Positions 1-41,535 of a DNA stretch of 41,535 nucleotides are shown in pieces. Each line of letters begins with the position of its first letter. The first letter of the stretch is position 1. The notes under the pieces are model-generated. The model searched no databases. It had not been told where the DNA came from and was given only the letters and a program-made list of their open reading frames with translations. Location: positions 1 through 41,535 of the forward strand of contig CATBDC010000037.1 in assembly GCA_949502235.1 (NCBI GenBank), read 5' to 3'. The position numbers and the translations under genes are program-made. This stretch comes from an uncultured Lachnospiraceae bacterium (GTDB lineage Bacteria; Bacillota; Clostridia; Lachnospirales; Lachnospiraceae).

Positions 1-979
1 ACCGCAGGACATGGGCCAGGCATTCCTGATGGCCGCTGCCATACTTATAAAAGGTACTTTCGTGATCGTGGACCAGAATTCCCTGGTAATTTTCGGCCAC
101 TGTACCCTTTATTCCTTCATGCCCTTTTTTCTCCCGGGCGAAATATATCGCATCTCCATTTGGCGCGGCACAGATAAATACATAGGCATTCTTCCCGTTG
201 ACCCTGGCATTCGTGCAGTCCGTATGCATCACCGGCGCCTTCAGCATATCCCCATAGCTTCTTTTGATTTCTTTCTCCGATTTCTCTGCAAATTCTCTGC
301 CAAGCCTGCTGATCATTCCTTTGGAAATGTCCAGCTTCCCTTCCGTCAGGTCGTACAGGAATCTCCTGCATTTATCAATGGATGTGCAGCAGTCATTATT
401 AAGCAGGAACAGAAAGGCCTTTATGTCCCCCGCATAATTCACATCATTAACCACTCCTGGCGGAAACGGGGCATGGATACGCTCTCCGGTTTTGGAATTA
501 TAATAAACATCTGCATGGTATTCTGTCACATCCAGAACCAGGCGGATGCTTACAACCTGCTTTTTTCTCCCATACCCCCTGTGCCCCGGTTGTCCACCCG
601 GTTTCCTGCCACTCTTTTCCCGGCTGTTGGAAATTTTCTTCTTTTTGATGGTTTTTGACAACGGCATGGAGGAATTCTCATAATCCCGGTTCATCTGTGC
701 CCGGAGCTTTAAATTCCTGCCTTTTTCCTCTTCAAGCTCTGTGGCAGTCTCATACAGCTGGCGGCGCAGCACGGTTATTTTTCCTAACGCCTCATCCCTC
801 TGGCATTCAGCCTTTAAAGCCCGTTTTTCCAGTTCCCGGTTTGCCTTCTGGAGCTCTTCCAGTTTCCTGCCGTATTCTTTCTGTTCCTCTATGAGTCTGC
901 TTTGGAGCCGGAGTTCCCTTTCTTGGCCTGCAATCAGTTCATCGCGCATGGCAATCTCTTTTTTTAAATCCGAACTCAT
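1..979 (-). CDS. tnpC: IS66-family transposase (TnpC-like), N-terminal part
   Basis: Reading the minus strand from the ATG at 979 gives an uninterrupted frame of 326 codons that leaves the window at position 1, so the C-terminal part is not visible. The first ~100 residues are a charged coiled coil. Next comes a Lys/Arg-rich stretch with GGQPGHRGYGRKK (the IS66 N-terminal DNA-binding/zinc-region context), then the start of the DDE domain with VMHTDCTNARVNGKNAYVFIC and LVHDHESTFYKYGSGHQECL. In IS66 transposases the HTD and VHDH segments carry the catalytic aspartates. A GAGAGGG ribosome site lies ~5 nt upstream. No tnpA/tnpB-like genes precede it in the visible 5' flank, which fits IS66 subgroups that carry only the transposase. 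I could not place the element's terminal inverted repeat. The frame is open as far as it can be read. Confidence 0.88.
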   Translation of the reverse strand, partial: MSSDLKKEIAMRDELIAGQERELRLQSRLIEEQKEYGRKLEELQKANRELEKRALKAECQRDEALGKITVLRRQLYETATELEEEKGRNLKLRAQMNRDYENSSMPLSKTIKKKKISNSREKSGRKPGGQPGHRGYGRKKQVVSIRLVLDVTEYHADVYYNSKTGERIHAPFPPGVVNDVNYAGDIKAFLFLLNNDCCTSIDKCRRFLYDLTEGKLDISKGMISRLGREFAEKSEKEIKRSYGDMLKAPVMHTDCTNARVNGKNAYVFICAAPNGDAIYFAREKKGHEGIKGTVAENYQGILVHDHESTFYKYGSGHQECLAHVLR

Positions 980-1205
980 GGCATTCCCTCTCTTTCTGGT
1001 AATAGTATATCAGAAAACCGTTAAACTGGCGAATTCCGGGGAATTTCCGTATGGACAGTTTGACTATGGATAACTTCTTTTTTTGAAGTGAGCATGTGGA
1101 TGAAAGGATGGATAAAAGGCTATTTCGTCATTTTTCACAACTATTTTTTCAACCTGTGAACTGTAACCAATCCTTTAGTTGAAATTGAATTTTGCGAATA
1201 ATTTC
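980..1205. other. non-coding flank between IS66 transposase and toxin-antitoxin locus
   Basis: An AT-rich stretch with no credible gene. It should hold the promoter of the IS66 transposase (minus strand) and the outer end of the element. A small inverted repeat, AACTTC-T-run-GAAGT, lies near 1070-1090, but I cannot assign it as an IS end without the other terminus. Confidence 0.4.
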
Positions 1206-1234
1206 TTGATACGATCACGATCATATGTTATATT
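1206..1234 (+). promoter_or_regulatory. promoter of the antisense (antitoxin) RNA
   Basis: TTGATA at 1206-1211 and TATATT at 1229-1234 are separated by exactly 17 bp, a near-consensus sigma-A promoter. The predicted start is around 1240. No coding region follows before the hairpin terminator at 1298-1334, so the product should be a short non-coding RNA. Confidence 0.75.
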
Positions 1235-1240
1235 ATAGAC

Positions 1241-1334
1241 ATAAGGGAAACCACGAAAGCGGCTTACCCCGAACAATAGTTACTACCCTTATGGGCAGCC
1301 GTCACATGTGCGAGATGTGGCGGCTATTTCTTTT
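1241..1334 (+). ncRNA. antisense RNA, predicted type I antitoxin
   Basis: A transcript of about 90 nt is predicted from the promoter at 1206-1234 to a terminator made of a 10-bp stem (1298-1307 with 1315-1324) followed by TATTTCTTTT. Its 3' part is complementary to the end of the toxin gene on the other strand (stop at 1324-1326) and to the toxin 3' UTR. This is the arrangement known for txpA/RatA and bsrG/SR4 in Bacillus. Its first ~25 nt (GGGAAACCA ... GCGGCTTACCC, 1245-1269) nearly repeat the leader of the toxin mRNA. The RNA is inferred from promoter and terminator only. Confidence 0.65.
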
Positions 1335-1416
1335 CCCTGAAAATCTGATAACACAGACCAACAAGGGCGACAATAAATATACAAAACTGAAAAAGATCAG
1401 AATATGTAACATTCAT
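1324..1416 (-). CDS. small hydrophobic peptide, predicted type I toxin (holin-like)
   Basis: The gene encodes 30 residues: a short polar N-terminus (MNVTYSDLFQF), one hydrophobic membrane segment (CIFIVALVGLCYQIF) and a basic tail (REKK). This layout is typical of the small peptides annotated as putative holin-like toxins in Firmicutes, related in design to TxpA/BsrG-type membrane toxins. The ribosome site GGAGGG (1425-1430) lies 8 nt from the ATG. A strong minus-strand promoter sits ~95 nt upstream, giving a long leader. A convergent antisense RNA overlaps the 3' end. Function as a toxin is inferred from size, topology and the paired antisense RNA. The gene is short enough to be missed by standard gene callers. 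Confidence 0.72.
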   Translation of the reverse strand: MNVTYSDLFQFCIFIVALVGLCYQIFREKK

Positions 1417-1424
1417 TGGAATCA

Positions 1425-1458
1425 CCCTCCTTTCTTTCGTCTGGAGGGTTGCCCCTCC
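1425..1458 (-). promoter_or_regulatory. toxin mRNA leader: SD and competing anti-SD hairpin
   Basis: In the toxin mRNA, GGAGGG-GCAA-CCCTCC (1458-1443) forms a perfect 6-bp stem with a GNRA tetraloop. Its CCCTCC half (1448-1443) is also fully complementary to the toxin SD GGAGGG (1430-1425), 12 nt downstream. The two pairings exclude each other, so the leader can be drawn with the SD either free or sequestered. Confidence 0.6.
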
Positions 1459-1509
1459 GAAAATACAAGAGGGTAAGCCGCCTTTGGCTCTTTGGTTTCC
1501 CATAGCAAT

Positions 1510-1538
1510 AATATATCATGTATAACAGTTTTTGACAA
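1510..1538 (-). promoter_or_regulatory. promoter of the toxin mRNA
   Basis: On the minus strand TTGTCA (1538-1533) and TATATT (1515-1510) are 17 bp apart, with predicted start near 1503. The -35 box overlaps a plus-strand TTGACA (1532-1537). That copy could serve the ABC transporter gene at 1578, although no good plus-strand -10 box is seen at 17 bp. Confidence 0.7.
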
Positions 1539-1577
1539 TTATTTTGTAAAATAAAATAAGAAAGAGGGTTGTGGAGC

Positions 1578-2261
1578 ATGGAGATATTAAGAGTAGAGAA
1601 TCTTAGCAAGACTTATGGGACAGGAGAAGCCAGGGTAGAGGCGTTAAGGCAGGTTTCCTTTTCCATGGAGAGAGGAGAATTCGGCGCGGTTGTAGGCGTG
1701 TCCGGTTCGGGAAAGAGTACGCTTCTTCATTGTATCGGCGGGCTGGATAAGGCAGATGCCGGGAAAGTATTCATAAGCGGAAGGGATTTATTTGAAATGG
1801 GGGAGGATGAGCGGACGATTTTCCGCAGGCAGAATATCGGGTTTATCTTTCAGTCCTTTCATCTGATTCCGGAGCTTAACGTGGAACAGAATATTACCTT
1901 TCCTCTTCTTCTGGATTATAAGAAGCCGGACGAAAAGAAGGTAGAGGAGATGCTGAAAGTGCTGGGCCTTACAGAGAGGAGAAAGCACCTGCCGGGGCAG
2001 CTTTCAGGCGGACAGCAGCAGAGAGTTGCAATCGGGAGGGCGCTTATTACCCGTCCGGCGCTGGTTCTGGCCGATGAGCCTACGGGAAATTTAGATTCAG
2101 GGAGCAGTCAGGATGTGATGGAGCTTTTGTGCAAGGCTTCCCGGTATTATCAGCAGACGGTTCTTATGATCACACATAATATGAACCTGACCTCTTATGC
2201 GGACCGTGTATTCCGCGTTGCGGACGGGAGGCTTTGTGAGCTGGGAGGTGATGCACAATGA
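1578..2261 (+). CDS. ABC transporter ATP-binding protein, MacB/LolD type
   Basis: A 227-residue ATPase that would power the permease encoded next to it. Visible motifs are Walker [10 protein letters not shown], a Q-loop in [10 protein letters not shown], the signature LSGGQQQR, Walker [13 protein letters not shown] and a switch His in MITHN. The DEPTGNLD form and the length are typical of the MacB/LolD/FtsE-like group, which works with FtsX-fold permeases and often exports peptides, antibiotics or lipoproteins, or acts as a mechanotransmitter. I start at ATG 1578 behind AGAGGG (1563-1568); a TTG at 1569 is a less likely start. The stop overlaps the next gene's ATG by 4 bp (ATGA), indicating translational coupling. 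No sensor kinase or regulator of the BceRS kind is adjacent, so the substrate is unknown. Confidence 0.92.
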
Positions 2262-4597
2262 AGCATTATCTGGATTTAATAAAATTCTCTGCTAAGCAGC
2301 ATAAGAAACAGAACCGGATGACAAAGCTTTGTATTGTGCTGGCGGTATTTCTTGTGTCTGTAATTTTTGGGATGGCGGATATGGAAATGCGTTCCCAGAT
2401 GATTCAGGCAGTTAAGACGGATGGAAGCTGGCATGCGGCATTTGTGGTAAATGAGGAGCAGGGAGCCATTCTTTTGGCAAGGCCCGAGGTGGAGAGTGCC
2501 GCACGGTACGGGGCTCTTAATTATCGTTTGAAGGATGGATATCAGATTGAAGGGACAGAAACAGGAGTCGGCGGGTTTGATAAGGAATTTCAGGAAATGA
2601 TTCCTGACGCGGAGGTTATCGCGGGGACGTTTCCGGATAAGCCGGATGAAGCAGTGATGAATGAAAATATAAAGGCGCGGTTAGGGGTACAGATTGGGGA
2701 TACTATCCATATGACGACTCCCTGGGGAAATGAAAAGGAGTACCATATTACCGGACTTGTGAAAAATACGGCTCTGACGGCTGAGTTAGATGCCTTCTGC
2801 ATCTTTCTTAACACAGACGGATTTTCAGAGCTTTATGAGGAACAGGCGGCAGGAGAGGCAGAAGAACTCTATTTTGTGAAGTTCAGGCGGTTTTGCAATA
2901 TTCAGAAAACGATTGATGAGATTACGGTTCAGCTTGGGCTTAAGGAGGGACAGGTGCGGCAGAATGTGAAGGTTCTGGCGTTAATGATTCAGAGCAGGGA
3001 TTCTTATATGATGCAGTTTTATTTTGTGGCGGCAGCCCTGGCGATGTTGGTGGTGATAGCGGGAATTCTAATGATTACGGCCAGCATGAACAGCAGTATT
3101 GCAAGGCGGACAGAGTTTTTCGGGATGCTTAGGTGTCTTGGGGCTGTGAAAGGCCAGGTGATCCGATATGTACAGAGGGAGGCTCTTGAATGGTGCAGGA
3201 TTGCAATACCTGCCGGAGTGGCAGCAGGTGTTGTGGTAGTATGGGGGGTGTGCGGGCTGCTTCGCTTCTTAAGCCCTGGGCTTTTTGAAGGACTTCCGGT
3301 GTTTGGAGTCAGCTTCATGGGGATAGGAGCCGGAATCATTGTAGGTTTTCTTACGGTTTTCCTGGCGGCAGGTTCTCCGGCGAAGCAGGCGGCCAGAGTA
3401 TCTCCCCTCACGGCGGTATCCGGAAATGCAGGAACAGTTCATGCAGTAAAAAGGACAGCTGATACACGGTTCTTTAAGGTAGATACGGCGCTCGGAATCC
3501 ACCATGCCGCAGGCAGTAAAAAGAATTTTCTTCTGGTGTCAGGTTCCTTTGCGTTCAGTATTATTTTATTTCTTGCGTTTAGTACGGCAATTGATTTTAT
3601 GCATCATGCCATTAACCCCTTACGTCCATCAGCGCCTGATATCCGTGTGAATCTGGAAGATGGGTCGAACCAGATTCCGGCACAGCTAGCAAAGGAGCTT
3701 GAGAAAGCTCCGGGAGTGAAGCGTGTATTCGGGCGGGGCTATGCCGGGCTTACAATGCCAGACGGGCGGCAGATTACCGCTGTTTCTTATGGGAAATACC
3801 AGTTTCAGTGGGCAGAGGAATCTATGTTAGAGGGAAGCTTAAAGGATGCGTCCGAAGGTAAGGGTGTGCTGTTTGTGTCCCAGGAAGAGGACACTCCTGA
3901 TGTGGGGAGTCATATTAAGGTATTGGCAGGAGGAAAGGAACGGGATATTTCTGTCGCTGGAATTATAGGCGGGGTTCCTGACATGACTGATACTGCGGCA
4001 GATATGATGTTCTGCCAGGAGGATCTTTTTAGGGAGCTAACAGGGGAGAAAGGCTATGCAGTGCTGGACATACAGCTTCAAAGAAATGCCAGGGACGTAC
4101 AGGTACAGGAAATCAGACAGATTATAGAAAGAGCCTGCGGGGACGGTATTATATTTTCTGATAAACGGATAAAGAACCAGGAGGCAAGGGGCGCGTCTTA
4201 TTCTATGGCTGTGTTTATGTACGGATTTCTGGCGGTGATTGCCCTGATTGGATTTTTCAATATTATAAATTGCATCGCCATGAGTGTGTCAGCCAGAATA
4301 AAGGAATATGGCGCAATGCGAGCCATCGGAATGAGTACCGGCCAGCTGGAACGGATGGTAGTGGGAGAGACGCTGACCTATGCATTTTCCGGCGCCGGTT
4401 TTGGATGTGCTCTCGGCCTGCCGCTTAACTGGCTTATGTTTGACTCCCTTGTAACCTCCAGATGGAAGGAGGCATGGAGTATTCCGGGATGGGAGCTTGC
4501 GGCGGCTGCCGCTGTCATGGCCGTATCAGTCCTTCTGGCAGTTTCCGGACCAGCAAGGCAGCTAAAGGATATGATTGTAGTGGATATAATAAGGTGA
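2258..4597 (+). CDS. FtsX-like ABC transporter permease
   Basis: A 779-residue membrane protein with a hydrophobic segment near residues 24-40, a large extracytoplasmic region (~50-245), then a cluster of three membrane segments (~250-375). A second, similar half follows: a membrane segment near 430, an external domain and three C-terminal segments with the FtsX-typical RIKEYGAMRAIGMSTGQLERM loop. The duplicated FtsX-domain plan matches large MacB-like/YtrF-type permeases and fits the ATPase encoded 4 bp upstream. In this family energy from ATP drives movement of the external domains rather than classical transport through the membrane. The substrate cannot be told from the sequence. The gene is followed by 63 bp and the HAD hydrolase, with no clear terminator between them. 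Confidence 0.9.
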   Translation: MKHYLDLIKFSAKQHKKQNRMTKLCIVLAVFLVSVIFGMADMEMRSQMIQAVKTDGSWHAAFVVNEEQGAILLARPEVESAARYGALNYRLKDGYQIEGTETGVGGFDKEFQEMIPDAEVIAGTFPDKPDEAVMNENIKARLGVQIGDTIHMTTPWGNEKEYHITGLVKNTALTAELDAFCIFLNTDGFSELYEEQAAGEAEELYFVKFRRFCNIQKTIDEITVQLGLKEGQVRQNVKVLALMIQSRDSYMMQFYFVAAALAMLVVIAGILMITASMNSSIARRTEFFGMLRCLGAVKGQVIRYVQREALEWCRIAIPAGVAAGVVVVWGVCGLLRFLSPGLFEGLPVFGVSFMGIGAGIIVGFLTVFLAAGSPAKQAARVSPLTAVSGNAGTVHAVKRTADTRFFKVDTALGIHHAAGSKKNFLLVSGSFAFSIILFLAFSTAIDFMHHAINPLRPSAPDIRVNLEDGSNQIPAQLAKELEKAPGVKRVFGRGYAGLTMPDGRQITAVSYGKYQFQWAEESMLEGSLKDASEGKGVLFVSQEEDTPDVGSHIKVLAGGKERDISVAGIIGGVPDMTDTAADMMFCQEDLFRELTGEKGYAVLDIQLQRNARDVQVQEIRQIIERACGDGIIFSDKRIKNQEARGASYSMAVFMYGFLAVIALIGFFNIINCIAMSVSARIKEYGAMRAIGMSTGQLERMVVGETLTYAFSGAGFGCALGLPLNWLMFDSLVTSRWKEAWSIPGWELAAAAAVMAVSVLLAVSGPARQLKDMIVVDIIR

Positions 4598-4660
4598 AAA
4601 GTTTTATTGTTGTATATTTTTTAGTCAGGTGTTATGCTGTACTTTAAAGGATGTGATTTT

Positions 4661-5374
4661 ATGCATATGGAAATAAATATTGTATTTGATATGGATGACA
4701 CTATGTATGATCTGATGGAGCCTTTCAGAAAGGCCCATGAGAAAATATTTTCGCAGAAAGTAACTGCAGATATGAACGAACTTTTTAAGAAGTCGCGAAT
4801 TTACTCAGATATCATACTGGAGCAGGAAAAAGCAGGCAGGGTCCGAAAGGAGGATGCCTTTTACGAGAGGCTTCGGATGACCTATCAGGATGCGGGGCTT
4901 AATTTAAAACGAGAAGAAGGTGATCGTTTTGAAGCGGAATACCGGTGCGGCCAGGCAGATATAAAACTTTTCAATTTTATGGAGGAGTTTCTTGATTACT
5001 GCAAGGAAGAAAATATCCCTATGGCAATATTGACTAACGGAGACGGCAGAGGGCAGCGCCGTAAGGCATCGGCGCTTCGGCTGGAAAGATGGTTCCAGGA
5101 GGAGCATATTTTTCCGACCGGAGAAATCGGCTGGCACAAGCCTGATCCCCGTGCCTTTAAGGCCGTGGAAAGCCACATGAATTTCAAACCCGGACAGACA
5201 TGGTACATAGGGGATACTTATGAATCTGATATTGCCGGCGCTTCGGCTGCCGGCTGGCATACAATCTGGCTGAATCACCGGGCCAGACCCTGTCCGGAAG
5301 TTCCGGGAAGGGCCGATATGGAGGCGGGCAGCGGGAAAGAGCTCCTGCCGCTGTTGAAAAAGATAAGATTTTGA
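4661..5374 (+). CDS. HAD superfamily hydrolase (subfamily IA)
   Basis: A 237-residue cytosolic phosphohydrolase. Motif I is FDMDDTMYD with the nucleophile Asp, motif II is ILTNGDG, motif III Lys lies in IGWHKPDPRAF, and motif IV is YIGDTYESDIAGA. An alpha-helical cap lies between motifs I and II (~20-110). This order is that of HAD-IA enzymes such as nucleotidases or phosphoglycolate-type phosphatases, but substrate specificity cannot be read from it. I start at ATG 4661, preceded by AAAGG at 4646-4650; upstream in-frame codons lack a ribosome site. It is the last gene before a strong terminator and may be read together with the ABC exporter upstream. Confidence 0.88.
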   Translation: MHMEINIVFDMDDTMYDLMEPFRKAHEKIFSQKVTADMNELFKKSRIYSDIILEQEKAGRVRKEDAFYERLRMTYQDAGLNLKREEGDRFEAEYRCGQADIKLFNFMEEFLDYCKEENIPMAILTNGDGRGQRRKASALRLERWFQEEHIFPTGEIGWHKPDPRAFKAVESHMNFKPGQTWYIGDTYESDIAGASAAGWHTIWLNHRARPCPEVPGRADMEAGSGKELLPLLKKIRF

Positions 5375-5375
5375 G

Positions 5376-5404
5376 AAAGAGACTGTCAGATGACAGTCTC
5401 TTTT
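5376..5404 (+). terminator. rho-independent terminator after HAD gene
   Basis: A 13-bp perfect stem (5376-5388 with 5391-5403, AAAGAGACTGTCA type) with a tight loop continues directly into TCTCTTTTG. It starts 2 nt after the HAD stop codon and separates that gene from the operon at 5516. Confidence 0.9.
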
Positions 5405-5438
5405 GTCAGTGCGCCCGGCAAAAAAATATAAATGATGT

Positions 5439-5467
5439 TTGCGAATATGTCTTGGATGGTGTATACT
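5439..5467 (+). promoter_or_regulatory. sigma-A-type promoter of the BMP-fusion operon
   Basis: TTGCGA (5439-5444) and TATACT (5462-5467) are separated by 17 bp and lie ~50 bp upstream of the start codon, just after the terminator of the preceding gene. Confidence 0.65.
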
Positions 5468-5515
5468 TTACCTGCAAAGAAAAGACAATAGAATAAAAGT
5501 GAGATGGAGAATTAT

Positions 5516-7444
5516 ATGGCATTAGAAGATTATGTAAAAGCCTACAGGATGGGAAAAAGAGATTATCAGTATAGGATGCTTCATGGAATGCCGCCTACGG
5601 TACAGGTTCTGGATGATATTCTTCCAGGGCGGGGCACTTATTCAGAGGTTCCCTTAGGCCTTGTGCAGATTCCCATAGATCAGATTGTGGGGACGAAGAC
5701 GGGTGGAAGAAGCAGCGCATTTGCCGGTAACTTTATGCCGATTTTAAGGGAAAATACAGAGTTTGCCTCAAAATGGGCCAGTCTTAGCACCAGCCACATA
5801 CAGGAGGGAATCAGAGAACCCATTAAGGCCTATGAATATATGAATAAGTTTTATGTGCTGGAGGGCAACAAGAGGGTCAGCGTGATGAAGTATTTCGGCG
5901 TGGCTGCGGTTCCAGGTGTTGTGACGAGAATTGTTCCGAAGCGTACAGAGGAGAAGGAAAATAAAATTTATTATGAATTTATGGATTTTTACGAGCTGTC
6001 TAAAGTAAATTATATCTGGTTTTCGGAGGAAGGAAGCTTTGCCAGGCTTCAGGAGGCCGTTGGAAAAGAAAAGGATGAGATATGGTCTGAGGATGACAAG
6101 CTGACCTTCAGCTCAGTCTACCGGAGGTTCTCTGCAGAGTATACACAGATTAATGAGGCGCAGAAGGCAGATGATGAGCTTAACATTCTGCCGGGGGACG
6201 CATTTTTATCCTTTATTACCTTATACGGATATGAGGATATATATGAGATGACCACAAAGGAGCTTAAGAATCTGATTTCCGACAGCTGGGAGGAGTTTAA
6301 GCTGTTAGAGAAAAAGGAGGAATCCGTTGCTCTAAAGCTTGATCCGAACACAGAGAAAAAGCCCCTTTTGAACCTTCTTCTTCCTACGGGGATGACGAGG
6401 CTTAAGATTGCATTTGTATATGCAAAGACGGTTTCCTCCTCGGCGTGGACCTATGCACATGAGCTTGGAAGGCTGCACCTGGAGCAGACCTTTCCGGAGA
6501 AGGTCAGCACTGTCTATTATGATAATGTGACGGAGGAGACGATAGAGGGCATGATTGAGGAGGCGATAGAGGCGGAATGTGATATTATTTTCACGACATC
6601 TCCGGCCTTTGTGCAGGCGAGTGTGAAGGCGGCTATTGCGCACCCGGATGTGCGGATACTGAACTGCTCTTTAAATACATCTCACAGATATATACGGACC
6701 TACTATGCGCGTATGCATGAGGCAAAGTTTCTGATGGGAGCCATTGCAGGAGCCATGGCGGAAAATAATAAGCTTGCCTATGTTGCGGATCTGCCGATTT
6801 ACGGCTCAATTGCAAATATTAATGCATTTGCACTGGGAGCGAAGATGATCAATCCCCGGGCAGAGGTGTATCTGGAGTGGTCCTCCTTAAAGGATCGGGA
6901 CATCTATGAAAATATCAGGAGAACCGGCGCCAGTTGCATTTCGGGAAAGGATATGGTGATTCCGGAGGATTCTTCCCGGTATTTCGGCCTTTATACACTG
7001 GATAATGACTGGCCGAGAAGCCTTGCCATGCCGCTGTGGCACTGGGGTAAATTTTATGAGCGCCTTGTCCGGACCATTATGGACGGAACCTGGAAATATG
7101 ATGACAAATCCTCGGAGAAAAAGGCCATTAATTACTGGTGGGGCATGTCCTCGGGTGTCATTGACGTAATCTGTTCGAAGAATCTGCCTATCGGCACCAG
7201 GCGTCTTGTAGAGCTTTTAAGGAATACAATAAGCAGAGGAGAATTTAACCCCTTTTCCGGCATTTTATATTCCCAGGAGAGGGTTGTACAGGGAGATCCG
7301 GGTGCAAGCCTTTCGCCGGAGCAGATTGTGAAGATGGACTGGCTGGCTGAAAATGTCATCGGATCCCTTCCGGAGGAATACGAGCTTCAGGATCAGGCGA
7401 AGCCGGCAGTCCTGCAGCAGGGAGTAAAGAAAAAGGAAGGTTAA
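5516..7444 (+). CDS. cytosolic fusion of a ParB-like domain and a BMP (PBP1) ligand-binding domain
   Basis: A 642-residue protein without signal peptide, lipobox or membrane segment. Residues ~47-150 resemble the ParB/sulfiredoxin nucleotide-binding fold: VQIPIDQIVG, then GIREPIKAYEYMNKFYVL and EGNKRVSVMKYFG, where ParB proteins carry their GxxR box. A charged helical region follows. From ~293 (LKIAFVYAKT) to ~560 there is a BMP/PBP1-type periplasmic-binding fold (basic membrane protein family, normally lipoproteins that bind nucleosides) with CDIIFTTSPAF and LAYVADLPIYGSIANINAFALGA. BMP-family regulators are known inside cells (Bacillus Med affects comK). I start at ATG 5516 behind GGAG (5506-5509), not at 5504. 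The phosphoesterase gene follows after 8 bp. A nucleoside-sensing role is inference; the ParB-like call is motif-based and uncertain. Confidence 0.75.
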   Translation: MALEDYVKAYRMGKRDYQYRMLHGMPPTVQVLDDILPGRGTYSEVPLGLVQIPIDQIVGTKTGGRSSAFAGNFMPILRENTEFASKWASLSTSHIQEGIREPIKAYEYMNKFYVLEGNKRVSVMKYFGVAAVPGVVTRIVPKRTEEKENKIYYEFMDFYELSKVNYIWFSEEGSFARLQEAVGKEKDEIWSEDDKLTFSSVYRRFSAEYTQINEAQKADDELNILPGDAFLSFITLYGYEDIYEMTTKELKNLISDSWEEFKLLEKKEESVALKLDPNTEKKPLLNLLLPTGMTRLKIAFVYAKTVSSSAWTYAHELGRLHLEQTFPEKVSTVYYDNVTEETIEGMIEEAIEAECDIIFTTSPAFVQASVKAAIAHPDVRILNCSLNTSHRYIRTYYARMHEAKFLMGAIAGAMAENNKLAYVADLPIYGSIANINAFALGAKMINPRAEVYLEWSSLKDRDIYENIRRTGASCISGKDMVIPEDSSRYFGLYTLDNDWPRSLAMPLWHWGKFYERLVRTIMDGTWKYDDKSSEKKAINYWWGMSSGVIDVICSKNLPIGTRRLVELLRNTISRGEFNPFSGILYSQERVVQGDPGASLSPEQIVKMDWLAENVIGSLPEEYELQDQAKPAVLQQGVKKKEG

Positions 7445-7452
7445 ACACATTT

Positions 7453-8070
7453 ATGAGGATACTTGCAATTGCAGACGAGGAGTCGGCCTACCTGTGGGAT
7501 TATTTTGACAAGAGCAAGCTTAAGGGAGTTGATCTGATTATTTCCTGCGGAGATCTGGCGCCGGAATATCTGTCATTCTTAACAACGCTTACATCGATTC
7601 CAGTTCTGTATGTGCATGGAAACCATGATGAGAAATACGACAGGAATCCGCCGGAGGGCTGCACCTGTATAGACGACAGGGTGTATGTGCATAATGGCAT
7701 AAGGATTCTGGGGCTTGGAGGATCTATGCGCTACAGCTCCGGGAAATACCAGTATACGGAATCGCAGATGCTCGCAAGAGTAAGAAGGCTTGCTTTTCAG
7801 CTTTTCCGCAGGAGAGGCTTTGATATTCTTGTTACCCACGCCCCGGCGTATCAGTTAAATGACGGGGAGGATCTGCCTCACCAGGGCTTTAAGGCGTTCC
7901 TGACGCTCATGAAGAAATATCATCCCAGGTTCTTTCTCCACGGGCATGTGCATATGTCTTATGGGAGAAAGCACAAGCGCTATGACAGGTATGAGGATAC
8001 CCATGTGATAAATGCTTTCGAAAGGTGCATTTTTGAGTACGAGGATGAGGATGTGGGAGAACATTTGTAA
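7453..8070 (+). CDS. calcineurin-like metallophosphoesterase with altered motif I
   Basis: A 205-residue cytosolic phosphoesterase. Metal-binding motifs seen are SCGDLAPEYL (GDxx), HGNHDE, LVTHAPAY and FFLHGHVHMSYG. The first motif, normally DxH as in SDTHG, reads IADEESAYLW, so the histidine that usually holds the first metal is Glu. All other motifs are intact, so the protein is probably still an enzyme, perhaps with changed metal preference. Its start lies 8 bp after the BMP-fusion gene, behind AAGGAAGG, so the two should be made together. A reasonable guess is that it removes or cleaves a small phosphorylated molecule sensed by the partner. That is inference; the substrate is not known. 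Confidence 0.85.
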   Translation: MRILAIADEESAYLWDYFDKSKLKGVDLIISCGDLAPEYLSFLTTLTSIPVLYVHGNHDEKYDRNPPEGCTCIDDRVYVHNGIRILGLGGSMRYSSGKYQYTESQMLARVRRLAFQLFRRRGFDILVTHAPAYQLNDGEDLPHQGFKAFLTLMKKYHPRFFLHGHVHMSYGRKHKRYDRYEDTHVINAFERCIFEYEDEDVGEHL

Positions 8071-8088
8071 ATGAAGCTTTAGAATTTG

Positions 8089-8122
8089 GGGGCTGCTGCG
8101 CCGAAAATGGCGCGGCGGCTCT
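8089..8122 (+). terminator. probable terminator after phosphoesterase operon
   Basis: A GC-rich stem (GGCTGCTGCGCC with GGCGCGGCGGCT, with G-U pairs) around the loop GAAAAT is followed by CTTTATAAT. It begins ~20 nt after the stop. The U-run is short, so strength is moderate. Confidence 0.6.
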
Positions 8123-8219
8123 TTATAATCTGCGAAAAAATTTTATCTGTGTGGGGAAGAACTGCCCCGGACTGCCGTACGCTGAAAAAATTTTTTAACC
8201 ATACAGGTAGAAAAAGTAC

Positions 8220-8248
8220 TTGCAAAATACCCCTATAGGGTATATAAT
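8220..8248 (+). promoter_or_regulatory. CsoR-regulated promoter of the copper operon
   Basis: TTGCAA (8220-8225) and TATAAT (8243-8248) are 17 bp apart. The spacer is almost entirely filled by ATACCC-CTATA-GGGTAT (8227-8243), which matches the GC-cored, AT-flanked inverted repeat bound by copper-sensing CsoR proteins. Repressor on this site would block polymerase, and Cu(I) would release it, so csoR and copA are predicted to be copper-induced and autoregulated. Confidence 0.85.
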
Positions 8249-8272
8249 GTGTGCATAAAGGAGGAACACTAT

Positions 8273-8575
8273 ATGAGTGAAAATAAAGAATGCTGTCACA
8301 GGACAAAGGAACGTTCCGAAAAGGAATACAGAGATCTGATTAACCGCCTAAGCCGTGTGGAAGGGCAGATCCGGGGAATAAAGAGAATGGTTGAGGAAAA
8401 TGCTTACTGCCCGGATATTCTGATTCAGGTATCTGCTGCAAATGCGGCTCTTAACAGCTTTAATAAGGCGCTTCTTGCGGAGCATATCCGCACCTGCGTG
8501 GCAGATGATATCAGGAACGGCAGGGAAGATACTACAGACGAGCTGGTAGCTGTTCTTAAGAAGCTGATGAAATAG
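8273..8575 (+). CDS. csoR: copper-sensing transcriptional repressor CsoR
   Basis: A 100-residue all-helical DUF156/CsoR-family repressor. The Cu(I) ligand triad of the family is visible as Cys46 (in AYCPDI), His71 and Cys75 (in EHIRTC). The DNA-binding face includes RLSRVEGQIRGIKRM. I start at ATG 8273 behind AAAGGAGG; an upstream GTG lies inside the promoter region. The C-H-C triad separates copper sensors from the RcnR/FrmR branches, which have a different N-terminal ligand pattern. The gene heads the operon, its own promoter carries a fitting operator, and copA follows directly, with the stop codon overlapping copA's ribosome site. Confidence 0.93.
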   Translation: MSENKECCHRTKERSEKEYRDLINRLSRVEGQIRGIKRMVEENAYCPDILIQVSAANAALNSFNKALLAEHIRTCVADDIRNGREDTTDELVAVLKKLMK

Positions 8576-8588
8576 GAGGATATATGGA

Positions 8589-11165
8589 ATGGAACAATAT
8601 ACAGTAACAGGAATGAGCTGCGCGGCCTGCAGTGCCCGTGTGGAAAAGGCTGTAGCAAAGGTTCCGGGAGTTTCTGCCTGCTCGGTAAGCCTTCTGACAA
8701 ATTCTATGGGTATTGAGGGGACAGCATCTCCGGGAGAGATTATTTCGGCAGTGGAGGAGGCCGGGTACGGAGCAGCCTTAAAAGGCGGAGAAAAGAAGGG
8801 AAGCACAGGTGTGGGTGAAGCAGAAGAGATGCTTAAGGATAAGGAAACCCCGGTGCTGAAAAAAAGGCTTACGGCCTCTCTTTGTTTCCTGATTCCCCTG
8901 ATGTACGTGTCCATGGGGCATATGATGTGGGGCTGGCCTGTGCCCCGGGTTCTGGAGGGAAATCATGTTGCTATGGGACTGATACAGCTGTTATTTACCA
9001 CGGTTGTTATGGTAATTAACCAGAAATTTTTTATCAGCGGCTTTAAAAGCCTCTGGCACAAAGCGCCGAATATGGACACACTGGTGGCGCTTGGGGCGGG
9101 AGCTTCCTATGTCTACAGCACCTATGCCCTATTTGCCATGACAGATGCACAGATGCGTATGGATATGGAGGGAGTCATGTCCTATATGCATGAGTTTTAT
9201 TTTGAATCCGCAGCCATGATTCTTACTCTGATTACAGTAGGCAAGATGCTGGAGGCACGTTCAAAGGGAAAGACAACGGATGCCCTTAAGAGCCTGATGA
9301 AGCTGGCTCCTAAGACAGCGGTTGTGATAAGAAATGGCAGTGAGACAGAGGTATCTATTGAACAGGTAAGAAGCGGAGACATATTTGTAGTAAGGCCGGG
9401 GGAAAATGTTCCTGTTGACGGAATCGTAATCGAAGGTACAAGTGCAGTGAATGAATCAGCGCTCACGGGAGAAAGCATACCAGTAGATAAAAAAGAAGGG
9501 GATATGGTATCAGCGGCGACAATGAACCAGTCCGGTTTCTTAAAGTGTGAGGCTGTAAGAGTGGGAGAGGATACTACGCTTTCCCAGATTATTCAGATGG
9601 TCAGTGACGCGGCGGCAACTAAGGCACCTATCGCGAAGGTTGCGGACAGGGTGTCAGGGGTATTTGTTCCGGTAGTGATAGGGATTGCGGCCGTGACGAT
9701 TCTTATATGGCTTATAGCGGGAGAGACCATTGGCTTTGCCCTTGCCAGAGGTATCTCAGTTCTTGTAATCAGCTGCCCATGTGCCCTCGGGCTTGCGACT
9801 CCGGTTGCAATTATGGTAGGAAACGGAATGGGCGCCAAGAATGGTATCATGTTTAAGACGGCAGTATCCCTTGAAGAGGCCGGCAAGATACAGGTGGCAG
9901 CTCTTGATAAGACCGGAACCATCACAAGCGGTGAGCCGAGGGTGACGGATATTATACCCGCGGAGGGTGTGGCAGAGGAGAGGCTTCTTTCTCTTGCATA
10001 CGCCCTTGAGAAGAAAAGTGAGCATCCTCTTTCGAAAGCTGTTTTACTGCTTGGGAAGGAGAGGGGAATCGAAGAAAAAGGAGACGCCCTTCAGGTGGAA
10101 GAGTTTCAGGCGCTGCCGGGAAACGGCCTTAAAGGAAAGCTGGACGGTATTCTTCTGGCAGGCGGAAACCTAAATTTTATCTCCCAGAATACGGCAATTC
10201 CCGGGGAGATGGAGGTAAAAGCGAAAAGGCTGGCAGGCGATGGAAAGACTCCCTTATTTTTCAGCTTCGGAAAGGAGCCCCTGGGAATTATCGCAGTGGC
10301 GGATGTCATAAAGGAAGACAGTCCCGGGGCAGTAAAAGAGCTTCAGAATATGGGAATCCATGTGGTGATGCTGACAGGGGATAATGAGCGCACGGCAAGG
10401 GCAATCGGCAGGCAGGCAGGGGTAGACGAGGTAATAGCAGGCGTCCTGCCGGATGGAAAGGAAAGCGTGATCCGTTCACTGAAGGAGAGAGGAAAGACAG
10501 CCATGGTGGGAGACGGAATCAATGACGCGCCGGCACTCACAAGGGCAGATATCGGAATTGCCATTGGAGCTGGGACTGACATTGCCATTGACGCCGCAGA
10601 CGTTGTGCTTATGAAAAGCAGGCTTAGCGATGTGCCGGCAGCGATACGGCTAAGCCGTGCGGCACTTAGAAATATTCATGAGAATCTGTTCTGGGCATTT
10701 TTCTATAATGTCATAGGGATTCCCCTTGCGGCAGGGCTTTGGTATCCGCTCTTCGGGCTGAAGCTGAATCCCATGTTCGGGGCAGCGGCCATGAGCCTTT
10801 CAAGCTTCTGCGTTGTTACAAATGCTTTGAGGCTTAACTGGTTCCGTATGCATGATGCCAGGGGAGATAAAAAACGAAAACAGAATGATCATGTTTTCAA
10901 AAGAGAGAAAACAGTATCAGATAAAAAAGAACCTGAAATCAAGGAGGATATGACAATGACAAAAACAATGAAAATTGAAGGAATGATGTGCGGACACTGC
11001 GAGGCGCGGGTAAAGAAGGTGTTAGAAGCCTTAGAGCAGGTAGATGCAGCAGAAGTAAGCCATGAGGCCGGAACAGCCGTAGTGACTCTTAAGTCGGAGG
11101 TTTCTGATGACATTCTTAAAAAGGCGGTAGAGGATCAGGACTACAAGGTAACAGAAATTTCATAG
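8589..11165 (+). CDS. copA: copper-exporting P1B-type ATPase CopA with fused C-terminal CopZ-like domain
   Basis: An 858-residue Cu(I) efflux ATPase. An N-terminal HMA metal-binding domain has GMSCAACSA (8-16). Then come the TGES actuator loop, the membrane CPC motif (Cys396-Pro-Cys398), DKTGT with the phosphorylated Asp440, the SEHP motif and GDGINDAP (~641). The last membrane segments have YN and MSLSS, typical of the copper subgroup. After a Lys-rich linker (~755-788) a second HMA domain with GMMCGHCEARV (798-808) ends the protein; CopA normally carries HMA domains only at the N-terminus. An ideal AAGGAGG (10941-10947) with an in-frame ATG at 10956 precedes this domain, so a free CopZ-like chaperone may also be made. 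The start at 8589 is chosen over the out-of-frame ATG at 8584. Confidence 0.94.
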   Translation: MEQYTVTGMSCAACSARVEKAVAKVPGVSACSVSLLTNSMGIEGTASPGEIISAVEEAGYGAALKGGEKKGSTGVGEAEEMLKDKETPVLKKRLTASLCFLIPLMYVSMGHMMWGWPVPRVLEGNHVAMGLIQLLFTTVVMVINQKFFISGFKSLWHKAPNMDTLVALGAGASYVYSTYALFAMTDAQMRMDMEGVMSYMHEFYFESAAMILTLITVGKMLEARSKGKTTDALKSLMKLAPKTAVVIRNGSETEVSIEQVRSGDIFVVRPGENVPVDGIVIEGTSAVNESALTGESIPVDKKEGDMVSAATMNQSGFLKCEAVRVGEDTTLSQIIQMVSDAAATKAPIAKVADRVSGVFVPVVIGIAAVTILIWLIAGETIGFALARGISVLVISCPCALGLATPVAIMVGNGMGAKNGIMFKTAVSLEEAGKIQVAALDKTGTITSGEPRVTDIIPAEGVAEERLLSLAYALEKKSEHPLSKAVLLLGKERGIEEKGDALQVEEFQALPGNGLKGKLDGILLAGGNLNFISQNTAIPGEMEVKAKRLAGDGKTPLFFSFGKEPLGIIAVADVIKEDSPGAVKELQNMGIHVVMLTGDNERTARAIGRQAGVDEVIAGVLPDGKESVIRSLKERGKTAMVGDGINDAPALTRADIGIAIGAGTDIAIDAADVVLMKSRLSDVPAAIRLSRAALRNIHENLFWAFFYNVIGIPLAAGLWYPLFGLKLNPMFGAAAMSLSSFCVVTNALRLNWFRMHDARGDKKRKQNDHVFKREKTVSDKKEPEIKEDMTMTKTMKIEGMMCGHCEARVKKVLEALEQVDAAEVSHEAGTAVVTLKSEVSDDILKKAVEDQDYKVTEIS
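10941..11165 (+). CDS. copZ: possible internal start producing a free CopZ-like copper chaperone
   Basis: Inside copA and in its frame, AAGGAGG (10941-10947) is followed after 8 nt by ATG 10956. Translation from there gives a 69-residue HMA domain (MTKTMKIEGMMCGHCEARVK...), the size and motif of CopZ chaperones, which are usually a separate gene beside copA. Two readings are possible: copZ lost its stop/start separation from copA and keeps its old ribosome site, or both a fused and a free form are made. Other bacteria make a free chaperone from copA by frameshifting (E. coli), so dual output has a precedent, though by a different mechanism. Confidence 0.55.
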   Translation, partial: KEDMTMTKTMKIEGMMCGHCEARVKKVLEALEQVDAAEVSHEAGTAVVTLKSEVSDDILKKAVEDQDYKVTEIS

Positions 11166-11171
11166 CATTTG

Positions 11172-11217
11172 GAAAAAAGGCTCCCGCTATACGCCGTCAG
11201 GCGTTAAAACGGGAGCC
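11172..11217 (-). terminator. terminator of the CLC gene (minus strand)
   Basis: GGCTCCCG (11179-11186) pairs with CGGGAGCC (11210-11217), with an inner ACGCC/GGCGT stem. On the minus strand the hairpin runs straight into CCTTTTTTCC, a strong intrinsic terminator. On the plus strand the tail is not U-rich, although the hairpin may still slow copA transcripts. Confidence 0.85.
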
Positions 11218-11223
11218 TGCCTG

Positions 11224-12468
11224 TTATGGTTCACAGGTCTGTGTATTTGCGCTGCGCAGACCTGCCCTGCTTCCGGCAGCAGCGGAAAGAAAAATCCACA
11301 CAAACATCTTTACCGGAAAGCACAGGAATAAAAGCATTGTTACGGCAAGAGGTTTTTTCATAATATTTCCAAGAAGGGCGGCCGTAACAACCGCAGCGGC
11401 AAATACAACATGCCCGGCTCCCTCTGTAAATACAATCCCTGAAATTCCATACCCCATACAGACACCGGCGAAAATGACAGGAAAGAAATGTCCCCCTTTA
11501 AGCCCGAAGTGAATACAGATATTCGTAAGCAGCAGCTTTAAAAAGGATACGCCTATGAGCGCAGCCGGAAGAAAAGCTCTGTATTCTTCCATGAGGACAG
11601 CCATCTGTTCCTCTCCGGAGAACATAACTGCAGGGACGAGCATACCGATGATTCCGAGGCACAGTCCGCCTGATGTTTCCTTTAAGACAGGAGGAAGCTT
11701 TCCGGCAGCGGCAATACATTTTGCGTGGACAAGATGGTAAAATTTTGCAAGAAGCAGCCCGGCTGCTATATAAATGATCATCATAAGGTAATCTGTCCCT
11801 TGAATTTCCTGTGCGGGAAATGAGGGGAATCCTTCCATTGCAGAGCCGAACAGGCTCCCAAGGAGAAGATAAGTACCAAAGCCGGCTGCCAGACTAAGGC
11901 CGTATAGGAAAACCTTTGAGCCTTTTGTGATGTCTGAGATTTCTTTTCCCCTGTTCTCTTCCTCTACGGCAAAGATTCCGAATAAGGGAGAATGAAAAAG
12001 GATACTTAAAGTAACGGCTGTACTAAGCTCGGTGTATTCCTTTGTATTGGCCCGGGCGAATTTCAGGTTGTCGCCGGCCCAGAAGCAAAGCCCGGCGATA
12101 ACTCCGGTCAGTCCGGCCTCCGGCCCTACGCTGCTTCCGATGACGAGGGGGAAAAAGGCAGAAAGAAGCAGTGTCATCATATTCCGGTATTCGTACCGCT
12201 TTTCATTCTTTATTTTTCCAAGTACAGATGATAATTCTTCAGGGTAATCTCCGAATATTTTCCTGAAAATACCGATAACGGCGCCCCCTGCCGTACAGAC
12301 AAGAAGGGGATAAAAGGAAAGGGAGAGCCTTTCAGGAAGCCAGTCCCACAAAAATAATGTTCCAAAGGAAACCGCTTTCAGGAACAGCCATATCACTGCA
12401 CTTGCAAACGCACCTGTAATCATGCAGAAGCTGTATAGATAAAGCTGGTTTTTTATTCTTATATTCAT
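11224..12468 (-). CDS. CLC-type chloride channel / H+-Cl- (or fluoride) antiporter family protein
   Basis: A 414-residue integral membrane protein with about ten hydrophobic segments. Conserved CLC landmarks include VIGSSVGPEAGLTGVIAGL (the GREGP-like loop, here with GPEAG), the FGIFAVEE segment, and GLKGGHFFPVIFAGVCMGYG (the GxFxP motif). CLC proteins are homodimeric anion channels or proton-coupled exchangers of the cell membrane. The changed GPEAG loop suggests that anion selectivity may differ from model chloride exchangers, and I cannot choose between chloride and fluoride. I start at ATG 12468, behind GGAG, rather than at the in-frame codon at 12498. The gene stands alone on the minus strand, divergent from the LytTR regulator. 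Confidence 0.82.
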   Translation of the reverse strand: MNIRIKNQLYLYSFCMITGAFASAVIWLFLKAVSFGTLFLWDWLPERLSLSFYPLLVCTAGGAVIGIFRKIFGDYPEELSSVLGKIKNEKRYEYRNMMTLLLSAFFPLVIGSSVGPEAGLTGVIAGLCFWAGDNLKFARANTKEYTELSTAVTLSILFHSPLFGIFAVEEENRGKEISDITKGSKVFLYGLSLAAGFGTYLLLGSLFGSAMEGFPSFPAQEIQGTDYLMMIIYIAAGLLLAKFYHLVHAKCIAAAGKLPPVLKETSGGLCLGIIGMLVPAVMFSGEEQMAVLMEEYRAFLPAALIGVSFLKLLLTNICIHFGLKGGHFFPVIFAGVCMGYGISGIVFTEGAGHVVFAAAVVTAALLGNIMKKPLAVTMLLFLCFPVKMFVWIFLSAAAGSRAGLRSANTQTCEP

Positions 12469-12531
12469 AGCCTTTTCTCCCGTACAGTTTAATAGCAAAA
12501 TTATAAGAGGAAACAGAAAAATAATCCTCTG

Positions 12532-12608
12532 TTTTGTGGTGAACCGTAGATTTTTGTGGTGAAATGATGATATAAATGATTTATGAATGATTTATGATTT
12601 GTTAAAAT
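12532..12608 (+). promoter_or_regulatory. promoter and direct-repeat operator upstream of the LytTR regulator
   Basis: TTTATG (12580-12585) and TAAAAT (12603-12608) are 17 bp apart. Upstream, TTTTGTGGTGAA occurs twice (12532-12543 and 12552-12563), exactly 20 bp apart, i.e. on the same face of the helix. An 11-bp unit AATGATTTATG is then repeated in tandem (12575-12596), overlapping the -35 box. LytTR proteins bind pairs of short direct repeats about two helical turns apart, so autoregulation is plausible. Confidence 0.6.
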
Positions 12609-12620
12609 GGATTTGCAAAT

Positions 12621-12647
12621 GTTACTGCGGACGGAATGAACAGTAAC
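12621..12647. repeat. short hairpin with GTTACTG/CAGTAAC ends
   Basis: GTTACTG (12621-12627) and CAGTAAC (12641-12647) are perfect inverted ends around a 13-nt loop. The same end sequence marks the 145-bp element at 16026-16170 and other short hairpins in the window. It lies in the untranslated leader of the LytTR regulator gene. Confidence 0.6.
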
Positions 12648-12670
12648 AGAAAGGATGTGTGGGACCTTCC

Positions 12671-13399
12671 ATGAATATTGCAGTAGTAGAGGACAACAGA
12701 CAGGAATCGGATATGCTGGTTCAGTTTTTGAAGGAATACAAGGAGGAACATTCTCTTGAAATGGACATATCCTGCTTTTCAAGCGGAGAGGAGTTCGTTG
12801 CATCCTTTGGGAATGATGTGGAGTACACCGCAGTGTTTTTAGACATTTTCATGGGAGAGCTTGACGGTATGGAGGCTGCCGGACAGCTCTGGGAATATGA
12901 TCCCGGCTGTCTGATTGTATTTTTAACTACCAGCAGAGAGCACATCTGGGAGGCATCAAGGGTTCACTGCTTTGATTATATTGATAAAAGGAATTTTACG
13001 CGCCAGAGGATTTTTGACGTGCTGACAGATATAAGGAGAAGGTCTCCGCATGTAAGCCAGTATCTGGAATTTGTCTGCGGAAACCGTCCTGTCAGGGTTC
13101 CCATGGATAAAATCCAGTATATACTATCAGATAATAATTATACGGTCTTTGTTATGGAGCAGGGGGAAAGATACCGCTATCGGATTCCTTTCGGCAATAT
13201 TCTGAAGCTGACAGAGCAGGTGAACTTTTTCCTTAACTGCAACCGGGGAGTCCTTTTAAATATGAATGACATTGTTAAGGAAGAAACAGATGTATATGTG
13301 ATGAAGAACGGCCAGCGTTTTCCCATACGGAGGGCTGACCGTCCGGCTATTAAGAACATCTATCATCAGTACCAGTTTGAAAAGCTTGAAAACATGTGA
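12671..13399 (+). CDS. LytTR-family response regulator
   Basis: A 242-residue two-component regulator. The receiver domain (1-~120) has acidic residues in VVEDN, the phospho-acceptor Asp in VFLDIFMGELDGMEAA, a conserved Thr/Ser in FLTTSRE, and Lys in FDYIDKRNF. The LytTR DNA-binding domain (~136-240) has VRVPMDKIQYILSDNNYTVF, FLNCNRGVLLNMNDI and KNGQRFPIRR. Regulators of this type (AgrA, ComE, VirR) pair with GHKL sensor kinases, but no kinase gene adjoins it. The nearest one is the minus-strand kinase at 22398-23672. The antiporter gene follows after 22 bp and is likely co-expressed. I start at ATG 12671, although the ribosome site (AAAGGATG) is far; GTG 12659 is the alternative. Confidence 0.88.
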   Translation: MNIAVVEDNRQESDMLVQFLKEYKEEHSLEMDISCFSSGEEFVASFGNDVEYTAVFLDIFMGELDGMEAAGQLWEYDPGCLIVFLTTSREHIWEASRVHCFDYIDKRNFTRQRIFDVLTDIRRRSPHVSQYLEFVCGNRPVRVPMDKIQYILSDNNYTVFVMEQGERYRYRIPFGNILKLTEQVNFFLNCNRGVLLNMNDIVKEETDVYVMKNGQRFPIRRADRPAIKNIYHQYQFEKLENM

Positions 13400-13421
13400 G
13401 AGAGATAAAGGGGGAAATAAA

Positions 13422-14687
13422 ATGGACATGTTTCTGATAGATACAGTTGTGCTGCTGGCATTTGTGGTGCTTCTCGGATATTTTAATGAAAAGGTAACAA
13501 AGCTTACCCACGAAATTGCCCTTATGCTTTTTTCGGTTATTATCGGAGGAGCTCTTGTTGTTTTCGGGGCGGCGCTTAAGGGAAGCGGGAGCCTGTCACA
13601 GCTTCTGTCAGGCTTTCAATTTTTTAATCTGGAGGATTTCCTCATAGAAGGAGTACTTTGCTTTATGCTGTTTGCCGGCTCCTGCCACATGAGGCTTTTA
13701 GATTTCAAACGTTATGCCAGAGCCATCTCACTGTTAGCCATAGGGGCGACATTTTTAGGGGCAGTATTTTACGGCCTTATTTTTTTCGCGGCCGGGAAGG
13801 TTCTGGGGCTTCCCCTTACGCTCCCGGTATGCCTTATGTTTGGAAGTATTGTGGCTCCCACGGATCCGATTGCAGCCACCAGTATTCTTAAGAAGTTTCA
13901 CCTTCCGCCAGGCATCAGCTTTATTATTGAGGGAGAGTCCCTTTTGAATGACGGCATGGGAGTGGCTCTTTTTATTTTTTTCTCAGGACTTGTGACGATG
14001 CAGGAGGGCGGGGGATTTTTTTCTGTTATGGCAAAGGAGATCCTTGGAGCGGTTCTTGTGGGGACGGCCGTGACGGCAGTCTGCTTTCCTATATTCAGCC
14101 ACACGCAGGATGAGGCAAGGCAGATATTTACAAGCCTTCTGGCAGTATCCTTATCCTATGTGGCGTGCGAGGCCTTTGGATTTTCAGGGGCCATTGCCTC
14201 TGTTATCTGCGGCGTTTTGTTTTCAGCGCTTAGAAACCGGGCGGAGCAAAAAGAAAAGCCCCTTAAACTGGAACAGTTTGATATCTTTTGGGAGATTCTT
14301 GATACCCTTTTGAATTCTATTCTGTATGTTATGCTGGGGCTGTCTTTTTTCCATATTCTTCAGATGCCGAAGGTGCTGATACTTTCAGGCTTAGCCGTAG
14401 CCGCAAATTTTGCCGGCCGCGCGGGAAGCCTTGGGGCAGCTTCTCTATTTATTGGTTCTCTTCCTGACGGGTACAAGAAGAGAGAGTTTATAAAGCTTCT
14501 TACCTGGGGAGGACTTCGGGGCGGGCTGTCTGTAGCCCTGGCCATGAGCACCGGGAGCATGGTAACCGGTGATATCTACCATATTATTCTGGGCGGAACC
14601 TATGCGGTTGTTTTCTTCACAACGATTGTACAGGGAATGACAATGAAAAGGGTGTACGAAAGAATCAGCCGGGGAATGAACCAGTAA
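13422..14687 (+). CDS. Na+/H+ antiporter, CPA1 (NhaP/NHE) family
   Basis: A 421-residue membrane protein with about 12 hydrophobic segments. The CPA1 core is visible: GSIVAPTDPIAATSIL with the TDP unwound-helix motif, EGESLLNDGMGVALF with the ND ion-binding pair, and a later WGGLRGGLSVALA segment carrying the conserved Arg. The family exchanges external protons for cytosolic Na+ (or K+) and contributes to pH and salt homeostasis. No long C-terminal regulatory tail is present. The start is ATG 13422 behind AAAGGGGGA. It follows the LytTR gene by 22 bp, which suggests that this regulator's operon controls an ion-transport function. Confidence 0.9.
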   Translation: MDMFLIDTVVLLAFVVLLGYFNEKVTKLTHEIALMLFSVIIGGALVVFGAALKGSGSLSQLLSGFQFFNLEDFLIEGVLCFMLFAGSCHMRLLDFKRYARAISLLAIGATFLGAVFYGLIFFAAGKVLGLPLTLPVCLMFGSIVAPTDPIAATSILKKFHLPPGISFIIEGESLLNDGMGVALFIFFSGLVTMQEGGGFFSVMAKEILGAVLVGTAVTAVCFPIFSHTQDEARQIFTSLLAVSLSYVACEAFGFSGAIASVICGVLFSALRNRAEQKEKPLKLEQFDIFWEILDTLLNSILYVMLGLSFFHILQMPKVLILSGLAVAANFAGRAGSLGAASLFIGSLPDGYKKREFIKLLTWGGLRGGLSVALAMSTGSMVTGDIYHIILGGTYAVVFFTTIVQGMTMKRVYERISRGMNQ

Positions 14688-14791
14688 TCTGATTACCACA
14701 AGAAATTACTGTTCATCCCTTGGCTGTGGAAAGTAAATAAAGGAAAATGCTAAGATAGACTGTGGATGAAAGGTTACTAAAGGAGATATCC
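14688..14791. other. leader region of the secreted-protein cluster
   Basis: A gap of ~100 bp between the antiporter and the next start codon. It contains a degenerate ATTACT...AGTAA pair (14705-14736) that may be a decayed copy of the hairpin family. No confident promoter or terminator was recognised, so the cluster may be partly read through from upstream. Confidence 0.35.
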
Positions 14792-15292
14792 ATGACGGTT
14801 ATGAAAAAACGAAGAAAAAAATATATAGTTATTCTCACATGCCTTCTTGTGATACTCCTTGTTCTTCTCGGATATCTTCTCTATACCCGTTACAGGGAGA
14901 AGGAAGAAGGTGGCGGCAGCGCCTATGTGGATCCGGATGCGGAAAGCTGGGACGCCGGGGTGGATCCTCCCCAGGAGGAAGAAGGCAGCATCCTTATACC
15001 GGGATACACTGGCGCCTGGATGAATGAAGGCGACATGGTGCTTAAGTTGCGTATCGGGAATCCCAAGGAAAATACCTGCTATCTTAAGGCCGCGCTTAAG
15101 CTTGAGGACGGGACTGTGCTATATGAGTCAGAGCTTCTTAAGCCGGGCACGGGATTTGATGAGATAGAGCTTAACCAGACTCTAAGCGCAGGGGAATATG
15201 AGGCACTGGTGCATTACCAGGGGTATACCATGGAGGATCAAAAAGAGCTTAACAGCAGCGATTCCGCATTTACCCTGACAGTGAATCCATAA
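14792..15292 (+). CDS. membrane-anchored extracytoplasmic protein of unknown function
   Basis: A 166-residue protein with a basic start (MTVMKKRRKKY), one N-terminal membrane segment (~11-32, VILTCLLVILLVLLGYLLY) and an external domain. The external part has an acidic linker (~40-65) and then a compact beta-rich domain (~70-166) with MNEGDMVLKLRIGNP and GEYEALVHYQGYTMED, resembling an immunoglobulin-like fold. I do not recognise the family. ATG 14792 is preceded by AAAGGAGA. It is the first of four consecutive genes for exported proteins, with 42 bp to the next, and may be a structural or assembly partner of the secreted protein and the giant surface protein downstream. Confidence 0.75.
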   Translation: MTVMKKRRKKYIVILTCLLVILLVLLGYLLYTRYREKEEGGGSAYVDPDAESWDAGVDPPQEEEGSILIPGYTGAWMNEGDMVLKLRIGNPKENTCYLKAALKLEDGTVLYESELLKPGTGFDEIELNQTLSAGEYEALVHYQGYTMEDQKELNSSDSAFTLTVNP

Positions 15293-15334
15293 AGGAAAGA
15301 GTATAAAAACAAGACAGAAAGGAAGAGAAAGCTT

Positions 15335-15925
15335 ATGAAAAAAAGGTGGATTGCAGGAGCCCTGGCCGGTTTCCTGGCCATGAATGTGCTGACAGTGTCA
15401 GCTCAGGATCTAAGTAATGTTGAGCCGGCAGGAAATACGGAGGTGACGGCAAATGTTTCAGGCAGCGGGGACGTTACATATCTTGTGTCTATACCGGAAA
15501 GGGTCAACTTCGGAACCTTAACCCAGCCTGAGAATAATACACAGGCCCATCCGGCGGTGAGAAGCTTTAACGTGGAGGCAGTGCAGATTACCGGACTGGA
15601 TGCGGCCACGCAGAGAGTCGTGGTGCTTCTTAAGGATGGAAGTAATGCAGGAGGCTTTCAGCTTACCGGGCAGAGCGCCTCTAACAGCGGGAAAGTACTG
15701 AACTATACTGTGTGCAATGAAACGGGTACAGATATTACGGGAGGAAGGCCTTATGACAACGGATATCTTCTGGCAGCATTTTCAGCCGGAGGACAGAATG
15801 TAGCCGGACAGCTAAAGCTGGAGCAGAACCAGCTCTACGGAGAAAATCTGGAGCAGTGGGCAGGAAATTATAAAGGAACGATAAACTTTTTCACCCGGGT
15901 GGCCTCCCTGGCGGATATTAACTGA
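15335..15925 (+). CDS. secreted beta-sandwich protein, WxL/pilin-like
   Basis: A 196-residue protein with a clear signal peptide (MKKRWIAGALAGFLAMNVLTVSAQ, cleavage after SAQ). The mature part has VTYLVSIPERVNFGTLTQP near its start and NYKGTINFFTRV near its end, a pattern of small secreted Ig-like or WxL-like proteins of Firmicutes that associate with cell-wall partners. A canonical tryptophan-x-leucine motif is not seen, so the WxL label is only a resemblance. It has no anchor of its own and may be held by the neighbouring membrane proteins. The ribosome site lies in GGAAGAGAAAGC before the ATG. Function unknown; export is well supported. Confidence 0.7.
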   Translation: MKKRWIAGALAGFLAMNVLTVSAQDLSNVEPAGNTEVTANVSGSGDVTYLVSIPERVNFGTLTQPENNTQAHPAVRSFNVEAVQITGLDAATQRVVVLLKDGSNAGGFQLTGQSASNSGKVLNYTVCNETGTDITGGRPYDNGYLLAAFSAGGQNVAGQLKLEQNQLYGENLEQWAGNYKGTINFFTRVASLADIN

Positions 15926-15939
15926 CAGGATGTAAGAGG

Positions 15940-16362
15940 ATGAGGCGGGCATGTATGCTTTTCTGCCTTCTGTTTATCCTTGAGGGGATGACAGTGCGGG
16001 CGGAAGAGAGCTTTTATGAAGGAAGGTTACTGTTCACACCCTACGGGTGCTCCAGTAACGGCATCCGGCCACCTAAAGTCACCTTCGGTGAGGGGCCGGA
16101 TGCAAGGCAGCCACTACTTCTTTGGCCGGCCACCGTGCAGCGTGGTGCACGGTGCCGTGTGAACAGTAACGAAGGAAGTACAGAGGTAACCGCCGCAGTA
16201 GAGATGCCAGAAGAAGATGGAGAAGAAAACGGAGAAGAAAAGAAAGAGGAGCAGTATTACCCCGTAAGCACCGGGGATGAAAATATAATATTTGTTCCTC
16301 TTATTCTGTTTCTTTTAAGCGGCATTGTACTGTTGGCAGAGGGAATAAAGCAGAAGGAATAA
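15940..16362 (+). CDS. small membrane protein with an in-frame palindromic-element insertion
   Basis: A 140-residue protein with a signal peptide (to ~22, VRAEES) and a C-terminal membrane segment (~116-134, FVPLILFLLSGIVLLAEG) after an acidic stalk. Residues ~29-77 are encoded by a 145-bp palindromic element (16026-16170) flanked by an 8-bp duplication; this part is rich in Arg, Pro and Cys, unlike the rest. Removing element plus one duplicate copy restores an 89-residue protein in which FYEG joins directly to STEVTAAVEMPEED. The ancestral form is thus a simple exported, membrane-anchored peptide. It lies 14 bp after the secreted beta-sandwich gene and 18 bp before the giant surface protein gene. 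Whether the enlarged protein still works cannot be told. Confidence 0.7.
   Translation: MRRACMLFCLLFILEGMTVRAEESFYEGRLLFTPYGCSSNGIRPPKVTFGEGPDARQPLLLWPATVQRGARCRVNSNEGSTEVTAAVEMPEEDGEENGEEKKEEQYYPVSTGDENIIFVPLILFLLSGIVLLAEGIKQKE
16018..16178. mobile_element. MITE-like palindromic element with 8-bp target duplication
   Basis: The element spans 16026-16170 (145 bp). Its ends GTTACTGTTCACAC and GTGTGAACAGTAAC are perfect 14-bp inverted repeats. It is bordered on both sides by GAAGGAAG (16018-16025 and 16171-16178), a perfect 8-bp direct repeat typical of a transposition target duplication. Inside are three hairpins: 16026-16059 (GTTACTG...CAGTAAC with CACCC/GGGTG), 16061-16103 (GCATCCGGCC/GGCCGGATGC with an inner TCACC/GGTGA) and 16131-16154 (CACCGTGC/GCACGGTG). 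It has no coding capacity for a transposase, so it would move in trans. Eight-bp duplications are made by IS66 and several other families; the mobilising transposase is unknown. Confidence 0.85.
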
Positions 16363-16380
16363 AAAGGAAGTGAAAATCTT

Positions 16381-19300
16381 ATGAGACTTAGGAAAACGGG
16401 ATGGAAACGGATAGTCAGTGTCATAACAGCGCTCATCGTGACAGCTGCGCCTGTTTTTAGTTCCTTCGGGACGAAGGCGGAGGATACAGGCGAAAAGAAT
16501 ACAATGACAGACGCCCAGTACGCGGAGTTCGGGCTTGTAAATAATTCCCCGGCGGAATTTACGAGTGACGGACATCCTATGGAGGGCTATGAGCCGAAGG
16601 TGATATCGGAGCTTTACCTGTCACAGATGGGGCGCTATGATAACTGGAAGGGCGGCTTTGATGTCCTGGACAATACGGACGAGGTGTCAAAGGAAGCGTT
16701 TAATGTGGATACTATGGCTAAAAATGCCACTGTGGGAACAGGGGTTTCCTACAGCGCCAATAAGGATCAGGCGGAGGTGCAGACCCATAACGCCTGCGCT
16801 ATGGATTATGACGGAGACGGGGTTGACGAGATTCTGGATACGACTCTGTATGTAGATAAGATTTCCTTTGATAAGGATCCGAAAAAAAGAAGCTGTATGG
16901 ATGTTAAGGTATATGACTGCGTGGATGGAAAGTGGACGGAAAAAGGCAGCAAGAAATATGAGCTTGCAGACGGGAAGTCGGATAACTCCTGCTTTGTGGA
17001 CAGGATAGAGGCAGATGCCTCAAAGGGACTGGCAGCGATTACAGCATGGGACTATGACGGAGACGGGAAGGATGAGGGAGCGGTATATGTTCCCAGCCAG
17101 ATAGGGGATAATCCCTATATTTCTATCGTGAAGGCAGAGAACGGAAATATTAACGAGGTACACAGAATCTACCTTAAGGAGCTGAACGGAACAAAAAATA
17201 CCTTTGATTTTCATTATAAAAACTGGCAGGTGCCTATTGTAAGCCTTACTACAACAAAGATATCCGGATCAGAGGATCTGGTGATCAACGCGGGGCATCC
17301 CCTGAAATCCAATGACGGATACGGGGACAAGGGGCAGTGCTCAGCCATTGGAATTTTTCATTATAATAACGGAAACTTTGAGAAACCATACCTGGATTCG
17401 GAAATGACATATGGAAATGTCCGTATGCGCATGTGCCAGGCTGTAGACGCGGATCTGAACGGAAACGGCGTAGAGGAGCTGGTGATCGGAGGCTACAAGA
17501 ACGGGGGATGGAACAGTAACAGTGATGTGGGATGGCTTGCATCGGATAAAAATCTGATACAGCTTCTTTGCTGGGATGCGAAAAACGGAAAATATAAAAG
17601 GGTCTGGGATACTCCTAAGGAGGTGGAGGCCCGCGGCGGCCTTAAGACAGATCTTGAGATGACAGAGCCCGCGGCGCTTACGGCTGCAGCCCTTACGGCA
17701 AACAGCAGCATTGACTATGTATTTTTAGAGGGCAATGTATTTAAGTATAATGGGGCGTCCCAGGAGGGGGCGGATGAGAGAGCCCTGTATCAGAGCGGCT
17801 CCTTTGAGAAGAAACATTCCATGGAGCTTGGCGGCAGCCACAGCGCCTTTATCAGTACGGCCTATGGGGCGATGTTTTCTACAGGGGGCGGCCTTAGTGA
17901 GCAGATAGTAGTTCTTTCGGGTGACCATCAGCAGGCAAATAATGATAATATCTACTATGACATTGTCTGGATATGGGAAGAGAACGGGACAGTTACAAGC
18001 GCTGTCACAAATAATGATTATATCCATTGCAAAAATGAGGATGACAACGGCACCTTTGTAGCCATGTGTCCTTTAGATGCAGATGAGGATAAGGTAGTTT
18101 TAGAGTACAGGGGGAAGAACTACGGCTGGAGCGATCCGGTTCTTTACAGTGTCCTTCAGAGCCCGCCATATTGGAGCGAGCTGACATATAACAGTGAATC
18201 CTTCGGGGCAGGAAAGGTTTCCTATGAGGTTACCTACGGCAGTGTAAATGCCGTGGACGGCGACTGGGGGATCGGAGTCGGTACATATATGGAGGTGTCT
18301 GCGGTAGGAGGCGTTGGCGGCGGGGGAACTGACGTCATGTTCGGCGGCGGGATGGAGCTGGGATTTATGGCCAAATATGCAGGCAGCTACGGAACCTCTC
18401 ACGGGAAGACAGACTCTTACAAAATATCCATTCCGCCGGGGGAGGATCAGGCAGTCATCCTTGCGGTTCCCATGGTATCCCATCATTACAGCATGTGGGT
18501 TCCGGAGTATACGGTAACGGATGAGGATATTAAAAACTATAAGGAAATGTACAAGGATAATGAGAATGTACCGGAGGAATATACGGTATTTGCCATAGAT
18601 AAAGACACAGGAAAGCTCCTTAACGATAAAGGAACGGTCTATAAGGCCGGCGATACGGTGCCCGGACACTGGGAGGACTACAATGTATCGTCTACCTTTA
18701 CCCCTTCCTTCTCCCATATTTCCCTGGAGAAATATAATGAGCTTGCAGAAAGATATAAGAACAGGGGACTTCATAAGGTGGAGGATTCCCTTCTGACGGG
18801 CAAGACCATCGGGGATCCGTCTACCTATCCTTCCGAAAAGGAGAAGCTCTATGATCCGGCGCAGGTGGGCTCCTTATTTATCTCAAAAAATACGGCGACA
18901 GTAACGCCTGGAGAAGGAGAGCATGAGCTTTCCTATGAGGTGGAGGATGAGGAAGAGCTTTCTAACGGTTTCAGCTTAAGCTTTGACGGGTCTGTTTTTG
19001 CAAAGGCAATCTCAAGAGTCAGCTTTATAGCCTCTTCAGAGGGAGAGTTTGTAGCAGGGATTAAGGGAGAATTAGAAGGCGGTGCCTCCTGGATTACGAC
19101 CAACTCCAAAGGAAACGGATATTCCGCGTCCGTTGTGGATCTGGGAAAGGATGCCTCGGAGGATTATGGCTTTTCCACTCAGTTAGCAGTATTTGAGGCG
19201 AAGAATCTGCCCAAAGGAGACGGGGATTCACAGGGAGCCAGTGTGGTAGGCTATCTGGTGACCGGAATTGATGAGGCGACAGCGCCCCCGAAGCTTCCGG

Positions 19301-22300
19301 TGGATCTTCGGGTATACGGTACCACGAAAACAGCGGCGGCCCTTAAGTGGGAGGAAGCGGCGGGCCAGCGGGCAGCAGACTCCTATGAGGTGTTTATAAA
19401 GGATAATCTGGGAGAAACCAGGTCTCTTGGGAAGACAACGGATACCTACATGACAGCAGGAAACCTGTCTCCGGCCACGGAGTACCAGTTTGCGGTAAAA
19501 TCCTACAAAGGCCTCCAGTCAAGCTGTATGAGCCGATGGGTTACGGCAGTGACGAAAGGCGGCGGGGAGCCGGTGTTTACCAGACATCCGGAAAATGTTA
19601 TCGTAAGCTTAAGCTCTGGTGATGTGTCTGAAACGTCAGTTACCCTGACGGCAAAGGCAGAGCCCGGGGAGCCGGACGCAGAAGCGCTGGAGTATGAATG
19701 GCAGAAATATGAGCATGCAGATCTGACTATGGACGGAACCTGGGTAACCGCGGCGGACGGAACGGTAAGTGTAAGTGAACTGGGTGAGTCTGTCTATGAG
19801 CTTCCGGAAATAAACGGGACAGAAGGGTACCCTGCGTATTACCGTGTTATCGCTACCCAGAAAAAGGGAGGCGGGGTGAAAAGTGCTGTTTCTAAGACAG
19901 CAACAGTATTTATCAATGAAAGCGGTGATCCTTCCGTAAGCTATCAGGAGCTTAATATGGATCTTTGTATGGAGTCGGCTGATATTGTCCTTTCAGAGGA
20001 AGAGTCGGGCTTATACTATATGATCCGTGGAAATGCGGATGCAGATTTTAAGGTCGCTCTGGCGCCGGCAGCAGAAGGCGGGACGATTCCATCCGGCGGA
20101 GAGGTTCAGCTTATGTATTATAATGGGAATCAGATGCAGCTGTTTAAAGATGGAAGAGGCACCATAGACGGAAATGAGCTCTCTATTCATCTAAGCGGCG
20201 GCATAGGGATGGGAAGCTACGAGGTGGTGGCTGTTTACCCGGGAAATACAGGAACAGCCGGTGAAAGCATCCTCTATCCGGCAGCAGTGTCCAATCCGGT
20301 TTATATTAACGTATTAGATTCCTACCATATGGAGTATCATCTGAACGGAGGAAGCTCTCCGGCGCCGAACCAGGAGGCAGCTGTTTACGGCGGCGGGCAG
20401 GAGATGATAGGCGTGGATCTCATAAGTCCGTTAAAGGAAGGCTACAGCTTTGCGGGATGGTACAGTGATGAAGGACTTACACAGCCCTTTGAACAGCAGG
20501 TTGCTGACAGCGGAAGACGTTATGTGTATATCGATCCGATGCCATACGAAAGCAGCCATATCATAGATCTGTATGCAAAATGGGAGCCAGTGGAATACAC
20601 GATTGCCTACGAACTAAACGGAGGAGAAAACTCTCCCTTAAATCCGGGCAGCTATACCATAGAGAGCTATGGGATTACCTTTGCGGACGCCGTGCGTTCC
20701 GGTTATAATTTCGGAGGCTGGTATACGGATCCGGAGCTTACGGGACAGATCACATCCATTTCACAGGGAACAACCGGGGACATGGTTTTGTACGCGAAAT
20801 GGGAAGAGATTCCTTCCCTTCCCCAGGATGAGGATGGGGCGTATAAGATTACATGCTATGAGGATCTGGTATGGGCGGCACAGATGATCCGGGACTATCC
20901 GGAAATATACGCAGGCGCTTCCTATGTGCAGATGAATAATATTAACTGTAATGAGCAGGAGTGGGAGCTTCCAATCGGTACACAGGAGCATCCCTTCGAA
21001 GGAACCTATCAGGGAAATGATTACTATGTACTTGGACTAAAGCAGGGCAGCGGAAGCCTGGGAGGACTGTTCGGGGTTATCGGAGCAGGAGGCGCCGTAA
21101 GGAACCTTTCTGTTGTGGATTTTGATTATAAGGAATGGACGGATATAGCCGGAGGTGTGGCGGCCATTAACTACGGGCTTATCGATGGCTGCGGAAGTGG
21201 CGCGAATATCCATTCGGCAGCAACGATTTTCCGGGACGGCAAACCGGTGCCCATCAGCACTTTAAATTCCGAGATCAAAGGAACCTTCTATGCCGGAGGA
21301 ATCGCCGGGCAGAATGAAGGAGTCATAAAGAACAGCCACAGCAATGCACAGGTAACAGGCCAGACTGCCGGAGGAATCGCCGGGGTAAACAGCGGCAGTA
21401 TTCTGAATATTTACAATACAGGAAATGTAAGCGCAATGGCATCAGCCGGAGGAATCGCCGGGGCAAATACAGGGGCAGGCAGTATCCGGTATGGATATAA
21501 CAGTACTTCTGCATCTGTAAGCGGGGGCGGCACTCTTGGAGGGATTGCGGGTACAAGTGAAAATAGCAGTATTCAGGATATGTGGTATCTGTCAGAAATG
21601 TCCGGCGCCTGCGGCAATATGGAGGACAGTGCATTTGCATCTGCTGGTCCCAAAACAGAAGAGGAGATGCGTAATCCAGATTTTAAAGACCTTTTAAATG
21701 GGGCAGTGCAAGGGGAGAAGGATGCACTTGGCTTAAGAGACTGGGACATAAATTCAGGAAAGAACGGAGGCCTTCCCACGCTGGAGTATCAGGTCATAGA
21801 ACAACAGACCCTGTCTGCCTCCAAATTCGGAATTCACATTACTGTTACCGGACAGATCCATCCCGGGACAAAGCTTTCCTTTATAAAGCTTGACAAGGAG
21901 CATGAGGACTATCAGGCTATGAAGGACGCTGTGAATAATAAAAAGCTTACGGAGGGGTGGCAGCTGGCTCTTCTTAATGAGGACGGGACTTACGCAACCT
22001 GGAATGGAAGCCTTACGGTAAATATAAAGGCAGACAATCCCGGGGCGCTGGAAGGCTTACGTATTCTTCATAAAAACCCGGAAGGAGCCTACAGCGAGCA
22101 GGCCATAGAAAATCAGGCGGAGGGGCTGACCATTCAGACGGACTCACTTAATAACCTTGGGATTATGAAGGAGGAAGAAAAAGAAAACCCGGAGAATCCA
22201 AAGAATCCGGAAGAAACAGATAACACTGCGAAGAAACCGGGAGGAAACGCAGCCGCAGCAGGAAACGGCAGGAATCAGGCAGCAGGTACAGGGGACGAAG

Positions 22301-22395
22301 CTTCTCTTAGGGTAATGCTGGTTCTCCTCCTCTTATCAGGAGGGACAGCAGTTCTGGTTTCAGGGATTAGGAAAAGGCGTATTCGTCAGAGGTAA
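16381..22395 (+). CDS. giant multidomain surface protein (FG-GAP, FN3, InlB-type and GLUG repeats)
   Basis: A 2004-residue exported protein. A signal peptide (1-~35) is followed by FG-GAP/VCBS-like calcium-loop repeats (DYDGDGVDE ~142, DYDGDGKDE ~223, DADLNGNGVEE ~356), suggesting a beta-propeller. A Gly-rich region of unknown fold (~600-960) comes next, then a fibronectin type III domain (~970-1062) and an Ig-like domain (~1064-1180). Two InlB-type repeats ending in LYAKWE (~1316-1476) and GLUG repeats with AGGIAG (~1538-1740) follow, then a Pro/Glu linker. The C-terminus is TGD, one hydrophobic segment (~1979-1996) and RKRRIRQR, a sortase-type anchor in which a proper LPxTG is replaced by AAGTGD. 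It is probably an adhesin or glycan-binding protein; the ligand is unknown. Confidence 0.85.
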   Translation: MRLRKTGWKRIVSVITALIVTAAPVFSSFGTKAEDTGEKNTMTDAQYAEFGLVNNSPAEFTSDGHPMEGYEPKVISELYLSQMGRYDNWKGGFDVLDNTDEVSKEAFNVDTMAKNATVGTGVSYSANKDQAEVQTHNACAMDYDGDGVDEILDTTLYVDKISFDKDPKKRSCMDVKVYDCVDGKWTEKGSKKYELADGKSDNSCFVDRIEADASKGLAAITAWDYDGDGKDEGAVYVPSQIGDNPYISIVKAENGNINEVHRIYLKELNGTKNTFDFHYKNWQVPIVSLTTTKISGSEDLVINAGHPLKSNDGYGDKGQCSAIGIFHYNNGNFEKPYLDSEMTYGNVRMRMCQAVDADLNGNGVEELVIGGYKNGGWNSNSDVGWLASDKNLIQLLCWDAKNGKYKRVWDTPKEVEARGGLKTDLEMTEPAALTAAALTANSSIDYVFLEGNVFKYNGASQEGADERALYQSGSFEKKHSMELGGSHSAFISTAYGAMFSTGGGLSEQIVVLSGDHQQANNDNIYYDIVWIWEENGTVTSAVTNNDYIHCKNEDDNGTFVAMCPLDADEDKVVLEYRGKNYGWSDPVLYSVLQSPPYWSELTYNSESFGAGKVSYEVTYGSVNAVDGDWGIGVGTYMEVSAVGGVGGGGTDVMFGGGMELGFMAKYAGSYGTSHGKTDSYKISIPPGEDQAVILAVPMVSHHYSMWVPEYTVTDEDIKNYKEMYKDNENVPEEYTVFAIDKDTGKLLNDKGTVYKAGDTVPGHWEDYNVSSTFTPSFSHISLEKYNELAERYKNRGLHKVEDSLLTGKTIGDPSTYPSEKEKLYDPAQVGSLFISKNTATVTPGEGEHELSYEVEDEEELSNGFSLSFDGSVFAKAISRVSFIASSEGEFVAGIKGELEGGASWITTNSKGNGYSASVVDLGKDASEDYGFSTQLAVFEAKNLPKGDGDSQGASVVGYLVTGIDEATAPPKLPVDLRVYGTTKTAAALKWEEAAGQRAADSYEVFIKDNLGETRSLGKTTDTYMTAGNLSPATEYQFAVKSYKGLQSSCMSRWVTAVTKGGGEPVFTRHPENVIVSLSSGDVSETSVTLTAKAEPGEPDAEALEYEWQKYEHADLTMDGTWVTAADGTVSVSELGESVYELPEINGTEGYPAYYRVIATQKKGGGVKSAVSKTATVFINESGDPSVSYQELNMDLCMESADIVLSEEESGLYYMIRGNADADFKVALAPAAEGGTIPSGGEVQLMYYNGNQMQLFKDGRGTIDGNELSIHLSGGIGMGSYEVVAVYPGNTGTAGESILYPAAVSNPVYINVLDSYHMEYHLNGGSSPAPNQEAAVYGGGQEMIGVDLISPLKEGYSFAGWYSDEGLTQPFEQQVADSGRRYVYIDPMPYESSHIIDLYAKWEPVEYTIAYELNGGENSPLNPGSYTIESYGITFADAVRSGYNFGGWYTDPELTGQITSISQGTTGDMVLYAKWEEIPSLPQDEDGAYKITCYEDLVWAAQMIRDYPEIYAGASYVQMNNINCNEQEWELPIGTQEHPFEGTYQGNDYYVLGLKQGSGSLGGLFGVIGAGGAVRNLSVVDFDYKEWTDIAGGVAAINYGLIDGCGSGANIHSAATIFRDGKPVPISTLNSEIKGTFYAGGIAGQNEGVIKNSHSNAQVTGQTAGGIAGVNSGSILNIYNTGNVSAMASAGGIAGANTGAGSIRYGYNSTSASVSGGGTLGGIAGTSENSSIQDMWYLSEMSGACGNMEDSAFASAGPKTEEEMRNPDFKDLLNGAVQGEKDALGLRDWDINSGKNGGLPTLEYQVIEQQTLSASKFGIHITVTGQIHPGTKLSFIKLDKEHEDYQAMKDAVNNKKLTEGWQLALLNEDGTYATWNGSLTVNIKADNPGALEGLRILHKNPEGAYSEQAIENQAEGLTIQTDSLNNLGIMKEEEKENPENPKNPEETDNTAKKPGGNAAAAGNGRNQAAGTGDEASLRVMLVLLLLSGGTAVLVSGIRKRRIRQR

Positions 22396-22397
22396 GC

Positions 22398-23672
22398 TTA
22401 GATAGTAAGAAGCACCTTTTCTTCAAAAATACCGTCCCTGCAGGAAATCTCTGAAAATCCGTTATACCTTGCGGAGATTCTCCGGACAGATTCCAGAGAA
22501 CCTTCGTCCGGCTTTTCAGAGGAGTCCCCGCAGGGACTTAAGATCAGGATCGCCGCCATGTGAGGGGCAGTCTGTCCGGCCTTCAGGGAAATATATTTAT
22601 CATCCGCAGAAAGCTTTCTTAAGCCCTCTACAGCATTTTCCAGGAGACTTCCTAAGAGCATGCAGATATCTGTCTCCATATGGGAGGGGATATCTTTCAG
22701 GCAGAAGCTTATATGGGCATGGATATTTTCTTCGCTGCAGATCATGCAGTAGTGGTTCAGCACAGCATTTACGGCGGGAGAATCGGAGTATTGTGCGGGC
22801 ATGTCGGTGAGGCTTGAGGAATATTTGCCGAGATATTCCTCAAGCCTTTGATATTCCCCATTTTTTGCCATATCTGAAATTACCGTAAGGTGATGATAGA
22901 AATCATGGCGCAGACGTCTTGTCTTACGTACATGCAGAAGAAGTCTCTGGTACTGCTCTGCCTCCAGCCTTAGAACGGCGGTTTTCTTCAGAAATTCGCG
23001 ATTTTCCTCAATATGATATGCTATGATGTAAAACAGAATATATGTAAAGATAATCAGAGCCAGAAGTACGGGCAGAAACGCGGCATACATAAAACTACTG
23101 TTATAAGGAATGAAGAAAACAATAAGGCAGGTAAAGCAGCACGGAAACAGCCAGATTCTTTTCCATACAGGCTCATCATCATAATAATGAACCAGCCATC
23201 CCAAATATTTTTTAAATGGATGGTATAAAAGGAGAAGCTCTGCAAGTTCAAAGGCAAGCTGAAAAAGCAGAAAGCCGGTATCCATAATAACAGAGCTGAC
23301 TTTGGCTTCTGGATACAGAAAAATACGGATCACATATGTAAACAGGAAGGAAAGACTTCCTGCCAGGCAGGCTGTGCAGAATATAAACCATAGATGCCAG
23401 CGCTTTACAGAGATTTCTCTCTGATAGAGCCAGAAGAAAACTATCATAAAGAGCAGCATAACAAGAAGTGCGGCGGCATCTGCGGGAAGGAAAAGATATG
23501 CAAAAAAAGTAAGCATTTCCGCGAAAACAAGGGAAATTCCTGTCTTCCAAAGCAGACGGGGGAGAGAAGCTTTTATGTCCTCCCGGCGTATCGGGAGAAA
23601 GCACAGAAGGAAAAGAGGCAGAATTACAAGCGTATTTCTTGTGCTGCAGACTGCATCATAGATTCCATTCAT
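22398..23672 (-). CDS. GHKL-family sensor histidine kinase (AgrC-like)
   Basis: A 424-residue membrane kinase. About six hydrophobic segments fill residues 1-~230, followed by a linker helix and the GHKL module. The phospho-acceptor His lies in RRLRHDFYHHLTVI, the N-box is LLGSLLENAVEGL, and the C-terminal GSLESVRRISARYNG corresponds to the G-box of this family. Such kinases usually phosphorylate LytTR regulators. No regulator gene adjoins it, and the LytTR gene at 12671 is the only candidate in the window. I start at ATG 23672 behind AGGAGGAGG; the longer in-frame form lacks a ribosome site. Its 3' end lies 2 bp from the end of the giant surface-protein gene, tail to tail. Confidence 0.88.
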   Translation of the reverse strand: MNGIYDAVCSTRNTLVILPLFLLCFLPIRREDIKASLPRLLWKTGISLVFAEMLTFFAYLFLPADAAALLVMLLFMIVFFWLYQREISVKRWHLWFIFCTACLAGSLSFLFTYVIRIFLYPEAKVSSVIMDTGFLLFQLAFELAELLLLYHPFKKYLGWLVHYYDDEPVWKRIWLFPCCFTCLIVFFIPYNSSFMYAAFLPVLLALIIFTYILFYIIAYHIEENREFLKKTAVLRLEAEQYQRLLLHVRKTRRLRHDFYHHLTVISDMAKNGEYQRLEEYLGKYSSSLTDMPAQYSDSPAVNAVLNHYCMICSEENIHAHISFCLKDIPSHMETDICMLLGSLLENAVEGLRKLSADDKYISLKAGQTAPHMAAILILSPCGDSSEKPDEGSLESVRRISARYNGFSEISCRDGIFEEKVLLTI

Positions 23673-23706
23673 GGGACGCCTCCTCCTGTCTTCTGGTATG
23701 AATTTA

Positions 23707-23735
23707 AGTTTACCCTTTGCTTTTTGGGATGTCAA
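23707..23735 (-). promoter_or_regulatory. promoter of the GHKL kinase
   Basis: On the minus strand TTGACA (23735-23730) and TAAACT (23712-23707) are 17 bp apart, ~35 bp upstream of the kinase ATG. The -35 box is a perfect consensus. Confidence 0.75.
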
Positions 23736-23803
23736 CAAGAATTAGAGATATCCGGTGACATTCTCAAAAAGATGAAAATAATATAGATATTTGCAATAAT
23801 TTG

Positions 23804-23834
23804 AATCATTTATAAATATTTTGAATAAATGATT
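23804..23834. promoter_or_regulatory. perfect inverted repeat, probable operator of the ABC importer
   Basis: AATCATTTAT (23804-23813) and ATAAATGATT (23825-23834) form a perfect 10-bp inverted repeat around an 11-nt centre. It ends 12 bp before the -35 box of the importer promoter. The position suits a transcription factor site; I cannot name the regulator. Confidence 0.55.
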
Positions 23835-23846
23835 TTGTTTATTTAG

Positions 23847-23875
23847 TTTACAGTCAAAAAAGTGTATGATACAAT
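23847..23875 (+). promoter_or_regulatory. promoter of the ABC importer operon
   Basis: TTTACA (23847-23852) and TACAAT (23870-23875) are 17 bp apart, ~60 bp upstream of the lipoprotein start codon. Confidence 0.7.
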
Positions 23876-23934
23876 CAATTTAGCGGCATACTATAAATAT
23901 TCAGACATCAAAAAACAAATGAAGGAGGAAGGTT

Positions 23935-25038
23935 ATGAAAAAGAAATGGTTATCAGCCATACTGGCAGGAGTTATGGTTTTCTCTCTGGCAGCATGCGGC
24001 GGACAAAATGAGGACGCATCACAGGGAGAAGACAAGGAAGAAACAAAACAAGAAGAAACAAAACAGGAAGAAACAGCAGAGATGGAGGATACGGTAGTCG
24101 TGTATTCCACACATCCGGAGGAGCTTTTAGAGGCAATCGGTACTGCGTTTACCGAAAAAACCGGCGTAGAGGTGGAGTACATTAATTTAAAAGGTGAACT
24201 GGCAGATCGGGTGAGAAGTGAAAAGGATAACCCGCAGGCGGATATTATGTTCGGCGGAGATGCCGCAACTTACATGCAGCTCAATGAAGAGGAATGTTTT
24301 GACGCGGCAGAGCCTTCGTGGGCTTCGGAGCTGTCATCTGATTACAAGGATGCGGACGGGAAATGGTATGGGACAATTAAAACTCCTGTTATGATGTTCT
24401 ATAATACAGAGCAGATGTCAGCAGAGGAGGCGCCGTCTGACTGGAGTGCACTGGCAGAGGAGGCGTATAAGGATAAGATTGTTACCCGTGATTCCTTATC
24501 ATCCTCTATGCGTTCTGCAATTACTGCGCTGATTTACAGTATTTCAGAAAATGAAAGTGAGGACGCGGCATGGGAGTTTATTGAGAAGCTGGATGCAAAT
24601 ACAAAGAATTACTATAACAGCGGCAGCATGATGTATGAGGCAGTTGGAAAGGGTGAGGCACCTATTTCCATTGCAGTACTGAACGATATTATTACAAACC
24701 GTGATAAAAACGGACTTCCTGTTGAGGTAATTGATGCTGAAAGCGGGGCTATTGTGCTGACAGACTGTATTGCGAAAATAAAAAATGCACCTCATCCAAA
24801 CGCGGCAGAGGCTTTTCTTGATTTCGCGGGAAGTAAGGAGATACAGGCAATGGTGGCAAATGATTTCAGCCGTCTGCCTGCGCTGGATAGCGCGCTTCCT
24901 GACTGCCCGGAATGGATGCAGACAGAATATAAGTCCATGGAGCTTGACTGGACTGCTATTGGAAAGAATCAGTCAGACTGGCTTGAGAAATGGGAGACTG
25001 ATTATATTGATGCTAATAAAGCAGTTGCGTCAGAATAA
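23935..25038 (+). CDS. ABC transporter substrate-binding lipoprotein (Fe3+/phosphonate type)
   Basis: A 367-residue lipoprotein. The signal peptide ends in the lipobox LAAC (Cys at ~21). A flexible linker follows with EETKQEETKQEE repeats, then a type II periplasmic-binding fold beginning VVVYSTHPEELLEAIGTAF. The sequence pattern (NPQADIMFGGDAATYMQ, WYGTIKTPVMMFYNT, NYYNSGSMMYEAVGKGEAPISI) matches the FbpA/FutA/PhnS group that binds ferric iron, 2-aminoethylphosphonate or thiamine-like ligands. The NYYNSG tyrosines recall the metal-binding pair of FbpA proteins, but this cannot be confirmed here. The ribosome site AAGGAGGAAGG is strong. A hairpin terminator after the gene suggests it is made in excess over the ATPase and permease. 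Confidence 0.87.
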   Translation: MKKKWLSAILAGVMVFSLAACGGQNEDASQGEDKEETKQEETKQEETAEMEDTVVVYSTHPEELLEAIGTAFTEKTGVEVEYINLKGELADRVRSEKDNPQADIMFGGDAATYMQLNEEECFDAAEPSWASELSSDYKDADGKWYGTIKTPVMMFYNTEQMSAEEAPSDWSALAEEAYKDKIVTRDSLSSSMRSAITALIYSISENESEDAAWEFIEKLDANTKNYYNSGSMMYEAVGKGEAPISIAVLNDIITNRDKNGLPVEVIDAESGAIVLTDCIAKIKNAPHPNAAEAFLDFAGSKEIQAMVANDFSRLPALDSALPDCPEWMQTEYKSMELDWTAIGKNQSDWLEKWETDYIDANKAVASE

Positions 25039-25059
25039 TTAGAATACAGGCTGACGTTT

Positions 25060-25093
25060 GAAATAGCGGGGGTATACTCCGCTGTTTCTTTTG
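25060..25093 (+). terminator. intra-operon attenuator between binding protein and ATPase genes
   Basis: GAAATAGCGG (25060-25069) pairs with CCGCTGTTTC (25079-25088, one G-U pair) and is followed by TTTTG. It lies in the 73-bp gap between the lipoprotein and ATPase genes. The U-run is short, so partial termination is the natural reading. Confidence 0.65.
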
Positions 25094-25111
25094 ATAAATG
25101 GAGAATAGAAC

Positions 25112-26062
25112 ATGAGTAATATAGTGTTAAAAGGTATCAGCCATGCATATGAAAAGGAGAAGGTTCTTAATGGAATTGACCTGACAATCGAGGAGGGGGA
25201 GCTTCTCACTCTTCTTGGGCCTTCTGGATGCGGAAAGACTACCATATTGCGGATTATTGCCGGCTTTATTATACCGGATGAGGGGGCAGTGCTGTCAGGG
25301 GAGGCGGACATTACAAAATGGGCGCCTGAAAACAGAAATATGGGTATTGTCTTTCAGAATTATGCATTGTTTCCGAACATGAGTGTAAAGGATAATATTG
25401 CCTATGGACTTAAGATACGCAAAAAGGGAAGGGACTATATAGAGGAAAAATGCCGGGAGTATATGAAACTGACCGGGCTTTTGGAGTACGAAAAACGGAA
25501 GGTAAACGAGCTTTCGGGAGGGCAGCAGCAGCGTGTGGCCATAGCAAGGGCGCTGGCTATCGAACCGCAGATGCTTCTTCTGGACGAGCCTATGTCTAAC
25601 CTGGATGTTTCTCTTCGGACAAGAATGAGAGAGGAAATAAGGGCGATTCAGAAAAAAATCGGGATTACTACACTTTTTATTACACATGACCAGCAGGAGG
25701 CTTTGTCCATATCCGACAGGGTAGCTGTAATGAATAAGGGAAGGATCCTGCAGATCGGAACCCCGAAAGAGATTTATGATGAGCCGGAGAGGAGCTTTGC
25801 CGCTGATTTTGTGGGAACCTCCAATTATATAAACGGACACTTTATACGTCCGGAGCAGTTAAGGCTTGGACAGGGCGGGGAAAAGGGAATTCCCGTGGTG
25901 GTAAAGGACGTAAAATTTATGGGTATGTACTTCGAATATACAGTTGTCTGTACGGATGACTCAGGAAAGGCGCAAAACTACTGTGTTACGGAAATAAACC
26001 GGGGGAAAGCATACAGAGAATGGCATGCAGGCGACACAGCGTATCTGTATGTGAATTTATAG
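25112..26062 (+). CDS. ABC importer ATP-binding protein (FbpC/PotA type)
   Basis: A 316-residue ATPase for the importer. Walker A is GPSGCGKTT, the Q-loop is GIVFQNYALFP, the signature is LSGGQQQR, Walker B is LLLDEPMSNLD and the switch His lies in LFITHDQQEAL. After ~235 a short C-terminal beta domain (FIRPEQLRLG..., ending AGDTAYLYVNL) resembles the TOBE domain of iron, phosphonate, polyamine and thiamine importers. GGAG lies upstream of ATG 25112. The permease gene follows after about 12 bp. Together with the lipoprotein and the two-domain permease this makes a complete importer; the ligand remains open. Confidence 0.92.
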   Translation: MSNIVLKGISHAYEKEKVLNGIDLTIEEGELLTLLGPSGCGKTTILRIIAGFIIPDEGAVLSGEADITKWAPENRNMGIVFQNYALFPNMSVKDNIAYGLKIRKKGRDYIEEKCREYMKLTGLLEYEKRKVNELSGGQQQRVAIARALAIEPQMLLLDEPMSNLDVSLRTRMREEIRAIQKKIGITTLFITHDQQEALSISDRVAVMNKGRILQIGTPKEIYDEPERSFAADFVGTSNYINGHFIRPEQLRLGQGGEKGIPVVVKDVKFMGMYFEYTVVCTDDSGKAQNYCVTEINRGKAYREWHAGDTAYLYVNL

Positions 26063-26074
26063 ATCGTGTGGTTG

Positions 26075-27769
26075 ATGAAAATGAAAAATAAGAATCATAT
26101 AAAGATAAAAAGCGGACTGCTTAAGGGTTCATGGTATATCGTGCTGGCGTTTCTTCTGACAGGATATATTGTCGTGCCTTTTCTATGTACAGTTATAAAG
26201 TCATTTCAAACGGAGAATGGGTATGGACTAAGTAATATAAAGGACTATCTGTCCAATCCCAACCAGCTCCGTGTCATACTTAATACAGTGATGCTGGGAG
26301 CGGCATCTGTTCTTGTATGCGGCATTGTCGGGATCATGCTGGCCCTGTATATGACATTTTTAGCAGGCAGGGAAAAGAAAATTGTTCATATTCTGCTTTT
26401 AAGCCCCATGATGATCCCTGGGGTTATTGTTGTAATCTCCTTTATCCAGCTGTACGGGGAAAGCGGGATGGTTACAAAGGGACTGGAATATTTATTCCAT
26501 TTAACAGAGGCTCCCTTTCATTTTCAGGGCTTCGGCGCAATTGTATTTGTAATCGCCTACACGCAATATGTTTATTTCTATTTGAATATCTATGTGGCAT
26601 TAAAGTATATAGACTATTCACTGATAGAGGCGGCAAGAGGAATGGGAACCTCAAAAATGAGGGTGTTTGCGGATGTTATATGGCCGGAAATACTGCCGGC
26701 GGTGCTGACATCTGTGATTGTTACCTTTGCATCAGGAATCAGCTCTTTTTCCGCTCCGAATCTGATTGGAGGAGGCTTTAAGGTACTAAGTACCCAGATT
26801 GTCCGTTCAAAGGCGAATAATCATATGGAGACGGCGTCTGTGCAGGTTGTTATCCTGTTTCTGATAAGCCTTTCCGTGATGATGCTTATTCAGTACTACA
26901 GCAGAAAGTACGGGAATATAAATTCAGCCAGAGCCTCGGCGGTTGTGAGGACAGGGAAAAAGAAAGGCATTTTCGTAAGCTTATGCAGGATTGTAATTGT
27001 AGTTCAGATCATTATGGTGGTTCTTCCGGTTGCGGCAATTGTGTATCTTTCGTTTGTAGATACAAAGTCCATTATGACAATGATATTTCCGAGGGGCTTT
27101 ACGCTTGAGAATTATCTGATCATTGCAGAAAAGGGACGGGTGCTTAAACCGCTGATCAATAGTATTAAGATGTCAGTCATGGCTGTGGCGGCCGGATTAG
27201 CCATTACAGTGCCGACCGCATATATGGTTGTTAAGTATAAGGGAAAATGGAATATGCTGTTTAGAATGTTAATTATGCTTCCGTGGGCCATGCCTGCAAG
27301 TGTAATAGCGGTAAACCTGATAAATGCATTTAACAAAAAAAGTATTTTTGCTTTTAATCAGTCTTTGATAGGTGGTTTCTACATTTTACCGATTGCCTAT
27401 GCCATTACATCCCTTCCTCTTTTGTACAGCTCAAATGAGGTGGCGGTGCAGGGGATAAATAAAAATCTGGAGGAGGCATCCCAGAGCCTTGGGGCGGGTA
27501 TGTTTTATACCTTTATTCACGTAATCATTCCGAATATAGCGCCCGGAATTATGGCAGGGGGTATCCTGGGACTGATACGGAATATAGGGGAGTACACAAT
27601 GTCAGCCCTGCTGTACGGCGTATATAACCGTCCCATATCTATTTCTATGGTTACGAACATGCAGGAGTTTAAAATGGGCATTTCCCTGGCATACGGCGTT
27701 ATCGTGATCATCATATGCTATGTGGCCCTGGGGCTGATATTTAAGTTTGATAAAGAGAAATATTTTTAA
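26075..27769 (+). CDS. ABC importer permease, two fused transmembrane modules (FbpB type)
   Basis: A 564-residue membrane protein made of two homologous halves, each with about six membrane segments and an EAA loop that contacts the ATPase: LIEAARGMGTSKMRVFADVIWP (~180-200) and LEEASQSLGAGMFYTFIHVIIP (~470-490). The fused double-permease form is characteristic of ferric iron (FbpB/SfuB) and 2-aminoethylphosphonate importers, in agreement with the lipoprotein and ATPase encoded upstream. The start is uncertain: ATG 26075 is chosen, but no good ribosome site is visible and GTG 26066 or ATG 26081 are possible. Translation may be coupled to the ATPase gene, which ends 12 bp upstream. Confidence 0.9.
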   Translation: MKMKNKNHIKIKSGLLKGSWYIVLAFLLTGYIVVPFLCTVIKSFQTENGYGLSNIKDYLSNPNQLRVILNTVMLGAASVLVCGIVGIMLALYMTFLAGREKKIVHILLLSPMMIPGVIVVISFIQLYGESGMVTKGLEYLFHLTEAPFHFQGFGAIVFVIAYTQYVYFYLNIYVALKYIDYSLIEAARGMGTSKMRVFADVIWPEILPAVLTSVIVTFASGISSFSAPNLIGGGFKVLSTQIVRSKANNHMETASVQVVILFLISLSVMMLIQYYSRKYGNINSARASAVVRTGKKKGIFVSLCRIVIVVQIIMVVLPVAAIVYLSFVDTKSIMTMIFPRGFTLENYLIIAEKGRVLKPLINSIKMSVMAVAAGLAITVPTAYMVVKYKGKWNMLFRMLIMLPWAMPASVIAVNLINAFNKKSIFAFNQSLIGGFYILPIAYAITSLPLLYSSNEVAVQGINKNLEEASQSLGAGMFYTFIHVIIPNIAPGIMAGGILGLIRNIGEYTMSALLYGVYNRPISISMVTNMQEFKMGISLAYGVIVIIICYVALGLIFKFDKEKYF

Positions 27770-27868
27770 GCTGCTGTTCACGAGGCTGGTTCAGAGTTAA
27801 ATCTTATGATTTATACATAACCGGCCGATAGTTATATATAGAGAATAAGAAGGCAGGTGCAGGCAGAT

Positions 27869-28858
27869 ATGAAAATATACGGAGATTATTCATTTTTTAC
27901 AGACAAAATGGGCATAAAGAATCCATCACAGATGAAAGCAATGCAGGGAAATACGAAGCTTTCGGAATTTGCAGATCAATTTATAGAGGATCATAAAATG
28001 GCTGTAAAGGACGAGATGACGGTTTCCAGGGAGGGCATGGACTATATCCGGGAGCAGCTTTATCATATGGGAGAAGAAGCGGAGCTGACTGCGGGGGAGA
28101 ATAAAACCCAGACCCAGATCACATACGGAAAGGGTACGCCCACAGATAAATTATACGCGGACATGATAAAGCTTCACAGCGATACAATCAATGATTACGG
28201 TGTAAGCCGCAACCTTTATCTTGATATAAACGGCGCATATATGGAGGAGATGAAGGGAAAAGACAGCCGGGACTGGGACAGCCATATGGAGGCTCTTGCG
28301 AAGGCCTATACCTCTGTGCGTAAAAAAATCACAGAAGGATATGAAAACGGCACGAGGACGGTATGGATACAGGATGATTCTGCCGGGGATGATTTTGAAG
28401 GCGTCTGTCTTGAGATAGACGGACAGACAGTACGCTACCGCAAGCTTACGAAGGAAGAAGAGATTGACATGCTGGACAAAGCTGTTGATAAGTTTACGGA
28501 AAAAGTGGCAGAATGGTATGTAAAGGAAGAGGAGTCTATAAAAAAAGAGGAAGCAGAGAAAGAAGCCTGGGAAGCCTATCAGGAAGAGAATAGCTACTGG
28601 ATGAACTTTGAAATGACTGTAAATCGTCTTGTGGGTGAAGCAAAAGCTCTTTTAGACAGGGTGCGGGAAGAGATAGCAAGACTGGAAAAGATGAGCGAAA
28701 AGGAGATAGACTTTGAGGGCAGAATGGAGACGGAAGCTTATAACTACAGGGCAGAGACCGTGGCAAGGGGAAAGCAGCAGACGCAGCTTGCAAATTACAG
28801 AAAAATGAGCCAGATGGTGTCAGATGTGATGACATTGTGGGGGAATGTCAGGGCTTAG
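27869..28858 (+). CDS. conserved-looking cytosolic protein, function unknown
   Basis: A 329-residue soluble protein with no signal peptide or membrane segment. It begins MKIYGDYSFFTDKMGIKNPSQM, contains a middle region with YGVSRNLYLDINGAYMEEMKG, and has a long, highly charged helical part (~195-300) with coiled-coil character (EEESIKKEEAEKEAWEAYQEE). It ends with a Gln/Lys-rich helix. I do not recognise the family and infer no function. It lies ~100 bp after the importer permease with no clear terminator between, so it may share that transcript. I start at ATG 27869 after AAGGCAGG; GTG 27857 is the alternative. Codon use matches the neighbouring genes. Confidence 0.75.
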   Translation: MKIYGDYSFFTDKMGIKNPSQMKAMQGNTKLSEFADQFIEDHKMAVKDEMTVSREGMDYIREQLYHMGEEAELTAGENKTQTQITYGKGTPTDKLYADMIKLHSDTINDYGVSRNLYLDINGAYMEEMKGKDSRDWDSHMEALAKAYTSVRKKITEGYENGTRTVWIQDDSAGDDFEGVCLEIDGQTVRYRKLTKEEEIDMLDKAVDKFTEKVAEWYVKEEESIKKEEAEKEAWEAYQEENSYWMNFEMTVNRLVGEAKALLDRVREEIARLEKMSEKEIDFEGRMETEAYNYRAETVARGKQQTQLANYRKMSQMVSDVMTLWGNVRA

Positions 28859-28956
28859 CTAATCCTGCAGGGGTGGAAAAATTTCAGATTCAGGTCATAT
28901 TTTATGCAGGTGTTTATTACAATTAGTAATAATAGATTCTGTATGGAGAATGATAA

Positions 28957-30225
28957 ATGAAACGTCTTTTTTTGCTGCTGCTTAGCGCTGCACTTGTTTT
29001 TCAGCCTGTTATGGCAGCAGACACAAACGGCCAGGAACAGATTGACAGCCAGGAAGAGGCAGGCAGTCAGGAATCAACGGAAGAGGAGGGCGGGGAAGCA
29101 GCAGAGGAAGAAAAGGAAGGGGAAGCAGCAGAGGAAAGCCAGGGCGGAATAGATGTATCAGCCCCATCGGCAATCCTCATAGAAGCCTCTACCGGGCAGG
29201 TGATTTATGAAAAGGATGCGGACTCCATAAGACCTCCGGCCAGTGTCACAAAGGTCATGACACTGCTTCTTATTTTTGATGCCCTTTCAGAGGGAAGGAT
29301 AAAGCTGGAGGATGAGGTGACGACTTCAGAGTACGCGGCCTCTATGGGAGGCTCCCAGGTATTTCTTGAGCCGGGGGAGGTTCAGACAGTAGATACCATG
29401 ATCAAATGTATCTCTGTGGCAAGTGCAAACGATGCCTGTGTGGCCATGGCAGAACACATCTGCGGCAATGAGGAGGAGTTTGTGGCGCAGATGAACGAAC
29501 GGGCAAAGGGTCTTGGCATGGAGAATACCCGTTTTATCAATTGCAACGGTCTGGATGCGGACGGCCACGAGACGACAGCTAGGGATATTTCCCTTATGTC
29601 CCGCGAACTTATTACCAAATATCCCCAGATCCGTGACTACTGCATGATCTGGATGGAAAATATTACCCACACAACAAAAAAGGGCACATCGGAATTCGGC
29701 CTTACGAACACTAACAAGCTGATACGCCAGTACCAGTATGCTACCGGCCTCAAAACCGGCTCCACCAGCAAGGCAAAATTCTGCGTATCCGCCACGGCAG
29801 AAAAAGACGGGATGGAGCTGATTGCAGTTATTATGGCTGCAGACGATAGTAAGGCCCGGGTAAGAGACGCGACAGCTCTCTTAAATTACGGCTTTGGAAA
29901 ATGCAGAAAGTATGAAGAGGAGAAGACAGAAGGGATAAAGCCTGTCCCCGTAAAACGGGGAGTAGAAGATCAGGTGGAGGCAGCCCAGAAGGAGCCTTTT
30001 ACTTACATAGACACAACAGGAGCAGATCTGTCAGCTATCGAGAGAAAGGTTTCCATGAAAAAGAGCTTGAAGGCTCCGGTAAAAAAAGGCCAGAAGGCAG
30101 GCGAAGCCAAATATTACCTGAACGGCACGGAAATCGGCAGTATTGATATCCTGACCACAGAAGCCGTAGCAAGGGCAAGCTATCAAAGCGTTATGCTGGA
30201 GGCCATAAAAGAAATTTTATTATAG
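28957..30225 (+). CDS. secreted D-alanyl-D-alanine carboxypeptidase (PBP5/DacA type, S11)
   Basis: A 422-residue penicillin-binding enzyme that trims the terminal D-Ala of peptidoglycan stem peptides. The signal peptide (1-~20, ending VMAAD) is followed by an acidic low-complexity linker (~25-65, Glu/Ser/Gln-rich) not found in model DacA. The S11 catalytic motifs follow: SVTK with Ser96, SAN at ~156 and KTG at ~266 (GLKTGSTSKAKF). A C-terminal beta domain resembles the PBP5 C-terminal domain and ends in a hydrophobic helix (ASYQSVMLEAIKEILL) that could associate with the membrane. GGAG precedes ATG 28957. It is paralogous to the carboxypeptidase at 35544-36773. Confidence 0.92.
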   Translation: MKRLFLLLLSAALVFQPVMAADTNGQEQIDSQEEAGSQESTEEEGGEAAEEEKEGEAAEESQGGIDVSAPSAILIEASTGQVIYEKDADSIRPPASVTKVMTLLLIFDALSEGRIKLEDEVTTSEYAASMGGSQVFLEPGEVQTVDTMIKCISVASANDACVAMAEHICGNEEEFVAQMNERAKGLGMENTRFINCNGLDADGHETTARDISLMSRELITKYPQIRDYCMIWMENITHTTKKGTSEFGLTNTNKLIRQYQYATGLKTGSTSKAKFCVSATAEKDGMELIAVIMAADDSKARVRDATALLNYGFGKCRKYEEEKTEGIKPVPVKRGVEDQVEAAQKEPFTYIDTTGADLSAIERKVSMKKSLKAPVKKGQKAGEAKYYLNGTEIGSIDILTTEAVARASYQSVMLEAIKEILL

Positions 30226-30319
30226 CTTAGGAGTACTTTTTATGCAGATACGGGTTTGCGTTTTGTGGTAAAGAAGTACTGATTAGGTGAGAACTGCTGT
30301 TTTTAGACAGCCAGCGTTA

Positions 30320-30391
30320 TTCAAGGGACGGAAGTTCTTAAGATGCCTTTCCTAACACGGGCAGGGCATCTTCGGACTTGCGTCCCTTGAA
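30320..30391. terminator. long hairpin between convergent genes, probable bidirectional terminator or repeat
   Basis: TTCAAGGGACG (30320-30330) pairs perfectly with CGTCCCTTGAA (30381-30391). Inside, AAGATGCC (30340-30347) pairs with GGCATCTT (30365-30372). The 72-nt structure lies in the 195-bp gap between the convergent carboxypeptidase and aminopeptidase P genes. It is more elaborate than a simple terminator and could be a separate repeat element. Confidence 0.6.
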
Positions 30392-30420
30392 CGCCATTTT
30401 AAACCGTACAGGTAAAAAAT

Positions 30421-32208
30421 TTATACTTCCCTGGTATACTCCTTAAGCCACTCCCTCTCATCTTCATTAAGATGCGGAGCCACTACCTCATACACCTTGG
30501 CATGATATTCATTCAGCTGTTTTTTATCCTCAGCAGTGAGCATTTCTACTTTTATTGCATCTAAATCAATCGGCACATAGGTGATGGGCTCGAAGTAAAG
30601 GAACTGGCCGTAATCGGTTTCCTGTCCTTTTCGTACCAGCAGTTCATTTTCCGTACGGATGCCGTGGGAGCCTTCAATGTAGATTCCCGGCTCATCCGTA
30701 ATGATCATGCCGGCCTCAATCTCCGCACGCTCTCTTTCGCGGATCTTGATGCGGAAGCCGCAGGGAGCCTCGTGGATATTCATAAGGTAACCGACCCCGT
30801 GCCCGGTTCCGTGGTTGTAATCAATTCCTCTCTCCCATGCGGGCATCCTTGCGAGAATATCAAGGTTATAACCGCAGGTTCCATGAAGAAATACCGCTCT
30901 TGCAAGCCGCAGGTTACAAAGAAGCACGGTTGTGAAATCCTCCTTCATGCGGTCTGTCAGCTCTCCGAAGGCAAAGGTTCTTGTAATGTCCGTAGAGCCT
31001 TCCATATATCCGCCGCCGGTATCGGTAAGGAAAAGACCATCAGTTACAACCGGTACATTTGTTTCCGGTGTGGCGCTGTAGTGGACAATGGCGCCGTGCT
31101 CACCGGAGCCGCAGATTGGCTCAAAGCTCTGCCACAGATAGCCTTCCTGCTCCTTGCGGAATTCCTCCAGCTTTTCGGCTGCGCTGATTTCTGTGATTTC
31201 CATCTTACCGATATTCTTCTTAAGCCAGTACATGAACTTTGTAACGGCAACACCGTCTTTTTCGTGTGCTTTAATAATGTTTTTGATCTCAGTGTCATTT
31301 TTCATGGCCTTCATAAGCACGGACGGGTTTGTTTTTTCAACAATCCTGGCTTCCTTCGGGAGATTGTTGTAAAGAGCGTAATTCAGCCTTGCAGGGTCAA
31401 CCCAGATGGCGCTGTCAGGAGAAAGTGCCTTTGCGTCCTCGTAGATGGCATTATAAGGACGAAGGGAAACACTGTCCTTAGAGAGCTTTTCCTTCATCTC
31501 TTCCGTAAGCTTGCGCTCATCTACATAAAGCTTCATATCCTCCATTGTGATGACTGCGTAGGATAGAAGAAGAGGGAAGTATTCGATATCATTTCCGCGC
31601 AGGTTGGTGGTCCAGCAGATATCATCGAGAGATGCCATAATATGTACGGTACAGTTTTCCTTCTTCATCTCCTCACGGATGCGGGCAAGCTTTTCCCCTG
31701 TGCTTTGTCCCGTATATTCTTCCCCTAGTGCAAATGCCGGCTCTTCGGAAAGGGGCGGGCGGTCTTCCCAGATATGGTCAATCAGATCCTCGGAATAGTC
31801 AATGCTTCCGTTTTTTCCGGAAACAGCCTTCTCAAGCTCCTGTCCGCTTGCCATCGCTACAACGCGTCCGTCAAAGCCTAATTTTCCGCCTTCGGGAAGG
31901 ACTTTCCCAACGTATTCTTCTACAGTAGGAACATCCTTTTCCCCCATCTTAAAAAGGGTAACGCCGCTTCCCTCAAGCTGCTTTGCAGCCTGGATAAAAT
32001 AGCGGCCATCGGTCCACAGCCCGGCCTCTGTCTGCGTGATGACAGCAGTTCCCGCGGATCCTGTAAAGCCTGTGATAAATGCTCTTGCCTTAAAATGTTC
32101 CCCAACATATTCGCTCTGATGATTGTCATCTGTGGGAACTAAGTATACATCATATCCACGTTCCTTCATCAGCCCGCGAAGAGCGGCAATTCTTTCTGGT
32201 ACATTCAT
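30421..32208 (-). CDS. pepP: Xaa-Pro aminopeptidase (aminopeptidase P, M24B)
   Basis: A 595-residue cytosolic metallopeptidase that removes N-terminal residues preceding proline. Two creatinase-like N-terminal domains (~1-310) precede the pita-bread M24 domain. The five metal ligands are visible: Asp in LTDTGGGYMEG, Asp in STDITRTF, His in NHGTGHGVG, Glu in TDEPGIYIEG and Glu in RTENELLV. The length of ~595 matches the large eukaryote-like aminopeptidase P form found in many Firmicutes rather than the ~440-residue E. coli form. A strong AAAGGAGG site precedes ATG 32208. It is transcribed divergently from the HAD-IIA gene, and the two promoters share one -35 box. Confidence 0.94.
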   Translation of the reverse strand: MNVPERIAALRGLMKERGYDVYLVPTDDNHQSEYVGEHFKARAFITGFTGSAGTAVITQTEAGLWTDGRYFIQAAKQLEGSGVTLFKMGEKDVPTVEEYVGKVLPEGGKLGFDGRVVAMASGQELEKAVSGKNGSIDYSEDLIDHIWEDRPPLSEEPAFALGEEYTGQSTGEKLARIREEMKKENCTVHIMASLDDICWTTNLRGNDIEYFPLLLSYAVITMEDMKLYVDERKLTEEMKEKLSKDSVSLRPYNAIYEDAKALSPDSAIWVDPARLNYALYNNLPKEARIVEKTNPSVLMKAMKNDTEIKNIIKAHEKDGVAVTKFMYWLKKNIGKMEITEISAAEKLEEFRKEQEGYLWQSFEPICGSGEHGAIVHYSATPETNVPVVTDGLFLTDTGGGYMEGSTDITRTFAFGELTDRMKEDFTTVLLCNLRLARAVFLHGTCGYNLDILARMPAWERGIDYNHGTGHGVGYLMNIHEAPCGFRIKIRERERAEIEAGMIITDEPGIYIEGSHGIRTENELLVRKGQETDYGQFLYFEPITYVPIDLDAIKVEMLTAEDKKQLNEYHAKVYEVVAPHLNEDEREWLKEYTREV

Positions 32209-32242
32209 GATAAAAAACCTCCTTTATTATGTTACTTCTCTG

Positions 32243-32294
32243 ATATAAAATTCTAACATATTTATTTGCAAAATAACAGGAATAATTATATAAT
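32243..32294. promoter_or_regulatory. divergent promoters sharing a palindromic -35 box
   Basis: TTGCAA at 32266-32271 is its own reverse complement. On the plus strand TATAAT lies 17 bp downstream (32289-32294), serving the HAD-IIA gene. On the minus strand TTATAT also lies 17 bp downstream (32248-32243), serving the aminopeptidase gene. Polymerase can use only one direction at a time. Confidence 0.7.
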
Positions 32295-32319
32295 TATCCA
32301 AGATGAAAGGAAACTAAAA

Positions 32320-33141
32320 ATGTTAAAGGACAAAAAGTATTTTTTATTTGACATAGATGGGACGATTGCCATTGACGATACCCTGTATGAAGGCAGCAGA
32401 AAGCTGCTTGCGTATATTGATTCTATAGGCGGACGTTCCTTTTATATCACCAATAATTCTACGAAAAGCCGGAAGGATTATGTAAAAAAATTTGAAAAAT
32501 GGGGAATTTATACACAGGAGGAGCAGTTTATGACCGCCTCCTATGTGGCCTGCCGTTACCTGAAAAAGCATTACGGCGATAGAAGGCTGTTTGTGATCGG
32601 TACGCCCTCCTTTGAGGAGGAGTTAAGGGAATATGGGCTTAAGGTTACCAGGAAGGTTCAAAGGGATACGGCCTGTGTGGTGGCAGGCTTTGACCGTACG
32701 CTTACCTATGAAAAGATAGAGGCAGCCTGTGAGCTTTTATTCTGTCCGGAGATAGATTTTGTGGCGACTAACCCGGATCTGCGCTGTCCGGTTTCCTTTG
32801 GCTTTATACCGGACTGCGGCGGAATCTGCGGGATGCTTAAGGCGGCGGCTGACCGTACTCCTTATTATGTGGGAAAGCCAAACGCTAAGATTGTGCGTCT
32901 TTGTATGGAACAGGTAAATGCGCGTACGGACGAGGTACTTGTTGTGGGAGACAGGCTGTACACAGATATTGCCTGCGGAATCAATGCGGGAGTGGAGACA
33001 GCTCTTGTATATACCGGGGAGGCGAAGCCGGAGGATATAAAGAATACGGAATATATGCCGGATTATACGTATCAGAATATTTTAGAGCTGTATGAAGATT
33101 TTGTAAGAGAAAGGAAGGCAGTAAATGAGGAAGAAAAATAG
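32320..33141 (+). CDS. HAD-IIA family sugar phosphatase (NagD/p-nitrophenylphosphatase type)
   Basis: A 273-residue cytosolic phosphatase. Motif I is FDIDGTIAID, motif II is FYITNNSTKSR, the motif III Lys lies in YYVGKPNAKI, and motif IV is VVGDRLYTDIACGINAGV. The cap is inserted between motifs II and III (~75-180), the C2A arrangement of HAD-IIA enzymes such as NagD, AraL and phosphoglycolate phosphatase. GAAAGGA precedes ATG 32320; the upstream in-frame ATG at 32266 falls in the promoter. The gene overlaps the next phosphoesterase gene by 17 bp, so the two are translated together and may act in one pathway. The substrate is not evident. Confidence 0.9.
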   Translation: MLKDKKYFLFDIDGTIAIDDTLYEGSRKLLAYIDSIGGRSFYITNNSTKSRKDYVKKFEKWGIYTQEEQFMTASYVACRYLKKHYGDRRLFVIGTPSFEEELREYGLKVTRKVQRDTACVVAGFDRTLTYEKIEAACELLFCPEIDFVATNPDLRCPVSFGFIPDCGGICGMLKAAADRTPYYVGKPNAKIVRLCMEQVNARTDEVLVVGDRLYTDIACGINAGVETALVYTGEAKPEDIKNTEYMPDYTYQNILELYEDFVRERKAVNEEEK

Positions 33142-34000
33142 CAGAAGACTGCCGGTTTTTATGCTTGCCGCGGAATTTCTGATTCTTGCCTTAGAGACGG
33201 CGAGGGAGCTTACAGGCTTTGTTGTAACCAGATATCGGATTTCCGGGGGGAAATGGGACAAGGGAAAAGGAAAATGCCGTATTGTATTTTTAAGTGATCT
33301 TCATAACCGTGTGTACGGGAAAAACAATGACAGGCTGTTTAAAGACATTGAGAGGCAGAAGCCGGATGTTATACTGGCAGGCGGGGACATGCTGGTGGGA
33401 AAGAACGGATATGATTACCGGACTGCGGCAGAATTTATGAAAAGACTTCCTCTTATCTGTCCGGTTTATTATGCGAACGGAAATCATGAACAGCGCATGA
33501 AGGAGCATCCGAAGGCATACGATCAGTCCTACAGGGAGTACAAGAAGGAGCTTGTGGAGGCGGGAGTTCATTTTCTGGAAAATGAGTCCGCCAGGTTTTT
33601 GTGCAAGGGCGTCCCGGTTAGGGTGACGGGCCTTGAAATTCCGGGGAAGGGCTATGCGAAGGTAAAAAGAAAGGAGCCGGATCTTAGGACTTTAAAGTCC
33701 TGTATCGGGGAATGTGACCGGAAAAGCCTACAGATCCTTCTGGCCCACAATCCCTCTTATATGAATACCTATCTAAAATGGGGGGCGGATCTGGTGCTGT
33801 CAGGGCATTTTCACGGAGGAGTCATAGGCATTCCGGGCTTTAGGGGGATGATTTCTCCCGCTTTGAAGCTGTTTCCCGAATATTCGGGAGGATTTTATAA
33901 GAGAGGGAAGCAGGCAGCTGTGGTAAGCCGGGGGATCGGGAACCATACGATTCCCATCCGGCTGTTTAATGCAGCAGAAATTATTGTACTGGAATTCTAA
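33125..34000 (+). CDS. membrane-tethered calcineurin-like phosphoesterase (YkuE/YaeI type)
   Basis: A 291-residue protein with an uncleaved N-terminal membrane segment (~10-30, LPVFMLAAEFLILALE) and a metallophosphoesterase domain. All five metal motifs are canonical: FLSDLHN (DxH), LAGGDM, YANGNHEQR, LLAHNP and LSGHFHGG, unlike the phosphoesterase at 7453. Family members of this shape (YkuE, YaeI) act on lipid-linked or cell-envelope phosphoesters. It overlaps the HAD-IIA phosphatase gene by 17 bp, forming a two-phosphatase unit. The scpA promoter lies just after its stop codon. Confidence 0.88.
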   Translation: MRKKNSRRLPVFMLAAEFLILALETARELTGFVVTRYRISGGKWDKGKGKCRIVFLSDLHNRVYGKNNDRLFKDIERQKPDVILAGGDMLVGKNGYDYRTAAEFMKRLPLICPVYYANGNHEQRMKEHPKAYDQSYREYKKELVEAGVHFLENESARFLCKGVPVRVTGLEIPGKGYAKVKRKEPDLRTLKSCIGECDRKSLQILLAHNPSYMNTYLKWGADLVLSGHFHGGVIGIPGFRGMISPALKLFPEYSGGFYKRGKQAAVVSRGIGNHTIPIRLFNAAEIIVLEF

Positions 34001-34007
34001 AATTTAG

Positions 34008-34036
34008 TTGTGGAACGGATAAAAATCTTGTATAAT
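34008..34036 (+). promoter_or_regulatory. promoter of the scpA-scpB operon
   Basis: TTGTGG (34008-34013) and a perfect TATAAT (34031-34036) are 17 bp apart. Transcription would start ~34043 and run through the short hairpin element at 34057-34088 before reaching scpA. Confidence 0.7.
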
Positions 34037-34048
34037 ATATAAATTGCG

Positions 34049-34096
34049 ACTTAGATATTACTGTTCACACGGCACCGTGCACAGTAACACTTAGAC
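34049..34096. mobile_element. 32-bp miniature palindromic element with 8-bp flanking repeat
   Basis: The element 34057-34088 (ATTACTGTTCACACGG ... GTGCACAGTAAC) shares its first 26 nt, bar one base, with the reverse complement of the right end of the 145-bp element at 16026-16170. It is closed by AGTAAC. It is flanked by ACTTAGAT (34049-34056) and ACTTAGAC (34089-34096), an 8-bp direct repeat with one mismatch. This looks like a short derivative that also transposed. It sits in the scpA leader. Confidence 0.7.
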
Positions 34097-34111
34097 AGAC
34101 GGAGGACACAT

Positions 34112-34855
34112 ATGGGAATTCCGGTAAAACTGCAGGTGTTTGAAGGCCCGCTTGATCTGCTTTTGCATCTGATAGATAAAAATAAAATTGATATTTACGA
34201 TATTCCTATCGTAGAGATTACGAATCAGTATATGGAATATATCCGGGAGATGGAAAAAGAGGATTTAAATGTCATGAGTGAATTTCTTGTTATGGCAGCA
34301 ACTCTTCTGAATATCAAATGCAGGATGCTTCTTCCAAAGGAAGTCAATGAAGAAGGCGAGGAGGAGGATCCGAGGCAGGAGCTGGTTGAACAGCTTCTGG
34401 AATATAAGATGTATAAACATATGTCCTATGAGCTTAAGGACCGCCAGATAGAAGGGGAGCGTTCTTTATACAAGGCACCTACGATCCCCGAGGAGGTCCT
34501 TTCCTATGTGCAGCCGGTTGATTTGGACGAGCTTTTGGGAGATCTTACCCTGGCGAAGCTGAATCATGTTTTTAGGGATGTTATGAGGCGGCAGGCTGAT
34601 AAGATAGATCCTGTGCGCAGCAAGTTCGGAAGGCTTGAGAAGGAGGAGGTCACACTTCCTGAGAAGCTTTTATATGTTATGGAGTTTGCAAAAGAACACA
34701 AGAGTTTCCTTTTTGGGGAGCTTTTAGAAAGGCAGAGCTCAAGGGTACAGATTGTAGTAACATTTCTGGCAGTTCTGCAGCTTATGAAAGAGGGCGTTAT
34801 CTCTATTTTACAGGAGCAGCCCTTTGATGACATTCTAATCACGTCAACATTATAG
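34112..34855 (+). CDS. scpA: segregation and condensation protein A
   Basis: A 247-residue kleisin subunit of the SMC-ScpAB condensin complex, which compacts and segregates the chromosome. The start, VKLQVFEGPLDLLLHLIDKNKIDIYDIPI, is highly characteristic of ScpA, as is EFLVMAATLLNIKCRMLLP. The C-terminal winged helix (~170-247) ends in LQEQPFDDILI. GGAGG lies upstream of ATG 34112. scpB follows after 56 bp containing a short hairpin of the GTTACTG family. SMC is not in the window, the usual situation in Firmicutes. Confidence 0.97.
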   Translation: MGIPVKLQVFEGPLDLLLHLIDKNKIDIYDIPIVEITNQYMEYIREMEKEDLNVMSEFLVMAATLLNIKCRMLLPKEVNEEGEEEDPRQELVEQLLEYKMYKHMSYELKDRQIEGERSLYKAPTIPEEVLSYVQPVDLDELLGDLTLAKLNHVFRDVMRRQADKIDPVRSKFGRLEKEEVTLPEKLLYVMEFAKEHKSFLFGELLERQSSRVQIVVTFLAVLQLMKEGVISILQEQPFDDILITSTL

Positions 34856-34864
34856 ATTTGAGCA

Positions 34865-34891
34865 GTTACTGTAAACGAAGGGAACAGTAAC
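34865..34891. repeat. short hairpin with GTTACTGT/ACAGTAAC ends between scpA and scpB
   Basis: GTTACTGT and ACAGTAAC form a perfect 8-bp inverted repeat around an 11-nt loop, just upstream of the scpB ribosome site. No flanking duplication is visible (TTTGAGCA versus CACAGAGT). It has the same end sequence as the elements at 16026 and 34057. Confidence 0.65.
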
Positions 34892-34911
34892 CACAGAGTG
34901 GGAAAGGTAAT

Positions 34912-35490
34912 ATGGAGCAAGTGGAGATTAATAAATTAGAAAGCATCATAGAAGCAATCCTGTTTACGATGGGGGAATCCGTTGAGCTTGGAAAGATTGC
35001 CGCCGCTATTGAGCATGACGAGGCAACTACAAGAAAGCTGATTCATCAGATGCAGGATAAATACAGGGCGCAGGACAGGGGAATACATATCATCGAGCTT
35101 GAGGACTCCTTTCAGATGTGTACAAAGGCGGAAATGTACGAATACCTGATCCGCGTTGCAAAGCAGCCAAGGAAATATGTGCTTACGGATGTACTTTTGG
35201 AGACGCTTTCCATTATTGCATACAAGCAGCCGGTGACAAAGCTGGAAATCGAAAAAATCCGCGGCGTAAAATCAGATCACGCGGTAAATAAGCTGGTGGA
35301 GTATAATCTTGCGTGTGAGGTGGGAAGGCTTGACGCGCCGGGAAAGCCTATACAGTTCGGAACAACAGAGGAATTCTTAAGAAGGTTCAGTATCCATTCT
35401 TTGGACGAGCTTCCCAGTATGAATCCCGAACAGGTGGAGAGTTTCAAGGCGGAGGCCGAGGAGGAAATCCAGCTAAGACTTAACGTATAA
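34912..35490 (+). CDS. scpB: segregation and condensation protein B
   Basis: A 192-residue winged-helix protein that dimerises and clamps ScpA in the SMC complex. It shows the family pattern: IIEAILFTMGESVELGKIAAAIEHD at the start, a first winged helix, then LETLSIIAYKQPVTKLEIEKIRGVKSDHAVNKLVE and GRLDAPGKPIQFGTTEEFLRRFSIHSLDELP. Length is normal. The ribosome site GGGAAAGG precedes ATG 34912. It is followed after ~50 bp by a D,D-carboxypeptidase gene, an order common in Clostridia. Confidence 0.96.
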   Translation: MEQVEINKLESIIEAILFTMGESVELGKIAAAIEHDEATTRKLIHQMQDKYRAQDRGIHIIELEDSFQMCTKAEMYEYLIRVAKQPRKYVLTDVLLETLSIIAYKQPVTKLEIEKIRGVKSDHAVNKLVEYNLACEVGRLDAPGKPIQFGTTEEFLRRFSIHSLDELPSMNPEQVESFKAEAEEEIQLRLNV

Positions 35491-35543
35491 ATAGGTCGGA
35501 TGCATCATACATTGCTAGTAATACGGTAATGTAGGTGCGTGAA

Positions 35544-36773
35544 ATGAAAAGAAGATGGATCAGTATAATCAGCCTGGTGTGTGTCCTGTCTGTGTGCCTG
35601 TGCAGCGGTACAGTAAAGGCACAGGAGACGGTGGACGAACCGGCCGGGCTTTACGCCCAGTCGGCAGTGCTTATGGATGCGGACAGCGGGCGTATTTTAT
35701 ATGGAAAGGAAGAAGATACAAGACGCCCCATGGCCAGTACGACCAAGATCATGACCTGTATTCTGGTTCTTGAGCATATGGAAGAGGGGCAGACGGCAGA
35801 GGCTTCCGCCCATGCGGCGGGTCAGCCAGAGGTGCATTTAGGCGTGAGGGAGGGGGAGCAGTATTATCTAAGAGATATCCTTTATTCCCTGATGCTTGAG
35901 TCCCATAACGACAGTGCAGTGATTGCGGCGGAGGGTATTGCCGGGTCTGTGGAGAAGTTTGCTGTTATGATGAATGAAAAGGCGGCAGAGCTTGGGTGTG
36001 AGGACACTCATTTTGTCACCCCAAACGGGCTTGACGGGGAGGATGAGGGGGGAGTCCATTCTACAACCGCGGCAGATCTTGCCAGAATTATGAAATACTG
36101 TATTATGGATTCACCTAAAAAGGAAGAATTTCTGGAGATTACAAGAACAGGAAGCTGGCAGTTTACAGATCTTAACAGAACCCGCTCCTTTTCCTGTAAT
36201 AATCATAATGCCTTTTTAGGCATGATGGAGGGAGCGCTGTCCGGGAAAACCGGGTTTACCGCAGACGCGGGATACTGCTATGTGGGAGCCCTTAGAAGAG
36301 ACGGGAAAACCTTTATAGTTGCCCTTCTTGCCTGCGGCTGGCCCAATAACAAAACCTATAAGTGGAAGGACACCCGCGCGCTTATGGAGTACGGGCTTTC
36401 GAATTATGAGTACCGGAATGTGTGGGAAGAGGTAAAGCCAGAGGAGCTTCCAGTTAAAGGCGGGATCTCTGACACGGATATCTATGCGGGAAACGGGATG
36501 GTTCCGGTAGGCCTTGGGGAATCGGCGGATTTGGACGGCGTAAAGAGCGGGGAGCTTATGGTGCTGCTTCGCTCTGACGAGACGGTAGAAACGGCCCGTG
36601 AGCTTACAGACGGCTTTACTGCTCCGGTGAAGAAGGGGAGTCATGCAGGAAAGGTGACGTATATATTGGATGGGAAGGAGATCGCTTCTTACGAGCTTGT
36701 TACACTTAAGAGAGTAGAGGAGAGGGATTTCTGGTGGTGTTTTCAGAAGATTTTAAAGCAGGTCTGCTGCTGA
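35544..36773 (+). CDS. D-alanyl-D-alanine carboxypeptidase (DacF/DacB-like, S11)
   Basis: A 409-residue secreted enzyme. The signal peptide covers ~1-30 (ends TVKAQE). Catalytic motifs are STTK with Ser65 (RRPMASTTKIM), SHN in the second motif (LMLESHNDSAV) and KTG at ~235 (SGKTGFTADAGYC). A C-terminal beta domain and a final helix (WWCFQKILKQV) follow. The position beside scpAB is where sporulation-type dacF genes often occur in Firmicutes, which hints at a role in cortex or septal wall maturation; this is inference. Compared with the paralogue at 28957 it has no acidic linker. ATG 35544 is chosen behind GTAGGTG; GTG 35535 is the alternative. Confidence 0.92.
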   Translation: MKRRWISIISLVCVLSVCLCSGTVKAQETVDEPAGLYAQSAVLMDADSGRILYGKEEDTRRPMASTTKIMTCILVLEHMEEGQTAEASAHAAGQPEVHLGVREGEQYYLRDILYSLMLESHNDSAVIAAEGIAGSVEKFAVMMNEKAAELGCEDTHFVTPNGLDGEDEGGVHSTTAADLARIMKYCIMDSPKKEEFLEITRTGSWQFTDLNRTRSFSCNNHNAFLGMMEGALSGKTGFTADAGYCYVGALRRDGKTFIVALLACGWPNNKTYKWKDTRALMEYGLSNYEYRNVWEEVKPEELPVKGGISDTDIYAGNGMVPVGLGESADLDGVKSGELMVLLRSDETVETARELTDGFTAPVKKGSHAGKVTYILDGKEIASYELVTLKRVEERDFWWCFQKILKQVCC

Positions 36774-36782
36774 AATATAAGG

Positions 36783-36802
36783 GTTACTGTGAACAAAGTA
36801 AC
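36783..36802. repeat. short GTTACT/AGTAAC hairpin
   Basis: GTTACT (36783-36788) and AGTAAC (36797-36802) form a perfect 6-bp inverted repeat, 10 nt after the carboxypeptidase stop and just before the ribosome site of the next gene. It is the weakest member of the hairpin family in the window. Confidence 0.45.
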
Positions 36803-36819
36803 GTGACGAGGAGCAAAAG

Positions 36820-37242
36820 ATGGTAATTATTGTATGTCTGGATGAGAAGGGCGGCATGCTGTTTGGCGGAAGGCGCCTAAGCAGGGATAAGGCTGTGACT
36901 GAAAGGGTCCGTCAGATATGTAAGGGAAAGCGTCTGTGGATGAATTCCTATTCCTATAAGCTTTATGGAGAATTAGAAGGTGTGGAAACACTTGAAGACG
37001 AACATTTTCTTTTTAAAGCGGGGAAGGGAGAAATATGCCTTGACGAAGCAGAGGCTTTAAAGCCTGTTGAAGACAAGATTGAGGAAATTATTATTTTTTG
37101 GTGGAACCGGAAATATCCCGCGGATATGCGGTTTGATTTGGAGCTTGAGAAATGGGAAAGGATGTCCTCGTCAGAATTTCCGGGCATGTCCCATGAAAGA
37201 ATAACAGAAGAGACCTATAGAAGAAAGGGGGCGCTGCTATGA
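36820..37242 (+). CDS. small conserved-type protein, function unknown
   Basis: A 140-residue soluble protein beginning MVIIVCLDEKGGMLFGGRRLSRD, with KRLWMNSYSYKLYGEL and an EEIIIFWWNRKYPADMRFDL segment. The start loosely resembles the first strand and loop of dihydrofolate-reductase-like folds, but no cofactor or substrate motif can be confirmed. There is no metallo-beta-lactamase signature, so a ribonuclease Z label, sometimes seen for small proteins like this, would not be justified. The stop overlaps the nuclease gene's start by 4 bp (ATGA), so the two are translationally coupled. A ribosome site, GAGGAGC, precedes ATG 36820. It could be a partner or modulator of the nuclease; that is inference from coupling only. 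Confidence 0.75.
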   Translation: MVIIVCLDEKGGMLFGGRRLSRDKAVTERVRQICKGKRLWMNSYSYKLYGELEGVETLEDEHFLFKAGKGEICLDEAEALKPVEDKIEEIIIFWWNRKYPADMRFDLELEKWERMSSSEFPGMSHERITEETYRRKGALL

Positions 37243-38135
37243 AACGCAGAGGAAGCTTTGCAGCCTTATGGCTCCTTTTAGGAAGCCTGCTATGCAGTGT
37301 CTGTACGGCAGGCTGCGAAGCAGAAGGGCGATCCCGGATGGAGGAGCAGGAGATAGCCACAGAGGAATCCTTTTCTATTGACAGCATACCAGAATACAGC
37401 ACAGAGCCTTATGTTGTAATCGATGGAAACGAGCCGGATTTTGATGCGGAGGAGCTTACAGAGGAATCCTTTGAAAGCTACAGTGAGCTGGACGCCTTAG
37501 GAAGATGCCAGGAGGCATACGCCAATATCGGACAGGATCTGATGCCCACAGAGGAGCGGGGCAGCATCGGAAGGGTGAAGCCTACGGGATGGCAGACTGT
37601 CAAATATGACAATGTAGACGGAAAATATCTGTATAACCGCTGCCATCTGATTGGCTACCAGTTAACTGCGGAAAATGCGAATGAAAGAAATCTTATCACC
37701 GGAACCCGGTATATGAACGTGGAGGGAATGCTGCCCTTTGAAAACATGGTGGCAGACTATATAAAAGAGACGGGCTTTCATGTTCTTTACAGAGTAACTC
37801 CGGTATTTAAGGGAGAAAATCTGCTGGCAGAGGGTGTAAGGATGGAGGCATATTCCGTGGAGGATGAAGGAGAGGGCATCTGCTTTCATGTCTTTGTCTA
37901 TAATGTGCAGCCGGGAATCGAGATTGATTATGCCACTGGAGACAGTCGTCTAAAGGACAAAGGAGAAACGAGCCCGGGGAAGGAGCAAGTGGAAATCAGG
38001 GGGAATTCCCGCTCAAAAATCTACCACTGTCCCGGCCAGGCGGCATATGAAGAGATGGCGGATTCAAAAAATCTGGTGATATTTCATTCCGAGCAGGAGG
38101 CCGAGGAGGCGGGATACCGGAAAGCGAAGAGATGA
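37239..38135 (+). CDS. exported DNA/RNA non-specific endonuclease (EndA/NucA-like)
   Basis: A 298-residue protein with an N-terminal signal (~1-27) ending in CTAGC, which could be a weak lipobox. An acidic stretch (~30-90) follows, then a beta-beta-alpha-metal nuclease domain. The key segment is YLYNRCHLIGYQL, where the His corresponds to the general base of EndA/NucA enzymes (DRGH-like box), followed by NERNLITGTRYMNVEGM with the metal-binding Asn context. The C-terminal ~45 residues contain a separate KIYHCPGQAAYEEM motif resembling short metal-binding tails on other secreted nucleases. EndA-type enzymes degrade extracellular DNA or act in DNA uptake. It overlaps the upstream small gene by 4 bp and ends ~35 bp before a terminator. 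Confidence 0.87.
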   Translation: MKRRGSFAALWLLLGSLLCSVCTAGCEAEGRSRMEEQEIATEESFSIDSIPEYSTEPYVVIDGNEPDFDAEELTEESFESYSELDALGRCQEAYANIGQDLMPTEERGSIGRVKPTGWQTVKYDNVDGKYLYNRCHLIGYQLTAENANERNLITGTRYMNVEGMLPFENMVADYIKETGFHVLYRVTPVFKGENLLAEGVRMEAYSVEDEGEGICFHVFVYNVQPGIEIDYATGDSRLKDKGETSPGKEQVEIRGNSRSKIYHCPGQAAYEEMADSKNLVIFHSEQEAEEAGYRKAKR

Positions 38136-38170
38136 CAGGATTAGTAAAGAATAAAACCTATTGACGAACC

Positions 38171-38216
38171 AATACCCTCATGTTAAAGTAATTTTGTTGA
38201 GGGTACTATTTTTTCA
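38171..38216 (+). terminator. rho-independent terminator before recA
   Basis: TACCCTC and GAGGGTA form a 7-bp stem around a ~20-nt AT-rich loop and are followed by CTATTTTTTC. It ends the scpAB-nuclease transcript and insulates the recA promoter. Confidence 0.75.
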
Positions 38217-38227
38217 TTATTTTGCTA

Positions 38228-38282
38228 TTGACAATTTGTCGCAAATAGAATACTATAATAACAGAAAACGAACATTAGTTCG
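38228..38282 (+). promoter_or_regulatory. recA promoter with SOS (LexA) box
   Basis: TTGACA (38228-38233) is followed by TACTATAAT (38251-38259), with 17 bp to TACTAT. Directly downstream, CGAAC-ATTA-GTTCG (38269-38282) exactly fits the Gram-positive LexA consensus CGAACN4GTTCG. It lies at the predicted start of transcription, so LexA would block recA until DNA damage. Confidence 0.9.
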
Positions 38283-38304
38283 CGATAAAAGAGGAGAATT
38301 AATT

Positions 38305-39414
38305 ATGGCAGGTAATGAAGATAAGAAAAAAGCGTTAGACGCTGCGATAGCGAAATTAGAGAAAGACTTTGGTAAGGGAACTGTGATGAAGCTGGGCGAC
38401 CCGGCTGCACAGGTGGCTGTGGAGACGATTCCAACGGGCTCCTTAAGTCTTGATATTGCACTCGGGTTAGGCGGAGTTCCGAGAGGACGTATCGTGGAGG
38501 TCTACGGGCCGGAATCGAGCGGTAAGACGACGGTTGCGCTGCATATGATTTCGGAGGTTCAGAAAAGAGGCGGCATTGCGGGATTTATTGATGCGGAGCA
38601 TGCGCTGGATCCGGTATATGCGAAGAACATCGGAGTGGATATTGACGAGCTCTACATCTCCCAGCCAGACAGCGGAGACCAGGCGCTGGAGATTGCGGAG
38701 ACGATGGTCCGCTCAGGTGCCATGGACATTGTTGTTATTGACTCTGTGGCAGCCCTTGTGCCCCGCCAGGAGATTGAAGGAGATATGGGAGATTCCCATG
38801 TGGGACTTCAGGCCAGGCTTATGTCACAGGCACTTAGGAAGCTTACGCCGGTTATCAGCAAGTCCAACTGTGTTGTAATATTTATTAACCAGCTCCGTGA
38901 GAAGGTGGGCGTGATGTTCGGTAATCCGGAGACGACCACAGGAGGACGGGCTCTTAAGTTCTATGCGTCTATCCGTATGGATGTAAGAAGGATTGAGACT
39001 CTTAAGCAGAGCGGAGAGATGATTGGAAACAGAACCCGTGTCAAGGTGGTTAAGAATAAGATTGCGCCGCCCTTTAAGGAAGCGGAATTCGACATTATGT
39101 TTGGGAAGGGTATATCAAAGGAAGGAGATATTCTTGATCTTGCAGTGAATTTAGGTCTGGTGAATAAGAGCGGGGCATGGTTTTCCTACAATGGCGATAA
39201 GATCGGACAGGGGAGGGAAAACGCGAAGATTTATCTCACCGAGCATGCAGAGGTAATGGAAACCCTGGATGCGAAGATCCGTGAGCACTATAATTTTGAC
39301 GGCCAGGCATCAGAAAAGGAAGCAGAGCCGCAGAAGCCGGAAAAGCCTGCAAAAAAGGCGAAGAAGGATGAAAAGGCGCAGGATGATAAGACGGACGGGA
39401 AAGCAGAGGAGTAA
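38305..39414 (+). CDS. recA: recombinase RecA
   Basis: A 369-residue recombinase for homologous recombination and SOS induction. Walker A is GPESSGKTT (~68), followed by [31 protein letters not shown] (Walker B and L1), [26 protein letters not shown] (L2) and [13 protein letters not shown]. The C-terminal tail is a Lys/Glu/Asp-rich repeat region ([22 protein letters not shown]), longer and more basic than in E. coli RecA. The start is ATG 38305 behind GAGGAG; earlier in-frame codons lie in the promoter. recX follows after 3 bp, an arrangement known to keep RecA's inhibitor co-expressed. Confidence 0.98.
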
Positions 39415-39417
39415 CAG

Positions 39418-40035
39418 ATGATTGTCACAGGGACAGAAGCAGTGACAAAGACAAAGTATAAGGTGTACATAGACGGACAGTTCGCTTTTGTATTATACAA
39501 GGGCGAACTGTCCCGCTATCAGGTGCAGGAAGGCCGGGAGATTACGAAGGAGACCTGTGACAGGATCCGGGGGGAAGTACTTGTGAAGCGTGCGAAGCTT
39601 CGGGCTATGCACCTTTTAAATGCCATGGGGCGTACCGAGTCGCAGCTTCGGGAAAAATTAACGCAGGGCGGATATCCGGAGGATGTTGTGGATGAGGCGC
39701 TTTCCTATGTAAAGTCCTTTGGCTATGTAGATGATGTAAACTATGCCAGGAGCTTTACTGACAGCCGTAAGGATAAGAAGAGCAGAAGAGAGATCGAGAT
39801 GCTCTTAAAGGGGAAGGGGATTTCCGGGGAGGATATCGAAAAGGCGATGGAGGAGTGTTACGGGGAGGATACGGCCATGCAGGCTGTCAGGAAGCTTATG
39901 AAAAAGCGCCGTTACATTCCGGGTGAGTCTTCTTATGAGGAAAAGCAGAGGTTTATGGCGTATGTCATGCGAAAAGGGTTTTCCTATGATGATGTGTGCC
40001 GGGCGTTAGAAGAAGATAGTGAAGATGGCGCTTGA
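39418..40035 (+). CDS. recX: RecX, regulator of RecA
   Basis: A 205-residue alpha-helical protein that binds inside the RecA filament and restrains it. Three-helix RecX repeats are seen: LLNAMGRTESQLREKLTQGGYPEDVVDEALSYVKSFGYVDDVNYARSF, then SRREIEMLLKGKGISGEDIEKAM, then EKQRFMAYVMRKGFSYDDVCRAL. An N-terminal beta extension (VTGTEAVTKTKYKVYIDGQFAFVLYKGEL) is usual for Firmicute RecX. Length is within the long Gram-positive range. It begins 3 bp after recA and shares its SOS-controlled transcript. Confidence 0.93.
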   Translation: MIVTGTEAVTKTKYKVYIDGQFAFVLYKGELSRYQVQEGREITKETCDRIRGEVLVKRAKLRAMHLLNAMGRTESQLREKLTQGGYPEDVVDEALSYVKSFGYVDDVNYARSFTDSRKDKKSRREIEMLLKGKGISGEDIEKAMEECYGEDTAMQAVRKLMKKRRYIPGESSYEEKQRFMAYVMRKGFSYDDVCRALEEDSEDGA

Positions 40036-40060
40036 CATCTGCTGGAAAAAAGTATAAAAT
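40032..40060 (+). promoter_or_regulatory. promoter of rny
   Basis: TTGACA (40032-40037, overlapping the recX stop codon) and TAAAAT (40055-40060) are 17 bp apart. This gives rny a promoter independent of the SOS-controlled recA-recX unit. Confidence 0.75.
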
Positions 40061-40107
40061 TGAAGTGTTGTATTTGTACAATGAAAACTAAATAAGGAGG
40101 TGCTCCT

Positions 40108-41535
40108 GTGCCGAATGGAATATTTTTTGCTGTAGCAGCTGTGCTTATCATCGCAGCGGCAGTCATCAGTCATTTTGTCACAGTCTCCAATCTTAAAAAG
40201 AATGCAGAAAGCAAGATTGGAAATGCGGAAAGCAAGGCAAGGGAAATAATTGATGACGCGGTAAAAACAGCCGAGGCTAAGAAAAAGGAGTCTCTCTTGG
40301 AAATTAAAGAAGAGTCTATCAAGAATAAGAACGAGCTTGAGAAGGAGACGAAGGAACGCAGAACAGAGCTACAGAGATATGAGAAGCGTGTACTTTCCAA
40401 GGAAGAGGCTTTAGAAAAGCGGGCGGATGCGATTGAGAAGCGTGAGGCAGGATATGCAGCAAAGGAAGAACATTTACGACAGCGCGAAGTGAAAGTGGAC
40501 GAGCTGAGTAAGCAGAGGGTACAGGAACTAGAAAGAATCTCAGGACTTACCTCCGAACAGGCAAAAGAATATTTGTTAAAAACTGTTGAAGATGATGTTA
40601 AGCACGATACCGCCAAGATGGTAAAAGAGCTGGAGATGCAGGCGAAGGAAGAAGCGGACAAAAAGGCAAGGGAATACGTTGTCACCGCAATCCAGCGCTG
40701 CGCGGCGGACCATGTGGCGGAAACTACAATTTCGGTTGTACAGCTTCCAAGCGATGAGATGAAAGGAAGGATTATCGGAAGAGAGGGGCGCAATATCCGT
40801 ACCTTGGAGACAATGACAGGCGTTGAGCTTATTATTGACGATACTCCGGAGGCCGTTGTCTTATCAGGCTTTGATCCTATAAGAAGAGAGGTCGCAAGAA
40901 TCGCGCTGGAGAAATTAATTGTGGATGGACGCATCCATCCGGCAAGAATTGAGGAGATGGTTGAAAAGGCGCAGAAAGAAGTAGATGCGATGATACGTGA
41001 GGAAGGAGAAGCGGCGGCACTTGAGGTAGGTGTCCATGGAATCCATCCGGAGCTTATTAAGCTTTTGGGAAGGATGAAGTTTCGGACAAGCTACGGACAG
41101 AATGCACTGAAACATTCGGTTGAGGTTGCCCAGTTAGCCGGACTTCTGGCCGGTGAGATCGGACTCGATGTCAGAGTAGCAAAGAGGGCCGGACTTTTAC
41201 ACGATATCGGAAAATCTATTGACCATGATGTGGAAGGGTCACATATTCAGATTGGCGTTGATCTTTGCCGAAAATACAAAGAATCAGCGACAGTTGTTAA
41301 TGCGGTTGAGGCTCATCATGGAGATGTGGAACCGGAAACTCTGATTGCATGTGTCGTACAGGCTGCAGATACGATTTCCGCGGCTCGTCCGGGTGCGAGA
41401 AGAGAAACATTAGAAACATACACAAACAGGTTAAAACAATTAGAAGAAATCACCAATCAGTTTAAAGGTGTGGAGAAATCTTTTGCAATTCAGGCAGGTA
41501 GAGAGATTCGTGTTATGGTAGTTCCAGAGCAGGTA
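40108..41535 (+). CDS. rny: ribonuclease Y (3' end beyond window)
   Basis: 476 codons are visible of a protein normally ~520 residues long; the frame is open at the window end. The N-terminus is a membrane anchor ([20 protein letters not shown]), followed by a long coiled coil (~25-200). The KH domain has [15 protein letters not shown] (~221) and the HD domain has [10 protein letters not shown] (~364) with [11 protein letters not shown]. RNase Y is the main endonuclease starting mRNA decay in many Firmicutes and works at the membrane. Translation starts at GTG 40108 behind AAGGAGGTG; in-frame upstream ATGs are absent. Confidence 0.96.

Follow-up and report, generated by a model that had tools for sequence, protein, structure and literature searches.

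The window analysed here, a 41,535-nucleotide stretch of DNA from an uncultured Lachnospiraceae bacterium, raises the question of how a palindromic element of 145 bp came to lie within a protein gene that is still open across it. A sequence-only reading of the window had proposed a MITE-like element inserted in frame, and this main interpretation is supported by the terminal inverted repeats (TIRs), the target-site duplication (TSD), the presence of other copies, and the open reading frame. The observation of an in-frame element of 145 bp is confirmed. The explanation that we favor with high confidence is that a MITE inserted into a gene for an exported protein and that read-through would add 51 residues to the product. 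The features of the locus are as follows.

15335..15925, + strand: upstream ORF of 196 aa, 14 bp before the host ORF
15940..16362, + strand: host ORF, 140 aa with the element and 89 aa without it (ORF list, in silico excision)
16018..16025, no strand: left copy of the target-site duplicate GAAGGAAG (8-bp direct repeat)
16026..16170, + strand: family A element, MITE-like, 145 bp (TIRs and internal hairpins, genome copies, RNA fold)
16026..16039, + strand: left TIR GTTACTGTTCACAC, 14 nt (arm comparison)
16061..16103, + strand: internal hairpin with outer stem GCATCCGGCC / GGCCGGATGC (pairing and RNA fold)
16079-16083 / 16087-16091, + strand: inner stem of the internal hairpin (pairing and RNA fold)
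16157..16170, - strand: right TIR, 14 nt, perfect complement of the left (arm comparison)
16171..16178, no strand: right copy of the target-site duplicate GAAGGAAG (8-bp direct repeat)
16381..22395, + strand: downstream surface-type protein of 2004 aa with fn3 and List_Bact_rpt domains and a GTGDE-type C-terminus, 18 bp past the host stop codon

The structure of the element and the presence of dispersed copies show that it belongs to a mobile family. The earlier description of a palindromic element, bounded by 14-bp inverted ends without mismatch and by a perfect 8-bp direct repeat, is correct to the base, and the arms at 16026-16039 and 16157-16170 are 100% complementary over 14 nt. The element has the short length without a transposase gene and the terminal inverted repeats (14 bp) by which MITEs are recognized, and family A also has the dispersed copies and the differing target duplications. 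A BLAST search of the element over its own genome (3.78 Mb in 101 contigs) gave 21 matches, 11 of them near-full including the copy in the host gene. The other ten near-full copies are 92-97% identical to the host-gene element. One near-full copy (L009), close to the edge of its contig, has an incomplete left end, so ten two-ended copies were counted, six of 145 bp and four of 146 bp. Perfect 8-bp duplications flank seven of the ten (L001, L002, L003, L004, L007, L008, and L010), while L005 and L006 have duplications matching at 7/8 positions and L011 has a 7-bp repeat instead. The seven perfect duplications all differ in sequence, as had been predicted for further copies of the element. Family A is therefore mobile.

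Few copies of family A are within genes. Among the ten two-ended copies, the one in the host gene is the only one read through mid-gene. An element-encoded tail has taken the place of the end of a gene in L004 (from 278 to 288 codons) and of a frame in L007 (from 503 to 517 codons), the 5' end of the L007 frame being open in that locus. The L005 copy lies directly behind a stop codon. The remaining six are intergenic or, in the case of L002, L003, and L010, in places with an ambiguous ORF map.

The genome-wide searches covered two element families, and the second, family B (133 bp), has the same ends as family A. Thirteen family B elements (12 of 133 bp and one of 124 bp) were chosen for their perfect TIRs. 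Nine have 8/8 duplications (L010, L022, L025, L029, the first L037 copy, L039, L040, L048, and L049) and L019 has a 7/8 duplication, while in L026, L028, and the second L037 copy only two to four of the eight bases are alike. Eleven family B loci were mapped; the L026 element overlaps the end of a gene, which changes from 393 to 381 codons. At L010:1351-1653 a family B and a family A element are adjacent, with one copy of ATTAAATC between them and one on either outer side, as though one of the two targets duplicated by the first element had then received the second. At L037:2156-2326 two tandem 19-bp units of GTTACTGTTCACTCCGCTT directly precede a family B element that starts with the same 14-mer.

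Related ends number in the hundreds in this genome. With up to two mismatches, the 14-mer of the TIR occurs at 321 sites in the whole genome compared to 25 for the reversed control, and with up to three mismatches it has 11 matches in the window, including the element's own two ends, where 1.46 are expected. A solitary 32-bp mini-element, ATTACTGTTCACACGGCACCGTGCACAGTAAC, lies at 34057-34088 just upstream of a ScpA gene, with flanks ACTTAGAT and ACTTAGAC alike at 7/8 positions; it is a deletion derivative and may still have moved. At 12621-12647 and 34865-34891 there are 27-bp palindromes whose ends, GTTACTG...CAGTAAC, recall the end unit of family B, and the 30 bases preceding 12634 resemble family B sequence.

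The transposase that would move these elements was sought by domain and by position. PF00872 (Mutator/IS256-type) and PF13610 (IS6-type) domains are absent from the genome, in searches whose controls matched in six and five, respectively, of 14 known genomes, and IS256-type and IS6-type transposases were rejected as partners on this basis. The termini of the IS6 and IS66 families are associated with 8-bp duplications, and IS6 ends presumably share CTGTT in the same register as the ends of the element, but the lack of PF13610 sets the present case apart from IS6. Of the 321 end sites 100 were listed, and twenty stretches around selected ends contain mostly MITE-sized pairs and single ends. Inward-facing ends are found 0.9-1.6 kb apart in L199, L200, and L201 and 0.8 kb apart in L021. 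The coding content of these four wide pairs, a DUF6088 protein, a response regulator, ScpA, and an ORF with no Pfam match, includes no recognized transposase. Neither the two domain searches nor the four wide pairs revealed an autonomous relative with the same GTTACTGTTCAC ends.

Related elements are also present in other genomes. A search for the exact element pattern across other genomes gave three stretches, all from one uncultured Dorea MAG, in keeping with the placement in Lachnospiraceae; the genome of this MAG has three copies. Two of these copies are identical to each other, occupy different sites, and have 8/8 duplications, and the third has a 7/8 duplication. A 2.9-kb block is shared at 97.4% identity between the Dorea MAG (L089:4882-7790) and the genome of the window (L003:1-2909), with the family A element at the same site in both. 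Comparison of the Dorea MAG with the flanks of seven other insertion sites and with pieces of two window genes gave five partial matches at 75-83% identity; no match spans a junction, and the window genes have none. The 2.9-kb block was probably transferred horizontally between the lineages, because its identity is so much higher than the 75-83% seen elsewhere. Three of five other genomes of the genus contain related elements, with eight matches in all; of four two-ended ones that were checked, three have 8/8 duplications and one has a 7/8 duplication. The element has no match in plasmid and phage collections. Its 14-bp end occurs in 74 stretches of a viral contig collection, with one match each, although a 14-mer is expected there by chance.

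The insertion leaves the host ORF open because of its length and frame. The element and one duplicate add up to 153 bp, or 51 codons, and the earlier statement that no stop arises in the host frame holds for the 140-aa ORF at 15940-16362. By count, two target bases and the first element base form codon 29, the last element base ends codon 77, and the second duplicate supplies residues 78-79, in agreement with the proposal that residues 29 to 77, approximately, are element-derived. The host-gene copy is open in one of its six frames, and the six 145-bp copies together are open in 7 of 36, so about one in six insertions of such a copy in a gene would be read through. The idea that the 51 codons are a striking coincidence was rejected, since six of the ten two-ended copies are 145 bp long and 7/36 frames are open. 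The in-frame state is a mild filter.

The host gene probably encodes an exported, C-terminally anchored, surface-exposed protein, judging from features at the two ends of its sequence. Scripted removal of the element and one duplicate leaves 89 open codons. The sequence-only reading had described the product of excision as an exported membrane protein of 89 residues; the length and a C-terminal hydrophobic stretch are present, while the N-terminal signal peptide is recognizable by eye only. The ORF begins with MRRACMLFCLLFILEGMTVRA, which by eye resembles a signal peptide with a short hydrophobic core. In a hydropathy scan with 19-residue windows and a cut of 1.6, no window at the N-terminus exceeds the cut, and the peak above it covers residues 112-138. 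The C-terminus consists of PVSTGDE, a hydrophobic stretch, and a charged tail, and it resembles the GTGDE-type tail of the giant protein encoded downstream. The host protein is otherwise acidic, and the 51 added residues have a net charge of about +4 and two cysteines.

The proposed mechanism begins with a non-autonomous DNA transposon of a multi-copy family, which would have inserted with a transposase presumably acting in trans. The transposase would have duplicated the 8-bp target GAAGGAAG within the small gene for an exported, probably C-terminally anchored protein. The ribosome would read through because the element and the duplication total 153 bp and one of the six frames has no stop, and the mature protein would gain its 51 residues just behind the signal peptide. 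Translation would end only at the native stop, 18 bp ahead of the giant gene, and polarity on the giant gene would thus be avoided. The in-frame state has plausibly been kept since a frameshift would be polar on that gene. Most likely, the insertion is tolerated and not of benefit to the cell.

Searches for relatives of the host gene bear on whether it is functional. The 140-aa protein matches three of 60 other genomes, each solely within the element-derived residues, and no orthologue was found with the same 51-codon segment; the presence of that segment in orthologues had been named beforehand as evidence against insertion. Neither an empty allele nor an orthologue with the flanks of the host gene was found in 60 and 396 other genomes, five congeners, and the Dorea MAG, where the host region gave element matches only. 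Pfam and NCBIfam profiles do not match the host ORF. Its C-terminal half has weak matches in 13 of 396 other genomes of the family (E <= 0.05, best 1.8e-4). Seven of these, including the best three, are TGD-type anchor ends of other proteins (L106, L107, L108, L112, L113, L114, and L116), while the other six have no anchor-like end (L109, L110, L111, L115, L117, and L118). Among the neighbors, the 196-aa upstream protein has no match in the five congeners. For the giant protein, a search with residues 1 to 840 gave matches in 13 of 298 other family genomes, one of them strong (G114, 31% identity, E 4e-70), and no small ORF like the host gene was seen ahead of that relative. None of 27 pattern matches in the genome contig collection is a relative of the giant protein.

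These results leave some room for the possibility that the host ORF is degraded or non-functional, so that the element occupies what is in effect dead DNA and the open frame is luck. The host ORF has no homologue beyond the weak C-terminal matches, six of which are without an anchor-like end, and the odds of read-through by luck are about one in six. However, the signal-peptide-like start and the anchor-like end share one frame, and the ORF fits tightly between two others. A dead gene is therefore unlikely.

The RNA structure of the element suggests a second alternative, in which the insertion has been kept because the transcript hairpin makes the operon mRNA more or less stable, or changes how it is translated, and in this way tunes the gene for the giant surface protein. 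Such an effect of transcript hairpins is described for the NEMIS of Neisseria in PMC2229807. The predicted fold of 16018-16178 is strong (z = -5.09, with none of 200 shuffles equally good). In three diverged copies both ends have changed together, and five pairs have been kept through two-sided changes: three in the TIRs and two in the internal hairpin, both in the inner stem. But three related sequences account for all of the compensated changes, which may go back to a single evolutionary event, and pairing in the TIRs is predicted by transposase recognition alone. In addition, the outer stem is absent from the consensus structure of the diverged copies, the covariation term of that structure is only -0.56 kcal/mol, and a terminator-like site was sought in the 145-bp element and not found. 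Nothing in the window scores at or above the gathering threshold of an Rfam family. Regulation of the giant gene by the hairpin is doubtful, and insertion of a tolerated MITE accounts for the locus with greater probability.

It is very improbable that the element families are adapted to tolerance in genes and may seed new extracellular protein segments. The length plus the 8-bp duplication is a multiple of three for family A (145 to 153), family B (133 to 141), and the short family B element (124 to 132). This reading is disfavored because four of the ten two-ended family A copies are 146 bp long, because there are relatives of 110 and 146 bp, and because few copies lie in genes. If it were true, element families would supply protein segments; in the host gene the segment would be basic and contain two cysteines, within a surface protein that is acidic.

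An assembly artefact joining unrelated stretches through a repeat can practically be dismissed. Both families are repetitive, and contig ends fall 54-111 bp inside a TIR in at least six cases (C4, C20, C40, C53, C56, and C70 of G000, the window's genome, in the GTTACTGTTCACAC end), but a chimeric join is disfavored by the matching 8-bp duplicates at the two ends of the element, the in-frame continuity, and the operon-like spacing. The assembly seems to break at GTTACTGTTCACAC repeats, and copy numbers are thus probably underestimated.

Insertion of a MITE with read-through, the reading favored here, is a kind of event that is already known, while the family and the host are new. A literature search for the end sequence, covering text outside figures, found no paper, and no title or abstract start among those listed for Lachnospiraceae MITEs or Dorea repeats describes family A. 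With the present case, which has a clear duplication of an 8-bp target, in-frame insertion of MITEs is seen in a surface-type gene and in what is probably a gut Firmicute. Since the genome has hundreds of related ends, the question of whether such elements supply new protein segments can be tested by strain comparison and proteomics.

The suggestion that bacterial parallels are rare does not hold, as in-frame fusions are known for several MITE families (RPE, ERIC/RU, Correia, and QMITE). A 2007 review (PMC2229807) and a 2024 review (PMC10969869) describe in-frame gene fusions by RPE, ERIC/RU, and the 107-bp form of Correia. RPE resemble the present element in being palindromic, 105-146 bp long, open in frame, and inserted in frame in protein genes (PMC2229807). 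They are set apart by description, with the TSD entered as "?" in PMC2229807 versus the clear 8-bp TSD here. Nearly half of the RPE first reported were in ORFs, as stated in PMC10969869. In contrast, one of the ten two-ended copies here, that of the host gene, is open within an ORF; none of the other nine is read through mid-gene, and two replace C-termini.

The remaining families were likewise compared by description. ERIC/IRU/RU-1, RU-2, and RU-3 of enterobacteria are MITE-like units of 103-168 bp with open frames fused in frame (PMC2229807), and the fusions reported by Delihas 2007 include a putative exported protein (PMC2759123). ERIC differs in having a 7-bp TIR and TA termini in the account of PMC2229807, compared to the 14-bp TIR starting with GTTAC. 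Correia/NEMIS elements share the TIR, the TSD, hairpin transcripts, and a 107-bp form with gene-fused open frames, but PMC2229807 gives TA termini for them and not GTTAC. The QMITE of Coxiella are MITEs with in-frame insertions both in the middle of ORFs and at a 3' end, according to PMC5896051, and they are found in an unrelated host.
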